In this document: positions 1 through 64,000 of the stretch, one piece after another
Layout of the letters: every line of letters begins with the position of its first letter
Position numbering within the stretch: the stretch's first letter is position 1
Source of the DNA: Flavivirga algicola
GTDB lineage: Bacteria > Bacteroidota > Bacteroidia > Flavobacteriales > Flavobacteriaceae
Reading direction: 5' to 3'
DNA length: 64,000 nt
Assembly (NCBI RefSeq): GCF_012910715.1
Contig: NZ_JABBHF010000005.1
Location: forward strand, 62,001-126,000
Notes under the pieces: model-generated
Seen by the model: only the letters and a program-made list of their open reading frames with translations
Databases searched by the model: none
Told to the model about the DNA's origin: nothing
Program-made: the position numbers and the translations under genes

Positions 1-247
1 TGCTGATAAGATTGTAAAGACTGTAAAAAGCACTGGAGCTGTAGTAACTGGACCTATTCCATTGCCAACACACAAGAAAATTTTCACAGTATTACGTTCA
101 CCACACGTAAACAAGAAATCAAGAGAGCAATTTCAATTAAGTTCTTATAAGAGATTATTGGATATCTACTCTTCGTCATCAAAGACTATTGATGCGTTAA
201 TGAAACTTGAGTTACCAAGTGGTGTTGAGGTAGAGATTAAGGTATAA
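1..247 (+). CDS. rpsJ: 30S ribosomal protein S10, 3' part
   Basis: Partial gene cut by the left window edge, open in frame 2 from the first bases to TAA at 245-247. The visible 80 or so residues match the S10 C-terminal two thirds ([44 protein letters not shown]). S10 sits in the head of the 30S subunit. It is the first gene of the S10 cluster, followed by rplC after an unusually long 175-bp gap containing hairpins. Confidence 0.96.
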
Positions 248-252
248 TAATT

Positions 253-307
253 GGTTTCGACTTCGCTCAACCAACAATTATTATTGGTTGCTGAGCGGAG
301 TCGAAGC
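253..307. repeat. Palindromic repeat, TTCGACT..GCTCA type
   Basis: Two arms, 253-272 and 286-307, both carry the word TCGACTnCGCTCA in opposite orientations around an AT-rich loop, so the transcript can form a long hairpin. Single arms of the same family occur at 14406-14428, 28847-28869 and 35142-35164. Such TCGA/GCTCA palindromes are dispersed in Flavobacteriaceae genomes (from general knowledge). Confidence 0.7.
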
Positions 308-313
308 AAACAT

Positions 314-390
314 GTCCCACCGATGTGGTCGCGGGAAAAACGGGTAAATACATTTCAGGGACGAAACGTATTTTGTCCCTGAATTTTTTT
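314..390 (+). promoter_or_regulatory. Terminator/antiterminator-like element before rplC
   Basis: A strong hairpin with arms TTCAGGGAC (354-362) and GTCCCTGAA (375-383) is followed by seven T (384-390), the form of an intrinsic terminator, although it lies inside the ribosomal operon. GTCCC at 314-318 can pair with GGGAC at 358-362 and would block the hairpin. This resembles an attenuator for the rplC-onward genes, but a processing or stabilising hairpin is also possible. Confidence 0.5.
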
Positions 391-422
391 AAATAAGTAA
401 TAAATAAATTAATAATTAAATT

Positions 423-1040
423 ATGTCTGGGTTAATTGGAAAAAAAATCGGTATGACCAGCATCTTTGATGAGAATGGGAAGAATATTCCTTGTACAGTA
501 ATCGAAGCTGGGCCATGTATCGTTACCCAAGTCAGAACCGAAGAGGTTGACGGCTATGAAGCTGTTCAGTTAGGTTTCGATGACGCGACAGAAAAAAGCG
601 CTACAAAAGCAGACTTAGGTCATGCTAAAAAAGCGGGTACTTCTGTAAAGCGTAAAGTTGTTGAATTCAAAGGTTTTGAGGAGGAGTACAAATTAGGAGA
701 TGCTATCACTGTAGAACACTTCACTGAGGGTGAATTTGTTGATATATCGGGTACATCTAAAGGTAAAGGATTTCAAGGTGTTGTAAAACGTCATGGTTTT
801 GGTGGAGTAGGTCAAGCGACTCACGGTCAACATAACCGTTTAAGAGCACCAGGATCAATTGGAGCTGCATCTTACCCTGCAAGAGTTTTTAAAGGCATGA
901 AAATGGCTGGAAGAATGGGTGGAGAAACAATAAAAGTTCAAAATTTAAGAGTTTTAAAAGTAGTAGTTGAAAAGAATCTACTTGTTGTTAAAGGTTGTGT
1001 GCCTGGACACAAAAACGCTTATGTAATTATTAGAAAATAA
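423..1040 (+). CDS. rplC: 50S ribosomal protein L3
   Basis: 205 residues, full length for L3, which is an early assembly protein near the peptidyl transferase centre. It starts [19 protein letters not shown] and has the conserved [13 protein letters not shown] and [15 protein letters not shown] segments of the long central loop. The TAA overlaps the rplD ATG by one base (ATAATG), so the two are probably translationally coupled. It is the first gene after the hairpin-bearing rpsJ-rplC gap. Confidence 0.98.
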
Positions 1041-1669
1041 TGAAAGTAGCAGTTTTAGATATAAACGGAAAAGACACAGGAAGAAAGGCAGACCTTTCTA
1101 AAGATGTGTTCGCTATTGAGCCTAATAATCACGCTGTGTATTTAGACGTTAAGCAATACTTGGCAAATCAACGTCAAGGAACTCACAAATCTAAAGAAAG
1201 AGGTGAGATTGCTGGAAGTACACGTAAGATTAAAAAGCAAAAAGGAACTGGTACGGCAAGAGCAGGTAGTATTAAGTCTGGTGTATTTAAAGGAGGAGGA
1301 CGCATGTTTGGTCCAAGACCAAGAAATTACAGCTTTAAACTTAATAAAAATGTTAAGCGATTAGCACGTAAATCTGCACTAAGTATCAAAGCAGGAGAAA
1401 AATCAATTACAGTTTTAGAAGACTTTAATTTTGAGGCTCCAAAAACGAAAAACTTTACAGCGATTTTAAAAGCCTTAGAGCTTGAAAACAAAAAATCTCT
1501 GTTTGTGTTGGGTGGGTCAAATAATAACGTATATTTGTCATCGCGCAATTTAAAAGGCTCTGAAGTTATAACTACTTCAGAATTAAGCACTTATAAAATT
1601 CTAAATGCAAATCAAGTTGTGCTTTTGGAAGGTGCTTTAGAAGGAATTGAAACAAACTTAAGTAAATAA
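1040..1669 (+). CDS. rplD: 50S ribosomal protein L4
   Basis: 209 residues. The exit-tunnel loop is visible ([19 protein letters not shown], then [15 protein letters not shown]). L4 autoregulates the S10 operon in enterobacteria; whether it does so here cannot be read from the sequence. It overlaps rplC by one base and is 7 bp from rplW. Confidence 0.98.
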
Positions 1670-1676
1670 GAAACAG

Positions 1677-1967
1677 ATGAGTATCTTAATTAAACCTATA
1701 ATCACAGAAAAAGCGACTGCAGATAGCGAGTTAAGAAACTGCTATACTTTCGCAGTGAATACTAAGGCGAACAAGGTAGAAATTAAAAAAGCAGTGGAAG
1801 CTGTTTATGGTGTTTCTGTTGAAAAAGTTCGTACTATAAATGTCCGTCCAGATAGAAGAACCCGTTTTACAAAAACAGGTATTCAACATGGTAAAACAAA
1901 TGCTGTTAAAAAGGCAATTGTACAACTGGCGGAAGGTGAAATGATTGATTTATACAGTAACATGTAA
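1677..1967 (+). CDS. rplW: 50S ribosomal protein L23
   Basis: 96 residues starting MSILIKPIITEKAT, the standard bacterial L23 N-terminus. The VEIKKAVEAVYGVSVEKVRT core is conserved. L23 lies at the tunnel exit and docks trigger factor and SRP. The gap to rplB is 10 bp. Confidence 0.98.
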   Translation: MSILIKPIITEKATADSELRNCYTFAVNTKANKVEIKKAVEAVYGVSVEKVRTINVRPDRRTRFTKTGIQHGKTNAVKKAIVQLAEGEMIDLYSNM

Positions 1968-1977
1968 TTAGACGACA

Positions 1978-2805
1978 ATGTCAGTAAGAAAATTAAAACC
2001 AATCACACCAGGACAGCGATTTAGAGTAGTAAATGGTTATGACGCCATAACTACTGATAAGCCGGAAAAGAGCTTGCTCGTTCCGAATAAAAGGTCTGGT
2101 GGTAGAAACAGTCAAGGAAAAATGACCATGCGCTATATTGGTGGAGGTCATAAAAGAAAGTATCGTATTATCGATTTTAAACGTAACAAAGCTGGAATTC
2201 CAGCAGAAGTTAAGTCTATTGAATACGATCCAAACAGAACCGCTTTTATTGCTTTATTGAACTATCAAGATGGCGAAAAAAGATACATTATTGCTCAAAA
2301 TGGTTTAAAAGTTGGGCAAAATGTAGTATCTGGTTTAGAAGGTGTTGCTCCAGAAATTGGAAACGCTATGCCGTTGAGTGAAATTCCATTAGGGACTATT
2401 ATTTCTTGTGTAGAATTACGTCCGGGACAAGGGGCTGTTATGGCTCGTAGTGCTGGTGCTTTTGCTCAGTTAATGGCAAGAGATGGTAAATTTGCTACTA
2501 TTAAATTGCCTTCAGGAGAAACAAGATTAGTGCTTGTTAACTGTATGGCTACGGTAGGTGTGGTTTCTAATTCAGATCATCAATTATTAGTTGGTGGTAA
2601 GGCAGGTAGAACAAGATGGTTAGGAAGAAGACCACGTACTAGACCAGTAGTTATGAATCCAATTGATCATCCAATGGGTGGTGGTGAAGGTAAATCTTCA
2701 GGAGGACACCCACGTTCAAGAAACGGTATTCCTGCTAAAGGTTATAGAACCCGTTCTAAGACTAAAGCAAGTAATAAATATATTGTAGAACGTAGAAAGA
2801 AATAA
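1978..2805 (+). CDS. rplB: 50S ribosomal protein L2
   Basis: 275 residues, the usual length. It has the N-terminal OB-fold region ([17 protein letters not shown]) and the C-terminal [17 protein letters not shown] loop, with the His and Gly-rich peptide near the peptidyl transferase centre. Ends in a basic tail. rpsS follows after 3 bp. Confidence 0.99.
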
Positions 2806-2808
2806 GAC

Positions 2809-3087
2809 ATGGCAAGATCATTAAAAAAAGGACCTTACGTTCATTATAAATTAGAGAAAAAAGTAGCTGCTAATGTTGAATCTAACAAAAAGACAGTAAT
2901 CAAAACTTGGTCAAGAGCCAGTATGATTACTCCTGATTTTGTAGGACAAACAATCGCAGTACATAATGGCCGTCAATTTGTACCAGTTTATGTAACAGAA
3001 AACATGGTAGGTCATAAGTTAGGAGAATTTTCACCAACACGTTCATTCCGTGGACATGCAGGTGCTAAAAATAAAGGTAAAAAGTAG
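2809..3087 (+). CDS. rpsS: 30S ribosomal protein S19
   Basis: 92 residues starting [11 protein letters not shown]. It carries the signature [22 protein letters not shown] and the C-terminal [12 protein letters not shown]19 binds S13 in the 30S head. Spacing of 3 bp upstream and 6 bp downstream shows operon membership. Confidence 0.99.
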
Positions 3088-3093
3088 TAAGCT

Positions 3094-3501
3094 ATGGGAA
3101 GTCGTAAAAAACAAATGGCAGACGCTATTAAGGAAGCAAAAAAGCAAGTTGCTTTTGCTAAACTTAATAATTGTCCTACATCACCAAGAAAAATGCGTTT
3201 AGTAGCCGATTTAGTAAGAGGCGAAAAGGTAGAACATGCACTTAATATCTTAAAGTTCAACCAAAAAGAAGCATCAGGTCGTTTAGAGAAGCTGTTATTA
3301 TCAGCTATTGCCAACTGGCAAGCTAAAAATGAAGATGCAGATATTGAATCGGCTGAATTATTTGTAAAAGAAATTAGAGTTGATGGCGGATCTATGTTAA
3401 AAAGATTACGTCCAGCGCCACAAGGTCGTGCACACAGAATTAGAAAACGTTCTAACCACGTTACATTAGTAGTTGGAGCTAACAATAACACACAAAGCTA
3501 A
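3094..3501 (+). CDS. rplV: 50S ribosomal protein L22
   Basis: 135 residues. The beta-hairpin tip region is visible ([20 protein letters not shown]), which lines the exit tunnel. The N-terminus ([17 protein letters not shown]) is extended relative to E. coli, as is usual in Bacteroidota. A long antisense ORF at 3012-3491 is only a shadow. Confidence 0.98.
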
Positions 3502-3510
3502 GATAGAAGT

Positions 3511-4236
3511 ATGGGACAAAAAACAAATCCAATCGGAAATCGCTTAGGTATTATCAGAGGATGGGAATCCAACTGGTACGGAGGTAATGATTATGGAGAT
3601 AAGCTTGCCGAAGATGATAAAATTAGAAAATACGTTCACGCACGTTTATCTAAAGCTAGTGTTAGTAGAGTAATTATTGAAAGAACTTTAAAACTTGTAA
3701 CCGTTACTATCACTACTGCTAGACCTGGTATTATTATCGGTAAAGGTGGTCAAGAGGTAGACAAGTTAAAAGAAGAGCTTAAGAAGATTACTGGAAAAGA
3801 AGTTCAGATTAACATCTTTGAAATTAAAAGACCTGAGCTTGATGCATTTTTAGTAGGATCTAGTATTGCTCGTCAAATTGAAAACAGAATTTCATACAGA
3901 CGTGCAATAAAGATGGCTATCGCTGCTACAATGCGTATGAATGCTGAAGGAATTAAAATCCAGATTAGTGGTCGTTTAAATGGTGCTGAAATGGCACGAT
4001 CTGAACATTACAAAGAAGGGCGTATTCCTTTATCTACCTTTAGAGCCGATATTGATTATGCTTTAGTTGAGGCACACACTACTTATGGTAGGTTGGGTGT
4101 TAAAGTATGGATCATGAAAGGCGAAGTATATGGTAAAAGAGAACTTTCTCCGCTAGTTGGTTTATCCAAAAAGCAAGGAAAAGGTGGAGCCGGAGGACGT
4201 GGTGGAAATAAATCTAACCAACGTCGTAGAAAGTAA
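3511..4236 (+). CDS. rpsC: 30S ribosomal protein S3
   Basis: 241 residues. It has the N-terminal [20 protein letters not shown], a KH domain with [20 protein letters not shown] at about residues 70-90, and the C-terminal signature [21 protein letters not shown] region. It ends in a Gly/Arg-rich basic tail. S3 forms part of the mRNA entry channel. Confidence 0.99.
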
Positions 4237-4257
4237 TTTTTTATAAAGTAAAGAAAA

Positions 4258-4677
4258 ATGTTACAGCCTAAAAGAACAAAATTTCGTAAGCAACAAAAAG
4301 GACGTATGAAGGGGCTCTCTGGAAGAGGACACCAATTATCATATGGAACTTTTGGAATAAAAGCATTAGACGCAACTTTTATAACGTCACGTCAAATTGA
4401 AGCAGCTCGTATTGCGGCTACACGTTACATGAAAAGAGAAGGACAACTTTGGATTAAAATATTTCCAGACAAACCTATCACAAAAAAGCCTCTTGAAGTA
4501 CGTATGGGTAAAGGTAAAGGAGCCGTTGAATATTGGGTGGCAGTTTGCAGACCTGGACGTGTTTTATTTGAAGTTGGTGGTGTGCCACTAGAAGTTGCAA
4601 AAGAAGCATTACGCTTAGCAGCGCAAAAGTTACCAGTAAAAACTAAGTTTTTAATTGCTCGCGATTACGAAGCATAA
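4258..4677 (+). CDS. rplP: 50S ribosomal protein L16
   Basis: 139 residues starting [19 protein letters not shown]. It has the [19 protein letters not shown] segment that contacts the A-site tRNA elbow. The gene is 21 bp after rpsC and 13 bp before rpmC. Confidence 0.99.
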
Positions 4678-4690
4678 TTTATTTGATATT

Positions 4691-4882
4691 ATGAAACAAT
4701 CAGAAATTAAAGAATTATCTACAGCTGAGTTACAAGAGAAACTTGGTGAAACAAAAAAGAGTTATTCAGACCTTAAACTAGCTCACGCAATATCTCCTTT
4801 AGAAAATCCAATTCAGTTGCGTACTGTAAGACGTACTGTAGCTAGAATTGCGACAGAATTAACTAAAAGAGAATTACAATAA
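4691..4882 (+). CDS. rpmC: 50S ribosomal protein L29
   Basis: 63 residues from ATG at 4691 (MKQSEIKELSTAELQEKLGE), which is the family's normal start. An in-frame alternative at 4655 would overlap rplP and add residues with no L29 similarity. L29 is a two-helix protein at the tunnel exit next to L23. Confidence 0.97.
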   Translation: MKQSEIKELSTAELQEKLGETKKSYSDLKLAHAISPLENPIQLRTVRRTVARIATELTKRELQ

Positions 4883-4894
4883 TTCTGCTGAAAG

Positions 4895-5152
4895 ATGGAA
4901 ACAAGAAATTTAAGAAAAGAACGTATAGGAGTTGTTACAAGTAACAAAATGCAGAAATCTATTGTGGTTTCTGAGGTTAAAAAAGTAAAACACCCTATGT
5001 ATGGTAAGTTCGTGTTAAAGACAAAAAAGTATGTTGCACACGACGAAACAAACGATTGTAATATTGGAGATACTGTAAAGATCATGGAAACAAGACCTTT
5101 AAGTAAATCTAAATGTTGGAGATTAGTTGAAATCATAGAAAGAGCTAAATAA
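4895..5152 (+). CDS. rpsQ: 30S ribosomal protein S17
   Basis: 85 residues. The OB-fold S17 signature is seen ([59 protein letters not shown]). It lies two bases upstream of rplN. Confidence 0.99.
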
Positions 5153-5154
5153 TT

Positions 5155-5523
5155 ATGGTACAGCAAGAATCAAGATTAAAGGTAGCAGATAACACTGGAG
5201 CAAAAGAAGTATTAACAATACGTGTTCTAGGTGGTACTAAAAGAAGATACGCTTCTGTAGGAGACAAAATAGTTGTTTCTGTTAAAGACGCAACACCTAA
5301 TGGAAACATTAAAAAAGGTGCTGTTTCTACTGCAGTTGTTGTTCGTACTAAAAAAGAAGTAAGAAGACCAGATGGATCTTATATTAGATTCGATGATAAC
5401 GCTTGTGTTTTATTAAACCCAACGGGTGAAATGAGAGGAACACGTGTATTTGGTCCTGTTGCTAGAGAACTTCGTGATAAACAATTCATGAAAATTGTAT
5501 CATTAGCACCAGAAGTGCTTTAA
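5155..5523 (+). CDS. rplN: 50S ribosomal protein L14
   Basis: 122 residues, the near-invariant bacterial length. Starts [20 protein letters not shown] and ends [20 protein letters not shown]14 forms the inter-subunit bridge with 16S rRNA helix 44 and binds RsfS. Part of the spc cluster. Confidence 0.99.
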
Positions 5524-5537
5524 TACATTAATTTAAG

Positions 5538-5849
5538 ATGACAAAGCTTAAAATAAAAACTGGAGATACTGTGAAAGTAATTGCTGGCGACCATAAAGGG
5601 TCTGAAGGTAAAGTACAAAAGGTATTAATAGATAAGAACAAAGCGATCGTTGAGGGTGTAAACATGGTGAAGAAACATACAAAACCAAGTGCACAAAATC
5701 CACAAGGAGGAATCGTAGAAAAAGAAGCTGCTATTCATATTTCAAACTTATCATTGTTAACTTCAAATGGAGAAACAACAAGAGTAGGTTATAGAATGGA
5801 GGGCGATAAGAAAGTGAGATTTTCAGTAAAATCTAATGAAGTAATATAG
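5538..5849 (+). CDS. rplX: 50S ribosomal protein L24
   Basis: 103 residues with an N-terminal KOW motif ([20 protein letters not shown]) followed by [21 protein letters not shown]. It is an assembly initiator of the 50S subunit. rplE starts 2 bp after the stop. Confidence 0.99.
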
Positions 5850-5851
5850 TT

Positions 5852-6403
5852 ATGGCATATTCACCTAGACTTAAAGAAGAGTATAAAAGCAGAGTAATTG
5901 CAGCTCTTACAGAAGAATTTGGATATAAGAATGTTATGCAAGTTCCAGTACTTAAAAAGATTGTAATATCTAAAGGTGTTGGAGCAGCAGTAGCAGACAA
6001 AAAGTTAATTGACTACGCAGTAGAAGAGTTGACCACTATATCTGGACAAAAAGCTATATCAACATTGTCTAAAAAAGATGTTGCATCATTCAAATTACGT
6101 AAAGGAATGCCAATTGGTGCTAAAGTTACTTTGCGTGGAGAAAGAATGTATGAATTCTTAGATCGTTTAGTGACATCTGCGCTACCACGCGTTAGAGATT
6201 TTAACGGAATTAAAGCTACAGGTTTTGACGGAAGAGGTAATTACAATTTAGGAGTTACCGAGCAAATTATATTCCCAGAAATTAACATTGATAAAGTTAA
6301 TAAAATCTCTGGTATGGATATTACATTTGTAACATCTGCCGATACAGATAAAGAAGCAAAATCATTATTAACAGAACTAGGGTTACCTTTTAAAAAGAAC
6401 TAA
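5852..6403 (+). CDS. rplE: 50S ribosomal protein L5
   Basis: 183 residues. It has the L5 signature [16 protein letters not shown] and the C-terminal [19 protein letters not shown]5 binds 5S rRNA in the central protuberance. The gap to rpsN is 3 bp. Confidence 0.99.
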
Positions 6404-6406
6404 GTT

Positions 6407-6676
6407 ATGGCTAAAGAATCAATGAAAGCCCGTGAGGTAAAAAGAGCAAAAACAGTAGCTAAATATGCTGAGAAACGTAAAGCTTTAAAAGAAGCTGGAG
6501 ATTACGAAGCATTACAAAAGTTGCCTAAAAATGCTTCTCCTATCCGTATGCATAATAGATGCAAATTAACAGGGAGGCCTAAAGGGTATATGAGAAATTT
6601 TGGGATTTCTCGTGTTACATTTAGAGAAATGGCTAACAAAGGGTTAATACCTGGTGTTAGAAAAGCAAGTTGGTAA
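6407..6676 (+). CDS. rpsN: 30S ribosomal protein S14, zinc-free form
   Basis: 89 residues, the long C-minus paralogue: it lacks the two CxxC pairs of the zinc-binding 61-residue form. Conserved [20 protein letters not shown] and [21 protein letters not shown] are present. A 71-bp gap with a weak hairpin (6694-6727) follows before rpsH. Confidence 0.98.
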
Positions 6677-6747
6677 AAAAAGAATTATAAATTGGTTTTA
6701 GGTTCAAAAGAAATTTTTTTGAAAACCACTACCGCAAATTAATAAAT

Positions 6748-7146
6748 ATGTATACAGATCCAATAGCGGATTATCTTACGAGAGTTAGAAATGCAATAAG
6801 AGCAAATCACAGAGTGGTTGAAATCCCAGCATCTAACTTAAAAAAAGACATCACTAAAATATTATTCGAGCAAGGATATATTTTAAGCTACAAGTTCGAC
6901 GATTCAACTGTACAAGGAACTATTAAAATAGCACTTAAGTACAATAAAGAAACTAAAGAGCCTGTAATTAAGAAACTTCAAAGAATTAGTAAACCAGGTT
7001 TGCGTAAGTATGCTGGTTCTAAAGAATTACCTAGAATCCTTAATGGACTTGGTATTGCCATCGTTTCAACTTCACACGGAGTAATGACTGGCAAACAAGC
7101 CAAAAGAGATAACGTAGGTGGTGAAGTATTATGTTACGTTTACTAA
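6748..7146 (+). CDS. rpsH: 30S ribosomal protein S8
   Basis: 132 residues starting MYTDPIADYLTRVRNAIRA, with the C-terminal STSHGVMTGKQAKRDNVGGE signature (S8 family SxSxGxxT). S8 binds 16S helix 21 and represses the spc operon in E. coli. The hairpin-bearing gap just upstream might be a target, but nothing here proves it. Confidence 0.99.
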   Translation: MYTDPIADYLTRVRNAIRANHRVVEIPASNLKKDITKILFEQGYILSYKFDDSTVQGTIKIALKYNKETKEPVIKKLQRISKPGLRKYAGSKELPRILNGLGIAIVSTSHGVMTGKQAKRDNVGGEVLCYVY

Positions 7147-7164
7147 TCTAAAAGGGAGAAAGAA

Positions 7165-7707
7165 ATGTCAAGAATAGGAAATAACCCTGTTGCAATTCCA
7201 GAAGGAGTTACAGTAGAAGTAAAAGATAGCGTAATCACAGTAAAAGGAAAGTTGGGTGAATTAACTCAAAACTTCGATACTGTAGAAATTAAAGTTGAAG
7301 ATGGAAATGTTTTAGTAACCAGATCAGCGGATTCTAAAGCATATAAAGCTAAACATGGTTTATATAGATCTCTAGTCAATAACATGATAGAAGGTGTATC
7401 TAAAGGATGGACTAAAGAATTAGAATTGGTAGGGGTTGGTTATAGAGCATCAAACCAAGGACAAAAATTAGATTTAGCTTTAGGTTTTTCTCACAATATT
7501 GTTTTAGATATTGCTCCAGAAGTAAAAGTTGAAACGGTTTCAGAAAAAGGGAAAAACCCAATAGTAAAGTTAACATCGTTTGATAAACAACTTGTTGGTC
7601 AAGTAGCTGCAAAGATCCGCGGATTTAGAAAACCTGAGCCTTACAAAGGGAAAGGGATTAAGTTTGTTGGTGAAGAAATAAGAAGAAAAGCAGGTAAATC
7701 AGCTTAA
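7165..7707 (+). CDS. rplF: 50S ribosomal protein L6
   Basis: 180 residues. It has two L6 repeats, starts [19 protein letters not shown], and carries the C-terminal signature [21 protein letters not shown]6 lies near the GTPase-associated centre. It is followed 10 bp later by rplR. Confidence 0.99.
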
Positions 7708-7717
7708 TAAAATAGTT

Positions 7718-8074
7718 ATGGCATTAACAAAGAATCAAAGAAGACAAAGGATTAAAAACAGAATTCGTAAGGTGGTTTCTGGAACAGAAGCTAGACCAAG
7801 ATTAACTGTTTTTAGAAGTAATAAAGAAATTTATGCTCAAATTGTGGATGACGTAAATGGTACAACTATCAGTGCTGCATCTTCAAGAGATAAAGATATT
7901 AGTTCTGCAAAAGGTACTAAAACAGAGATTGCTACTCTAGTAGGAAAAGCAATTGCTGAGAAGGCTTTAAAAGCAGGGGTAGAAACGATCGCTTTCGACA
8001 GAGGTGGTTATTTATATCATGGTAGAGTAAAATCATTAGCTGAAGGAGCTAGAGAAGCAGGACTTAAATTCTAG
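7718..8074 (+). CDS. rplR: 50S ribosomal protein L18
   Basis: 118 residues. It has [21 protein letters not shown] and the C-terminal [20 protein letters not shown] motif that binds 5S rRNA with L5. rpsE starts 6 bp downstream. Confidence 0.99.
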
Positions 8075-8080
8075 AATATT

Positions 8081-8605
8081 ATGTTTCAAAAATATAAAAG
8101 TGCAGAGTTAGTAAAACCAGGTGGATTAGATCTTAAAGATCGTTTAGTTGGTGTACAAAGAGTTACAAAAGTAACTAAAGGTGGTAGAGCATTTGGTTTT
8201 TCAGCAATCGTAGTGGTTGGTGATGAAGCAGGTGTTGTAGGACAAGGTTTAGGAAAATCTAAAGATGTTGCCAGTGCTATTGCAAAAGCAGTTGAAGATG
8301 CTAAGAAAAACCTAGTAAGAATTCCTATTATAAAAGGAACATTACCACACGAACAAAAAGGGAAATATGGTGGAGCAAGAGTAAATATCATTCCTGCTGC
8401 TCCTGGTACAGGAGTTATTGCTGGTGGTGCTGTTAGAACTGTTCTTGAGGCCGTTGGAGTACATGATGTATTATCAAAATCTCAGGGATCTTCTAATCCT
8501 CATAATGTAGTAAAAGCAACGTTTGATGCTTTATTACAGTTAAGGGATGCCAATGCAATTGCTAGAGATAGAGGTATTTCACTTGAAAAAGTTTTTAACG
8601 CTTAA
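8081..8605 (+). CDS. rpsE: 30S ribosomal protein S5
   Basis: 174 residues. The double-stranded-RNA-binding-like N domain has [20 protein letters not shown], followed by [20 protein letters not shown] and [20 protein letters not shown]. It acts in translational fidelity at the mRNA entry site. Confidence 0.99.
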
Positions 8606-8616
8606 TAACATCAGAG

Positions 8617-8799
8617 ATGGCAAAAATTAAAGTAAAAAAAGTTAAAAGCGCAATCAATCGTACGCAAAGACAAAAAAGAACTTTAGAAGCTCTAGGTCTT
8701 AAAAAGATTGGTCAAGTAAAAGAGCATGAGGCTACACCTAATATCTTAGGTATGATTGCTAAAGTTTCACATTTAGTTTCTGTAGAAGAAGCAAAATAA
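8617..8799 (+). CDS. rpmD: 50S ribosomal protein L30
   Basis: 60 residues, normal for bacterial L30. The single domain has KVKSAINRTQRQKRTLEALG and ends SVEEAK. It sits between rpsE and rplO as in other spc operons. Confidence 0.97.
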   Translation: MAKIKVKKVKSAINRTQRQKRTLEALGLKKIGQVKEHEATPNILGMIAKVSHLVSVEEAK

Positions 8800-8812
8800 T
8801 ATAAAACTGAAA

Positions 8813-9265
8813 ATGGATTTAAGTAATTTAAAACCTGCAGAAGGTTCAGTAAAAAATCAAGGCAAAAGAGTAGGTAGAGGACAAGGTTCAGGTAAAGGTG
8901 GTACGGCAACACGTGGTCACAAAGGAGCTAAATCTCGTTCTGGTTATTCTAAGAAATTAGGATTTGAAGGAGGGCAAATGCCACTTCAAAGACGTGTTCC
9001 TAAATTTGGTTTTACTAACATTAACCGTGTTGAGTACCAAGGTATCAATTTAGATACTTTACAACAATTGGTTGATGATAAGAAAATAAAAGATACAGTA
9101 GATTTCGAAATTTTATTCTCAAACCGTTTAGCTGGAAAGAATGACCTAGTTAAAATTATGGGTAGAGGTGAGTTAAAAGCAAAATTAAAAGTATCTGCAC
9201 ATAAATTTACAGCTTCAGCAAAAGCAGCTATAGAAGCAGCTGGAGGAGAAGCAATAACATTATAA
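8813..9265 (+). CDS. rplO: 50S ribosomal protein L15
   Basis: 150 residues. It starts MDLSNLKPAEGSVKNQGKRV, followed by the Gly-rich RNA-binding N-terminus (GRGQGSGKGGTATRGHKGAK). It ends in the globular ASAKAAIEAAGGEAITL domain. secY follows after 15 bp. Confidence 0.98.
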   Translation: MDLSNLKPAEGSVKNQGKRVGRGQGSGKGGTATRGHKGAKSRSGYSKKLGFEGGQMPLQRRVPKFGFTNINRVEYQGINLDTLQQLVDDKKIKDTVDFEILFSNRLAGKNDLVKIMGRGELKAKLKVSAHKFTASAKAAIEAAGGEAITL

Positions 9266-9280
9266 GACCATATTATAAGT

Positions 9281-10633
9281 ATGAAGTTTATAGAATCTTT
9301 AAAAAATGTTTGGAAAATTGAGGAGCTAAGAAACAGAATCATAGTAACACTAGGTCTGTTATTAGTATATCGTTTCGGTACTCAGGTTACATTGCCAGGT
9401 GTTGATGCCGCGCAATTAGCAGCCCTAGGAGACAAAACAAGTACAGGGTTATTAGGATTGCTTAGCCAATTTACAGGAGGAGCATTTTCTAGAGCATCTG
9501 TGTTTGCCTTAGGTATTATGCCTTACATTTCTGCTTCTATTGTAGTACAATTAATGGGGATAGCGATTCCTTATTTGCAAAAATTGCAAAAGGAAGGAGC
9601 TAGTGGGCAAAAGAAAGTCAACCAAATTACACGTTGGCTAACAATTGCCATTTGTTTATTACAAGCACCTGGTTATTTAGCTAGTTTGCCAAGTTTAGGA
9701 GTTCCACAAAGTGCCTTTTTATTGGGTACAGGACCTTTATTCTATTTCTCTTCTGTAAGTATTTTAGTTACAGGTTGTATTTTTGCCATGTGGTTAGGTG
9801 AAAAAATTACAGATAAGGGTATCGGTAATGGAATTTCATTATTAATTATGGTTGGTATAATTGCAACATTACCTCAGTCATTTATTCAAAACGCAGCAAC
9901 AAGATTAGAGGGTAATAATGTCATGCTTATTCTTTTTGAATTGGTTATTTGGTTTGTTATTATTCTGGTTACCATCATGTTGGTTATGGCTGTTAGAAAA
10001 ATAGCGGTGCAATATGCAAGAAGAACAGCCTCTGGAGGTTATGAGAAGAGTGCCATGGCTGGTTCGAGACAATATATTCCATTAAAGTTAAATGCTTCAG
10101 GAGTGATGCCTATTATATTTGCGCAAGCTATTATGTTTGTGCCTGGTATGATAGGAGGTACAGATTTATTAAAAGATTCATCAGTAGGAGCTTGGTTGGT
10201 TACTAACCTTGGTCCGGCTAGTATGTTTGGTTTTTGGTATAATGTTGTTTTCGCTTTATTAATAATCGTATTTACGTATTTCTATACAGCGATCACGGTA
10301 CCAACAAATAAAATGGCAGATGATTTAAAACGTAGTGGTGGTTTTATTCCTGGTATTCGCCCAGGTTCTGAAACTTCAGAATATCTCGATAAAATAATGT
10401 CTCAGATAACCTTACCAGGTTCTATATTTTTAGCACTTATAGCTGTGTTCCCGGCTTTTATTGTTAAGCTTATGGATGTACAACAAGGATGGGCATTATT
10501 TTTCGGAGGAACCTCATTATTAATTATGGTTGGAGTTGCAATTGACACTATGCAACAAGTAAATTCATACTTGTTGAATAGACATTATGATGGCTTGATG
10601 AAAACAGGTAAAAATAGAAAGGCTAGCGCTTAA
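9281..10633 (+). CDS. secY: Preprotein translocase subunit SecY
   Basis: 450 residues, ten predicted membrane segments. Signatures seen are TGGAFSRASVFALGIMPYIS (plug and TM2 region), KITDKGIGNGISLLIM, and the cytosolic loop ending IRPGSETSEYLDKIM. It forms the Sec channel with SecE/SecG in the inner membrane. Co-location with the ribosomal genes is conserved across bacteria. Confidence 0.99.
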   Translation: MKFIESLKNVWKIEELRNRIIVTLGLLLVYRFGTQVTLPGVDAAQLAALGDKTSTGLLGLLSQFTGGAFSRASVFALGIMPYISASIVVQLMGIAIPYLQKLQKEGASGQKKVNQITRWLTIAICLLQAPGYLASLPSLGVPQSAFLLGTGPLFYFSSVSILVTGCIFAMWLGEKITDKGIGNGISLLIMVGIIATLPQSFIQNAATRLEGNNVMLILFELVIWFVIILVTIMLVMAVRKIAVQYARRTASGGYEKSAMAGSRQYIPLKLNASGVMPIIFAQAIMFVPGMIGGTDLLKDSSVGAWLVTNLGPASMFGFWYNVVFALLIIVFTYFYTAITVPTNKMADDLKRSGGFIPGIRPGSETSEYLDKIMSQITLPGSIFLALIAVFPAFIVKLMDVQQGWALFFGGTSLLIMVGVAIDTMQQVNSYLLNRHYDGLMKTGKNRKASA

Positions 10634-10645
10634 TATATATCTACT

Positions 10646-10861
10646 ATGGCAAAACAGGCAGCAATAGAACAAGACGGAACAATTATAGAAGCATTATCAA
10701 ATGCAATGTTTCGTGTTGAATTAGAAAATGGTCACATTGTGACTGCACACATTTCAGGTAAAATGCGTATGCATTATATTAAATTATTACCAGGAGATAA
10801 AGTGAAATTAGAAATGAGTCCTTATGATTTAACTAAGGCTCGAATAACTTATAGATACTAA
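10646..10861 (+). CDS. infA: Translation initiation factor IF-1
   Basis: 71 residues, an S1/OB-fold protein ([60 protein letters not shown]). It binds the 30S A site during initiation. It directly follows secY; no map or adk gene intervenes. Confidence 0.99.
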
Positions 10862-10916
10862 TTACGATGAAACCGTAAGGTTACATCTTACAGTAATATA
10901 GAATAACTAATATAAG

Positions 10917-11033
10917 ATGAAAGTAAGAGCATCACTTAAAAAGAGAAGTGCGGATTGTAAAATCGTACGAAGAAAAGGCAGACTTTACGTTATAAACAAA
11001 AAGAATCCTAGATTTAAACAAAGACAAGGGTAA
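10917..11033 (+). CDS. rpmJ: 50S ribosomal protein L36, zinc-free form
   Basis: 38 residues: [20 protein letters not shown], then [18 protein letters not shown]. The usual zinc ligands are reduced to a single Cys (C14); the positions corresponding to C11, C27 and H33 are replaced, so this is the C-minus type. It lies between infA and rpsM, 2 bp before rpsM. Too short to be found by length-filtered ORF calling. Confidence 0.97.
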
Positions 11034-11035
11034 TT

Positions 11036-11410
11036 ATGGCAAGAATTGCAGGTGTAGACATACCAAAAAACAAAAGAGGAGTAATCTCTTTAACTTATAT
11101 CTATGGAATAGGTAGAAGTAGAGCAAAAGAAATTTTAGCAACAGCTAAAGTTGACGAAAGTACTAAAGTTCAAGATTGGAGCGATGATCAAATTAGTGGT
11201 ATTCGTGAAGCTGTTGGATCTTATACAATCGAAGGTGAATTACGTTCTGAAACTCAATTAAACATTAAGCGATTAATGGATATTGGATGTTACAGAGGTA
11301 TTCGTCATAGATCGGGTCTTCCATTAAGAGGGCAACGAACTAAAAATAACTCCAGAACTAGAAAAGGTAGAAGAAAAACAGTTGCTAATAAGAAAAAAGC
11401 AACTAAATAA
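11036..11410 (+). CDS. rpsM: 30S ribosomal protein S13
   Basis: 124 residues. It has [20 protein letters not shown], the helix-hairpin-helix region [14 protein letters not shown], and the signature [20 protein letters not shown]. The basic tail contacts the P-site tRNA. Confidence 0.99.
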
Positions 11411-11414
11411 TTAA

Positions 11415-11506
11415 AAGTCATTAGTATTTAGTCGTTAGATGGAATCTGTTTGAAATGTAAAAGTCTAGGATTCTAATACTAACAACTAACAACTAGAAAC
11501 TAAAAC
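11415..11506. repeat. Degenerate TTAGT/ACTAA repeat between rpsM and rpsK
   Basis: The 99-bp gap consists largely of near-repeated words: AGTCATTAGTATTTAGTCG on the left and CTAATACTAACAACTAACAA on the right, approximately inverted to each other. It interrupts an otherwise tightly packed operon. It resembles other low-complexity intergenic repeats in this window, but function is unknown. Confidence 0.45.
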
Positions 11507-11509
11507 AAT

Positions 11510-11893
11510 ATGGCAAAAACAAGCACTAAAAAACGTAAAGTTATTGTAGATTCTATAGGAGAAGCACACGTTACAGCTTCTTTCAATAACATTATTATTT
11601 CGCTTACCAACAAAAAAGGAGACGTTATTTCATGGTCCTCTGCAGGTAAGATGGGATTTAGAGGTTCTAAGAAAAACACACCTTATGCTGCTCAATTAGC
11701 TGCCGAAGACGCTGCTGCTGTAGCTCAAGAAGCTGGTTTAAAGAAAGTAAAGGTTTATGTAAAAGGACCTGGAAATGGTAGAGAGTCTGCTATTCGTTCT
11801 ATTCACAATGCTGGAATTGAAGTGACAGAAATTATTGATGTTACACCACTTCCACATAATGGATGTCGTCCTCCAAAACGTAGAAGAGTTTAA
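11510..11893 (+). CDS. rpsK: 30S ribosomal protein S11
   Basis: 127 residues with [20 protein letters not shown], the signature [20 protein letters not shown], and the C-terminal [15 protein letters not shown]. It contacts mRNA in the E site. A strong terminator follows at 11932-11973. Confidence 0.99.
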
Positions 11894-11931
11894 CCCCGTT
11901 TTTACTAACGCGGTTTAAATAAAGCAAATAG

Positions 11932-11973
11932 AAAAATTAATATCATCTGATTGTCAGATGGTATTAATTTTTT
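11932..11973 (+). terminator. Intrinsic terminator after rpsK
   Basis: A long stem AAAAATTAATATCATCTGA (11932-11950), loop TTG, and the complementary arm running into six T (11954-11973). It would end rpsM-rpsK transcripts before rpsD. Because the A-rich 5' arm mirrors the T tract, it would also work on the other strand. Confidence 0.8.
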
Positions 11974-11976
11974 GTA

Positions 11977-11984
11977 TAAATTTG
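11977..11984 (+). promoter_or_regulatory. -7 box of the rpsD promoter
   Basis: TAAATTTG matches the Bacteroidota -7 consensus TAnnTTTG. It lies directly after the rpsK terminator and about 100 bp before rpsD, so rpsD-rpoA-rplQ probably have their own promoter. No well-spaced -33 TTG is evident. Confidence 0.6.
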
Positions 11985-12086
11985 CAAACTGAAAAAAAAT
12001 AACAAGTATCAACGAGAGACCAAAAAGATTATCGAAGGATAAGATTAAGACCTTAATTCATAATCACTCTCAAAAACAAATTTAAA

Positions 12087-12692
12087 ATGGCAAGATATAC
12101 TGGTCCTAAAACTAAAATAGCTCGTAAGTTTGGCGAAGCTATCTTCGGAGACGATAAGTCTTTCGAAAAAAGAAATTACCCTCCAGGTCAACACGGAAAC
12201 AATAGAAGACGTGGAAAAAAATCTGAATACGCAATCCAGTTAATGGAAAAACAAAAAGCTAAATATACCTATGGTATTTTAGAGCGTCAATTTAGAGGAT
12301 TATTTAAAAAAGCGAGAGCAGCACAAGGTATTACAGGGGAGGTTTTATTACAATTATGTGAGTCTAGATTAGACAATGTTGTGTATAGAATGGGAATTTC
12401 TCCTTCTAGAAGTGGCGCAAGACAATTAGTATCTCACAGACATATTACTGTAAATGGTGAGTTGGTAAATATTCCTTCTTACCAATTAAAAGCAGGTGAT
12501 GTTGTTGCAGTAAGAGAAAAATCAAAATCACTTGAGGCTATTGAGAGATCTTTATCAAACTCAAGCCACGTTTACGAATGGATTACTTGGAATGATGATA
12601 CAAAGCAAGGAACTTATGTTTCTGTTCCTGCTAGAATTCAAATTCCAGAAAATATAAACGAACAATTCATCGTCGAACTATACTCTAAATAA
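12087..12692 (+). CDS. rpsD: 30S ribosomal protein S4
   Basis: 201 residues. It starts [20 protein letters not shown], has no Cys cluster at the N-terminus, and carries the S4 RNA-binding domain [20 protein letters not shown] / [15 protein letters not shown]. It is a primary 16S rRNA binder. Preceded by its own terminator-promoter pair; 95 bp before rpoA. Confidence 0.99.
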
Positions 12693-12787
12693 TAAATTAA
12701 TCACATTGGTATTTGGCCAAAGGGTTTATTAGTCCTCTTCAAACTTTTAAACCGCGCAACCAAGTAACAATTAAAACGAAGAAATAT

Positions 12788-13780
12788 ATGGCAGTATTTA
12801 ATTTTCAAAAACCCGACAAAGTAATCATGATTGATTCTACTGATTTCGAAGGTAAATTCGAATTCAGACCACTAGAACCAGGTTACGGGTTGACAGTAGG
12901 TAACGCACTCAGAAGGGTTTTACTTTCCTCATTAGAAGGATTTGCAATTACATCGGTTAGAATTGAAGGTGTAGATCATGAGTTTTCTGCAATTGCTGGA
13001 GTGGTAGAGGATGTTACAGAAATCATTTTAAACTTAAAACAAGTACGTTTTAAAAGACAGATTGATGATATAGATAATGAATCTATTTCAATCTCAATTT
13101 CTGGTCAGGATAGAATTACAGCTGGAGATTTTCAGAAGTTCATTTCAGGATTTCAAGTATTAAATACTGAACTAGTAATATGTAATTTAGATCCTAAAGT
13201 TAATTTCAATTTAGAAATTACTATTGAAAAAGGTAGAGGTTATGTACCAGCTGAAGAAAACAAGAAAGCTGCTGCTCCAATAGGAACTATCTTTACAGAT
13301 TCAATTTATACGCCTATTAAAAATGTTAAGTATAGTATTGAAAACTATCGTGTAGAGCAAAAAACCGATTACGAAAAATTAGTTTTTGAGATTATTACCG
13401 ATGGGTCTATTACACCACAAGATGCTTTAACTGAAGCTGCTAAGACATTGATTCACCACTTCATGTTATTCTCTGATGAGCGTATCACTTTAGAAGCTGA
13501 TGAAATTGCACAGACTGAAACATATGATGAAGAATCATTACATATGAGACAGTTGCTTAAAACTAAGCTAATTGATATGGATTTATCTGTGCGTGCACTT
13601 AATTGTTTAAAAGCTGCAGAAGTAGATACTTTAGGAGATTTAGTATCATTCAATAAAAATGATTTAATGAAATTCAGAAACTTCGGTAAGAAGTCTTTAA
13701 CAGAGCTTGAAGAGCTTGTAAATGTTAAAGGGTTAAATTTCGGAATGGATTTAAGCAAATATAAATTAGATAAAGATTAA
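12788..13780 (+). CDS. rpoA: DNA-directed RNA polymerase subunit alpha
   Basis: 330 residues from ATG at 12788 ([20 protein letters not shown]), the start normal in this phylum; an in-frame TTG at 12713 would add 25 residues with no family support. The N-terminal dimerisation domain has [18 protein letters not shown]. The C-terminal helix-hairpin-helix domain ([34 protein letters not shown]) contacts UP elements and activators. Confidence 0.98.
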
Positions 13781-13845
13781 TAACTCCTTTATAATTTGCT
13801 CCTCGATTATGGGTTGTAGCAAGATAAAGGTTTAAAACAAATGTC

Positions 13846-14319
13846 ATGAGACACGGAAAAAAATTCAACCATTTAGGTAGAAAAACAGCTCACAGAAAAG
13901 CAATGTTGGCTAATATGGCTTGTTCTTTAATAGAACATAAACGTATTAATACGACAGTAGCTAAAGCAAAAGCTTTAAAACAATTTGTTGAGCCAATGAT
14001 TACAAAATCTAAGCAAGATACAACACACAACAGACGTATCGTTATGTCTCGTCTTAGACAAAAAGAAGCAGTTGCAGAATTATTTAGAGATGTGGCGGCT
14101 AAAGTTGCAGACCGTCCAGGAGGTTATACAAGAATTATAAAGCTTGGTAATCGTTTAGGTGATAATGCAGATATGGCTATGATAGAGCTTGTAGATTATA
14201 ACGAAATTTACAATGCAGATAAGAAGCCTAAGAAAACAACAAGAAGAAGTAGAAGAGGTGGTTCTAAACCAGCTGCTGCTCCAGTTGTAGAGACTAAAGC
14301 AACTAACGAAGAAGAATAA
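13846..14319 (+). CDS. rplQ: 50S ribosomal protein L17
   Basis: 157 residues. It starts [20 protein letters not shown] and has the RVQ-like [20 protein letters not shown] core. A basic then acidic C-terminal extension of about 35 residues ([11 protein letters not shown] to NEEE) goes beyond the E. coli length, common in Bacteroidota. Last gene of the cluster, followed by a terminator. Confidence 0.98.
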
Positions 14320-14345
14320 ATGTTAATAAGCATTTAAAATATTAA

Positions 14346-14376
14346 GGATAAACTATTTTAGTTTATCCTTTTTTTT
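14346..14376 (+). terminator. Intrinsic terminator after rplQ
   Basis: Perfect arms GGATAAAC (14346-14353) and GTTTATCC (14361-14368), followed by eight T. It ends the ribosomal supercluster. An in-frame ATG at 14377 upstream of carA directly abuts it. Confidence 0.88.
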
Positions 14377-14405
14377 ATGCAATTTTGTAAAACCTTGTTC
14401 CCAAA

Positions 14406-14428
14406 GGTCACTGAGCATAGTCGAAGTG
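14406..14428. repeat. Dispersed GGTCACTGAGC repeat in carA leader
   Basis: The 23-mer at 14406-14428 begins GGTCACTGAGCATAGTCGAA and ends GTG. It can fold as a small hairpin (TCACT/AGTGA). It differs at three positions from the reverse complement of 28847-28869 inside argS. It belongs to the same family as 253-307 and 35142-35164. Confidence 0.65.
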
Positions 14429-14454
14429 AAAGCGGGAATCTCATAAAAATCAGA

Positions 14455-15558
14455 ATGAAATATCAAAAAAGACAAAAAGCCATCATTCTTCTAGCAGATG
14501 GTACTATTTTTTACGGTAAGGCAGTAGGAAACAAGCAAGGAACATCTTTTGGAGAAGTGTGTTTTAACACAGGAATGACTGGGTATCAAGAAATTTTTAC
14601 AGACCCATCTTATTTTGGCCAATTAATGGTGACTACCAATGCTCACATAGGTAATTATGGAACCCATGCTGATGAAGTAGAATCAGATTCTATTAAAATT
14701 GCTGGGTTAATTTGTAAGAACTTCAGTTATGTGTATTCTCGAGTTGATTCAGAAGGTTCACTGGAAGAATTTTTAGATAAGAATAACCTGTTAGCAATAT
14801 CAGATGTTGATACGCGTGCTTTAGTAAGCTATATTAGAGATCATGGAGCAATGAATGCTGTTATTTCTACAGAAGTCGATAATATAGAAGGTTTAAAGAA
14901 GCAATTGGCCGAGGTTCCAAATATGGAAGGTTTAGAATTAGCATCAAAAGTGTCTACAAAAGAACCTTATTATTTTGGAGATGAGAATGCAACTTATAAA
15001 GTAGCAGCTTTAGATATAGGTATTAAAAAGAATATTTTAAGAAATATAGCCAGTAGGGATGCTTATATAAAAGTATTCCCATACAATTCTAAATTTGAAG
15101 ATTTAGAAGCTTTCAAACCAGATGGGTATTTCTTGTCTAATGGTCCAGGAGATCCTGAACCATTAATTGAGGCACAGAACTTAGCAAAAGAAATTATAAA
15201 AAGAGATTTACCATTATTTGGAATCTGTTTAGGACATCAGGTTATTGCCAGAGCCAATGGCATATCTACTTATAAAATGCATAATGGTCATAGAGGCATT
15301 AATCATCCTGTTAAAAATTTAATAACAGGAAAGGGTGAGATCACTTCTCAAAATCATGGGTTTGCTGTAAACAGGGAAGAAGCCGAAGCAAATCCAGATT
15401 TACGAATAACACATGTTCATTTAAATGACCATACAGTTGCTGGTTTGGCTATGGAAAACAAAAATTGTTTTTCAGTACAATACCACCCAGAAGCGAGTCC
15501 TGGTCCGCATGATTCTTCGTATCTTTTCGATCAATTCATTGAAAATATCAAAAAATAA
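14455..15558 (+). CDS. carA: Carbamoyl-phosphate synthase small subunit
   Basis: 367 residues from ATG 14455 (MKYQKRQKAIILLADGTIFY); the earlier ATG 14377 would translate through the dispersed repeat and is less likely. It supplies ammonia from glutamine for carbamoyl phosphate (pyrimidine and arginine synthesis). The N-terminal CPSase domain has FNTGMTGYQEIFTDPSY. The class I glutaminase has the nucleophile motif GICLGHQ and the terminal YHPEASPGP (His-x-Glu). carB is not in the window. Confidence 0.97.
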   Translation: MKYQKRQKAIILLADGTIFYGKAVGNKQGTSFGEVCFNTGMTGYQEIFTDPSYFGQLMVTTNAHIGNYGTHADEVESDSIKIAGLICKNFSYVYSRVDSEGSLEEFLDKNNLLAISDVDTRALVSYIRDHGAMNAVISTEVDNIEGLKKQLAEVPNMEGLELASKVSTKEPYYFGDENATYKVAALDIGIKKNILRNIASRDAYIKVFPYNSKFEDLEAFKPDGYFLSNGPGDPEPLIEAQNLAKEIIKRDLPLFGICLGHQVIARANGISTYKMHNGHRGINHPVKNLITGKGEITSQNHGFAVNREEAEANPDLRITHVHLNDHTVAGLAMENKNCFSVQYHPEASPGPHDSSYLFDQFIENIKK

Positions 15559-15568
15559 ATTGAATAAT

Positions 15569-15600
15569 AGCCTCAAACAAAGCATGCTTTTTTGAGGCTT
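15569..15600 (+). terminator. Hairpin after carA, probable terminator
   Basis: AGCCTCAAACAAAGC and GCTTTTTTGAGGCT form a stem just after the carA stop. It is not followed by a clean T run, so it may be a weak terminator or an mRNA 3' end structure. Confidence 0.5.
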
Positions 15601-15675
15601 AAGTTTACTAAAACGTTATAGATGTGGTTTTGAGCATTTCTTCAAAAACATCTTAAAATAAACAAGATTAAGCCG

Positions 15676-15683
15676 TAAATTTG
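15676..15683 (+). promoter_or_regulatory. -7 box of the eno promoter
   Basis: TAAATTTG, a perfect TAnnTTTG, 30 bp before the eno ATG in a region after the carA hairpin. No clear -33 element. Confidence 0.55.
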
Positions 15684-15707
15684 AAGTATTAAAAAGATTT
15701 AAAATAA

Positions 15708-17006
<1,299 letters not shown>

Positions 17007-17024
17007 TATATATTACAATTTATA

Positions 17025-17062
17025 AAAAGCGATTATTATTATTTAATAATCGCTTTTTTTTT
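17025..17062 (+). terminator. Intrinsic terminator after eno
   Basis: AAAGCGATTATTA and TAATAATCGCTTT pair, followed by a run of T ending about 17062. Confidence 0.87.
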
Positions 17063-17177
17063 GGTGTCAATTTTAGCAATATGATAAATATCAAAACCTT
17101 TGAGGAGTTCCTTTATTAATAGGGGGATATTTCGTAAATTAGCAATCCATTATTAAAAAATAAAATCACTCAAATAC

Positions 17178-18464
17178 ATGGCTAATACCGCTACCATAGA
17201 AATAAATGGTCAAAAGAATGAATTACCATTAATTAAAGGAACAGAGAATGAGATTGCTATAGATATTACAAAGCTTAGAAGTGCTACTGAAGGTGTAATA
17301 ACTGTAGATCCAGGATATAAGAATACGGGATCTTGCGAAAGTGCCATTACATTTTTAGATGGGGAAAAAGGTATTTTGAGGTATAGAGGGTATTCTATTG
17401 AAGAGTTAGCAGAAAAAGCTGATTTTTTAGAAGTCGCTTATCTTTTAATTTTTGGAGAACTTCCAACTAAAGAACAAAATGATAAGTTTCATGACGATAT
17501 CAAAGCAGAGTCTATCGTAGATGAAGATGTAAAAAAGATATTGGATGCCTTTCCTAAAGCAGCACACCCAATGGGGGTTATATCTTCCTTAACAAGTGCC
17601 TTAACAGCATTTAATCCCTCTTCAGTAAATGTAGATTCTGAAGAAGATATGTATAAATCTGTAGTAAGAATTTTAGGTAAATTTCCTGTATTAGTTGCAT
17701 GGACGTTCCGTAAGAAGGAAGGTTTACCTCTTGATTATGGCGATAATTCGTTAGGTTATGTTGAAAACATTTTAAAAATGATGTTTGTGAAACCTAATGG
17801 AGAATATACACAAAACCAAATTTTAGTTGATGCATTAGATAAGTTGTTAATTTTGCATGCAGACCATGAACAAAACTGTTCTACATCTACGGTAAGAATT
17901 GTAGGATCATCACATGCAGGATTATTTGCGTCACTTTCTGCAGGTATTTCAGCACTTTGGGGACCACTTCACGGTGGGGCTAACCAGGCTGTCTTAGAAA
18001 TGCTAGAAGCTATTAAAGCAGATGGAGGTGATACTAAAAAATACATGGCTAAGGCGAAAGATAAAAGTGATCCATTCCGTTTAATGGGCTTTGGACACCG
18101 CGTTTATAAAAATTTCGATCCCCGTGCTAGAATCATCAAAAAAGCTGCTGATGAAGTTTTAGGAGATTTAGGAATTGATGATCCTATTTTAGATATTGCC
18201 AAAGGGCTTGAAAAAGAAGCCTTAGAAGATCAATACTTTGTGGATAGAAGACTATATCCTAATGTTGATTTCTACTCAGGTATTATATACAGAGGTATGG
18301 GTATACCAACAGATATGTTTACCGTTATGTTTGCCTTAGGACGTTTGCCTGGTTGGATAGCACAATGGAGAGAAATGCGCTTACGTAAAGAGCCTATAGG
18401 AAGACCTAGACAGGTTTATATAGGTGAAACAGCAAGGGAATTTGTGCCAATAGAGAAAAGATAA
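17178..18464 (+). CDS. gltA: Citrate synthase
   Basis: 428 residues, type II hexameric citrate synthase length. Catalyses oxaloacetate plus acetyl-CoA to citrate in the TCA cycle. The active-site region shows LHADHEQNCSTSTVR, GPLHGGANQAVLEML and FGHRVYKNFDPRA. Monocistronic, followed by a clear terminator. Confidence 0.98.
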   Translation: MANTATIEINGQKNELPLIKGTENEIAIDITKLRSATEGVITVDPGYKNTGSCESAITFLDGEKGILRYRGYSIEELAEKADFLEVAYLLIFGELPTKEQNDKFHDDIKAESIVDEDVKKILDAFPKAAHPMGVISSLTSALTAFNPSSVNVDSEEDMYKSVVRILGKFPVLVAWTFRKKEGLPLDYGDNSLGYVENILKMMFVKPNGEYTQNQILVDALDKLLILHADHEQNCSTSTVRIVGSSHAGLFASLSAGISALWGPLHGGANQAVLEMLEAIKADGGDTKKYMAKAKDKSDPFRLMGFGHRVYKNFDPRARIIKKAADEVLGDLGIDDPILDIAKGLEKEALEDQYFVDRRLYPNVDFYSGIIYRGMGIPTDMFTVMFALGRLPGWIAQWREMRLRKEPIGRPRQVYIGETAREFVPIEKR

Positions 18465-18488
18465 ATTTCAATATATTGTATTATTATT

Positions 18489-18526
18489 AAGCTTCATGAT
18501 GTTTTCATGAAGCTTTTCTTTTTTTT
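18489..18526 (+). terminator. Intrinsic terminator after gltA
   Basis: AAGCTTCATGA / TCATGAAGCTT stem (18489-18515), followed by TTCTTTTTTTT. Confidence 0.88.
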
Positions 18527-18614
18527 AGTAATATTTTTTAGAATAATTCAAAAAGTGTTTTTAATTATTATTAGTTTAGCCCCCTGAAAAATAAATTCCT
18601 ATTGGGGTATAAAT

Positions 18615-19529
18615 ATGCTAGAAATAAATGTTAAAAATGAAACATCGAGGTTAAGAGCAGTTGTTTTAGGTACTGCTCAAAGTAGTGGGCCAATCCCTGA
18701 AGTAGAAGATTGTTACGACCCTAAAAGTATTGAGCATGTTATAGCTGGAACGTATCCAGAAGAGCATGACATGATGCTAGAGATGGAAGCGGTTGCCAAG
18801 GTTTTTGAAAAATATGATGTTACTGTTTTTAGACCAGAAGTTATTAAAGATTGCAATCAGATATTTTCAAGGGATATCGCTTTTGTAATTGAAGATAAAA
18901 TTATTCGGGCTAATATTTTACCTAATAGAGAAGAAGAGGTAAAAGCCATTAAATATATTTGGGATCAAGTTAGAAAAGAAGATAGAATTATATTACCTGA
19001 AGCCTGTCATGTTGAAGGAGGCGATGTGATGCCGTGGAATGATTATATTTTTATTGGAACCTACTCAGGTGAAGATTATCCAGATATTATTACGGCGCGG
19101 ACAAATATGGATGCGGTTATAGCCATTCAAGAATTATTTCCTAACAAGATTGTAAAATCGTTTGAACTTAGAAAGTCCAATACAGATGCAAAAAATAATG
19201 CATTACATTTAGACTGCTGTTTTCAGCCCATTGGAAAGGATAAAGCCATTATTCATAAAAATGGATTCTTGGTTGAACGTGAATACGAATGGTTGGTTGA
19301 TTTTTTTGGGAAAGAAAATATTTTTGAAATAACTAAAGACGAAATGTACCAAATGAATAGTAACGTGTTTTCCATTTCTGAAAACGTTATTATTTCAGAA
19401 AAAAACTTTACACGTTTAAACTCTTGGTTAAGAGAACAAGGTTTTACGGTTGAAGAAGTACCATATGCCGAAATAGGAAAACAAGAAGGTTTATTGCGCT
19501 GTTCTACAATGCCATTATTTCGGGATTAG
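18615..19529 (+). CDS. Dimethylarginine dimethylaminohydrolase / amidinotransferase family protein
   Basis: 304 residues of the guanidino-group modifying superfamily, which attacks arginine-like guanidines through a covalent thiouronium. Visible catalytic set: substrate-binding FSRD (D87), EGGD (E134, D137), HLD (H198, D200) and the nucleophile Cys in LLRCSTMPL (C296). The precise substrate (arginine, methylarginine or an amidino transfer) cannot be told. It lies on the + strand, 150 bp after gltA. A second member of the superfamily (ctlX-like) lies at 23890, separated by the sugar cassette. Confidence 0.85.
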   Translation: MLEINVKNETSRLRAVVLGTAQSSGPIPEVEDCYDPKSIEHVIAGTYPEEHDMMLEMEAVAKVFEKYDVTVFRPEVIKDCNQIFSRDIAFVIEDKIIRANILPNREEEVKAIKYIWDQVRKEDRIILPEACHVEGGDVMPWNDYIFIGTYSGEDYPDIITARTNMDAVIAIQELFPNKIVKSFELRKSNTDAKNNALHLDCCFQPIGKDKAIIHKNGFLVEREYEWLVDFFGKENIFEITKDEMYQMNSNVFSISENVIISEKNFTRLNSWLREQGFTVEEVPYAEIGKQEGLLRCSTMPLFRD

Positions 19530-19556
19530 TTATTCTAAATAACCATTTATTTATAT

Positions 19557-20405
19557 CTAAAGCTTTTTTCTATATTCTAAAGGTGTCTGTTTTAAGTATT
19601 TTTTGAATTGTCTATGGAAAAAAGACATGTTTTCATAACCACACCTCAAAGCTATATCAAGTAATTTATTGTCTGTTTCTTGTAACAGTAAGCAGACTTT
19701 GCGTATTCTAAATTCATTGAGATAATTGGTAAAAGATCTGCTAAATTGTTTCTTGAAATATTTACAAAAAGCACCCCGAGTCATAAAAGTTAGATTGGCC
19801 ATATCTTGAATAGTAATTTTTTCTTGATATTTTGTATCAATGTAATTTAAAATAGATGTGATTCTGGTATCTGATTTTTTTGAGAATTTATAACGTTCTC
19901 CTTCAATTGCCAAGAGTTCTTTGTCACTGCAATTAGATAATTCCAGTAAGATGTCTAACAAATCAATTATTTTTTTTTCAGGCTTAAAATAGCATAGCTT
20001 TTCAAGCCTTTTACGTATCATTTCATTAAATGCCTTATTGGTAAATTTTATCCCAAATTTTGATGCCTCCAGTAACTTGCGAATTGCTTTTAATTCTATA
20101 TTAGAACGTACAAAATTATCTAGTACATTACTATCCCATTGTACACAAGTAGATTTGACCCCATTTGAATATCCTTTTTCGTTTTTCCAGCAATGCGGTA
20201 CATTTTCACCTATAAATATTAAGTCACCAGATACAAAGTTGTCTACGCTATTCCCTACATATCTAATACCGCTACTTTTAGTAATATAAGTAAGCTCATA
20301 GTCTTTATGATAATGCCATGGGGCGTCAAAAAAATCATTTTCGTACACGAAAGCATGAATGGCTCCATCAATTTCGTGTGGAATAAGTTCTAATTGTGGT
20401 TTCAT
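19557..20405 (-). CDS. AraC family transcriptional regulator
   Basis: 282 residues. The N-terminal part (about 1-110) looks like a cupin sensor (FDAPWHYHKDYELTYI, GDLIFIGENVPHCW). The C-terminal ~100 residues are the double HTH of AraC/XylS (IQDMANLTFMTRGAFCKYFK; IALRCGYENMSFFHRQFKKY). Divergent from the sugar kinase across a 104-bp gap holding a perfect inverted repeat, so it is probably the regulator of the kinase-isomerase-aldolase operon. Effector is unknown; a sugar is likely from context. Confidence 0.9.
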   Translation of the reverse strand: MKPQLELIPHEIDGAIHAFVYENDFFDAPWHYHKDYELTYITKSSGIRYVGNSVDNFVSGDLIFIGENVPHCWKNEKGYSNGVKSTCVQWDSNVLDNFVRSNIELKAIRKLLEASKFGIKFTNKAFNEMIRKRLEKLCYFKPEKKIIDLLDILLELSNCSDKELLAIEGERYKFSKKSDTRITSILNYIDTKYQEKITIQDMANLTFMTRGAFCKYFKKQFSRSFTNYLNEFRIRKVCLLLQETDNKLLDIALRCGYENMSFFHRQFKKYLKQTPLEYRKKL

Positions 20406-20421
20406 CTAAAAATAGAATATT

Positions 20422-20456
20422 AATTATGACAATATAGTACATATTTTGTCATAATT
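20422..20456. promoter_or_regulatory. Perfect inverted repeat, probable AraC-type operator
   Basis: AATTATGACAA (20422-20432) and TTGTCATAATT (20446-20456) are exact 11-bp inverted arms with a 13-bp spacer. They lie between the divergent regulator and kinase genes, roughly 29-63 bp upstream of the kinase -7 box, a typical activator position. Confidence 0.65.
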
Positions 20457-20484
20457 AGAATTTAAAACCAATGTTCTTTCGGTC

Positions 20485-20492
20485 TATATTTG
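20485..20492 (+). promoter_or_regulatory. -7 box of the sugar cassette promoter
   Basis: TATATTTG matches TAnnTTTG. It lies downstream of an in-frame ATG at 20471, which therefore would not be in the transcript. This favours the kinase start at 20510. No good -33 is visible, which fits an activated promoter. Confidence 0.6.
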
Positions 20493-20509
20493 ATATAAAT
20501 AATTTGGTT

Positions 20510-21415
20510 ATGAAAGTTTTATGTAGCGGATTAAACGTTGTAGATGTACTGGTGTCTACACCATCAAATATAAATGTTGGAGGGAAAAATGCGTGCGAAA
20601 AAATTTTATTGCAAGGAGGCGCTCCCGCAGGTAATGCCGCTTGTGCTATAGCTAAATTGGGACATGAAACTTCATTCTTGGGTTATTTTGGCAATAACCC
20701 TTTAAGCATGGTTGCTAAGAGTGAATTGACTAAGCATGGTGTTAAGGATGACTTTTTTTTATATAAAGAAGAGGCTTCTCCTGCCATTGCTGTTGTGCAA
20801 ATTGATAATCATGGAGAACGTACTGTATTGTATTCTACAAAATCGTATATGCCATTTTCGTCAAAGGATATTGATAAGAAATCTTTAAAGAATTTCGATT
20901 TAATCCTTGTCGATGGTTATGATACTGAAATAAATTTACATCTATTGAGGTTGGCAAACGATTTGGGTATCATGAGTGTGTTAGATATGGAAACTGCTGA
21001 AATGAACATTATGAAGACCATGTTAGAATTATGCTCTGATGCTATTTTACCTCTCGAAGCGGCAATAAGCATATCAGGAAAAGAAGATACCATAGAAGCC
21101 TTAAAGGCTGTTTCAAAAATGACTCATGCACAAGTTGTTATTACTGATGGTGCCAATGGGGCTTTTGCGTTACAAAAAGGAGAATTAATTTATCAACCAG
21201 CATTTAAAGTCAAAGTTGTAGATACTACGGGCTGTGGAGACTCTTTTCATGCAGCATATGCTTCAGCTTTATTACAAGATTTTAATTTAAGAGATAGATT
21301 GGTATATGCAAGTTACTACGCTTCTCAGGTAGCGCAACATTATGGAGGTAGAACCTATTTGCCAAACAGAAGTTTTATGGAAGAGCATTGTCCATTATTT
21401 GTAAAAAATAAATAG
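20510..21415 (+). CDS. PfkB-family carbohydrate kinase
   Basis: 301 residues from ATG 20510 (MKVLCSGLNVVDVLVSTPSN). Ribokinase/PfkB fold: the N-terminal Gly-rich sugar-binding segment GGAPAGNAACAIAKLG (residues 36-51) and the anion-hole/catalytic motif DTTGCGDSFHAAYASA, with the catalytic Asp at about 244. Phosphorylates a sugar hydroxyl with ATP. First gene of a three-gene operon with a putative ketose isomerase (8 bp later) and a class II aldolase, so it probably acts on a ketose before aldol cleavage. The sugar cannot be identified. Confidence 0.88.
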   Translation: MKVLCSGLNVVDVLVSTPSNINVGGKNACEKILLQGGAPAGNAACAIAKLGHETSFLGYFGNNPLSMVAKSELTKHGVKDDFFLYKEEASPAIAVVQIDNHGERTVLYSTKSYMPFSSKDIDKKSLKNFDLILVDGYDTEINLHLLRLANDLGIMSVLDMETAEMNIMKTMLELCSDAILPLEAAISISGKEDTIEALKAVSKMTHAQVVITDGANGAFALQKGELIYQPAFKVKVVDTTGCGDSFHAAYASALLQDFNLRDRLVYASYYASQVAQHYGGRTYLPNRSFMEEHCPLFVKNK

Positions 21416-21423
21416 AAAATATT

Positions 21424-22932
21424 ATGGAGATGATTAAAAAATTGTCCACTAAAAATGGGATAGTAAGCCACTTATTTGAAAAAGTTATAACTTCCAAAAA
21501 GCCTAATTATATAGCGAAAATAGCTTTTGTTGGTATAGGGCTTGAAGAGCATTTTGATTGGCAATCAATTTTGAGTAATTATAAGAAAGCGAAATTAGGT
21601 TTAGCGGAAGCCCTTCCTAAAGAACGATTTGAGTTAATTTCTTCAAAGGAGCCGATTCAAACTAAAGAGGCTATTTTTACATGGCTTAAAGAGATGCAGG
21701 CGCAAGGTATCGATGGTATTATTATTTATCAAGCTTCTTTTATTGCAGGAGATTTAGCCGCGACTTTGGCACGTTGGTTAAACCAAAATAAAATCCCCAT
21801 ACTAAGCTGGTCTCATGATGAAGAAACAGGGGGAAGGCTATCAAATAACAGGTTGTGCGGACAAAATTTTTTGTTGAATATTTTTAGTTCTTGCGGTGTA
21901 AAATTTTCATGGCTTTTCGAATCGCCTGAAGATGATGAGTTTAATAGTAATATTTTAAAGTTTGCCAAATCGGTTTATGTAAAAGCATCAATCAATCAAA
22001 AATCAGTTGGTATGGTTGGAGGCTTCAGAGTGCCAGGTTTTTATGATTGTGAGTTAAATGAACTTTCATTATTAAATAGGTTTGGGATAAAAATAGATAG
22101 AATTGATTTTGATACTATTTGGCAGCACGGGAAGAAATTTACAGACCTAACAATCCAAGAAATAAGGGACGAACTTCTTAATCATCCACTGTGCAAGTTT
22201 AATAATGTGACACATCAACAGATAGATAAATCTATTCGTTTGTCATTAGCTATGGCAGATTATGCACGTTTAAATGATTATCTGGGCATTGGGTTAAAAA
22301 ATTGGCCGGAGCTTTTTGATCATTACGGCATTGCAGGAGATGGGGCAGGCGCTTTGGTGCAAGATTTAGGAATACCTGTGGCCGATGAATCTGATATGGG
22401 GGCTTTGTTAACCATGATTTTAATGAATCAAATAAGTTTTGAAAAAGCCATTCCTACATTAGTGGATTTGTCATTGATTAATAAAAATGATAACCGAATA
22501 GGGTTCTGGCATTGTGGTGGTGCACCTACTAAACTTATTAATGGAGATACGGGATATGAAGTGAGAAACCATAGTATTTTGGAGAATTTTGATGTCGATA
22601 GTAGTATGGGTATGTTGTTAGAGTTTCTACAGAAAAAAGGCCCGGTAACAATTGCAAAATATCAATACCCTGAGGCTTCGCGAGTATTGACGTGGGAAGG
22701 AGATATTCGACCTTCAGAAATGGCATTTAGAGGTAGCTATGCAGAAGTGGAACCAAAGATAAATTCAGCCGGAGATATTTTAAGTACCGTTTTAAATAAC
22801 GGTTTGGATCACCATTGGATTATTGGGCGTGGCTATTTACAAAAAGACCTGAATGAGTTAAACCATTGGTTAGGAATCGATAATATTAAAATAGAAATTA
22901 GTAAAGATCATTTATATGGACACAGTAATTAA
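21424..22932 (+). CDS. L-fucose/L-arabinose isomerase-family sugar isomerase
   Basis: 502 residues. Not identical to classic FucI or AraA, but family features are visible: the metal-site segment VADESDMGALLTMILM, then FWHCGGAPTKL, and a terminal HHWIIGRGYLQKDLNEL that resembles the C-terminal His motif of the family. Expected reaction is aldose-ketose isomerisation. It overlaps the aldolase start by 17 bp, showing translational coupling. Shorter than E. coli FucI (591 residues). Substrate unknown. Confidence 0.75.
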   Translation: MEMIKKLSTKNGIVSHLFEKVITSKKPNYIAKIAFVGIGLEEHFDWQSILSNYKKAKLGLAEALPKERFELISSKEPIQTKEAIFTWLKEMQAQGIDGIIIYQASFIAGDLAATLARWLNQNKIPILSWSHDEETGGRLSNNRLCGQNFLLNIFSSCGVKFSWLFESPEDDEFNSNILKFAKSVYVKASINQKSVGMVGGFRVPGFYDCELNELSLLNRFGIKIDRIDFDTIWQHGKKFTDLTIQEIRDELLNHPLCKFNNVTHQQIDKSIRLSLAMADYARLNDYLGIGLKNWPELFDHYGIAGDGAGALVQDLGIPVADESDMGALLTMILMNQISFEKAIPTLVDLSLINKNDNRIGFWHCGGAPTKLINGDTGYEVRNHSILENFDVDSSMGMLLEFLQKKGPVTIAKYQYPEASRVLTWEGDIRPSEMAFRGSYAEVEPKINSAGDILSTVLNNGLDHHWIIGRGYLQKDLNELNHWLGIDNIKIEISKDHLYGHSN

Positions 22933-23797
22933 AAGCAACATAAAGACTATCTATAATCAAGACTATAAAAGTCTTAAGGAATTATTTATTGATTACAGGG
23001 CCACGCAACGCTGCTTACCAGCTTTTAACGTTAATGATAATTATGATTTAAAAGCTGTGGTAGAAGCTTCAGACGATATGGATACTCACGTTATGGTTAT
23101 GACATATCCTCCTGTAGCGGAGTTAAACACTACAGAGGTTTTTAGGTCATTGGTTGATGGATTTAAAAAACGATCTAAAAACAAAATTTTTCTCCATTTA
23201 GATCATAGCACTTCTGTTGATTTATGTAAAAGAGCAATAGATTCTGGCTATGATTCTGTTATGATAGATGGTTCGCAGGTATCGTTAGAAAAAAATATTA
23301 AAATGACACAGGAAGTCGTTAATTATGCTGCTTCTGCTGGTGTTGTTGTTGAAGCAGAAATAGGAAAAATTATGGGGCGTGATGTTGTGGTGAAATCAGA
23401 CAATGATTTTTTGGCAGATGTTGGTGAAGTGAAACAACTGTTTGAAGCCACGGATGTAGATTTAGTTGCTGTAGGTATTGGAACGGCTCATGGGTTTACG
23501 CCTACTGAGCCTAAAATTCATTTTGATAGGTTACAAGAAATTGCAGAAGCAATTCCGGCGCCTTTGGTTTTGCATGGAGGGACAGGAATTCCCGATACAG
23601 ATATTCAAAAATCAATTTGTATGGGTATGAGCAAAATTAATATTGGAACCATAGTACATAATACCTATATGAAGTATGCTTTTGAAGAAATGAAAAAGGC
23701 AGGGAATGATGCTTATCCACCTTATGTTATGAAAGAAGTGCTTCCAAAAATAAAGAATGTTGTTAAAGACCGACTGAAGGCAGTTAATTACAAGTAA
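22916..23797 (+). CDS. Class II (zinc) aldolase, fructose-bisphosphate/tagatose type
   Basis: 293 residues of the FbaA/KbaY family, not the FucA/RhaD fold. Active-site elements: IFLHLDHSTS (D96 and zinc ligand H97), GYDSVMIDGSQ, VVEAEIG, GIGTAHG (H192), LVLHGGTGIP (H220) and SKINIGT. It would cleave a ketose phosphate to DHAP and an aldehyde, completing the isomerase-kinase-aldolase pathway. A 5' extension of about 20 residues precedes the core. Last gene of the cassette; ctlX downstream has its own -7 box. Confidence 0.88.
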   Translation: MDTVIKSNIKTIYNQDYKSLKELFIDYRATQRCLPAFNVNDNYDLKAVVEASDDMDTHVMVMTYPPVAELNTTEVFRSLVDGFKKRSKNKIFLHLDHSTSVDLCKRAIDSGYDSVMIDGSQVSLEKNIKMTQEVVNYAASAGVVVEAEIGKIMGRDVVVKSDNDFLADVGEVKQLFEATDVDLVAVGIGTAHGFTPTEPKIHFDRLQEIAEAIPAPLVLHGGTGIPDTDIQKSICMGMSKINIGTIVHNTYMKYAFEEMKKAGNDAYPPYVMKEVLPKIKNVVKDRLKAVNYK

Positions 23798-23861
23798 TAG
23801 TAATTGAATGACTTGAAAAGTTTCTTTTATTAAAATATAAGTTAATTACAGTTTAATAGTA

Positions 23862-23869
23862 TAATTTTG
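23862..23869 (+). promoter_or_regulatory. -7 box before ctlX
   Basis: TAATTTTG matches TAnnTTTG, 20 bp before the ctlX ATG. Suggests ctlX is transcribed independently of the sugar cassette with a very short leader. Confidence 0.55.
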
Positions 23870-23889
23870 CATTTCATATTGGAATAGAA

Positions 23890-24825
23890 ATGCAACAAAC
23901 AACAAATACTATCTTAATGGTTCGTCCTGTAAATTTTAGGATGAATGAGCAAACGGCGGTAAATAATTACTATCAAAAAATAATAGATAACTTATTGCCA
24001 GAAGCAGTTAATGTCAAAGCGCAGCAAGAATTTGATCATTATGTTAAAAAATTAAGAGCTATAGGGGTTGATGTCATAGTTGTTAATGATACGGATGCCA
24101 CAGATACCCCAGACTCTATTTTTCCAAATAACTGGGTGTCATTTCATGAGAATGGTGATGTAGGCTTGTATCCTATGTTTGCAGAAAACAGGCGTTTAGA
24201 ACGCCGTGAGGATATTTTGAATATTCTTGAAGAAAAAGGATTTTTAATAAGTAATATCGTTGATTATACTAGTGCTGAAGATGAAAACATATTTCTCGAA
24301 GGTACTGGAAGTTTGTTGTTGGATCGTGAAAATAGAAAAGCATATTGTGCGTTATCGCCTAGAGCCGATGAAGATTTAGTTATTGAATTTTGTGAAGATT
24401 TTGAATATATACCGGTAATTTTTACCTCAAATCAGACTGTAGATGGTAAACGTAAAGCTATTTATCATACCAATGTTATGATGTGTTTGGGAGAGACCTT
24501 TGTTGTTATTTGTTTAAGTAGTATTGATGACAAAAAAGAACGCAAAAATGTGATCGGCCATCTAAAGGAAAATAACAAAGAAATTATTGATATTACAGAA
24601 GCCCAGGTAAATAATTTTGCAGGTAATATGTTGCAGGTAAAAGGAGCTAATGATGAGCGCTATTTAATTATGAGTCAAGCTGCTTATGATTCGCTGACAA
24701 AATCTCAAATTAAGATTTTAGAGAAACATACTAAGATATTATCGAGTTCATTAAATACTATTGAAGCTTGTGGTGGTGGTAGCGCACGTTGTATGATGGC
24801 AGAAGTGTTTTTGCCTAGAGCTTAA
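23890..24825 (+). CDS. ctlX: Citrulline utilization hydrolase (CtlX) type protein
   Basis: 311 residues, guanidino-modifying superfamily, CtlX branch. Seen: DSIFPNNWVSF (D75, N80-N81), LEGTGSLLLDR (E137), IYHTNVMM (H193) and the nucleophile GGGSARCMMAEVFLPRA (C301) at the extreme C-terminus. Expected to hydrolyse citrulline or a related ureido/guanidino compound. The last 4 bp overlap the 3' end of the convergent histidine kinase gene. Confidence 0.87.
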   Translation: MQQTTNTILMVRPVNFRMNEQTAVNNYYQKIIDNLLPEAVNVKAQQEFDHYVKKLRAIGVDVIVVNDTDATDTPDSIFPNNWVSFHENGDVGLYPMFAENRRLERREDILNILEEKGFLISNIVDYTSAEDENIFLEGTGSLLLDRENRKAYCALSPRADEDLVIEFCEDFEYIPVIFTSNQTVDGKRKAIYHTNVMMCLGETFVVICLSSIDDKKERKNVIGHLKENNKEIIDITEAQVNNFAGNMLQVKGANDERYLIMSQAAYDSLTKSQIKILEKHTKILSSSLNTIEACGGGSARCMMAEVFLPRA

Positions 24826-26894
24826 TCACCATTGGGTCTTGATTTTGGTAGTTGTACATAGAACGTACTTCCTACACCTTGGGTACTTTCTACCCAAATT
24901 TTACCATTATTCAATTCTATTAATTCCTTACAAATAGAAAGTCCCAATCCAGTACCTTTTTCGTTACTGGTACCAACGGTAGTGAAAGAACTATTTTTGA
25001 AGAGTTTTTCTAGGTTGTGTTTAGATATACCAACTCCAGTATCGGCGATGCTTACAATACAGCTTCCGTTACTTATATGATTAGAAATGGTAATGGTATC
25101 TCCATCCTTACAGAATTTTAAAGCATTAGCAAGTAGGTTTTGTACAACAATCTCAAACATACTTCTATCCGCATAGGCAAAATCACGTAAAGAATGGTCA
25201 ACTAGAGCGATGCCTTTGCTTTCCATACGCTGTTCAATAAGTTTGACCTTATCTTCAAAAACTTCTTGGATGTCAAACAAACTAGGCTTTGGCTCTAACG
25301 ACTGCATTTGAGATTTAGACCAGTTTAATAAATTAAACAATAACAACGAGGCATTGTTTGCGTTTTCACTTAATTCTGGAATTAAATTATCAAACTCTTC
25401 TCTAGATAGGGAGCCATCTTTGAGTAAATCTATAAAACCGTTAATAGAAGAAAGCGAATCCTTTAAATCGTGAGACACAATAGAAAATAATTTGTCTTTC
25501 ACATTATTCACGCTTTCAAGATGCTTCGTTTGTTCTTGAAATGCGGCATTTTGTAATTCAATTTTAATATTTTTTTCTTCTAACTCTTGTGTATATTTTA
25601 TATTGCTATTACGCTTTAAATAAATTAAGATTAAAAAAGTGGATACAATAGCGAGTGCTGCTAATAAAGCGTAAAAAATAAGCTTGAATTTGCCATAATC
25701 TTCATTTTTGGCTTCCATTGGTTCTATTTTTCCTGCCGTATTTGCTTCTTCGTCTATAATTGGTTTGTCAAAATTTGGATCTAGTTCCAATACAAGAGGT
25801 TCTTCAGTTTCCGAATCTATGTTTACTTCTTTTTTATTAAACTTGTTTTTTAAATCGTAATATTGGCGTTGCCACATAAAAGCTCTGTCAAATCGTTTTT
25901 TCGTAGAATCTAACGATTTCATCAACTTGTAATGCTTGAGTAATTCTGTTTTATTACCTATGCTTTTAGCGATACCTCCAGCTTCAAGTAATTGTTTTTC
26001 TGCTAAGATTAATTTACCTTGTTGTAAATTTAAATGCCCTATGTTATTTAGAGCAATTAATAAACCTTCTTTATAACGACTACGCCTATTAAGCCTTAAA
26101 CCTTTTACTAAATATTTAGCTGCATTATCGTAATCATTGAACATTAAATATTCGCCGCCTAATTTAGGGTAAATACGTCCACGTACAGAATCTCTGTTTG
26201 TTGTTTTATTGGCTAATACTTTTTCGTAATGTTCTATTGCTTTTCGGTGCTCTTTTTTAAAAGAAAATAACTCTGCTAATTGACTGTTGGATCGATTAGT
26301 TCCTTTTACATCATTTAATTGTTCCTGTACATTTAAAGCTTTCGAATAAAACTCTATGGCCTTATCATAAGCATTAATATTATAGTAGGCATCTGCTAAA
26401 TTGCTATATGCTAATCGTAAATCTTCTACTAAATGCCTTTTTTCCAACTCTTTAATAGCTGCAAGTGAAAACTGTAACCCTTTTGCATAGTTACCTCGCT
26501 TAATTTCAATTAAACCAATGCTGTTATTTACTTTGGCAATTCCAAGCGTGTCCTTTAATTGATTAAATAAAGCTTTAGACTTTTCATAACCACTAACAGC
26601 ATTTATATAATCGCTCTTTACTGCATATATGAGTGCTTTATAATAGGTGATTTCTGCAATGCCTTTATTGTAATTTAAATTATGAGATAATTTTTCACTT
26701 TCAATAATGTACTTTAAGGCTCTATCGTAATCGTTTATATCATAAAGCGATTTAATAAGCTTTATAGAAGTGTCTATTTTTAAAGTGTCTTGGTTTTGGT
26801 AAGCTAACTCTAGGGCGAGGCTATCCACATCGTTGGTTTGAGAGTAACCAATCAACACAGATAAAAATACAATACATGTAATTATTTTCCTCAT
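24822..26894 (-). CDS. TPR-domain sensor histidine kinase
   Basis: 690 residues: signal peptide (MRKIITCIVFLSVLIGYSQ), about seven TPR-like helical repeats (residues ~30-340, e.g. AKVNNSIGLIEIKRGNYAKG), one membrane helix (~405-428, FYALLAALAIVSTFLILIYL), a short coiled coil, HisKA with the phosphoacceptor in LFSIVSHDLKDSLSSINGFI, and HATPase_c with N box LLANALKFCKDG, G1 DTGVGIS, G2 GTGLGLSICKEL. The TPRs are periplasmic, a layout typical of Bacteroidota. No response regulator lies next to it, so it is an orphan kinase. Confidence 0.93.
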   Translation of the reverse strand: MRKIITCIVFLSVLIGYSQTNDVDSLALELAYQNQDTLKIDTSIKLIKSLYDINDYDRALKYIIESEKLSHNLNYNKGIAEITYYKALIYAVKSDYINAVSGYEKSKALFNQLKDTLGIAKVNNSIGLIEIKRGNYAKGLQFSLAAIKELEKRHLVEDLRLAYSNLADAYYNINAYDKAIEFYSKALNVQEQLNDVKGTNRSNSQLAELFSFKKEHRKAIEHYEKVLANKTTNRDSVRGRIYPKLGGEYLMFNDYDNAAKYLVKGLRLNRRSRYKEGLLIALNNIGHLNLQQGKLILAEKQLLEAGGIAKSIGNKTELLKHYKLMKSLDSTKKRFDRAFMWQRQYYDLKNKFNKKEVNIDSETEEPLVLELDPNFDKPIIDEEANTAGKIEPMEAKNEDYGKFKLIFYALLAALAIVSTFLILIYLKRNSNIKYTQELEEKNIKIELQNAAFQEQTKHLESVNNVKDKLFSIVSHDLKDSLSSINGFIDLLKDGSLSREEFDNLIPELSENANNASLLLFNLLNWSKSQMQSLEPKPSLFDIQEVFEDKVKLIEQRMESKGIALVDHSLRDFAYADRSMFEIVVQNLLANALKFCKDGDTITISNHISNGSCIVSIADTGVGISKHNLEKLFKNSSFTTVGTSNEKGTGLGLSICKELIELNNGKIWVESTQGVGSTFYVQLPKSRPNGD

Positions 26895-27374
26895 ATAACA
26901 TTTTAATTACAACTATAAATCAAGCAATAATTAAAGTTGTCTTAAATTTGAGGGAAAGTAAGAGCACTTTATTAAGTTGTAACGTGTTTGTTAGTGTTAA
27001 AATTTTCCAAATAAATGGATTAACTAATAGCTTTACGAAACAAAAGTTGGAAAAAGCAAATTTAAAATCTAATTTCTGCGTTTTAATACCAATAAATTAG
27101 ATAAAAGGACATTGTAATTTTAACATAAAAATCGACGAATAGACGAACGGTAAAAATCATAGAAAAAGAGCACTTTTATCGACGAAATGCATGTTTTTTT
27201 TAGATACATTTTTACGCTTTTTTTATAACAATTTGAGAATGAGTTATTTGTTGGTTTTTCTTTCAAATAGTGTTTTCATTTTTATTTTATTGGTAGACTA
27301 TTTTTTAAGACTACTTTTACAAGTAATGCTTTGATAAAATTTTTATCTTTGCGCACCTAAAAATTCACTATATA
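26895..27374. other. 480-bp intergenic region before argS
   Basis: Very AT-rich, separating the divergent histidine kinase and argS. Apart from the argS -7 box near its right end I see no ORF, hairpin or repeat. Two similar words, ATCGACGAA at about 27131 and 27179, are the only recurrence. Confidence 0.5.
27344..27351 (+). promoter_or_regulatory. -7 box of the argS promoter
   Basis: TATCTTTG, a perfect TAnnTTTG, 23 bp before the argS ATG. The same octamer precedes queE and the gat leader. Confidence 0.6.
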
Positions 27375-29159
27375 ATGAGCCTTCAAGAGACTTTAGCTAA
27401 TCAAGTAAAAAGAGCCGTAGCATCGAGTTTTAATGTTGAATTGGAAACCGTGGAATTTCAAGCGACCCGAAAAGAGTTTGCTGGAGATATTACTGTTGTT
27501 ATTTTCCCAATGTTACGCTTTGTAAAAGGTAATCCAGTGCAAATAGGAGAGACTATTGGTCATTATTTAGTGGAACATGTAGCAGATGTAAAGGCATTTA
27601 ATGTGGTTAAGGGCTTTTTAAATGTAGAAATAAGCGATTCGTATTACATCGACTTTTTTAATAAAATAAAAGATAATGAAGCCTATGGTTTTACTTTGCC
27701 TAATGTCGAAAAAAAGGCAGTAATGGTAGAGTATTCTTCACCAAACACCAACAAACCATTACATTTAGGACATGTACGAAATAACCTTTTAGGTTATAGT
27801 GTGGCCGAAATTTTAAAAGCAGCAGGAACCAAAGTATACAAAACACAGATTATAAACGATCGTGGGATTCATATTTGTAAAAGTATGTTGGCGTGGAAAC
27901 GTTTTGGAAATGCTGAAACTCCAGAGAGTACTGGTTTAAAAGGGGATAAGTTAGTAGGTAATTACTATGTGAAGTTTGACCAGGAATACAAAAAGGAAAT
28001 ACAAAACTTAGTGGTTTCTGGAGAAACAGAAGAAGAAGCTAAGAAAAAGGCGCCTATTTTGTTGGAAGCTCAAGATATGCTTTTAAAATGGGAAGCAGGC
28101 GATGAAGAAACAGTAGCCCTTTGGAAGAAAATGAATGGTTGGGTGTATGATGGTTTTGATATAACCTATAAAAACTTAGGTGTAGATTTCGATACACTGT
28201 ATTATGAAAGCGATACTTACCTATTAGGGAAAGAATTTGTTGCCGAAGGCTTAAGGTCTGGTGTTTTTCATAAGGAAGAAGATGGCTCTGTTTGGTGTGA
28301 TTTAACAGAGGACGGGTTAGATAAAAAAATTGTATTACGAGCTGATGGAACTGCAGTTTATATGACTCAGGATATAGGTACAGCGATACAGCGTATTAAA
28401 GATTATCCAGATGTAGGTGGTTTGGTTTATACGGTTGGTAATGAGCAGGATTATCATTTTCAAGTATTATTTCTAATTCTAAAAAAACTTGGTTTCGAAT
28501 GGGCTGAAAATTTATACCATTTAAGTTACGGTATGGTAGATTTGCCAAGCGGAAAGATGAAAAGTAGAGAAGGTACAGTGGTTGATGCTGACGACTTAAT
28601 TGATGATATGGCTAAAACGGCTGGTGAAATTTCGGAAGAATTAGGGAAGCTTGATGGCTATTCTGATGACGAAAAACAAGCCTTGTATAAAACGATTGGT
28701 TTAGGTGCTCTAAAATATTATGTCTTAAAAGTAGACCCTAAAAAACGTATTTTGTTTGATCCTAAAGAGTCTATCGATTTTCAAGGGAATACGGGGCCTT
28801 TTATTCAATATACTTATGCTAGGATTCAATCTATTTTAAGAAAGGCCACTTTGACTACGCTCAATGACCAAAATATAAGTGGAATTAATCTTCACGAAAA
28901 AGAAAAAGAGCTTTTAAAACAAATCCAATTGTTCCCAGAGGTTATTCAAAATGCTGCAGCGCAACATAGTCCTGCATTAATAGCGAACTATATCTATGAC
29001 TTAGTTAAGTTGTATAATTCCTTTTTTCAAAATGTATCCATTTTAGGCGCAGATAATGAAAGTGAAAAAGTATTCAGAGTACAACTTTCAAATACGACTG
29101 GAAATACTATCAAAAATGCATTTAGGTTATTAGGAATTCATGTTCCTGAAAGGATGTAA
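27375..29159 (+). CDS. argS: Arginyl-tRNA synthetase
   Basis: 594 residues, class I synthetase. The HIGH-like motif is in YSSPNTNKPLHLGHVRNN, and the KMSKS counterpart is GKMKSREGT. The N-terminal Add-1 domain and C-terminal DALR anticodon domain (IQSILRK to the end LGIHVPERM) are full length. The start of the DALR domain contains a copy of the dispersed TCGACT/GCTCA-type repeat in frame (28847-28869). Confidence 0.98.
   Translation: MSLQETLANQVKRAVASSFNVELETVEFQATRKEFAGDITVVIFPMLRFVKGNPVQIGETIGHYLVEHVADVKAFNVVKGFLNVEISDSYYIDFFNKIKDNEAYGFTLPNVEKKAVMVEYSSPNTNKPLHLGHVRNNLLGYSVAEILKAAGTKVYKTQIINDRGIHICKSMLAWKRFGNAETPESTGLKGDKLVGNYYVKFDQEYKKEIQNLVVSGETEEEAKKKAPILLEAQDMLLKWEAGDEETVALWKKMNGWVYDGFDITYKNLGVDFDTLYYESDTYLLGKEFVAEGLRSGVFHKEEDGSVWCDLTEDGLDKKIVLRADGTAVYMTQDIGTAIQRIKDYPDVGGLVYTVGNEQDYHFQVLFLILKKLGFEWAENLYHLSYGMVDLPSGKMKSREGTVVDADDLIDDMAKTAGEISEELGKLDGYSDDEKQALYKTIGLGALKYYVLKVDPKKRILFDPKESIDFQGNTGPFIQYTYARIQSILRKATLTTLNDQNISGINLHEKEKELLKQIQLFPEVIQNAAAQHSPALIANYIYDLVKLYNSFFQNVSILGADNESEKVFRVQLSNTTGNTIKNAFRLLGIHVPERM
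28847..28869. repeat. Dispersed palindromic repeat copy inside argS
   Basis: CACTTTGACTACGCTCAATG plus ACC. Its reverse complement differs at only three positions from 14406-14428. It is translated in frame, giving roughly ATLTTLNDQ, in the argS anticodon-binding domain. Confidence 0.6.
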
Positions 29160-29179
29160 TTAGTGAATTTTAACCCTGT

Positions 29180-29785
29180 TTATTTTTTGAATATACTAAC
29201 CCAATTTTGCAATTCTACTTTTAGTTTTTGCAATTCTTTTGCTATATCATATTTTTTATTTGTCTTTTTTTCTTTTCGTAAATTTTTTAACCTTTGATCA
29301 AAGAGATAAAATTCTTTTAAAGATTTTAAATAAAAATTCTTTTTATAATACAAAAGCAATTTATCTATAGCTCTTTGGATTTTATTTTCACTTAATAGGG
29401 CTTGAATATCTTTTGCTATTGGGACTGGAATAAGAGATTCGTTCCAATATTTAATGTTATTTATATATGGTTGAGTTTGATTTTCTTTACAGGTGGATTT
29501 CTGTATTTCTAATAGAAATGAAAGGCATTCTATTTTTTTGCCTAAGGGCATTTGACTATTAGTGTCATTTTTTAATGAACTTCTTAATTTTTGACCAAGT
29601 TCATAACCAATTCTAAAACCAATATAATATTGATTTCCAAATAATCTATGATTATATCCTTTAGGGCATTCAATGTTCTTTATGTCTCTTATTAAAATAT
29701 AATCATCAAAGTGAACAGGGCTTTTAAGTCCTTCAATTCTCCCCTCATTTATTCCTATCGATTTAGGAAAAGGTTTCCCTCCCAT
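29180..29785 (-). CDS. Hypothetical protein with EAD11-like C-terminus
   Basis: 201 residues, not confidently recognised. Residues ~1-100 have no motif I know (FDDYILIRDIKNIECPKGYN, GFRIGYELGQKL). Residues ~125-200 (IQALLSENKIQRAIDKLLLY, then FDQRLKNLRKE and a helical tail) resemble Effector-associated domain 11, a small helical adaptor domain known from bacterial conflict systems. It is transcribed towards argS's 3' end, downstream of the other two minus-strand genes, with a 169-bp gap. Confidence 0.6.
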   Translation of the reverse strand: MGGKPFPKSIGINEGRIEGLKSPVHFDDYILIRDIKNIECPKGYNHRLFGNQYYIGFRIGYELGQKLRSSLKNDTNSQMPLGKKIECLSFLLEIQKSTCKENQTQPYINNIKYWNESLIPVPIAKDIQALLSENKIQRAIDKLLLYYKKNFYLKSLKEFYLFDQRLKNLRKEKKTNKKYDIAKELQKLKVELQNWVSIFKK

Positions 29786-29954
29786 TATATTTATAATTTA
29801 AAGTCATATCAAAAATGATTTTCACGAGATTAATTATATAAATAGCAAATATTTGGTTTTATAGTGGTTTGTAAAAACCATCAATATTTAGTGCCACCAC
29901 ACCATTAGCCATCTACTTTACAAATCACGCTCTTTTTTTTCAACTATTTTTCTT

Positions 29955-30497
29955 TTATTCTTCTTGTAAATTTATATACCGATCCCTAATTTCTGAATCG
30001 AAAAACACTGTAATTTCTGGATAGCCGAGGTAAGGCTTGGTTTCTTCGTCTACAATCTTCATTGCTTTTAAGTAAATATGCTCTCTATTATCAAAATGAA
30101 GTTCTAAACCATATGGATAATCTGTTCTAGATTTCGGATGCCCTCGAGAAAACCTATGGTTTATAATCCTTTCCCAATTCAACCATATTGCTTGTATTTC
30201 TTTTCCTATGTAGCCTTTCCATTCTACAGTAACATTTTTTAAGTGTTTAATATATTTCTTTTCTCTTTCCCAGTAATTCATTTTTTTGATGTAAACGCCA
30301 TAAATGAACTTTAAATTCAACTCATCTGCAGGATAAATATGAAAGACATCACCATCAGAACATTCCAAAAAGAGTCCTTCTTCGTTAGTTTGATAATCAC
30401 TTCTGATATTAAACTTGCCTTTGTACCATACCGAAGTGATTATCTTTCCTTTCAATTTGGAAAATGCATGTTCCAAATCTATTTTATTTTTTATCAT
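29955..30497 (-). CDS. Hypothetical protein, 180 aa
   Basis: Not recognised. No signal peptide or membrane segment; cytosolic, rich in Tyr, Trp and charged residues (KGKIITSVWYKGKFNIRSDY, LKNVTVEWKGYIGKEIQAIW, YGLELHFDNREHIYLKAM). There are two halves, each opening with a GK-I..-W segment, so it may be an internal duplication of a beta-rich module. It begins 7 bp after the stop of the WGR-LRR-DUF4132 gene and is probably co-transcribed with it. Confidence 0.65.
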   Translation of the reverse strand: MIKNKIDLEHAFSKLKGKIITSVWYKGKFNIRSDYQTNEEGLFLECSDGDVFHIYPADELNLKFIYGVYIKKMNYWEREKKYIKHLKNVTVEWKGYIGKEIQAIWLNWERIINHRFSRGHPKSRTDYPYGLELHFDNREHIYLKAMKIVDEETKPYLGYPEITVFFDSEIRDRYINLQEE

Positions 30498-30504
30498 ATA
30501 GAAC

Positions 30505-33500
30505 TTAAGATGCAGTTATAGCCAATAAATCAGCTATCGTTTCTGAAAAGACAATAGGCGGTATTTCCTTAAAAGGAATTAATCTGCTATCATTTTCATT
30601 ATAAGGGTTTTCATCGACATAGCTATCTGTACGAACAGCACCTATAGCAACAAAATATAATCTGCCAGAGGTCATTATGTCTTCATAACCTTCTCTTACA
30701 GGTAGCTCATTTGTTTCTATAAAAGCTTCTATATGGTCTGCTTCAAAAGCCTTTTCGTAAGAAGTAACCATGCCTCCTACAACAAGACCTCTTCGCCATC
30801 CTGCTTTAGTGGCTCGATACCTAAAAGTGCTGACTTGAATTTGTTTAAGGTTAAAACGATTGTCCATAGTCTGAGCATGGAGTTCTTCTGGTAAGTGGTG
30901 TATATCTCTGGTTAGTTGATCGAAAGTTGATGAAATAGCTTTGGTTTCCAAATAGGTTATCCATTTTTGACTTATATCTTGCCCCATTAAGATAGGATGT
31001 GCTAAAGTAATTTGGTCATTTTTTCCTAAGTAAACTCTCTGATCTTTTAAATCAACCACCTCACCGTTAGGCCTTGCGATGAAATAGATTTCACCATTAC
31101 TCCAAACTGTCTTTTGTGCAAAAGCAAAAGTGACAGGATGGTTTAGGAAAAATGATTGCCAATCTTCTGTGAACCAAAATTTTTGAGTTACCAAATATCT
31201 ATTGAGTGATTGCGAAAATTGCTTGGCTACCGTCATTAATAAAGCATTGGACTCTTTTTGCTTCTTTTTAAAGTCTGAAGATGCTTTGGGAATACTTTTT
31301 AGGACCTTCTCTTTTTCATTTTTATAGCTGAAGTGAAGTGAAGTATCAATAAATAAAATGTAATCTACACCGTTTTCTGTAAACTTCAGTTCACGTTCTG
31401 TAAATCCAAAATCAGGGAGCATTCGTTCTTGCAACTCCAGAGCTGTTAGTCCTAAACTATCTGCTATAGCAGTAAAAGCAGCTTCGGCTTCTCTTAAAAG
31501 GCTGTTTTGCTTCGGTTCATTAATTTTCATGACCTTATCTAAAGCCCAAGCAGCAGTTTCAGAGGCCATAAGCCCTAATAGGCTACAAGCAACTACTTTT
31601 TTGTTTTTTAACGCTTCATGTGCTAAGCTGTTTATTAATTCTTCCCCACCCCAAATACCAACAGGAGCAAGAACCCCTTTTTCCTTTATAGATAAGCCTT
31701 GGTCTTTTTGAACCAATTCCCACCATGCTTTAGCAAAACCTTCTGCACTTTTCTTTTCTACCAAGTTATAGATGGGTTGAGCTTCTACATCTGGGGCTAT
31801 AGTTTTGCACAGGCTTTGTCTATAAAACAAATAGTCAATTTCCTCTTGAGTAAATGATGTTCCATCAGACCAAATTAGCTGAGGAAGCTTGTTTTGCCAT
31901 TTTACTATTTTAGTTTCTAACTTATTTAAAGCAATAGCATCTTGTATTCGCTCTTTCATTTCGCCAACCGTTACTTTACTAAGGTCTTGTTGCCCATAAA
32001 TAATATCTACGGCTATTTCTCTTATTAAATCTTTGTTTTCTGTTTTAAGAATAGACTGGATGGCCGACTTGGTATCCTCATCTCTCCAGTAATAAAAAAC
32101 ACGCATAGCAGCTAATCTCTGTGCATCTTTCTTTGAATTTAAGTAGTCTAGTGCTTTATTTTTAACTTCAATATTTTCTGTTCTCGCCAGTTCGAAAGCT
32201 GCCATTTGGGAAATTTTGGTTTTTTTATCTGTCGCTAGTTCCCATACCTTGTCGAAATGTGCCGAATAATCAAACCTTCCAACGATACCCAATAATGCTC
32301 TATAATATTCTTCGGCTCCATTACTGGTTGTACTCACTTTAAAATCATGTTGTATGATATCCAATGCGTCTTGACCAAAGTGATCGACGATAACTTTAGA
32401 AATTCCTAAATTATGTCTTTTAGTATGCTCTACATATTGAGCAACTGCTTCTTTTAATTCTGTGCCATAAATTTCCAGTGACCAGTCTATAAATTCGGGT
32501 GTGTTATCTCCATATCCGCCTTTTACAGACCAAGAAAATTGGTTTTTTCCGTTTTTATTTATCTTCTCAGAAATAATAGTTAACGTTTCTTTCACTTTTG
32601 CAAGCGTTATGTCTCTGTAATCTTCCTCGTTGTGCTTTAGTAAGATTCTGTGGCATTCCATGATACATTCATGACAATCTGTTTGTTCTATCAGTTCATG
32701 AATGTAATGTTCATAGGACTTAAGGTCATAAGAAACCAACAGTTCAAGTAAAGTAAATGGGATATGTTTATTTGCTCCGCCTGTTCCCTCATATTCCCTT
32801 ATAACCAACATTTTTGCCAAACTTTTTTCTAATAATTTACGGTCATTAATAAGCATAAATTGAATAAAAGGCCTTCTTAATTTATGTTTGATCATAAGGT
32901 CTGTAAGGTTTTCTATGTCATTTTTAGCTTTGTCTAGAATATAGTTGCCAACAGAATTTGGTGTTTGATCTGCGTGATTAAACGGAACTTTTGCTGGTAC
33001 GGAAGATAGAAATGCTTCAAAACAAGTGTCTTCATCTACACCAGCATTAATGAGTAGTTCAAAAATACTTCCTAAGAGATTCTGGTCTTTTTGTTCATTT
33101 TCCAGTTGAGGTAAAAACCAATTTTCGAAAAATTGTTCATGATATCCACTAAAAGAAGGGCCATCTATAAATCTATTTTGCTCCTGATAATAAAATGCAT
33201 CTTGGGTGATGAATAAAAAAACTCTCTCATCTATAAAGTTCCATTCTTCTAATGGGGACAACAAGTCAACAATACGTTTATAATCATAAGAGTCTTTTCT
33301 TAATGCTAAAGGTAGGTCGTGCGATTCTCCAGTAACAAAGTCTCTTACTGTTTTTATATTCTCTTTATCATCACCAAACGTTTCTGCATTAATATCAGAG
33401 AATATATCTTCTATCAGGTTCCCTCTGTTTTTAACCAATTGTTCTTTATTGGGAGGAGTCTCAGGTATATTTTTAGTAACAGTGGTCTTCTGTTTCTTAC

Positions 33501-34686
33501 TAAGATTGCTTAAATAATCAATAATGGACTCAGGCTCGAGGGAGTTAAAGCCAAGACTCTCAACCCTAAACTGTGAAGGTATATTAGACGTTTCACTTAA
33601 ATTAATTTCGAAATTTTCTAAGTTCTCTAAGTGTACAAACTCGTTTGGGATATGCTTTACGGCAACTGAAGAAGAATGCATTTCTAATGTTTCTAAGTTG
33701 GTTAAGCTACAAATCCCTAAAGGGAAGTGATCAAGAGCGTTATATTCTATTATTAATTCTTTCAGTTTTTTTAGATTACCTATGTCGTCTGGTAAAGATT
33801 GAATATCATTTTCTTTTAAGTCCAGTTTGGTTAGGTTCGTGAGTTTTCCAATCTCTTTGGGAATAACTAGGCCTGGAAGTTGAGAGTCCAAGTAAGGACT
33901 TCTACTTCTAGAAGACTGAACAATTAATTCCTCTAAATTGCCCAGATTTCCAATTGAAGCAGGTAATGTTTCTAAAAGTTTAGGATTATTTAATTCTATT
34001 TTTTTAAGTTGAGATAAATTACCTAAGTCTTTAGGGAGTTCTTTACTAGCAAATCCATCAATTCTTAATGTTTCTAAGTTGGATAATTTGGAAATGGCGC
34101 TTGGGAGGATGGATTTGTGATTACCATCTAGATGTAATTTCTTAAGATAAGATAGTTCTCCTATTTCATTTGGAATGATAAAATTTATGCCATAGCCTGG
34201 CGAAATATAGAGATCTTCTAGTTTTTGTAGATTTTTGATAGATTGTGGAAGGCTTTTACACTCAAGAAGTGAAAGTTTAAGAGTTTTAAGGTTAATTAAA
34301 TTGCCTAATTCTTCTGGGATATTTAAATCTGTCCGAAGATCTAAAAATTCTAACTCAGTACATTTCCATATTTCTGCCAGTATTTCTTCGTTGTCTGTCC
34401 ATAATCTATCCTCATTAATTATAGTAGCATTCCCTCTTTGAACTTGCTCTATCCTATACAGTAAATCTAGATCTTCCCCCTTTATTTTAATTGTAAGTTC
34501 AATATAACCACCTTTTATTTTAGATTTAATAAGTTTTTCTGCATCCTTTTCACATGCTTCCTCAGTTTTAAAAGTCTTTTTGTTCTTTCTTAGTTTGCCA
34601 TCTACCTTTCCGTATTCTACAATATGAGATTTGCCTTTGGTTTCTATTTTCCAAAGTTTGGTGTTGTTGACTAGTTCTTTTTTCAT
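30505..34686 (-). CDS. WGR - leucine-rich repeat - DUF4132 giant protein
   Basis: 1393 residues. N-terminal WGR domain (~1-65: KLWKIETKGKSHIVEYGKVD, the PARP-type nucleic-acid-binding fold with WKIE/YGKV). About 11 leucine-rich repeats of 23 residues (~95-385, of the LPxxIGNLxxLxxLxL kind). A long helical, HEAT-like middle (~430-1050), and a C-terminal DUF4132/MolR-like domain (~1150-1393, with TKAGWRRGLVVGGMVTSYEK). No signal peptide, so cytosolic. Function is unknown; WGR-DUF4132 proteins are related to E. coli MolR/YehI. A candidate -7 box lies at 34782-34789. Confidence 0.85.
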   Translation of the reverse strand: MKKELVNNTKLWKIETKGKSHIVEYGKVDGKLRKNKKTFKTEEACEKDAEKLIKSKIKGGYIELTIKIKGEDLDLLYRIEQVQRGNATIINEDRLWTDNEEILAEIWKCTELEFLDLRTDLNIPEELGNLINLKTLKLSLLECKSLPQSIKNLQKLEDLYISPGYGINFIIPNEIGELSYLKKLHLDGNHKSILPSAISKLSNLETLRIDGFASKELPKDLGNLSQLKKIELNNPKLLETLPASIGNLGNLEELIVQSSRSRSPYLDSQLPGLVIPKEIGKLTNLTKLDLKENDIQSLPDDIGNLKKLKELIIEYNALDHFPLGICSLTNLETLEMHSSSVAVKHIPNEFVHLENLENFEINLSETSNIPSQFRVESLGFNSLEPESIIDYLSNLSKKQKTTVTKNIPETPPNKEQLVKNRGNLIEDIFSDINAETFGDDKENIKTVRDFVTGESHDLPLALRKDSYDYKRIVDLLSPLEEWNFIDERVFLFITQDAFYYQEQNRFIDGPSFSGYHEQFFENWFLPQLENEQKDQNLLGSIFELLINAGVDEDTCFEAFLSSVPAKVPFNHADQTPNSVGNYILDKAKNDIENLTDLMIKHKLRRPFIQFMLINDRKLLEKSLAKMLVIREYEGTGGANKHIPFTLLELLVSYDLKSYEHYIHELIEQTDCHECIMECHRILLKHNEEDYRDITLAKVKETLTIISEKINKNGKNQFSWSVKGGYGDNTPEFIDWSLEIYGTELKEAVAQYVEHTKRHNLGISKVIVDHFGQDALDIIQHDFKVSTTSNGAEEYYRALLGIVGRFDYSAHFDKVWELATDKKTKISQMAAFELARTENIEVKNKALDYLNSKKDAQRLAAMRVFYYWRDEDTKSAIQSILKTENKDLIREIAVDIIYGQQDLSKVTVGEMKERIQDAIALNKLETKIVKWQNKLPQLIWSDGTSFTQEEIDYLFYRQSLCKTIAPDVEAQPIYNLVEKKSAEGFAKAWWELVQKDQGLSIKEKGVLAPVGIWGGEELINSLAHEALKNKKVVACSLLGLMASETAAWALDKVMKINEPKQNSLLREAEAAFTAIADSLGLTALELQERMLPDFGFTERELKFTENGVDYILFIDTSLHFSYKNEKEKVLKSIPKASSDFKKKQKESNALLMTVAKQFSQSLNRYLVTQKFWFTEDWQSFFLNHPVTFAFAQKTVWSNGEIYFIARPNGEVVDLKDQRVYLGKNDQITLAHPILMGQDISQKWITYLETKAISSTFDQLTRDIHHLPEELHAQTMDNRFNLKQIQVSTFRYRATKAGWRRGLVVGGMVTSYEKAFEADHIEAFIETNELPVREGYEDIMTSGRLYFVAIGAVRTDSYVDENPYNENDSRLIPFKEIPPIVFSETIADLLAITAS

Positions 34687-34781
34687 TTTTTGATTTTGTT
34701 GAAACTGATTAAGGCTTTTGAGTTTTCAGAATGTTTTTTTTAACTTATAACCTCAATGTGTTATAAGATGTTGTTTTTTTT

Positions 34782-34789
34782 CAAAAATA
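34782..34789 (-). promoter_or_regulatory. Possible -7 box for the DUF4132 gene
   Basis: CAAAAATA on the + strand reads TATTTTTG on the minus strand, fitting TAnnTTTG, about 96 bp upstream of the ATG at 34686. A weak call in such AT-rich DNA. Confidence 0.35.
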
Positions 34790-34903
34790 GAGACAATTTT
34801 ATTGTTTTATATCCCAGTTTTCAGTGAAAAATATAACTTAAAAGACTTGGTGTATAATTGAAGATGTTAAGCTAATTTTGGATTGATTTTTATATCAATT
34901 CAG

Positions 34904-35083
34904 TCATAAAATTTCTTTAGCATCCTCACGGTCATTTTCATCATCTTTCTTTTCAACAAGTTCAATAGTATATTTTGGTAAATTATCTTTTTTGTAAAAT
35001 GTTATAGGTACAGGCAATACAGAAGCCAAAGCAATCATAAGTATTAAAGCAAAAAGCCTTAATGCCTTTTTTAAAGTTTTCAT
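34904..35083 (-). CDS. Small single-pass membrane protein, 59 aa
   Basis: ATG at 35083, TGA at 34904-34906. The protein starts MKTLKKALRLFALILMIALA and continues SVLPVPITFYKKDNLPKY, then a highly charged tail ending REDAKEIL. A basic N-terminus, one hydrophobic helix (~8-26) and an acidic/basic tail suggest a small inner-membrane protein. Located in the 551-bp gap between the DUF4132 gene and the TonB receptor locus. No family recognised. Confidence 0.6.
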   Translation of the reverse strand: MKTLKKALRLFALILMIALASVLPVPITFYKKDNLPKYTIELVEKKDDENDREDAKEIL

Positions 35084-35141
35084 AGTAGTAATAGTAGTAA
35101 GACTGCGTAAAAGGATTTTATTATTTGATTTGTCTTATTGT

Positions 35142-35164
35142 GCATTTCGACTGCGCTCAATGCG
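35142..35164. repeat. Dispersed palindromic repeat copy
   Basis: GCATTTCGACTGCGCTCAAT plus GCG: arms GCATT/AATGC around TCGACTGCGCTCA, the family core. Intergenic, upstream (with respect to the minus strand) of the 59-aa gene. Confidence 0.6.
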
Positions 35165-35237
35165 ACATTGTATTTACTTTTTAGGCTAGTCTCAGATTAA
35201 AAATAATTGAAATTGTGCCAGAATATTGACAACAGGT

Positions 35238-35618
35238 TTACTCTATGAAGATACTTTTAGACTTGATTGTGTATGTTTGAGCGATAAGATTTTGCTCTAG
35301 AAGGTTATTGTAGTTTTCAAATTGTAGAATAGCTTCCTTTTGAGACTTAAAAGTTAGATTAAAATCGAAAATATGATTATTCAATAAGGATTTAAAACTA
35401 AAAATAAGGTATTGATTAAATACCACTTTTTGAGGCCTTTTGGCCAAAGGTAGGTATTCTTTAACAGTAGAATCATCGCTTCTGTATTTACTAACTAAAA
35501 GCTCGGTTTGTGGTTTATCATAATTAGAAGAAACACTTGTGGGTACCGAAAATGATACTAAAGTGATTAATAAAGCGAGATAGCTAAATATATTTTGGAT
35601 TCTCCTTATTGGTAGCAT
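35238..35618 (-). CDS. Hypothetical exported protein, 126 aa
   Basis: Not recognised. The N-terminal hydrophobic segment IFSYLALLITLVSFSVPTSV looks like a signal peptide or anchor. The remainder is a small mixed alpha/beta domain (FNQYLIFSFKSLLNNHIFDF). It lies 17 bp downstream of the TonB receptor stop on the same strand, so it is probably the last gene of the sigma-regulated operon and may be a periplasmic partner of the receptor. Confidence 0.65.
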   Translation of the reverse strand: MLPIRRIQNIFSYLALLITLVSFSVPTSVSSNYDKPQTELLVSKYRSDDSTVKEYLPLAKRPQKVVFNQYLIFSFKSLLNNHIFDFNLTFKSQKEAILQFENYNNLLEQNLIAQTYTIKSKSIFIE

Positions 35619-35635
35619 CTTACAAAAATAAGCAT

Positions 35636-37984
35636 TTAAAAATAAATTCTTAAACTGACATTAGGCGTGATGCCTAGAGATTCATTTTCAATGGTGTTGA
35701 TCTCATTGTTGTCATCTAAAGTATAATAGGTGTTGATGATATTCTTTTTGTTTAAAACATTCCAGACCGATGCTCCAATAGTTGCTCGCGTTGTATCAGA
35801 TATATCAAAGGCATAGGTGGCAGAGCAATCTGCTCGTAAATAATCTTCTAAGTTACTGCTATTAGGATTGGTATAAGTTATGGCCCGATCTTCTGGATCG
35901 TCAGTTGTATCTGGAAGTGTGCTAGGTCTTCCAGAGTGCCAATTGAGTCCCAAGGCTAATTTAAGAGCATTTTGAGTATAGGTTCCAGCAAAAGAAAATG
36001 TATGCCTAATATCTGTATTGTTAGGAAACTTTTTGCCTTCGTTTAAAGATGGGAATATATAATTATTATTACTAAAAGAATAGGAAACCCAACTGCTAAC
36101 CGTATTGCCAAACTGTTTGTTTAACAAGACATCTAACCCTTTAATTTCATAACTTCCTATACTGTTTACAAATTGATATTGGTTTTGAAACCCTTGGCTT
36201 CTTGTTGTAATGCCATTTACTTTTTTTATGTAACCTTCGGCACTAATTAATAGTTTGTTTTTATTATAATGTATGCCTGCAGATAGTTGCTTGCTCTTTA
36301 CTACTGGTACAGGGTAGATTGTTTTATTGTTAATAACAATATTGTCACTATTATTGTTAGCTAATACCCACCTGCGATTTTCGATACCCAAAAAATCGTT
36401 TTGCAAATCGATAATTTGAGAAGTCGTTTGGTGTTTGAATTCCCCTAATATCTCGAATTTAAGGTTATTAAGAAAACGTTGACTAAACCTAAGCCTGGGT
36501 TCTGCTAAAAATAAATCGAATTTACTTATATAATTTAAGCGCCCACCTATTTTTAAATTGGTTTTGGCATTATTCGATAAAAGAGCTGTCTCTGCATAAA
36601 TAGCATGGCTTCTAATAACATCTTTAATATAGCTTCTAAAAATAGGGTTGTTAACGTCTTCTAAATTACTAATACCAATTTCTGAGAAATGGTAACCGCC
36701 ATTTATCTTTAATTGACGACTGTGTTTGTAATTAATATCAAATTTAGAAGTACCGTCATATACTTCGTTTTCTTGAATAAGACGTTGGTCGTTAATAAGG
36801 TCAAAATTAGTAGCGTCCAGATCATAGTTAGAAACATAGACTTGATATGTTGTTGAAAGCCTTTTGGTCCAATCTCTAGTATAAGTAAGTCCAATAGCTG
36901 AGTTTCGTTGTGAAAGTTTGCTTACTAAAGCCTCATCTCTAACATTACTGGTTAGTTGTTCTTCGTAATTTAATTTGTTATCTACATGTAATAAATGAAA
37001 TCTAATTTTATCTTTTTTAGAAATGTTATATAAGAATTTTGCAGTAACATCGTAAAAATAGAAGCTCTCATTTTGAGAGATGGTATTGTTACTGGATTTA
37101 CTAAAATCTGAATCTTCAAAAACACGCTTGAGATACTGATCGTAAGTAGGTGTTACAATTAAATCGGTTACAGAGCGGCGTGTGGATAATTGCAGTTCCG
37201 TTTTTTTAGATAAAGGAATTTTGGCGTATCCGTCGGCATTAAGTAAATTAAAGCCTAAGCCTGCTTTAAATTCGTTATCAATGTTATCAGGTAATTGCAA
37301 ATCTATAATGCTCGAAATACCATCGCCATATTTAGCACTGGTGCCATTTTTATATACACTAACACGTTTAGTTGTGTGCGGGTTAAAGGCAGAAATGAGT
37401 CCGAAAAAATGACCAGATTGATACATTTTTATACCATCCCATAATAATAAGTTCTGATCGTGGGTTCCGCCTCTAACATTTATATTCGATACGGTTTCAT
37501 CTGTGCTTACAACACCTGGAAGTGCCTGAATGGTTTGTAAAACATCGGGTTCTATTAAACCAGGGAGAATTCCAAATAATTCTGGTTTTATACTAATAGA
37601 TCCGTCATTAAGTTTAGTAATACCACTAGTAAGATAATTGGTAACAACAACCTCTTCAAGCTTTTGCAATCTGTAATTGCTTTTTTCTTTTTCTAAAAGT
37701 TTAATGGCTACAAAACGACTATCTAATAATTGAAAATCTAGTTCGGTTTCTTCTTTAAGTAGTTCTAAAATAATTTCTAGGGCCAAACCTTCGGAAGGTA
37801 GGGCGATTTCTTTACCCTTAATCGTTTCATCTACATAAGAAAAACTAATATTGTAACGCTCTTCAAGGATGTTTAAAATAGACAGCAACGGTTGCTTTTC
37901 TTTTTGAATGGTTTGCGCTTTGAGGTTAACGACATTCAAAAAAAGCAATAAAGAAAAAAAAGAAAGAATACTTTTTCTACTCAC
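35636..37984 (-). CDS. TonB-dependent receptor with STN signalling domain
   Basis: 782 residues. Signal peptide to about residue 23 (ending NLKAQ); STN secretin/TonB N-terminal domain (~30-95, LSILNILEERYNISFSYVDE); a short linker with LEEVVVTNYLT resembling a TonB box; plug (~125-225, QALPGVVSTDETVSNINVRG); then an outer-membrane beta barrel ending VSLRIYF with terminal Phe. The STN domain and the upstream fecR/sigma genes make it a FecA-like transducer. No SusD gene lies alongside. Substrate unknown. Overlaps fecR by 8 bp. Confidence 0.93.
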   Translation of the reverse strand: MSRKSILSFFSLLLFLNVVNLKAQTIQKEKQPLLSILNILEERYNISFSYVDETIKGKEIALPSEGLALEIILELLKEETELDFQLLDSRFVAIKLLEKEKSNYRLQKLEEVVVTNYLTSGITKLNDGSISIKPELFGILPGLIEPDVLQTIQALPGVVSTDETVSNINVRGGTHDQNLLLWDGIKMYQSGHFFGLISAFNPHTTKRVSVYKNGTSAKYGDGISSIIDLQLPDNIDNEFKAGLGFNLLNADGYAKIPLSKKTELQLSTRRSVTDLIVTPTYDQYLKRVFEDSDFSKSSNNTISQNESFYFYDVTAKFLYNISKKDKIRFHLLHVDNKLNYEEQLTSNVRDEALVSKLSQRNSAIGLTYTRDWTKRLSTTYQVYVSNYDLDATNFDLINDQRLIQENEVYDGTSKFDINYKHSRQLKINGGYHFSEIGISNLEDVNNPIFRSYIKDVIRSHAIYAETALLSNNAKTNLKIGGRLNYISKFDLFLAEPRLRFSQRFLNNLKFEILGEFKHQTTSQIIDLQNDFLGIENRRWVLANNNSDNIVINNKTIYPVPVVKSKQLSAGIHYNKNKLLISAEGYIKKVNGITTRSQGFQNQYQFVNSIGSYEIKGLDVLLNKQFGNTVSSWVSYSFSNNNYIFPSLNEGKKFPNNTDIRHTFSFAGTYTQNALKLALGLNWHSGRPSTLPDTTDDPEDRAITYTNPNSSNLEDYLRADCSATYAFDISDTTRATIGASVWNVLNKKNIINTYYTLDDNNEINTIENESLGITPNVSLRIYF

Positions 37985-38873
37985 GTTTTAATATTATAGT
38001 ATGGTTTGTTTTACTATAAGTTACACGTAAAGGTAAGGTAATTGCTTTTATGGCCACATCTATATTATCATGTGCAAAGCTACCTGTAAATAGTTGGTCA
38101 GAATCAATATTCATTAAAGTAATATGAACTCCATATTGTCTTTCAAATTCTGCAATAACAGCTTTATAAGGCGCACTTTTAAAAGTACTTTCGTTATTTA
38201 ACCACGAAGGTTCCGAGCGGTTTTCTTTTTCTTTAGCAATTATTTTCCCATCGATAATTAAAAAACTGTCACCAGAATTTAACTTTGTTTCTTGAGAATT
38301 GTAAGTAACGCCAACTAAACCTTCGTAGCAAATAACCTCAAAATAATGATCCCATTGTTTTACATTAAATTGAGTTCCGTAAACAGTTACAAGTCCTGTT
38401 TTTGTCTTTACTTTAAATGATGAGCCCTTAGCTACTTTAAAAAAAGCTTCACCATTAAGTTCTACCTCTCTATTGTGTTTCCAACCTTTTTTATTGAAAG
38501 TCAATAATGATTTTGCATTTAGAGAAACACTGGAAGTATCGGGTAATTCTATAGTTGTTTTTTGAGCAAACTCAGTAGTTATAGTAGTATCTAAAGTCGT
38601 TGTGTAATAATATAAGCTAAAACAAACAGCGAGTATAGCTGCAATACGCATAAATGGCTTGAACCAATGTGTCGATTGCTTTTTGTTGCTTTTAATCGTG
38701 CTTAAAACGGTGTCTAGTTCTTCAGACGTGTTGTAGGCATCTACCTTAAAAGCTTGTAAGCCTTGGTTTAAATTCACTAAATCATCATAATCTTCAAGCG
38801 CTTTAAATGCTTCAAGCTCTTGATCATTTAGATCGTTATCCAGCCATTTCGATATTAAAATTTCTCTGTTCAT
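37977..38873 (-). CDS. FecR family anti-sigma factor
   Basis: 298 residues. N-terminal cytosolic domain (~1-70), one membrane helix (~72-90, FMRIAAILAVCFSLYYYTT), then the periplasmic FecR domain (TTIELPDTSSVSLNAKSLLT, GEAFFKVAKGSSFKVKTKTG, VYGTQFNVKQW) and a C-terminal STN-interacting FecR_C domain. It relays receptor occupancy to the ECF sigma factor encoded 251 bp upstream. A motif TAGGGTAGGAA lies 40 bp before its ATG. Confidence 0.93.
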   Translation of the reverse strand: MNREILISKWLDNDLNDQELEAFKALEDYDDLVNLNQGLQAFKVDAYNTSEELDTVLSTIKSNKKQSTHWFKPFMRIAAILAVCFSLYYYTTTLDTTITTEFAQKTTIELPDTSSVSLNAKSLLTFNKKGWKHNREVELNGEAFFKVAKGSSFKVKTKTGLVTVYGTQFNVKQWDHYFEVICYEGLVGVTYNSQETKLNSGDSFLIIDGKIIAKEKENRSEPSWLNNESTFKSAPYKAVIAEFERQYGVHITLMNIDSDQLFTGSFAHDNIDVAIKAITLPLRVTYSKTNHTIILKRE

Positions 38874-38912
38874 GATTCCTTATTCAACTATATAACAATT
38901 GACTTTTATTTT

Positions 38913-38923
38913 TTCCTACCCTA
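38913..38923 (-). promoter_or_regulatory. TAGGGTAGGAA motif before fecR, candidate ECF sigma promoter
   Basis: Reads TAGGGTAGGAA on the minus strand (38923 to 38913), followed by N4 and TAAAA. The identical 11-mer with N4-TAAAG occurs on the + strand at 39720-39730 before the divergent lipoprotein. Both are 46-50 bp from their ATG. Confidence 0.65.
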
Positions 38924-39124
38924 AATTTAATTTTTTTTTCAAAAAGTTTAAAATTCAGTGTTCAGCCAATTTTATATTTTTCGTTAGAAAACAAAAGATA
39001 CAAAATATTAATACATTCTTTTTTGTATTCTAATAAAAGCGTATTCGGTTTTGCTTTGCGAGAAAAAAGAATTCAAATTTCAAAATCAAATACCAAAATT
39101 TTAATTTTCTAACATCTAACAACA

Positions 39125-39640
39125 TCATAACTCCTTAATGTCCTTACGCAATTTTTCCAAGGCACCGTAAATGCGTTTTTCAACAGCTTTGGTAGAAATA
39201 TCTAAAAGTGCTGCAATTTCTTTAAAACGTTTTCCTTCAACACGATTCATCATAAAAGCGACCCGTTGTGCTTCCGTTAAATTAGCCAGTGCTTTTTGTA
39301 ATTTATCATGATACTCACTTTCCTGCATTAAAAATTCAGGGCTCTCATTCGTATACATTTTGGGCTTGGTTTGTTGATGTCTTAAAACAACCTTTTGATG
39401 TGCCGTTTCATTCAACATTAAATTGTTGGCAGTAGTAAATACAAAACTCTTAGCCTTATCTGGGGAAACCTTTGAGCAGTTTTCCCAAAGTTTAACAAAA
39501 GCTTCCTGAACCTTATCTTTTGGATTTAGCAATTCACCAAACTTATAATATAAAAAATTGTGTAAATCTTTAGAATGTTTATTAAATATAGACGAAAACA
39601 GGCGTTCCTCACAAATGTTTTCATGTAATTGCTTACCCAT
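39125..39640 (-). CDS. ECF RNA polymerase sigma factor (FecI-like)
   Basis: 171 residues with sigma-70 region 2 (FNKHSKDLHNFLYYKFGELL, DKVQEAFVKLWENC) and region 4 (LANLTEAQRVAFMMNRVEGK, FKEIAALLDISTKAVEKRIY). Head of the fecR-receptor locus, but a 251-bp gap separates it from fecR, which has its own candidate promoter. It does not itself carry the TAGGGTAGGAA motif upstream. Confidence 0.95.
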   Translation of the reverse strand: MGKQLHENICEERLFSSIFNKHSKDLHNFLYYKFGELLNPKDKVQEAFVKLWENCSKVSPDKAKSFVFTTANNLMLNETAHQKVVLRHQQTKPKMYTNESPEFLMQESEYHDKLQKALANLTEAQRVAFMMNRVEGKRFKEIAALLDISTKAVEKRIYGALEKLRKDIKEL

Positions 39641-39719
39641 TATAGTTTGGTGGTTTAATGACGCTAAAATAAAGTTTTTTGGAATTCGGAATTTAGAATT
39701 TTGATTTTTTTTCCATTCA

Positions 39720-39730
39720 TAGGGTAGGAA
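39720..39730 (+). promoter_or_regulatory. TAGGGTAGGAA motif before lipoprotein gene, candidate ECF sigma promoter
   Basis: Exact 11-base match to the motif before fecR (38913-38923, minus), with the same following spacing N4-TAAA. It lies 36 bp before ATG 39766. Best explained as a shared promoter for the neighbouring ECF sigma factor. Confidence 0.65.
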
Positions 39731-39765
39731 TTTTTAAAGATATCCTGTTTAATAATCAAAAAGCT

Positions 39766-41568
39766 ATGTTTAACCCAAAATTAAAAATCATGAAATCTAA
39801 AATGAGAATATTATTATTGATACCTTTTTTTGCCCTTTTGTTCTTCACATCATGTCAAGAAGAGGCTGTTGAAGTAACGCCTCCTGCCGAAAGTGAAGCA
39901 CTTGTAGCAGATTCGCAGTTAACAAGTTTTATAAGTGCAACATCTAAAATGGATGGTTCTAAAGACAACATTATAGATAATGCAAGTTGTATATCTGTAT
40001 CGTTACCAGTAACAGTAACAGTTAATGGTTTAGAGGTTATTGTTGACTCTGAAGAAGACTTTGAAGTTATCGAAGCTATTTTCGACGAATTTGAAGAGGA
40101 TTTAGACAAACTGGAAATGTTATTTCCAATTACAATAGTTAATTCAGAGCATGAAGAAGTTGTTATAAATAATGCCGATGAGTTAGAAGCTTATGTTAAA
40201 GAGTGTAGTGGAGACAACGAAGTTGATGATGATATTGAATGTATCGATTTCCAGTATCCAATATCTTTTTCGGTTTACGATACTGAGTTTCAGGTTATAG
40301 ATGTTGTAACGATTGAAAATGACAGAGAATTACATCGTTTTGTTAAGCGTGTTGCGAATGCCGAAGTTTTAGCAAGTCTTAACTTTCCTGTGACAATGCT
40401 TTTATCTGATGGTTCTTCTGTTGTAGTAAACAATAATGAGGAATTGGAAAAAACTATAAACGAAGCAAAAGATGCTTGCGATGAAGATGATGATAACGAT
40501 TATGGTGATGACGATTTCACCAAAGAACGTTTAGATGAGTATTTAAAAATTTGTCCTTGGGTTGTTTATGAATTCAAAAGAGATAACCAAGACAATACAG
40601 CCGAGTACAAAGAATATGCTTTAAACTTTAAAGAAGATAATGTTGTTGTAATGCGTGCAAGAGGCGGAGATATTTTAACAGGTACTTGGAGTACACGCGT
40701 AACTGATAGAGGTGCACTTTTAAAAATGGAATTTGAAAATCTGGCCGACTTTACTTTAGAGTGGATTGTATATGATATTGAATATGGTAAGATTAAGCTT
40801 TATGAGACTGGTGGCAATAGAATCATCATGAAGAAAAACTGTGATGTTGTTATTGATATTACCAAAGAAAGAATTAAAAACTATTTACAGGAATGTTTAT
40901 GGCGAGTAGCACGTTTAAGTGTTGATGGTGCCGATAATGAAAAAGATTATATAGGAACACCTTTAAAGTTCTTTGAAAACAATGTTGTAAAACTTAGAGT
41001 TAATGGTGAGTTGGTTGAAGGAACTTATGAAGTAGGTGTGAGAAATACAGGTTTTGTTTTAAAAATTAATTTAGAAGGAAGACCAGATTTGAAACTAGAA
41101 TGGGCTATTACTTTCTTAGAGCCAGGTTTAATTAAACTTGAAAATGAGAATAACAAAATGGTCTTGAAAAGACACTGTCCTGAAGGAGATGAAGATATAA
41201 ACTATATCAACGATGTACTTACTACCGCTTGGGGAGCAGGTTGGGATGGAGGTTGGATTGTAGCCTCTTATATCGATGGAGATGAAGAGAAAAAGGAAGC
41301 CTTTGAGTTATATGCAATTACTTTTTCAGAAGAAGGAAAGATAAATGTTTATAAGGAAAATAATGATTTACAGTATAGTGGTTCTTGGTTAGCTTATAGA
41401 AATGAAGGTTTGTTCCTTGGTATGCATTTTGGAACTGAAGCACCATTTAATACGCTTAATCACAGGTGGATGATAAAATCTATTACAGAAACTAGAGTAG
41501 AATTAAAGGATTACACTGCCGAAGGTGGTATAGAAAGAATATTAGTTCTTGAACAAAAAGAATGGTAA
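39766..41568 (+). CDS. Acidic surface lipoprotein with two kinds of tandem repeat
   Basis: 600 residues; an alternative start at 39790 would give a shorter signal peptide. Lipobox LLFFTSC, so lipid-anchored. Residues ~75-245 hold three copies of a unit with FPVTV, a DG-type turn, VVVNN and EELE, each followed by a conserved Cys. Residues ~250-600 hold three copies of a ~110-residue unit (TKERIKNYLQEC-W, GTW, LEW-V, IKL). Very acidic. No family named. Divergent from the sigma factor and sharing the fecR promoter motif, so probably the surface partner or target of that locus. Confidence 0.8.
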   Translation: MFNPKLKIMKSKMRILLLIPFFALLFFTSCQEEAVEVTPPAESEALVADSQLTSFISATSKMDGSKDNIIDNASCISVSLPVTVTVNGLEVIVDSEEDFEVIEAIFDEFEEDLDKLEMLFPITIVNSEHEEVVINNADELEAYVKECSGDNEVDDDIECIDFQYPISFSVYDTEFQVIDVVTIENDRELHRFVKRVANAEVLASLNFPVTMLLSDGSSVVVNNNEELEKTINEAKDACDEDDDNDYGDDDFTKERLDEYLKICPWVVYEFKRDNQDNTAEYKEYALNFKEDNVVVMRARGGDILTGTWSTRVTDRGALLKMEFENLADFTLEWIVYDIEYGKIKLYETGGNRIIMKKNCDVVIDITKERIKNYLQECLWRVARLSVDGADNEKDYIGTPLKFFENNVVKLRVNGELVEGTYEVGVRNTGFVLKINLEGRPDLKLEWAITFLEPGLIKLENENNKMVLKRHCPEGDEDINYINDVLTTAWGAGWDGGWIVASYIDGDEEKKEAFELYAITFSEEGKINVYKENNDLQYSGSWLAYRNEGLFLGMHFGTEAPFNTLNHRWMIKSITETRVELKDYTAEGGIERILVLEQKEW

Positions 41569-41643
41569 TCTGAATCTGTTTTTGATTAAAAAGGATAAGC
41601 TTATCTTTTCGGTTTATGGTTAGTTAGTTAAGTCTCCTTTATA

Positions 41644-41677
41644 AGGCTGTCAAATTATAATTTGACAGCCTTTTTTT
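41644..41677 (+). terminator. Intrinsic terminator after lipoprotein gene
   Basis: AGGCTGTCAAATTA / TAATTTGACAGCCT perfect stem followed by seven T. Confidence 0.9.
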
Positions 41678-41710
41678 ATTAGTCTACTTTATAAATACGC
41701 TTCAAATGAT

Positions 41711-41718
41711 TAACTTTG
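41711..41718 (+). promoter_or_regulatory. -7 box of the ffh promoter
   Basis: TAACTTTG fits TAnnTTTG, 25 bp before the ffh ATG and just after the preceding terminator. Confidence 0.6.
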
Positions 41719-41743
41719 CCATTCCTAAAATTAAAAGTAAATT

Positions 41744-43072
41744 ATGTTTAATAATTTAAGTGATAAATTAGATAAAGCCTTACACGTTTTAAAAGGACAT
41801 GGAAGCATTACAGAGGTTAATGTGGCCGAGACTTTAAAGGAAGTACGTCGCGCATTACTTGATGCCGATGTTAATTTTAAAATAGCCAAAGAATTTACAA
41901 AAAGAGTTAAAGAAAAAGCCCTTGGACAAAATGTTTTAACAACATTACAGCCAGGTCAGTTAATGGTTAAAATCGTAAAAGATGAGTTGACTGAACTTAT
42001 GGGAGGCGATGCAGAGGGGGTTAACCTTTCAGCAACGCCAAGTGTTATTTTAATGTCTGGTTTGCAAGGTTCTGGTAAGACCACTTTTTCTGGTAAACTC
42101 GCTAATTATCTTAAAAATAAAAAAACTAAAAAACCATTGTTGGTGGCTTGTGATGTGTATCGTCCAGCAGCGATTGACCAATTGCATGTTGTTGGAGATC
42201 AAATAGGTGTTGAGGTTTTTAGTGATAGAGGCAATAATGATCCTGTTGCGATTTCTAAGGCGGGTATTGCCCACGCAAAGGCCAATGGACACAATGTCGT
42301 GATTATTGATACCGCAGGTCGTTTGGCTGTTGATGAGGTGATGATGACCGAAATATCAAACATTCACAAGGCAATCCAACCACAGGAAACATTATTTGTT
42401 GTAGATTCTATGACTGGTCAGGATGCTGTTAATACGGCAAAAGCCTTTAATGATGTCTTGAATTTTGATGGTGTTATCCTAACAAAATTAGATGGTGATA
42501 CACGTGGTGGTGCAGCAATTTCCATAAAATCTGTAGTCAATAAACCAATCAAATTTATTGGTACGGGAGAAAAAATGGAAGCCATAGATGTGTTCTATCC
42601 ATCTCGTATGGCAGACCGTATTCTTGGAATGGGAGACGTTGTTTCCTTAGTTGAAAGAGCCCAGGAACAATTTGATGAAGCTGAAGCACGTAAACTTCAA
42701 AAGAAAATAGCTAAAAACCAATTTGGTTTTGATGATTTCCTGAAGCAAATTCAGCAGATCAAGAAAATGGGAAACATGAAAGATCTTATGGGGATGATTC
42801 CTGGTGCTGGAAAAATGATGAAAGATATTGATATTGATGATGATGCTTTTAAAGGGATTGAAGCCATTATTCATTCTATGACACCTAAAGAAAGAAGTAA
42901 TCCATCTATTTTGAATTCAAGTAGAAAAATACGTATAGGAAAAGGTTCGGGAACATCTGTTCAGGAAGTGAATCAACTACTTAAACAGTTCAACCAGATG
43001 AGTAAAATGATGAAGATGATGCAAGGGGGCGGAGGCAAAAAGATGATGCAAATGATGAAAGGGATGCGCTAG
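41744..43072 (+). CDS. ffh: Signal recognition particle protein Ffh
   Basis: 442 residues. N domain helices (LSDKLDKALHVLKGHGSITE); G domain with P-loop GLQGSGKTTFSGKLA, DTAGR and TKLDGDTRGG; Met-rich M domain at the end (MSKMMKMMQGGGGKKMMQMM). Binds 4.5S RNA and nascent membrane proteins and delivers them to FtsY/SecY. Monocistronic. Confidence 0.98.
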   Translation: MFNNLSDKLDKALHVLKGHGSITEVNVAETLKEVRRALLDADVNFKIAKEFTKRVKEKALGQNVLTTLQPGQLMVKIVKDELTELMGGDAEGVNLSATPSVILMSGLQGSGKTTFSGKLANYLKNKKTKKPLLVACDVYRPAAIDQLHVVGDQIGVEVFSDRGNNDPVAISKAGIAHAKANGHNVVIIDTAGRLAVDEVMMTEISNIHKAIQPQETLFVVDSMTGQDAVNTAKAFNDVLNFDGVILTKLDGDTRGGAAISIKSVVNKPIKFIGTGEKMEAIDVFYPSRMADRILGMGDVVSLVERAQEQFDEAEARKLQKKIAKNQFGFDDFLKQIQQIKKMGNMKDLMGMIPGAGKMMKDIDIDDDAFKGIEAIIHSMTPKERSNPSILNSSRKIRIGKGSGTSVQEVNQLLKQFNQMSKMMKMMQGGGGKKMMQMMKGMR

Positions 43073-43075
43073 TTC

Positions 43076-43118
43076 TAGTGAGCAGTGTTCAGTACTCAGT
43101 TCGCAGTAAGCAGTAATT
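43076..43118. repeat. Intergenic CAGT-type repeat
   Basis: Several irregular copies of the words GCAGT/TCAGT (AGCAGTGTTCAGTACTCAGT, then GCAGTAAGCAGT). Related tracts lie at 46446-46468 (reverse orientation) and 52386-52445. Common-looking spacer repeat of flavobacterial genomes; function unknown. Confidence 0.55.
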
Positions 43119-43199
43119 AAGGGAAAAGTATATAACAACTTTGCGATTTAGCGTCTTTGCAAGATAATATTCGTGCATTCACGGCAAAAATTAATAAAT

Positions 43200-44081
43200 A
43201 TGACAATTTTAGACGGAAAAAAAGTTAGTAACGACATTAAAAATGAAATTGCTGCTGAAGTTCAGAAAATAAAAGATAAAGGAGAGAAAGTTCCTCATTT
43301 AGCGGCAATAATTGTTGGTAATGATGGTGCTAGTTTAACCTATGTTGGGAGTAAAGTAAAAGCTTGTGAACGCGTTGGTTTCGAGTCTACTTTGGTGCAA
43401 ATGTCCAATACAACGAGTGAGGTTGAATTGTTAGAAAAAATAAAAGAACTTAATGAGAATCCTGAAATTGATGGTTTTATAGTTCAGTTGCCGTTACCTC
43501 CACAAATTAATGAGCAGAAAGTATTATTAGCCGTAAACCCAGATAAAGATGTTGATGGTTTCCATCCTACAAATTTTGGGAAAATGGCTTTAGATATGTC
43601 TACTTTTATTCCAGCAACCCCATTCGGTATTCTAGAATTGTTAGATCGTTATGGTGTAGAAACTAAAGGAAAGCATACGGTAGTTATTGGACGTTCTCAT
43701 ATTGTAGGTAGGCCTATGAGTATTTTAATGGGACGCAAAGGATTCCCTGGAAATTCAACAGTAACTTTAACCCATAGTCATACAAAAAATATTACCCAAA
43801 TTACATCACAGGCAGATATTATTATTTCGGCATTGGGGGTTCCTAATTTCTTAAAAGCAGAAATGGTAAAAGACGATGTTGTTGTTGTAGACGTTGGGAT
43901 TACAAGGGTTACCGATGAGACTAAACCGAGAGGGTATAGAATAGTAGGAGATGTAGATTTTGCCAATGTTAGTCAGAAAGCAAGTTATATAACACCAGTT
44001 CCTGGAGGTGTAGGTCCTATGACCATTGCCATGCTACTTAAAAACACATTGCTCGCTAGAGAAAGGCATAACAATATTTAA
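43200..44081 (+). CDS. folD: Methylenetetrahydrofolate dehydrogenase/cyclohydrolase FolD
   Basis: 293 residues from ATG 43200 (MTILDGKKVSNDIKNEIAAE); an in-frame upstream start at 43173 lies in repeat-like spacer sequence. Interconverts methylene-, methenyl- and formyl-THF. Conserved YVGSKVKACERVG (catalytic Lys), GFHPTNFGKM, NADP site GRSHIVGRPMSILM and PVPGGVGPMTIAMLLKNT. Confidence 0.97.
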   Translation: MTILDGKKVSNDIKNEIAAEVQKIKDKGEKVPHLAAIIVGNDGASLTYVGSKVKACERVGFESTLVQMSNTTSEVELLEKIKELNENPEIDGFIVQLPLPPQINEQKVLLAVNPDKDVDGFHPTNFGKMALDMSTFIPATPFGILELLDRYGVETKGKHTVVIGRSHIVGRPMSILMGRKGFPGNSTVTLTHSHTKNITQITSQADIIISALGVPNFLKAEMVKDDVVVVDVGITRVTDETKPRGYRIVGDVDFANVSQKASYITPVPGGVGPMTIAMLLKNTLLARERHNNI

Positions 44082-44117
44082 ACTTAAACTAAACAACTTA
44101 TAAAGGTTTTTTGAATG

Positions 44118-44151
44118 GCATTATAGGCTTTTAGCGTATAATGCTTTTTTT
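44118..44151 (+). terminator. Intrinsic terminator after folD
   Basis: GCATTATA (44118-44125) and TATAATGC (44137-44144), followed by seven T. Confidence 0.85.
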
Positions 44152-44229
44152 ATTAAAACTTTTTTTGTGTTATAGATAATATTATCAGCAAAATTTAGTT
44201 ATACTATACAATTACCAGTAATTTGTGAT

Positions 44230-44373
44230 ATGAATAAAATGACAAATTTGCCTAAAGAAGGTAAATCAATATTTGAAGAAATTGATAGACTCAAAAAGAT
44301 GAACGATCTGTTGGTCATTATTCTTATTTGTCTTTTTATACTTTTATTCGCAGTGGTGTTTGTATTGCAATAG
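44230..44373 (+). CDS. Small single-pass membrane protein, 47 aa
   Basis: ATG 44230 to TAG 44371. Starts MNKMTNLPKEGKSIFEEIDR, then LKKMNDLLVIILICLFILLF and AVVFVLQ. A charged N-terminal half and one C-terminal membrane helix suggest a tail-anchored small protein. It occupies the otherwise empty 376-bp gap between the folD terminator and convergent rluF. No family recognised, and it could be spurious. Confidence 0.5.
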   Translation: MNKMTNLPKEGKSIFEEIDRLKKMNDLLVIILICLFILLFAVVFVLQ

Positions 44374-44457
44374 ATGGATAAACAAGTGCTGACTTCCTAA
44401 GGCTTACACGTAAAATGATTTAAAAGTTTTAAAAATATGGTTTCCTCTATCAACAAT

Positions 44458-45216
44458 TTATCTTTTTATTCTTTTTGGCTGTTTCTGGTGTTCTTTCGAA
44501 GAATTGCTAATTAACTTATTTAGCTCATTAAATTCCACTTTCGTTAATTCTCTATACGCACCAATAGGTATATCCATTTTAATATTCATTATTCTAACAC
44601 GTTTTAGTGTTTGCACCTCATAATTTAGATACTCGCACATTCGCCTAATTTGTCTGTTTAGGCCCTGTGTTAAGATGATTTTAAATTGGAAAGTACTTAA
44701 CTTTTTAACTTTACATTTTTTAGTAACCTGTTTTAATTCAGCTAGATGAATACCGCTAGACATACGCTCAATAAATGTTTGAGATATAGGTTTATCTACA
44801 GTTACAATATATTCTTTTTCATGATTATTACTGGCGCGTAGAATTTTATTTACTATATCGCCATCATCAGTTAGTAGAATTAAACCTTCACTAGGTTTGT
44901 CCAGTCTTCCAATTGGAAAAATACGTTTCGGGTAATTTATAAAGTCAATAATATTGTCTTTTTCAACAGAAGTATCGGTTGTGCAAACAATTCCAACAGG
45001 TTTATTAAAAGCTAAATAGACAAAGCTTTCTTTATTGTTTTTTATTTCCTTGCCATCAACGTATACAATATCTCCCGGTGCAATTTTTGTACCCATTTCA
45101 GGGATCACTCCATTAATAGTGACTCGTCCAGCTTCAATAAGTTTATCGGCTTCTCGACGAGAACAATATCCAACTTCACTTAAAAATTTGTTAATGCGTT
45201 TTAATTGTACTTCCAT
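44458..45216 (-). CDS. rluF: 23S rRNA pseudouridine(2604) synthase RluF-like
   Basis: 252 residues. N-terminal S4 domain (RINKFLSEVGYCSRREADKL), then an RsuA-type catalytic domain with the catalytic Asp in GRLDKPSEGLILLTDDGD and the run KILRASNNHEKEYIVTVDKP, closely like RluF. RNA-binding GLNRQIRRMCEYLNYEV follows. Basic tail. A member of the RsuA/RluB/E/F family, and RluF fits best. Confidence 0.9.
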   Translation of the reverse strand: MEVQLKRINKFLSEVGYCSRREADKLIEAGRVTINGVIPEMGTKIAPGDIVYVDGKEIKNNKESFVYLAFNKPVGIVCTTDTSVEKDNIIDFINYPKRIFPIGRLDKPSEGLILLTDDGDIVNKILRASNNHEKEYIVTVDKPISQTFIERMSSGIHLAELKQVTKKCKVKKLSTFQFKIILTQGLNRQIRRMCEYLNYEVQTLKRVRIMNIKMDIPIGAYRELTKVEFNELNKLISNSSKEHQKQPKRIKR

Positions 45217-45235
45217 GCCTCAAAAGTACAACATT

Positions 45236-46063
45236 TTATACGTTTAAGAAGTCGATAATATAATTGTGAACGATATCGTTTTTTAGACCATGACCGAAAC
45301 CTTTGGTACCAATAAATTGTACTTTTTCATGGTTTTTTTTAAATTTTAAACCATCTGTGTAAGGTATAACTTTATCTTTCTTATCGTGAATGACTAGTAT
45401 TTTTGTTTCGATTTCTTTTATGAAATTAGGTGCAGAATAGTATTCTGGTAAATGGTTAAATTCTTCCAATACATATTGAACCATGGCAGAGGAAACTCTT
45501 TCATTGTAGCCCATCATAGTCTCATAGCGTTTAAAAACATCAACAAAATCTGCTGGGGCACCCAATGAGACAATTTTTTTAACAGACTCTAATTGCTTTT
45601 TATGCTGAGAAAAAATAGTTGCAGTGCCTCCAACCGAATGCCCTATCAAAGTATCTACCTTAAATTTTTTAGCAACAATACTTATACACTCAGAATAAAG
45701 AAGCGCATTGAATAATTTGCCACTAGAATTACCGTGAGCAGGAGCATCTAGAGCAATAATAGTATAATCTAAAGCAGTTAAAGTTTCAATGAGGCTTTTC
45801 CATCTAAAAGCGTTACTTTTCCAACCATGAGCTAGTAAGATGGTTTCTTTTTTGCCTTGCCAATAATAGGTTTTTATTGAAATATTTTCATGAATGATAT
45901 TTTCTTGAATAGCTGTGGAAAGGTATTGGTTTTGTTCTTCGTTAAGTCGTCCTTTTTGGGGTGTAGAAAATAATTTGATTGCTAATTTTGCAGCATATTT
46001 AGGAGAAATATAGCTTATCAGATTTATATAGAACCCAATAAATTTTATAAAATACGCCTTCAT
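45236..46063 (-). CDS. Alpha/beta hydrolase
   Basis: 275 residues. N-terminal hydrophobic segment (IKFIGFYINLISYISPKYAA), then an alpha/beta hydrolase fold: oxyanion region LLAHGWKSNAFRWKSL, nucleophile elbow LIGHSVGGTA, Asp in VIHDKKDKVIPY and His in GTKGFGHGL. Substrate unknown. The start overlaps the end of the cupin gene by 4 bp (ATGA), so the pair is co-translated. Confidence 0.9.
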   Translation of the reverse strand: MKAYFIKFIGFYINLISYISPKYAAKLAIKLFSTPQKGRLNEEQNQYLSTAIQENIIHENISIKTYYWQGKKETILLAHGWKSNAFRWKSLIETLTALDYTIIALDAPAHGNSSGKLFNALLYSECISIVAKKFKVDTLIGHSVGGTATIFSQHKKQLESVKKIVSLGAPADFVDVFKRYETMMGYNERVSSAMVQYVLEEFNHLPEYYSAPNFIKEIETKILVIHDKKDKVIPYTDGLKFKKNHEKVQFIGTKGFGHGLKNDIVHNYIIDFLNV

Positions 46064-46431
46064 TTAACTTCTCTGTTTACCAAGTCTATAGAAAATGCAG
46101 GTGTACAAATAGCTATGTATTCACATATTTCAGCAAAAGGATTGGAATATTGAACTCGGGTGTTCTTTTCAATTTTAATAGATTGACCAGCTTCTAAAAT
46201 AACTGTTTCATTTTCAATAATAAATTGCTTCTTGCCTTTTAGAATAAAGGTGAATTCATCAAACTTAGGTGTCTGAAAAGGTTCGCTCCACCCAGAAGGC
46301 GCCTTCATATAGGCAATACTAATTTGAGAATTACCATCGGTAGCCATTCCAAAATGCTCTTTTATAACTTTGCCATCTGTGGTAGGCACAATAAACGGAT
46401 TGTTTTGAATAATATATTTCTTTTGTTTCAC
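46060..46431 (-). CDS. Cupin domain protein
   Basis: 123 residues, single small cupin: the first motif region ends EPFQTPKFDEFTFILKGKKQ, the second includes VILEAGQSIKIEKNTRVQYS. Metal ligands are incomplete compared with classic cupins (no HxH), so a non-catalytic or sugar/ligand-binding role is possible. Overlaps the alpha/beta hydrolase downstream. Confidence 0.82.
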   Translation of the reverse strand: MKQKKYIIQNNPFIVPTTDGKVIKEHFGMATDGNSQISIAYMKAPSGWSEPFQTPKFDEFTFILKGKKQFIIENETVILEAGQSIKIEKNTRVQYSNPFAEICEYIAICTPAFSIDLVNREVK

Positions 46432-46445
46432 GAGTTTTTAATTTT

Positions 46446-46468
46446 GCTCACTATTCACTGCTTACTAT
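46446..46468. repeat. Intergenic CAGT-type repeat, reverse orientation
   Basis: The reverse complement of 46446-46468 contains TAGTAAGCAGTGAATAGTGA, matching the GCAGT/TCAGT tract family at 43076 and 52386. It lies in the 33-bp gap between the cupin gene and the YitT gene and runs into the 3' end of the latter. Confidence 0.45.
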
Positions 46469-47436
46469 TTCATAGGCTTTTTTTTGATCATACCACCCTT
46501 TAAATCTTTAACAATACCCATAATGATAAATGCGTTTCTATCAATTTTATCAATCTCGGTTTGTAACTTTGCAAGTTCTAAACGGGTTACTACAGTATAA
46601 ATAATGTCTTTGTCATAGCTTTTTCCCTGGGTTCCAAAACCACCTTTCCCCGCATAAATAGTACAGGCACGACGCAGTTTTTCGGTTAACATAATCCTTA
46701 ATTCTTCATGTTTGTTCGATATGATTGTAACCCCAACATATTCTTCTACACCATCAACCACAAAATCTACTGTTCTTGCTGCTGCTAAATAAGTAAGAAT
46801 GGCGTAAAGAGCGGTTTCAATAGAAAGTGTATACGCACCAATAGAAAATATAATGATGTTAATTAGCAATAGAACATCACCTATAGTTAATGATAATTTT
46901 CTGCTTAAAAAAATGGCTAAAACCTCAGTGCCATCAATAACACTACCCCCACGCATAGACATACCTATTCCTAGCCCTAAAAAGAAACCGCCAAAAACAG
47001 CAATCAATAACTTGTCTTCTGTAACAGTTGGGTAATCTATAAAATGAACAACGAGAGCTAAAAGCGCAATGGCAGCAATACTTTTTATTGCAAATTTGAA
47101 ATTAATAGTTTTAGATGCAAGAATTAAAAAAGGCAGGTTGACCAAAACTAATAATAACCCCAATTTTAACGAGGTAACATTTTCCAATAATAAAGAAATA
47201 CCTGTAGCGCCTCCGTCAATAAATTTATTTGGAAGCAAAAAACCCTTTAACCCAAATCCAGCAGAAAAAACACCAAGTATGATAAAAATATATTCTTTTA
47301 TGGCATGCGATAATTCAACTTGAAATCTCCTTACCAGAGGGACTATTTGCTTTTTGCTTACAGGCTTGTTTGCTTGTTTTTTTTCAAGCCTTTTACGAGC
47401 TAAATCTATTAATAGTTTCGATAAGAATGGATTCAT
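46465..47436 (-). CDS. YitT family membrane protein (DUF161/DUF2179)
   Basis: 323 residues. Cytosolic basic N-terminus, then about five membrane helices (IKEYIFIILGVFSAGFGLKG; GLLLVLVNLPFLILA) with the Gly-rich GGFFLGLGIGMSMRGGSVIDGTE-type segment, and a C-terminal DUF2179 domain (KLRRACTIYAGKGGFGTQGK). Role unknown in general for this family; a transporter-like protein. Confidence 0.88.
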   Translation of the reverse strand: MNPFLSKLLIDLARKRLEKKQANKPVSKKQIVPLVRRFQVELSHAIKEYIFIILGVFSAGFGLKGFLLPNKFIDGGATGISLLLENVTSLKLGLLLVLVNLPFLILASKTINFKFAIKSIAAIALLALVVHFIDYPTVTEDKLLIAVFGGFFLGLGIGMSMRGGSVIDGTEVLAIFLSRKLSLTIGDVLLLINIIIFSIGAYTLSIETALYAILTYLAAARTVDFVVDGVEEYVGVTIISNKHEELRIMLTEKLRRACTIYAGKGGFGTQGKSYDKDIIYTVVTRLELAKLQTEIDKIDRNAFIIMGIVKDLKGGMIKKKPMK

Positions 47437-47447
47437 TTATTTGTTTG

Positions 47448-48008
47448 CTAATGCATATTCCAGTTTAAGAAAAAATATTTTATTTTGGCATCATCAGGGA
47501 TATGTGTTGCTTCTATTTTAACATCCATATTAAATCTAAGATTTGCTGGAAGCTCTTCTTTATCTATAACAAAACTTGCGTTTAGTTCATTAATAATAAT
47601 ATGAATTGAGTTTATGAGATTGTTTATTTTCGATATTTTATAAGTGCTTGAAATATCCTTAAAAGTACTTAGAGTTGTAATGCCCTTGTTGGTCTTAAAC
47701 CGAGGGTCTAAAATTTGTATACTCTCAATAGTCGATGTAGAGTCTAAAGCTTGTTTAGGCGTGAGGGCCAAGAGTTTTTTACCTCCTTTTTCAAATATTT
47801 CTATATTGTTCTGGCTCCCTGTAAACTCATCACCGCCAATAAATTTCACCAAAGAATCATTAACATAAATATCCTTAAGGTCTTTTACCTGCGTTGAGTC
47901 TGTCAATAGTCCGAGATGCTGTTTTCCAATTTCAAAAGGATCTTGCTTCTTTTTACAGCTAGAAAACAAAAAACTAAGTATAATAAGACTTAAAAATGGT
48001 TTGTACAT
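47448..48008 (-). CDS. Hypothetical lipoprotein, 186 aa
   Basis: Signal peptide with lipobox FLFSSCKKK, so lipid-anchored. The rest contains DLKDIYVNDSLVKFIGGDEF and a beta-rich C-terminus (ANLRFNMDVKIEATHIPDDA). No family recognised. Lies 11 bp upstream (minus) of the YitT gene and possibly in an operon with it. Confidence 0.75.
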   Translation of the reverse strand: MYKPFLSLIILSFLFSSCKKKQDPFEIGKQHLGLLTDSTQVKDLKDIYVNDSLVKFIGGDEFTGSQNNIEIFEKGGKKLLALTPKQALDSTSTIESIQILDPRFKTNKGITTLSTFKDISSTYKISKINNLINSIHIIINELNASFVIDKEELPANLRFNMDVKIEATHIPDDAKIKYFFLNWNMH

Positions 48009-48051
48009 TATTTTAAAGATAATTTACGGGTTGATTTATATTAATTGTTAT

Positions 48052-49596
48052 TTACTTTTTTAGCACTTTAGTTAAAATGCCAAAAACACTTCTTATAAAT
48101 GTAGCACTTGTAAGTACTTTAACAATGGGGTTCATTCTGGTACTTCTCCTTCTGGAACTAGTAGTTGTACGCTTTCTGGATTCTGCCTTTTTAAGAGCTT
48201 CTCTTTCTTTCTTTGCTTTTTCTTTGGCTTCTTCAGCTTCTGCTAGCTCTATTTTTTCATTTAGCATTTCATAAGCACTTTCTCGATCAATATCCTTATT
48301 GTATTTTTTTACCAATTTTGATTTTGAAAGCAGTGTACTTAATTCCATATCGGTTAAAACATCCATTCTACTCATTGGTGCTCGCATCATGGTCGCTGCT
48401 AATGGCGTGGGTCTACCTTTTTCATCTAAAGCAGAGACTAAAGCTTCTCCAATACCTAAAGATGTTAATACTTCGGTGGTATCATAATATTCAGAATCTG
48501 GATAGTTTTGTGCTGTAAGCTTTATGGCTTTTCTGTCTTTGGCAGTAAAAGCTCTGAGGGCATGCTGTACTTTTAAGCCCAGTTGCCCTAAAACAGCTTC
48601 AGGGACGTCTGTTGGATTTTGAGTTACAAAATACAAGCCGACACCTTTACTTCTTATTAGTTTTACGATGCTTTCAATTTGATTTAGTAAAGCTTTGGAT
48701 GCTTCTTTAAAAATTAAATGAGCTTCGTCGATAAATAGAATTAATTCAGGTCTATCACTATCGCCTTGTTCTGGAAATGTTGAATAAATTTCGGCTAATA
48801 GACTTAACATGAATGTTGAGAACAATTTAGGTTTGTCTTGAATATCGGTTAATCTGATAATATTGATATAACCGCGTCCGTTCTCATCAATTCTTAATAA
48901 ATCCTGAGTATCAAAAGAGGTTTCTCCAAAAAATAAATCGGCGCCTTGTTGTTCCAATTCAACGACTTTGCGTAAAATAGCGCCTGTTGATGCTGTTGAA
49001 ATTCTTCCATAAGCTTCGGTGAATTCTGCTTTTCCTTCTTGAGTAGCGTATTGTAATATTTTTTTGAAATCTTTGATGTCTAGGATAGGAAGTTTATTGT
49101 CATCACAATATTGAAATATAACAGCAACGACACCAGATTGCGTTTCAGATAAATCTAAAATTCTTGAGAGTAGTACAGGACCAAATTCGGTAATGGTTGC
49201 TCTTAGGCGTACACCGTCTTGTTCAGATAGAGTTAGTATTTCTACGGGAAAGTTTTTAGCTTCAAATGGAAGTCCTATTTTTTCATGGCGCTCATCAATT
49301 TTTGGATGTCCTGGACTTGGTTGAGCCAATCCACTTAAATCACCTTTAATATCCATAAGCAAAACAGGAACACCCTTGTCACTTAAGTTTTCGGCCAGTA
49401 CTTGTAAAGATTTTGTTTTCCCGGTACCTGTTGCACCAGCAATTAACCCATGACGATTCATGGTTTTTAAAGGGATTTTTACATGCGCACCCGTAATAGT
49501 TTCCCCATCTAGCATGGCGGCACCTATGGGAATAAAATCACCCTTTGTTGTATTGCCTTCGGTTATATGTTTAAAAAAAGTTTCTTTACTCCCCAT
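48052..49596 (-). CDS. HerA-like ATPase, DUF853 (YjgR) family
   Basis: 514 residues. Walker A in AGATGTGKTKSLQVLAENL, Walker B in ELILFIDEAHLIFKEA, and VGLYFVTQNPTDVPEAVLGQ (sensor region). A Lys/Glu-rich coiled coil (~435-480) is followed by a basic Arg-rich stretch and a C-terminal hydrophobic tail. Belongs to the bacterial YjgR/DUF853 class of FtsK-HerA ATPases; cellular role not established. Confidence 0.9.
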   Translation of the reverse strand: MGSKETFFKHITEGNTTKGDFIPIGAAMLDGETITGAHVKIPLKTMNRHGLIAGATGTGKTKSLQVLAENLSDKGVPVLLMDIKGDLSGLAQPSPGHPKIDERHEKIGLPFEAKNFPVEILTLSEQDGVRLRATITEFGPVLLSRILDLSETQSGVVAVIFQYCDDNKLPILDIKDFKKILQYATQEGKAEFTEAYGRISTASTGAILRKVVELEQQGADLFFGETSFDTQDLLRIDENGRGYINIIRLTDIQDKPKLFSTFMLSLLAEIYSTFPEQGDSDRPELILFIDEAHLIFKEASKALLNQIESIVKLIRSKGVGLYFVTQNPTDVPEAVLGQLGLKVQHALRAFTAKDRKAIKLTAQNYPDSEYYDTTEVLTSLGIGEALVSALDEKGRPTPLAATMMRAPMSRMDVLTDMELSTLLSKSKLVKKYNKDIDRESAYEMLNEKIELAEAEEAKEKAKKEREALKKAESRKRTTTSSRRRSTRMNPIVKVLTSATFIRSVFGILTKVLKK

Positions 49597-49689
49597 TTGC
49601 TATAATTTTGCATAAAAATACAGGAAAAATGAAGAAGAAAAAAATAAGGTTTTATAATGAAAAAACAACTATAAAGTTATATACTTAAA

Positions 49690-50316
49690 CTATTCGCGCC
49701 ATTTAACCCAAATAATGGCTGCAGGGTCTTCTACAGCAGAGCCGTTGCTGGCAGCTCTAATTGTTATATAGTCTCCAGCATTAAAATCAATATTAAAAGT
49801 AGTTCTTGTAAAAGAACCTCCCGAAAGATTGAACCTTCCGTCCAGAGTTGGGTCTGAATTATTCCCAACATTAGTACCATTTATTAATAAGTCAAATCTT
49901 TTTGAAGCATTTCCTCCTGAAGATTCAATAGTTAAATATACAATGGTGCCGTTAAATGGCATTTTAGGGCCACTAACATCTTGAGGAGCAAGATAGTATC
50001 CTATGTCTCCTCCGAAATATAAAGTTTGATCATCAGTACTAGTTCCATAACCATATTGAAGTGCAGTTGTTTCGACGCTAAGCCATTTTGTTCTGGTTGC
50101 GTCGTACATAAATAATTTGTCACCTATTACTGCCAATTGTCCAGTTACTGTACCAGTTGGGGCAGACTGCGGGTTTAATTCTAAAGCAGGAATTCCTGTA
50201 TTAGTGGTTTCGATTTCTAGTTCGGAGGTTGGAGAGGTTGTGCCAATACCTACTTGGGAAAAACTGTAATAATGCATACAAAAAAGCAGCATTAAAGAAT
50301 AAGCTATTTTTTTCAT
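49690..50316 (-). CDS. Secreted VGIGTT protein, 208 aa
   Basis: Signal peptide (MKKIAYSLMLLFCMHYYSFS) followed directly by QVGIGTTSP, a mature N-terminus common in flavobacterial secreted proteins. The C-terminal half is beta-rich (FDLLINGTNVGNNSDPTLDG), maybe a jelly-roll head like those on phage-fibre or collagen-like proteins. Paralogue of the next gene upstream (50439-51134) by signal peptide and leader DNA. No sorting domain seen. Function unknown. Confidence 0.72.
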   Translation of the reverse strand: MKKIAYSLMLLFCMHYYSFSQVGIGTTSPTSELEIETTNTGIPALELNPQSAPTGTVTGQLAVIGDKLFMYDATRTKWLSVETTALQYGYGTSTDDQTLYFGGDIGYYLAPQDVSGPKMPFNGTIVYLTIESSGGNASKRFDLLINGTNVGNNSDPTLDGRFNLSGGSFTRTTFNIDFNAGDYITIRAASNGSAVEDPAAIIWVKWRE

Positions 50317-50438
50317 TTTAGAGAGAGATTAAAGCAATTTACTTTTAGTTTATTTAAAGAGATTATAAAAATATATAATCAAAACTTAGATTGTACTATT
50401 AAATAAGGTTGTTATAAATCATATCGCATTTATGGTTA

Positions 50439-51134
50439 TTAATTTAGCTTGGTGATACCTATATTGACGAATTGTGCTTCTAAAGGTGTGCCGCCATTAT
50501 TTATTACATATCTTATTTTTACTTCATCATTTGCATTAATAGGATACATAATATTTCCACTGGTACCCCAGTAATCTGTACCCGTTAGGGTTGCAAACCC
50601 CCTACTTAAGTAGCCAATTAAGTGACCATTTACGGTTATAGCAATAATGAATTTTGTACTGCCTGACGGCATGTTTCTTATAGATAAAGAAGCACTAAAC
50701 ATATAATTTCCAGGTTCCTGTATTGTAATAGTTCCATTAGCTGTTACATTGTATACTTGCGAGTTTGTAACTAGAACATTGCTAGAGCCTATAGGGAAAT
50801 CATAGTACGTATTCGTGTTGGTAGAGATAATCGAATTACCACTTGTGCCAACCATATTCATTACTAAAGCTGAATTGGTTAGGCTGGTCCAAGCACTGTT
50901 TTTGTATATACAGTATGAGCTTTTAGTGGTGTTAAATACTAAAGCGCCATCTAGGGGCGTTGTAATAGACATCATTTGAGTATTGGTCATTCTAGGAGGT
51001 ACAAAAGCTCCTGTTGTACTGTCTATTTGTAAAGCTGAACCATCATCTGGTGTGGTTGTTCCAATACCCACTTGGGCATCGCCATAATAATGCATACAGA
51101 AAAGCAGCATTAGTAAGCAAACTATTTTTTTCAT
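50439..51134 (-). CDS. Secreted VGIGTT protein, 231 aa
   Basis: Signal peptide MKKIVCLLMLLFCMHYYGDA, then QVGIGTTTP. Next comes PDDGSALQIDSTTGAFVPPR, a widespread flavobacterial motif, and a C1q/TNF-like beta domain at ~95-231 (GTITIQEPGNYMFSASLSIR). It shares with its neighbour the word AGAGAGGTT/AGAGAGATT and AAGCAATTTACTTT just upstream of the start, indicating local duplication. Function unknown. Confidence 0.75.
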   Translation of the reverse strand: MKKIVCLLMLLFCMHYYGDAQVGIGTTTPDDGSALQIDSTTGAFVPPRMTNTQMMSITTPLDGALVFNTTKSSYCIYKNSAWTSLTNSALVMNMVGTSGNSIISTNTNTYYDFPIGSSNVLVTNSQVYNVTANGTITIQEPGNYMFSASLSIRNMPSGSTKFIIAITVNGHLIGYLSRGFATLTGTDYWGTSGNIMYPINANDEVKIRYVINNGGTPLEAQFVNIGITKLN

Positions 51135-51206
51135 TGTTAGAGAGAGGTTGTAAGCAATTTACTTTACTAAGATATAAATAAAATACTTATGTTACGCGAT
51201 TATTTT

Positions 51207-51635
51207 TTAACAAAAATAGTTATGCAAGTTTGTGCCTAATATAAATTCCACAAAATAATTTCCTGCATTTTTGTAATACCTAAATTTCGTTCTATTGTCC
51301 TTTACCAATATAGTATGACTACTGGTTGTATAGGTTAACTGGTTAGACGAATTTTTAGTTGCATTACCAACATGCATTCTACTTTCATCATTAGATGTCG
51401 CATTAAACACAAAAGCGGAAGTTCTATTAAAGGAAACTCCAACAATATTTTTGTCGCTTTCTAAGTGTATTGGAAATACATTTGTTTTTGTGGCAATGCC
51501 AGTTTCATAATTAGAGAATCTAGCCATTGTAGGTTCATTAGAATCGAGCTGATCTGTAGTAATGGTATCAGCCTGAGAGAAAGTGTAATAGCTACTTAGT
51601 AACAGTAGTATTACAAGGTGTGTAGTTTTTTTCAT
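51207..51635 (-). CDS. Hypothetical secreted protein, 142 aa
   Basis: Signal peptide (HLVILLLLSSYYTFSQ) then a short beta-rich domain with no recognised motif (VGVSFNRTSAFVFNATSNDE). Third minus-strand secreted gene of the cluster, with its own -7 box (51661-51668, minus). Confidence 0.62.
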   Translation of the reverse strand: MKKTTHLVILLLLSSYYTFSQADTITTDQLDSNEPTMARFSNYETGIATKTNVFPIHLESDKNIVGVSFNRTSAFVFNATSNDESRMHVGNATKNSSNQLTYTTSSHTILVKDNRTKFRYYKNAGNYFVEFILGTNLHNYFC

Positions 51636-51660
51636 ATAAGATAGATTTATTGAGGGGCTT

Positions 51661-51668
51661 CAAATTTA
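51661..51668 (-). promoter_or_regulatory. -7 box for the 142-aa gene
   Basis: CAAATTTA on +, which is TAAATTTG on minus, fitting TAnnTTTG, 25 bp before the ATG at 51635. Confidence 0.5.
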
Positions 51669-51739
51669 ATCGATCGAAGACAAACATATAAAAATAGAAT
51701 TGAAAATCAAAATATAATACTAAAAGTAATGGAATTATG

Positions 51740-51747
51740 TATCTTTG
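51740..51747 (+). promoter_or_regulatory. -7 box of a nearly leaderless queE promoter
   Basis: TATCTTTG ends 6 bp before the queE ATG (51754), so transcription would start at or within a few bases of the start codon. It also argues against the in-frame TTG at 51745 as a start. Confidence 0.6.
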
Positions 51748-51753
51748 CAAACT

Positions 51754-52383
51754 ATGAAAAAAGAGGTTCAATCACTGATAGATAAAGGGGAATTATTACC
51801 CTTGATGGAGGAATTTTATACCATACAAGGAGAGGGGTATTATAAAGGTACTGCGGCTTATTTTATTCGCATTGGTGGATGCGATGTAGGATGTCACTGG
51901 TGTGATGTGAAGGAAAGTTGGAATGCCGATTTGCATCCTCCTACAGAAACCGCTAAGATTGTCGAAAATGCAAAAAAATATAGTGATACTATTGTCGTAA
52001 CAGGAGGAGAGCCTTTAATGTGGGATATGAGCATTTTAACAACCCAATTAAAAGAAGAAGGACTCCAAACGCATATAGAAACATCAGGAGCGTATAAATT
52101 AACAGGTATTTGGGATTGGATTTGTTTGTCTCCTAAAAAAATGAAGTTACCTACTGAGGAGGTTTATAATAATGCAGATGAGCTTAAAGTGATTGTGTAT
52201 AATAAAGATGATTTTCGCTTTGCCGAAGAACAGGCAGCTAAGGTTAATAAAGATTGTATTTTATACTTACAACCCGAATGGAGTAAACGTGATAAGATTG
52301 TACCAAACATTGTAGATTATGTTATGGCTAATCCTAAATGGAAAGTGTCACTTCAAACACATAAGTATTTGAATATTCCCTGA
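51754..52383 (+). CDS. queE: 7-carboxy-7-deazaguanine synthase
   Basis: 209 residues. Radical SAM enzyme of queuosine precursor synthesis (6-carboxytetrahydropterin to CDG). The compact cluster motif CDVGCHWCDVKESW (Cx3Cx2C) is seen after FYTIQGEGYYKGTAAYFIRI, then TGGEPLMWD and HIETSGAYKL. Other queuosine genes are not in the window. Confidence 0.94.
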   Translation: MKKEVQSLIDKGELLPLMEEFYTIQGEGYYKGTAAYFIRIGGCDVGCHWCDVKESWNADLHPPTETAKIVENAKKYSDTIVVTGGEPLMWDMSILTTQLKEEGLQTHIETSGAYKLTGIWDWICLSPKKMKLPTEEVYNNADELKVIVYNKDDFRFAEEQAAKVNKDCILYLQPEWSKRDKIVPNIVDYVMANPKWKVSLQTHKYLNIP

Positions 52384-52385
52384 AT

Positions 52386-52445
52386 TCAGTTTACAGTGTG
52401 CAGTAAGCAGTAGCAGTGTTCAGTAGGTAATTACTGTGATCAGTA
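52386..52445. repeat. Intergenic CAGT-type repeat
   Basis: Irregular TCAGT/GCAGT words (CAGTGTGCAGTAAGCAGTAG, CAGTGTTCAGTAGG) immediately after the queE stop. The same family as 43076-43118. Confidence 0.55.
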
Positions 52446-52463
52446 TCTGTAATTGTTAAAATA

Positions 52464-52503
52464 AAAAAGTTCCAACAGTTTTAAGCTATTGGAACTTTTT
52501 TAA
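52464..52503. terminator. Bidirectional terminator between queE and DUF2911 gene
   Basis: AAAAAGTTCCAA and TTGGAACTTTTT arms with A tract upstream and T tract downstream, lying between convergent genes; it can serve both. Confidence 0.85.
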
Positions 52504-52517
52504 TTTTGTCTTACGTC

Positions 52518-53063
52518 TTACTTTGTAAAAGGCACAGCAACTCTAGTAGTTCCCCATCCTAAATGCATATTTATACTGCCGTTAGCTTCTTCAAAAGCAA
52601 TAGAGAATGCTTCTAGAGATTCTCCGCCTGATGTTACTGGTACAGATAAACGAGCCACATCGTTTGCTTCATTATAGAAATAGGCTCCCCAAACGTTTAA
52701 ATCTTTACTAATTATAGCGATCCATTCTTTATCTCCTGGAATGGCATAAAAAGTGTAAGTTCCTGCTTTTACAGAAGTACTTCCTAATTTCATGTCTTTA
52801 TAAAGTGTTAACTCGGCAGCTTCATTAGCTCCTAGTCTCCAGACTTTACCATTCGGCGCAAGTTTACTAAGCGCTCTTTCTTTAAGTTGAGGTCTGCTAT
52901 AAACAATTTTGATAAGCTTGTTAGGGTCTTTATAACTGCTTGGGAAAGCAGCTGCATCCATTGGGCTTTTGTCTAGTTTAGAGAACTTCTGAGCACCCAC
53001 GTTGGTTGATAATAGCATAATAAAAGAAAAAGTGATAATCGATAATACGGTTGTTTTTTTCAT
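52518..53063 (-). CDS. DUF2911 family secreted protein
   Basis: 181 residues. Signal peptide (TVLSIITFSFIMLLSTNVGA), then a DUF2911 domain: KIVYSRPQLKERALSKLAPN, GKVWRLGANEAAELTLYKDM, GTYTFYAIPGDKEWIAIISK. The family is common in Bacteroidota, periplasmic or extracellular, with no known activity. Confidence 0.88.
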   Translation of the reverse strand: MKKTTVLSIITFSFIMLLSTNVGAQKFSKLDKSPMDAAAFPSSYKDPNKLIKIVYSRPQLKERALSKLAPNGKVWRLGANEAAELTLYKDMKLGSTSVKAGTYTFYAIPGDKEWIAIISKDLNVWGAYFYNEANDVARLSVPVTSGGESLEAFSIAFEEANGSINMHLGWGTTRVAVPFTK

Positions 53064-53154
53064 GATGAAAGATTTAAAATTATTTAATTAAAGTTAGTGT
53101 TCTAGAGTCTGCAATTTTTTATAAAACTTACCTGGAGATGTGTTAAAGTTTACT

Positions 53155-53190
53155 TAAAAAAAAAGCTTTAGCACATGCTAAAGCTTTTTC
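53155..53190 (-). terminator. Terminator of the gatCAB-aspS operon
   Basis: Stem AAAGCTTTAGCA (53162-53173) / TGCTAAAGCTTT (53176-53187); on the minus strand it is followed by an uninterrupted T run (A at 53155-53164). Located just after the gatB/aspS stop. Confidence 0.87.
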
Positions 53191-53210
53191 TAAATAAGCA
53201 TCATATTACT

Positions 53211-56200
53211 TTATTTATTTCGAACTATTTGGACATTCATTTCTTCTACTTTTTTATCGGATAAAGGAGAAGGTGCACCAAACAATAAATCTTCACTGGT
53301 TCCTGTTTTAGGGAAGGCCATAACTTCTCGAATAGAGGCTTTTTTCTCTAAAATCATCATGAGCCTGTCAACCCCCCAGGCAATACCACCATGAGGTGGA
53401 GCGCCGTAATGGAAAGATTTGTACATAGTACCTACACTTTTAAGCATCTCTTCTTTATTATACCCCATATTTTTATAGGTAGCTTCCAGTATTTCTGGCT
53501 TGTGTGCACGAACAGAACCGCCTCCAATTTCATAACCGTTTAAGATAAGGTCATATTGCTGGGCAATAATACTCCCTATTTCTTCTTCTTTGCCATTCAT
53601 ATGCTTCTCAATATCATAAATAGCAGGCATAGAGAATGGGTTATGGGTAAAGGTCCAGCGTCCTTCATCTGTTTTTTCAAACATAGGGAAGTCTATAACC
53701 CAGGCTGGTCGTAATTCTTTCGGATTGATTAAGCGTAACATACGACCTAGTTCTTGACGAACAGCATCTAAGGCTTTATTGGCAGTAGCATAATCTGCAG
53801 CAGAGAAAAATACGACATCTCCTACTTTGGCACTGGTAGTCTTTATAATACCAGAAGCAATATCTTCTCCTAAGAATTTAATGATGGGTGATTGTAAATC
53901 GTTTTCGTTAACAATGATGTATGCTAAACCTCCTAAACCGTGCTGTTGGGCAATAGCTGTTAGTTTTTCTATTTGTCCTTTAGATAAACGTTTCTTTCCT
54001 TGCTCTTCGGCAGATACCTTAATACATTTTACAATACCACCTTCTTCAATAGGTTTACTAAAGACCTGGAAAGTGGTATCTTTTACAATATCCGTAATGT
54101 CCTGCAATTGTAAGCCAAAGCGTAAATCTGGTCTGTCACAGCCATATTTGTCCATAGCTTCTTTATAGGTAAGGACTTCAAAAGGATGTAAAATCCATTT
54201 TTTGCCATATACTTTTTTAACAATGTCGTTGAACATGTTGGTGTTCAAATCTATAATTTGCTGCATACTGGCATAGGCCATTTCTAAATCCAACTGCGTG
54301 AATTCGGGTTGACGATCACCACGAGAGTCTTCATCCCTAAAACAACGGGCTATTTGGAAATATTTTTCATACCCACTTACCATCAACATCTGTTTAAATT
54401 GTTGAGGGGCTTGTGGTAAGGTGTAAAATGAGCCTGCTTGTTTACGGGTTGGAACTATAAATTCTCTGGCACCTTCATCGGTTCCTGCGCTTAAAATAGG
54501 CGTCTCAATTTCTAAGAAATTTCGATCATCTAAAATATCACGCATCAGCTTAATCACTTTGTGGCGATTTACAATAACTCTACGAACATCGTCATTTCTG
54601 TGATCCAAGTATTTGTATTGAAAACGCGTGGTCTCGTTTGTTTTAGTGGCTCTTTTTATTTCAAAAGGAAGCGTTTTAGAAAGATTTAAAATCTCTAAAG
54701 AAGCTGTTTCCAACTCAATTTTACCAGTTCTTAAAGCAGGGTTGTAATCGTCTTCTTTACGTTGCACCAATGTTCCTGTAACCGTAATAACCGATTCGGG
54801 CTTAAGCTTTACTAATTCGTCCAAATTAGGGAATGATTCTCTGCTTAATCGTACCTGAAAAATTTCGTTACTGGAATCTCTTAAATCGATAAAAATAAGT
54901 TCACCATGATCGCGAACACTCGATACCCAGCCAGAAAAAGTAACGTCTTCGGAAATGTTTTCTTCAGAAATATCAGAAATTAAATGTGTTCGGTATTCAT
55001 CTTTTATAACAATTGGAATCTCGGGCAATATTTCTTCCTGCGTTTTGCTGTCTATTTGCAGACCACTAGTTGTAGGGGCTTCTTTTTGTGTTGTAGAGGT
55101 GCTTTGGGCTCCTGGTTCAGAACTTTGCAACTGATTAAGAACTCCTTCGCGAATGACTTTCCCAGAGGCACCCTTACCAATAATGCTAATGACTTTACCA
55201 ACAAGGATCCCTGCTTTTCCCTGGTTTCCAGCTTTAATGTCATTCGCAATAGCTTCATTTTCAGAAATTACTTTTGCAATGGCATCTTGAATTTGAGATT
55301 CCGAAATGGTGTTGTCTTCAAAATACTTAGTATAATTAAAATCTCTGTCTTTTAGATAGGATGTAATGGCATTTTGAACCAGTACAGATGTTATTTTTTC
55401 ATCCTTAAAGAGTTGGAAAATTTCAATAAGATGTTCTATTCTGTGTATGTCTGCATACTCTTCGGCACCAATATTATTTACTAATGTTTTAGCCACAAAA
55501 GAAGGATCTTTAAGGGCATTGTTTATAGTCATAAAAGTCTTGGAACGTAACGAATCTGCTGTGAAAAACTTAGCGTCTTGAGGTAGCACACCACCTTTAA
55601 TTAAGATGGATTCTACAGCATACGGAAGCGTACTGGTATCTACCTGAATAGTATCAACAACGTCTTTAATTGAAACAAAAGGTAAATCGGGTTCTGAAAT
55701 AAAACGATAATCGGCCTCGAACTCCTTTTTACGCATCGTTTTGGTTTGCTTAAGCTCGGCATCCCATAAAACGGTCGTTTGTTCTGGTCGAAATTCCTTA
55801 TGTTCAATATAATAGTTGAACTGTTTTTCAACTTCTTCTTTTAAAGCCTCGACCATAAACTTAAACGAGTTCAAGTTCTTTATCTCGGTACGTGGATTTA
55901 AATTATAGCTATGTTTTTTACGAAGTGATACCGATACATCCGATTTAAACTCGCCTTTCTCAAGATTGGCTTCCGATATTTTTAAATTCTGAACAATACG
56001 CTGAATGTATTGTGCATAAATTGAAGCATCTTCTATATGTCGAATGCATGGTTCGGTTACAATTTCAATAAGTGGTACGCCAGCCTTATTAAAATCGACT
56101 AGAGATACTGCTTTTTCATGTACTAATTTAGCAGCATCTTCCTCAATGTGTACTTGAGTGAGGTTAACTGTAAATTGAGACCCGTCATTTCGGTAACAAG

Positions 56201-56555
56201 AGACTTGTCCATCTGGTATAACGGGATTGTGAAACTGTGTAATTTGAATATTCTTAGGGTTGTCAGGGTATTCGTAATGTTTTCTATCCCAGGAAATCAC
56301 TTCGTTTTCAAAAGACGATTTTACTGCCTTTCCAAAATAAATAGCCTTATTGATAGCTTCTTTATTGATAGCTGGGAGTACCCCCATTTGCCCTGTGCAA
56401 ACAGAACATATATTTTCGTTTGGTGTTTCTATTTCTTGATTCGGACAAGAACAAAACAACTTGGTTTTGGTATTTAATCGCACGTGGGTTTCAAGTCCGA
56501 TTACCAATTCTAATTCGTGGGCTTTTAATGCCGCGTCTAATTGCTTCAGGTCCAT
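53211..56555 (-). CDS. gatB/aspS: GatB - AspS fusion: tRNA amidotransferase subunit B / aspartyl-tRNA synthetase
   Basis: 1114 residues. Residues 1-475 are GatB: ELVIGLETHVRLNTKTKLFC, zinc cysteines C35, C37, C50, C53, and a YqeY-like tail (KAGILVGKVISIIGKGASGK). A Ser/Thr/Pro-rich linker spans ~478-505. Residues ~510-1114 are bacterial-type AspRS with OB fold (GWVSSVRDHGELIFIDLRD), class II motif 2 (RCFRDEDSRGDRQPEFTQLD), a GAD insertion and GVDRLMMIL. His550 corresponds to the position that is His in non-discriminating AspRS. Fusion would channel Asp-tRNA(Asn) to the amidotransferase. Stop-start overlap of 1 bp with gatA. Confidence 0.96.
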   Translation of the reverse strand: MDLKQLDAALKAHELELVIGLETHVRLNTKTKLFCSCPNQEIETPNENICSVCTGQMGVLPAINKEAINKAIYFGKAVKSSFENEVISWDRKHYEYPDNPKNIQITQFHNPVIPDGQVSCYRNDGSQFTVNLTQVHIEEDAAKLVHEKAVSLVDFNKAGVPLIEIVTEPCIRHIEDASIYAQYIQRIVQNLKISEANLEKGEFKSDVSVSLRKKHSYNLNPRTEIKNLNSFKFMVEALKEEVEKQFNYYIEHKEFRPEQTTVLWDAELKQTKTMRKKEFEADYRFISEPDLPFVSIKDVVDTIQVDTSTLPYAVESILIKGGVLPQDAKFFTADSLRSKTFMTINNALKDPSFVAKTLVNNIGAEEYADIHRIEHLIEIFQLFKDEKITSVLVQNAITSYLKDRDFNYTKYFEDNTISESQIQDAIAKVISENEAIANDIKAGNQGKAGILVGKVISIIGKGASGKVIREGVLNQLQSSEPGAQSTSTTQKEAPTTSGLQIDSKTQEEILPEIPIVIKDEYRTHLISDISEENISEDVTFSGWVSSVRDHGELIFIDLRDSSNEIFQVRLSRESFPNLDELVKLKPESVITVTGTLVQRKEDDYNPALRTGKIELETASLEILNLSKTLPFEIKRATKTNETTRFQYKYLDHRNDDVRRVIVNRHKVIKLMRDILDDRNFLEIETPILSAGTDEGAREFIVPTRKQAGSFYTLPQAPQQFKQMLMVSGYEKYFQIARCFRDEDSRGDRQPEFTQLDLEMAYASMQQIIDLNTNMFNDIVKKVYGKKWILHPFEVLTYKEAMDKYGCDRPDLRFGLQLQDITDIVKDTTFQVFSKPIEEGGIVKCIKVSAEEQGKKRLSKGQIEKLTAIAQQHGLGGLAYIIVNENDLQSPIIKFLGEDIASGIIKTTSAKVGDVVFFSAADYATANKALDAVRQELGRMLRLINPKELRPAWVIDFPMFEKTDEGRWTFTHNPFSMPAIYDIEKHMNGKEEEIGSIIAQQYDLILNGYEIGGGSVRAHKPEILEATYKNMGYNKEEMLKSVGTMYKSFHYGAPPHGGIAWGVDRLMMILEKKASIREVMAFPKTGTSEDLLFGAPSPLSDKKVEEMNVQIVRNK

Positions 56556-57955
56556 TATATCGTGTCTTTTAAGAAGTTAGCAAACTTCAAAACGAGTTCG
56601 TCATTATTTTTTGCTGCTGTAACCTGTAAACCTGTTTCTGTACCTTGAGGAACGGTTAAGGTTGGTAGTTGTCCTAGGCTAAAACCTACTGTGTAAGCAT
56701 CCGATAAATACATCGTTAAAGGGGCTTTTAAACTGTCCCCAATTTTAGGAGGCGTATTGGGTGTTACTGGCGATAAGATAATGTCCACTTCATTAAAATC
56801 TTTTTCAAAGTTTTCAGAAATAGCATCTCTTAAAGCAAGGCCTTTTAAATATATTTCATCAGAAAACCCTTGAGACAATACCTGGTTGCCACCAACAATT
56901 CTACGTTTGGTTTCTTCTGAAAATTTCTCAGATCGGGTTATGGCATAAGATTCTTTTAAGTCCTTATCGTCAATGCGATCCCCATAATTGGTGCCATCTA
57001 GTCGTGATAGGTTTGAAGCGGTTTCTGCCATGGCCAATGTGTAATAAGTAGAAACCAGAATATCAGATTTAAAGAAGTCCAGTTCTTTTACCTGAATACC
57101 CTTGGATTTTATTTTTTCAATAGACATTAAAAAATCCGTTTTGATACTGGCATCAATCGCTTCGTTTTCTACAAAGTTTTTAAAATAACCAACGGTTTTA
57201 ATGCTAGCTGTGTTTAAAATACTCTCTTGTTTAATAGCTTCAGAAGGATAGGTTGTTTGGTCTTTTGTGTCTTTTCCACTCATGGCGTTTAGGACAATGC
57301 GAATATCTTCAGCAGATTTAGCTATAGGTCCTACACAGTCTGTCGATGATGCATAGGCCATTAAACCATAACGAGAAATACGTCCGTAAGTTGGTTTTAA
57401 TCCATATACATTATTGTAACCAGCTGGCTGACGTACCGAACCACCAGTGTCTCCACCAATAGAAAAAACAGTGTAGTCCTTAGCAACATTAACCGCAGAA
57501 CCTCCACTGGAACCACCGCCAACTAATTCTGGATTTGTAGCGTTTTTAACAGCACCAAAGATGGTATTTTCACTAGATGAGCCATGACCAAAACTGTCGC
57601 AGTTTTCTTTTACAACGGGTATGGCACCTGCATCCAATAGTTTTTGAATAGCTGTGGCCGTGTATGCCGATTTATAATTTTTAAGTAAGTCTGAGCTTGC
57701 TGTTGCATAAGTACCTTGAAGCATATACACATCTTTGATCCCAAATGGAATGCCCTCAAGCAAACCAATGGTGTCACCATTTGCAATTTTAGCATCCACC
57801 TTGGCTGCTCTGTCTAATGCCAATTCGGTTAATAACGAGTTTACGGTGTTATAAGTGTTCTCTTTGAGCGCGCTTAATTTTTCTTGTATTAAATCGACAC
57901 AAGAAATTTCCTTGTCCACTAATTTTTGGTGGATTTGTTGTATTTGAGATTCCAT
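56555..57955 (-). CDS. gatA: Glutamyl/aspartyl-tRNA(Gln/Asn) amidotransferase subunit A
   Basis: 466 residues, amidase-signature enzyme that releases ammonia from glutamine. Catalytic triad visible: Lys in GIPFGIKDVY, Ser in GGGSSGGSAVNVAKD, and Ser in GGDTGGSVRQPAGYNN, followed by YGLKPTYGRISRYGLMAYAS. Directly coupled to gatB/aspS (1-bp overlap) and 3 bp after gatC. Confidence 0.98.
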   Translation of the reverse strand: MESQIQQIHQKLVDKEISCVDLIQEKLSALKENTYNTVNSLLTELALDRAAKVDAKIANGDTIGLLEGIPFGIKDVYMLQGTYATASSDLLKNYKSAYTATAIQKLLDAGAIPVVKENCDSFGHGSSSENTIFGAVKNATNPELVGGGSSGGSAVNVAKDYTVFSIGGDTGGSVRQPAGYNNVYGLKPTYGRISRYGLMAYASSTDCVGPIAKSAEDIRIVLNAMSGKDTKDQTTYPSEAIKQESILNTASIKTVGYFKNFVENEAIDASIKTDFLMSIEKIKSKGIQVKELDFFKSDILVSTYYTLAMAETASNLSRLDGTNYGDRIDDKDLKESYAITRSEKFSEETKRRIVGGNQVLSQGFSDEIYLKGLALRDAISENFEKDFNEVDIILSPVTPNTPPKIGDSLKAPLTMYLSDAYTVGFSLGQLPTLTVPQGTETGLQVTAAKNNDELVLKFANFLKDTI

Positions 57956-57958
57956 AAT

Positions 57959-58225
57959 CTATGCATCTATAACTTTAGAAACTACTAAATAGCCATTTTT
58001 CTCTTTCGGGAAATTGTCTTTAATGATCTGTTTTTCTAGTGCAGAGCTTTCAATCACGACATCATCTCTTAAATTATTTAAAGACACGCTGTTATTATGA
58101 TTATTATTGGGGGCATTATTTGCTGTTTGTGCATTTTTAATCACATCAAATAATTTACTCACAGCCTCAGAGGGCTGTGCACCTTTAATACTCGACAATA
58201 CGTCGACTGTCATAATTTTACTCAT
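57959..58225 (-). CDS. gatC: Atypical GatC, amidotransferase subunit C
   Basis: 88 residues. The C-terminal ~40 residues fit GatC (LRDDVV, then KDNFPKEKNGYLVVSKVIDA). The N-terminal half lacks the usual LARLxL helical pair, and a low-complexity Asn-rich stretch (TANNAPNNNHNNSVSLNN) lies in the middle. GatC is a belt stabilising GatA-GatB. First structural gene of the operon, preceded by an attenuator-like leader. Identity rests on position and the C-terminal motif. Confidence 0.8.
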   Translation of the reverse strand: MSKIMTVDVLSSIKGAQPSEAVSKLFDVIKNAQTANNAPNNNHNNSVSLNNLRDDVVIESSALEKQIIKDNFPKEKNGYLVVSKVIDA

Positions 58226-58245
58226 GTCTTAATTTTTAGTTTAAC

Positions 58246-58274
58246 AAAAAAGCCTTCCAAATTTGGAAGGCTTT
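58246..58274 (-). terminator. Intrinsic terminator in the gatC leader (attenuator)
   Basis: Minus strand: AAAGCCTTCC (58274-58265), loop AAATTT, GGAAGGCTTT (58258-58249), ending in six T (58251-58246). It lies 21 nt upstream of the gatC ATG. Its 5' arm CCTTCC can alternatively pair with GGAAGG at 58301-58296. Confidence 0.85.
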
Positions 58275-58295
58275 ATATATTTTTAAAAACAATAA

Positions 58296-58320
58296 CCTTC
58301 CTAATCCTAAACATTAGGAT
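58296..58320 (-). promoter_or_regulatory. Antiterminator and anti-antiterminator segments of the gat leader
   Basis: Minus strand: ATCCTAA (58320-58314) and TTAGGAT (58310-58304) form a perfect 7-bp hairpin that spans the last leader codons and stop. GGAAGG (58301-58296) just after it can pair with the terminator 5' arm CCTTCC (58270-58265). The two structures compete in the order 1:2, 2:3, 3:4 of classical attenuators. Confidence 0.7.
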
Positions 58321-58354
58321 TATTGAAATTATTATTGTTATTATTTTTTGTCAT
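58307..58354 (-). CDS. Asn-rich leader peptide of the gatCAB-aspS operon
   Basis: ATG 58354-58352 to TAG 58309-58307; 15 residues MTKNNNNNNFNNPNV, 9 of them Asn (AAT and AAC codons). It starts about 17 nt after a TATCTTTG -7 box and ends inside the first leader hairpin. Too short for ordinary ORF calling. By analogy with leader peptides of amino-acid operons, it would sense charged tRNA(Asn). Confidence 0.72.
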   Translation of the reverse strand: MTKNNNNNNFNNPNV

Positions 58355-58371
58355 AATATGTTATCTGCTGT

Positions 58372-58379
58372 CAAAGATA
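58372..58379 (-). promoter_or_regulatory. -7 box of the gat operon promoter
   Basis: CAAAGATA on +, which is TATCTTTG on minus, fitting TAnnTTTG and identical to the argS and queE boxes. Expected transcript start is about 10-12 nt before the leader ATG. Confidence 0.65.
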
Positions 58380-58699
58380 TGTAGAATAAATTTAGTAAAC
58401 ATCATTTTTTCTTCATCTACAATTTTTATTGTCAAATTAATAAAAAACCCAAAATTATTTTATTGCTTTTATAACGATTATTCGTTTAAGGTTCATTCTA
58501 GGCATAATATTTCGTTATTGTAAGTTGGAAAGCATGGTTTGTTCATCTGTGGTATGATTGAAAATTTCATAAAACAACCTATGTAAATACGTTGTGTTTA
58601 ATGCTTGTTTTCTAAACTTTAAATCTGTTCTGTTTGAACTAAACTAAAAAACAAAGAAAGTTTTTAAACAAAAGCTAATATAACATTGATAAATGACCA
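58380..58699. other. AT-rich spacer between divergent gat operon and LRR gene
   Basis: No ORF above background, hairpin or repeat could be supported in this stretch, other than whatever upstream promoter elements it holds for the two divergent units. A 66-codon + strand reading frame (58323-58523) runs antisense through the leader peptide and looks spurious. Confidence 0.4.
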
Positions 58700-58779
58700 A
58701 TTTGTGATTTCAAATGAGTGATTTGTGATGTTTAGCGATTTCACAAAATAGATTAGGACTTCATTGATTGATTTGTGAT
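58700..58779. repeat. Three ATTTGTGAT direct repeats upstream of the LRR gene
   Basis: ATTTGTGAT at 58700-58708, 58721-58729 and 58771-58779, 21 and 50 bp apart, with related words (GATTTCACAAA, ATTGAT) between and after. They lie 80-160 bp before the LRR ATG and may be protein-binding sites. Confidence 0.45.
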
Positions 58780-58858
58780 CAAAATTGATCTAAAATTGAT
58801 TGTAAAAAGTAATTAATTGCGACCTGTAAATTTAAGATCAATTTAAAACCAAATCATT

Positions 58859-60610
58859 ATGAACAAACAATTACTTTTTTTATTAACCGTCATTTTATAC
58901 GGTATGTTGTCTTATGGACAAACGTTTACATTTAATGGTATAAATTATACGGTTACCGATGCTGTTGCTGAAACGGTGGAGGTTGCATCAAACACAAACT
59001 ATACGGGAGCCGCTGTGATTCCTGCTACGGTGACAGATGGTGGTGTTACCTATCAGGTTAAGGCTGTAGGTCTTGAGGCGTTTAAAGACTGTGTAGGGTT
59101 GATGTCTGTGAGTATGCCAAATTCTATTGAAATCATTGAAAATTCTGCTTTTCATAATTGTACAGGTTTAACATCTGTAAATATTCCAAATTCCGTATCA
59201 GCCATTTATTTTCATGCATTTAGAAATTGTACGGGCTTAACCTCCTTAGATATTCCAGATTCAGTTTTGACTATTGGAAGGTATGCTTTTTCAGGCTGTA
59301 CAGGATTAACGTCATTAAACATTTCAAATTCTGTAAGGAGTATTGGTCCATTTGCGTTTAGCAACTGTCGTAGCATAACGTCATTAAGCATTCCTGATTC
59401 TATTTCAATTATAGCTGAATCTGCATTTTCAGGCTGCACTCGTATAGAGTCATTGGATATTCCTGATTCTATAGAGGGTATTCGTGATTATGCCTTTGCA
59501 GGCTGTCATAGCATAACGTCGTTGGATATTCCGAATTCTGTTTTGACTATAGGAAGTAGTGCGTTTCGTGGTTGTGCAAGTTTAACTTCCATAGTTATTC
59601 CAGATTCTGTAGTGAGTATTGGAGATAGTACATTTAGGGATTGTACAGGTTTAACGACTATCGATATTCCAGATTCAGTTTCAAGAATTGAAGATTTTAC
59701 GTTTTATAACTGTACAGGGCTAACATCAATAATTATCTCAAATTCTGTTGTAGCTATTGGGCGTTATGCATTTTCTAGGTGTAGTAGTTTAGAGTCAATA
59801 AATATTCCAGATTCTGTTACCAGTATTGGAGAATTTGTATTTCAAGCCAGTACAGGGTTAAGATCATTGAATATCCCAGATTCTGTAACAACTATTGAAA
59901 AAGGAACGTTTTCTAATTGTACTGGTTTGATCTCAATAAGTATCCCAAGTTCGATAACAAGTATTGGTGACAGTGCGTTTAGTAGCTGTGTAAACCTGAG
60001 ATCATTGGATATTCCAGAGTCTGTTGTAAGCATTGGAACAAATGGGTTTTATAATTGTAGAGCATTAAGATCATTAGATATTCCAAATTCTATAACAAGT
60101 ATTGGAGCAAGATCGTTTTCTAACTGTAAAAATTTAACAACATTGAGTATTCCTAATTCTGTGATTAGCATTGGAGAAGTTGCATTTTCTGATTGTACAT
60201 CACTGACTTCGGTAACCGTTGCTCATGCATCTCCCTTGTCAATTAATAGCAATGTATTTGAGAATGTAAATACCGCAGCAGCGACTTTGCACGTGCCATC
60301 GGGGCGTAAAATTGCTTACAGAGCAGCAGATGTATGGAGAGATTTTGGAACTGTATTAAATACAGAGGAACTACAAAAAAATGCAAATACATTTAGTATG
60401 TATCCCGTTCCTAACAAAGGCGTCTTAAATGTAAAATCGAAGGTCTATGATTCCTTTCAAATCATAAACCAATATGGTCAAGAAGTGAAACGTTTTACAG
60501 TAGCACCAGGAGTCGCTACAAAATTAAATATAAGTTTTTTAAGTGACGGTATTTATTATGTTAAAGCAGTACAAAGTACTAGTACAAAAAAACTGGTTAT
60601 CAAGAAATAG
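58859..60610 (+). CDS. BspA-type leucine-rich repeat protein with T9SS sorting domain
   Basis: 583 residues. Signal peptide (LLFLLTVILYGMLSYGQ), then a short N-terminal module, then about 18 BspA/Treponema-type LRRs of 23 residues (CTGLTSVNIPNSV-x-I-x-AF pattern, residues ~70-480). The C-terminal type IX secretion sorting domain is ~500-583 (FSMYPVPNKGVLNVKSKVYD, ending KKLVIKK). Expected to be secreted across the outer membrane and attached to the surface, a likely adhesin-like or binding role. Its sorting domain DNA is almost identical to that of the next gene. Confidence 0.92.
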   Translation: MNKQLLFLLTVILYGMLSYGQTFTFNGINYTVTDAVAETVEVASNTNYTGAAVIPATVTDGGVTYQVKAVGLEAFKDCVGLMSVSMPNSIEIIENSAFHNCTGLTSVNIPNSVSAIYFHAFRNCTGLTSLDIPDSVLTIGRYAFSGCTGLTSLNISNSVRSIGPFAFSNCRSITSLSIPDSISIIAESAFSGCTRIESLDIPDSIEGIRDYAFAGCHSITSLDIPNSVLTIGSSAFRGCASLTSIVIPDSVVSIGDSTFRDCTGLTTIDIPDSVSRIEDFTFYNCTGLTSIIISNSVVAIGRYAFSRCSSLESINIPDSVTSIGEFVFQASTGLRSLNIPDSVTTIEKGTFSNCTGLISISIPSSITSIGDSAFSSCVNLRSLDIPESVVSIGTNGFYNCRALRSLDIPNSITSIGARSFSNCKNLTTLSIPNSVISIGEVAFSDCTSLTSVTVAHASPLSINSNVFENVNTAAATLHVPSGRKIAYRAADVWRDFGTVLNTEELQKNANTFSMYPVPNKGVLNVKSKVYDSFQIINQYGQEVKRFTVAPGVATKLNISFLSDGIYYVKAVQSTSTKKLVIKK

Positions 60611-60632
60611 GGCTTTTAGAATGACTGGTCTT

Positions 60633-60661
60633 AAAGCTGCCATGTATTGGCAGCTTTTTTT
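60633..60661 (+). terminator. Intrinsic terminator after first LRR gene
   Basis: AAAGCTGCCA / TGGCAGCTTT stem, loop TGTAT, seven T. Confidence 0.88.
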
Positions 60662-60824
60662 GTTAACAATATTTGTGCTAATAAAAACAGAATTACAAAA
60701 GTAATTCCCATTTTTGGGGACGAATAAATGTCTTTTTTAGGCTTACGGTCAGAATAAGAAAAGATGCCATATTTAGGTACGGAAATACCCTATATTCAGT
60801 GAGAAAAACAAGTGTCATGTTGAA

Positions 60825-60832
60825 TAAATTTG
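60825..60832 (+). promoter_or_regulatory. -7 box of the second LRR gene
   Basis: TAAATTTG fits TAnnTTTG, 37 bp before ATG 60870. Confidence 0.5.
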
Positions 60833-60869
60833 CATCATAATCGAGTATGAAATTTTAACTCTAATCGTG

Positions 60870-62213
60870 ATGAATAAACAAATACTTTTTTTACTGTTGA
60901 CTTTTGTGTGTGGTATGATGTCCTATGGACAGGATTTTGAATACAATGGCATTAACTATAGGGTAACCGATGATATGGCACTAACAGTAGAGGTTGCTGT
61001 AAATGTAGATTATACAGGTGATGCTGTGATCCCTGCTGCTGTAGTCTATAATGGTGACTCTTATCGGGTTACAAAAATTGGAGATGAGGCTTTTAGGAAC
61101 TGTACAGGCTTAAGTTCGGTAAATATTCCAGATTCCGTTATAAGTGTTGGGCATCATGTTTTTTCTGGTTGTAGTAGCTTAGTTTCAGCAAATATCCCAG
61201 ATTCCATTACGGGTATTGGGCATAGTATGTTTTATAATTGTACTAGCTTGGTCTCAATAAGTATCCCAGATTCCGTTACGAGTATAGGAGTTCAGGCATT
61301 TAGAAATTGCAGAGTTTTAAACTCAATAAGCATCCCAGATTTTGTTACCAGTATTGGGGCGCATGCGTTTTCTAGCTGTAGAAGCTTAACCTCAATAGGT
61401 ATTCCAAGTTCTGTTATGAGTATTGGAGATTCGGCTTTTTGGGACTGTTCTTATTTAACATCGGTAAACATCCCAGATGCTGTCACCAGTATTGGAGATC
61501 GTGTATTTGGTGGATGTAATAGATTGGCATCTATAGTTATACCCGATTCGGTTACAAGTATTGGTGAATTAGCATTTTATACATGTCGTAATTTGGTCTC
61601 AATAAATATCCCAGATTCTGTTACTAGTATTGGAGATCGTGCGTTTTCTAGTTGTTCTAGTTTAACTTCAGTAAGTATCCCAGATTCCGTTACGAATATA
61701 GGGCTTCGTGCATTTAATGGCTGTACTGGTTTAATATCGGTAAATATCCCAGATTCCGTTACCAGTATTGGAAGTTATACGTTTGCTAGCTGTATAAGAT
61801 TAACTTCGGTAACTGTGGGTCATGCATCTCCTTTGGCCATTGATAGAACTGTTTTTAACAATGTAAATACCTCAGGAGTGACTTTACATGTACCAGCGGG
61901 GCTTAAAATTGCTTACAGAACGGCAGACGTATGGAAAGATTTTGGAACCGTATTAAATACAGAGAAACTACAAAAAAATGCAAATACATTTAGTATGTAT
62001 CCCGTTCCTAACAAAGGCGTTTTAAATGTAAAATCGAAGGTCTATGATTCCTTTCAAATCATAAACCAATACGGTCAAGAAGTGAAGCGTTTTGCAGTAA
62101 CACCAGGAATCACTACAAAATTAAACACAGGGTTTTTAAGCGACGGAGTTTATTATGTTAAAGCAGTCCAAGCCCAGGACACTGGTGCGAAAAAGCTAAT
62201 TGTTAAGAGGTAA
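60870..62213 (+). CDS. BspA-type leucine-rich repeat protein with T9SS sorting domain, paralogue
   Basis: 447 residues from ATG 60870 (an in-frame GTG lies one codon earlier). Same layout as the preceding gene but with about 12 repeats: signal peptide (MNKQILFLLLTFVCGMMSYG), N-module, BspA LRRs (SVNIPDSVTSIGDRAFSSCS style, ~70-335), type A sorting domain at the end (FSMYPVPNKGVLNVKSKVYD, ending AKKLIVKR). A tandem duplicate, separately transcribed (terminator before, -7 box, terminator after). Confidence 0.92.
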   Translation: MNKQILFLLLTFVCGMMSYGQDFEYNGINYRVTDDMALTVEVAVNVDYTGDAVIPAAVVYNGDSYRVTKIGDEAFRNCTGLSSVNIPDSVISVGHHVFSGCSSLVSANIPDSITGIGHSMFYNCTSLVSISIPDSVTSIGVQAFRNCRVLNSISIPDFVTSIGAHAFSSCRSLTSIGIPSSVMSIGDSAFWDCSYLTSVNIPDAVTSIGDRVFGGCNRLASIVIPDSVTSIGELAFYTCRNLVSINIPDSVTSIGDRAFSSCSSLTSVSIPDSVTNIGLRAFNGCTGLISVNIPDSVTSIGSYTFASCIRLTSVTVGHASPLAIDRTVFNNVNTSGVTLHVPAGLKIAYRTADVWKDFGTVLNTEKLQKNANTFSMYPVPNKGVLNVKSKVYDSFQIINQYGQEVKRFAVTPGITTKLNTGFLSDGVYYVKAVQAQDTGAKKLIVKR

Positions 62214-62250
62214 GATTTTCTAGAAGCATTTTACAATTTTAAAAATACTG

Positions 62251-62293
62251 CCTAAAAGTGTTGTTCAAAATAACATTTTTAGGTAGCTTTTTT
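62251..62293 (+). terminator. Intrinsic terminator after second LRR gene
   Basis: CCTAAAAGTGTT (62251-62262) / AACATTTTTAGG (62272-62283), then TAGC and six T. Confidence 0.82.
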
Positions 62294-62527
62294 AATTAAA
62301 AACGTTTGTGCTTTTCTAAATTATCAATAAAAAAATGATAATGTTAATTTAAAACATTACTTCTATGGGGTTTTATGTTTTTACTTGAAATTCAAAAAGA
62401 ATAAAAAAAGCTAAAATCCATTTTAAGGTTGTTTTTAGACGATTTAAGCCGTTTTTAAGAAATTAACAATTGTTGATAATTATTGTATAAAGTCTCGGAG
62501 ATGCTTTTTAAAAGGGTGATGTTTTTG

Positions 62528-62535
62528 TATATTTG
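62528..62535 (+). promoter_or_regulatory. -7 box of the gyrB promoter
   Basis: TATATTTG fits TAnnTTTG, 73 bp before the gyrB ATG. The remainder of the 395-bp gap (62294-62527) shows nothing recognisable. Confidence 0.5.
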
Positions 62536-62542
62536 TTAGTAA

Positions 62543-64000
<1,458 letters not shown>

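Follow-up and report, generated by a model that had tools for sequence, protein, structure and literature searches.

Attenuators of the trp, his and thr type place a short open reading frame (ORF) rich in the regulated amino acid ahead of alternative hairpins and a U tract. In Firmicutes, T-boxes control aminoacyl-tRNA and amidotransferase genes, including gatCAB and asn genes.

Clues for leader-peptide attenuation before amino-acid biosynthetic operons, as well as structured 5' regions before aminoacyl-tRNA synthetase genes, have been described in Flavobacterium psychrophilum (passages of PMC9723704), and a 2010 study on attenuation of amino-acid and aminoacyl-tRNA operons is cited in a passage of PMC4833913. 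In Deinococcus and Thermus, AsnRS and GlnRS occur together with GatCAB and a second, non-discriminating AspRS, which make Asn on tRNA (passages of PMC4206432 and PMC6523644); these passages mention no attenuator on this system. A survey of genomes with AsnRS, GlnRS and GatCAB places Bacteroidetes among those without Asn synthetase, reports a second AspRS among genomes without Asn synthetase only in Deinococcus-Thermus, and considers it possible that AsnRS and the tRNA-dependent route coexist in many bacteria (passages of PMC4206432).

Here we analyze a window of 64,000 nucleotides of Flavivirga algicola DNA that contains a gatC-gatA-gatB/aspRS operon on its minus strand. Judging from comparative sequence analysis, the leader of this operon is very probably an attenuator of the trp/his type, in which the ribosome senses Asn-tRNA(Asn) and thereby governs transcription of the genes downstream. 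What we observe here are the parts of this element, how they are conserved and spaced, a preference for Asn at the level of codons, and the genes around them.

Results

GatB is fused to a second AspRS in the F. algicola operon

The first gene of the operon, gatC (57959..58225, minus strand), encodes 88 aa and scored 24.3 bits against an NCBIfam cut-off of 47.1 and 21.9 bits against a Pfam cut-off of 23, while gatA (56555..57955, minus strand) reached 426 bits where NCBIfam requires 481.1; both predicted proteins are thus divergent members of their families, and we named them from their best matches and the gene order. The third gene (53211..56555, minus strand) encodes a protein of 1114 aa that joins GatB to a second, bacterial-type AspRS, with residues 14-477 matching GatB and residues 520-1112 matching bacterial AspRS with a GAD domain. 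This fusion is in effect a covalent transamidosome. The NCBIfam matches below cut-off included a family for an AspRS-GatC fusion but none for a GatB-AspRS fusion, and we found no report of the latter in the literature searched (titles, abstract starts and passages).

GatC has an Asn-rich tract (ANNAPNNNHNN) near its middle, an odd feature for an enzyme making Asn-tRNA, which occurs in most of the GatC proteins compared, those of leaderless loci included. Elsewhere in the window, the plus strand carries an S4-Flavobacteria ribosomal protein leader (12027-12065, 51.5 bits), and two adjoining repeat proteins (583 and 448 aa) are encoded at 58859-62213, which resemble each other and are almost the same at their C-termini.

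An Asn-rich ORF and alternative hairpins precede gatC

By sequence reading, we located all of the elements named in the initial annotation on the minus strand within 58246-58379. A putative -7 promoter box, TATCTTTG (58379-58372), has the form of the Bacteroidota consensus TAnnTTTG and is followed by a 15-codon leader peptide ORF containing 9 Asn codons (MTKNNNNNNFNNPNV; 58307..58354, with ATG at 58354 and TAG at 58307). At the end of this ORF lies the hairpin ATCCTAA (58320-58314)/TTAGGAT (58310-58304), spanning 58304..58320, which holds the leader stop codon in its 3' arm. The stop codon is followed by GATTAGGAAGGTTATTGTT and then by AAAGCCTTCCA-AATT-TGGAAGGCTTT, with a T tract reaching 58246. 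Segment 2 (GGAAGGTTATTGTT, 58288..58301) contains the antiterminator strand GGAAGG (58301-58296), which ends 11 nt past the leader stop codon. Segment 3 (AAAGCCTTCCA, 58264..58274), the 5' arm of the terminator, can be the partner of segment 2 or of segment 4 (TGGAAGGCTTT, 58246..58259). The latter completes, with its U tract, a predicted intrinsic terminator whose arms are AAAGCCTTCC (58274-58265) and GGAAGGCTTT (58258-58249) and whose T tract (58251-58246) stops 20 nt short of the gatC start codon (58225).

The hairpin at the ORF end had been annotated as pairing 1:2. It stands as the inner part of that pairing, and the view that 1:2 consists of the CCTAA/TTAGG hairpin alone was ruled out by folding and alignment, in which a larger outer stem pairs Asn-Phe codons, AACAATAAT (58339-58331) and TTTC (58328-58325), with GAAGGTTATTGTT (58300-58288). 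Folding and alignment place segment 1, the partner of segment 2, at the Asn and Phe codons AACAATAATAATTTC (58325..58339). The 125-nt leader RNA had a folding z of -7.0, with 0 of 200 shuffles equally stable. Upstream of the -7 box, about 70 bases (58379-58480; TTTTTTATTAATTTGACAATA ... AAAAATAGTG) are alike by eye in the nearer relatives, and this conserved stretch is perhaps a regulator site.

The association of T-boxes with aminoacyl-tRNA and amidotransferase genes in Firmicutes would agree with an antiterminator bound by a protein or a tRNA, for which the ORF would be irrelevant. However, no Rfam family reached its gathering score on the leader (best sub-threshold match: Phe_leader, 35.2 bits vs 55), the T-box was absent among the 22 Rfam matches at E<=10, and a T-box would need a longer element than this one. 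We regard an antiterminator of this kind as extremely improbable.

The leader keeps its frame in those Flavobacteriaceae that have it

A GatA search of 199 genomes of the family gave 32 positives at E<=1e-120, from which 30 loci were retrieved. The whole element was present in 20 and absent in 10 of these 30 gatC-gatA loci. Conservation of the Asn-rich micro-ORF in relatives, named in the initial annotation as support, was found at the 20 loci and in 83 records recovered by a sequence pattern (see below), and orthologous regions without such an ORF, which had been named as counter-evidence, were found at the other 10. In the 20 GatA-found leaders, an Asn run is followed by FNNP, one or two further residues and the stop codon TAG; frame and stop are kept in 20/20, as are F, NN and P. 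The 10 leaderless loci have a TAATTTT promoter-like site beside gatC, and we found in them no Asn-rich ORF with a terminator and no covariance-model match at E<=1; this points to complete loss or absence of the element rather than to its decay. The other two GatA-positive genomes comprise one with a strong model match (G170) and one with gatC but without the leader core (G180); two gatC loci from a phylum sample (L130, L131) are also leaderless.

A DNA pattern of the leader core matched 88 loci. Leaders were present in 83, all Bacteroidota records, and the 5 matches in other phyla (L050, L051, L059, L060, L063) had neither a leader nor gatC. The leader lies directly before gatC in 82 of the 83 records (gatC identified by script in 79, and by eye in L045, L057 and L106), and L104 ends at a contig edge. 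These records are assigned to Algibacter, Polaribacter, Flavivirga, Seonamhaeicola, Hyunsoonleella, Tamlana, Tenacibaculum and other genera, with two labeled only 'Bacteroidia bacterium'; contigs of equal length show that they have genomes in common with the GatA set, and the two sets are not independent. In 82/83 pattern-found leaders, a TAnnTTTG motif precedes the TTC codon at a distance of 42-72 nt, most often 48-55 nt.

We built a covariance model from 83 rows, namely the window and 82 of the 83 pattern-found leaders (L104, with no terminator remaining, was left out). Among 397 genomes of the family, 37 had one strong match each (>=89.7 bits), no score fell between 47.5 and 89.7 bits, and the remaining matches reached at most 47.5 bits. 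gatC lies downstream in 30/30 of the strong loci retrieved; the number of matches shows how widely the element occurs and adds no independent support. In G124, a genome that the search with GatA did not pick up, the leader and gatC lie at a contig edge. In the phylum sample, GatA was found at E<=1e-120 in 3/395 genomes, all of the same family. Resolution is poor in the GatA tree (33 rows), on which the leader state has to change 7 times, compared with a shuffled mean of 10.6; a tree of this kind does not separate repeated loss from transfer.

The terminator covaries

The alignment of the leaders (A2) has 83 rows, of which 82 are distinct. Taken together, 1:2, the inner hairpin and 3:4 are paired in 96.5% of cells, compared with 43-64% for slid partners and a mean of 95.7% for column shuffles (0/500 reach 96.5%). 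The initial annotation had named compensatory changes in the three pairings as support, and the terminator shows them. Pairing 3:4 is formed in 97.1% of cells with true double changes in 3/11 pairs, where columns 104-111 go from AU to GC in 28/82 distinct rows and columns 97-118 from GC to AU in 4. The pairing of GGAAGG with CCTTCC in the antiterminator 2:3, also annotated at the outset, is formed in 98.5% of cells (31-74% when slid). As 2:3 contains no double change and 475/500 column shuffles do equally well, covariation says nothing for this pairing, in which little variation is possible because CCTTCC must pair with two partners.

The 1:2 stem is paired in 97.4% of cells and is the weakest part of the element: its changes are mostly one-sided, to G-U, one double change occurs in one row, and pair 22-62 is broken in 17/82 distinct rows, so that compensatory change in the strict sense is borne out neither here nor in 2:3. 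At the site of this pair, 16/83 rows (13 of the 16 titled Polaribacter) have a CGT codon and one has CTT. We had considered the Arg codon of the Polaribacter-type leaders as compensatory for 1:2 and rejected this, as it is this codon that, with the CTT row, breaks 22-62. The search pattern dictated alignment columns 27-49, so the 83-row set cannot count in favor of the inner hairpin; in the 20 rows obtained through GatA instead of the pattern, the five central pairs of this hairpin are formed in 20/20, one of them via G-U in 6.

Asn codons are maintained in the leader ORF

Each of the 83 aligned rows contains 7-10 Asn codons. At alignment codons 10 and 13, located 5' of segment 1, the AA codons end in T or C (46 AAC, 0 AAA/AAG), and a non-Asn residue is found in 7/83 and 6/83 rows, respectively. 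Codon 40, after Pro, has 3 AAC and 12 AAA/AAG (Fisher 2.6e-10 for AAC vs AAA/AAG at codons 10/13 vs codon 40; with related rows, this p is only a guide). The third-base preference at codons 10 and 13 suggests that Asn itself, beyond RNA pairing, is kept in the run.

We scored sequences with a detector that requires an intrinsic terminator and a small ORF with >=5 Asn in 12 residues. It found the F. algicola leader in a stretch of 350 nt, of which 0/2000 first-order Markov shuffles were positive. Among 374 ORFs of >=200 aa from the window and the 88 pattern loci, a set that excludes the shorter gatC, the only positive was a trpE-like gene.

These results bear on whether a plain 5' terminator that trims transcription might merely adjoin an Asn-coloured ORF that arose by chance from high AT content. 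Runs of AAT occur often in such DNA, and some of the Asn codons lie within an RNA stem, which would be enough alone to conserve them. However, an accident of this kind is at odds with a frame and stop kept in all 20 GatA-found leaders, with the third-base T/C of Asn codons 5' of the stem, with the narrow range of spacing from stop to segment 2 described below, with the recurrence of Asn-rich leaders with terminators before asnB, and with the shuffled controls, and we consider it very unlikely.

The position of the ribosome is predicted to select the fold

GGAAGG ends 9-11 nt past the leader stop codon in 82/83 rows and 12 nt past it in one. With this spacing and the size of the ribosome footprint, a ribosome at the stop codon should cover segment 2 and a ribosome on the Asn run should leave it free. 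In folding models, 2:3 exceeded 0.5 in 80/83 leaders with the ribosome on the run and segment 4 unmade, and 3:4 exceeded 0.5 in 81/83 with the ribosome at the stop codon; some of the failures (L046, L053, L064) concern rows that are visibly out of register in the alignment. Without a ribosome and before segment 4 is made, 2:3 exceeded 0.5 in 77/83 leaders and 1:2 in 1/83; in full-length RNAs at equilibrium, 1:2 exceeded 0.5 in 46/83. By equilibrium folding, 1:2 is no strong guard, so that in these models most of the switching has to come from where the ribosome stands, and termination of an untranslated leader RNA is predicted to depend on kinetics.

The trp-type logic proposed in the initial annotation is supported by the conserved ORF, by terminator covariation and by the stop-to-segment-2 spacing. 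We infer where transcription starts, that the leader is translated, that ribosomes stall on it and that the operon responds to Asn supply. When Asn-tRNA is ample, the ribosome would reach the stop codon and its footprint would cover GGAAGG, in which case CCTTCC would pair with the second GGAAGG and transcription would end. When Asn-tRNA is short, the ribosome would wait on the Asn run, holding segment 1, and the freed GGAAGG would take CCTTCC, block the terminator and allow the operon to be transcribed.

The operon probably makes Asn on tRNA

AsnB (TIGR01536 over cut-off) was missing in 21/32 genomes with GatCAB compared with 12/167 without it (Fisher 1.7e-12; 4.5e-12 with G124 moved); these calls were made from best E-values, and a tally of 166/199 genomes over cut-off agrees with them. 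AsnA was found in 0/32 GatCAB genomes. GlnRS was over cut-off in 32/32 and AsnRS in 31/32 of these genomes, the exception (G180) being also leaderless. A fused AspRS frame (1115-1123 aa) and a free AspRS (585-669 aa) were each found in 31/32 genomes, with frames assigned by match position and length and the two of F. algicola alone checked by NCBIfam; G170 has AspRS fragments.

The single tRNA-Asn of F. algicola among 30 tRNA loci scanned of 36 matches has a U1-A72 pair, and U1-A72 of tRNA-Asn directs amidation (passage of PMC9976931). The fused AspRS has the motif RDHG, as in 4wj3, compared with RDLG in 1efw and 6hhv and RDKG in the free AspRS of F. algicola, and RDHG is present in 21/21 complete fusions among the pattern-found loci. 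We take the His of RDHG to mark a non-discriminating AspRS, 4wj3 to be an Asp/Asn enzyme, and 1efw and 6hhv to be T. thermophilus-type entries. GatCAB and the second AspRS probably make Asn on tRNA, a role that an Asn-reading leader fits. Within the GatCAB genomes, leader presence showed no link to AsnB (present in 6/20 with the leader and 5/10 without; p 0.43), and no attenuator was found before the F. algicola AsnRS or free AspRS genes.

Asn-rich leaders also precede asnB in two genera

We applied the detector upstream of 60 asnB genes of housekeeping match length from 60 genomes without GatCAB; 2/60 were positive (L256, L259), compared with 0/600 Markov shuffles. Further asnB leaders were seen at L255, L257, L258 and L260-L278. 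The sampled members of the two genera concerned (G010, G076) had no GatA match. In genus g76, the leader was found in 4/4 genomes with an asnB match (of 11 genomes, several incomplete); these leaders end in NNNFNNNNAKT or NTNLNNNNAKT and have AAACTTG as segment 2 and a terminator with CAAGTTT. In genus g11, a leader and terminator precede asnB in 20/21 genomes with a match (of 23), 19 found by the detector and one by eye (L272), with none at L279. The g11 leaders have two Asn clusters, mostly NNN and NNN, with other residues variable and FNNP absent. As a segment 3 complement of >=5 bases was present in only 6/19, their 2:3 pairing is less sure.

The g11 leaders also bear on nascent-peptide arrest, in which ...FNNP.* would stall the ribosome on another signal and Asn would serve as a residue, not as a tRNA sensor. 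The invariance of F, NN and P in the 20 GatA-found leaders exceeds what a pure codon counter needs and is in line with this view. The TTC and CCT codons are nevertheless part of predicted RNA pairs, which can explain the invariance, and the g11 asnB leaders keep Asn runs but have no FNNP. For these reasons, peptide arrest has little credibility, comparable to that of a chance ORF, and we retain the Asn-tRNA attenuator.

Segments 2-4 of the asnB leaders differ from those of the gatC leader. The Asn/Phe codons are shared over up to 18 nt in g76 and up to 16 nt in g11, which rules out the notion that the asnB and gatC leaders have no sequence in common. The peptide part may have a single origin, and the sharing weakens the case for separate ones.

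The one detector-positive ORF noted above belongs to a Polaribacter record (L069:1690-1980), in which a leader MKNNTNNTWWWNSLI with WWW and a terminator precede a trpE-like gene (463 aa; best matches TrpE, 413.8 bits vs cut-off 517.7). This leader is likely a trp attenuator, a match that indicates that the attenuation mechanism probably exists in these bacteria.

Discussion

We are inclined, if only slightly, to view Asn-tRNA attenuation as a recurrent device of Flavobacteriaceae, built with varied switch segments and placed on whichever enzyme supplies Asn: gatCAB with the GatB-AspRS fusion where asnB is mostly missing, and asnB elsewhere. On gatCAB, such a device would respond to what the enzymes under its control directly make, and would thereby choose between Asn made on tRNA and imported Asn charged by AsnRS. 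An Asn-codon-counting leader would be a direct and testable answer, in a large marine family, to how bacteria with both routes choose between them, with the indirect route switched on by shortage of its own product, Asn-tRNA. The leader may also help annotators to separate Asn-making from Gln-making GatCAB.

In the literature searched (titles, abstract starts and passages, with subscription papers mostly outside), we found no Asn leader on gatCAB or asnB. The mechanism is known; its Asn specificity and its target are new as far as this literature was searched.

The F. psychrophilum attenuation clues (PMC9723704) come from related bacteria, and the main text contains neither 'gatC' nor 'asparagine'. 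Deinococcus and Thermus have the same enzyme set as F. algicola, with AsnRS, GlnRS, GatCAB and a second AspRS; their second AspRS is archaeal-type, whereas the one in F. algicola is of the bacterial type, has a GAD domain and forms one protein with GatB. The T-box of Firmicutes acts on the same kind of operon and senses the charging of tRNA(Asn), but does so by direct tRNA binding and without a leader peptide. The gatC leader resembles the trp/his/thr-type attenuators in its ORF rich in the regulated residue, in its alternative 2:3 and 3:4 pairings with a U tract, and in a stop codon placed so that a ribosome that has finished the peptide would cover segment 2. It differs from them in that it would read Asn, in an inner hairpin that holds the stop codon, in a weak 1:2 pairing, and in a target that is a tRNA-dependent amidotransferase with AspRS, not a pathway to a free amino acid.
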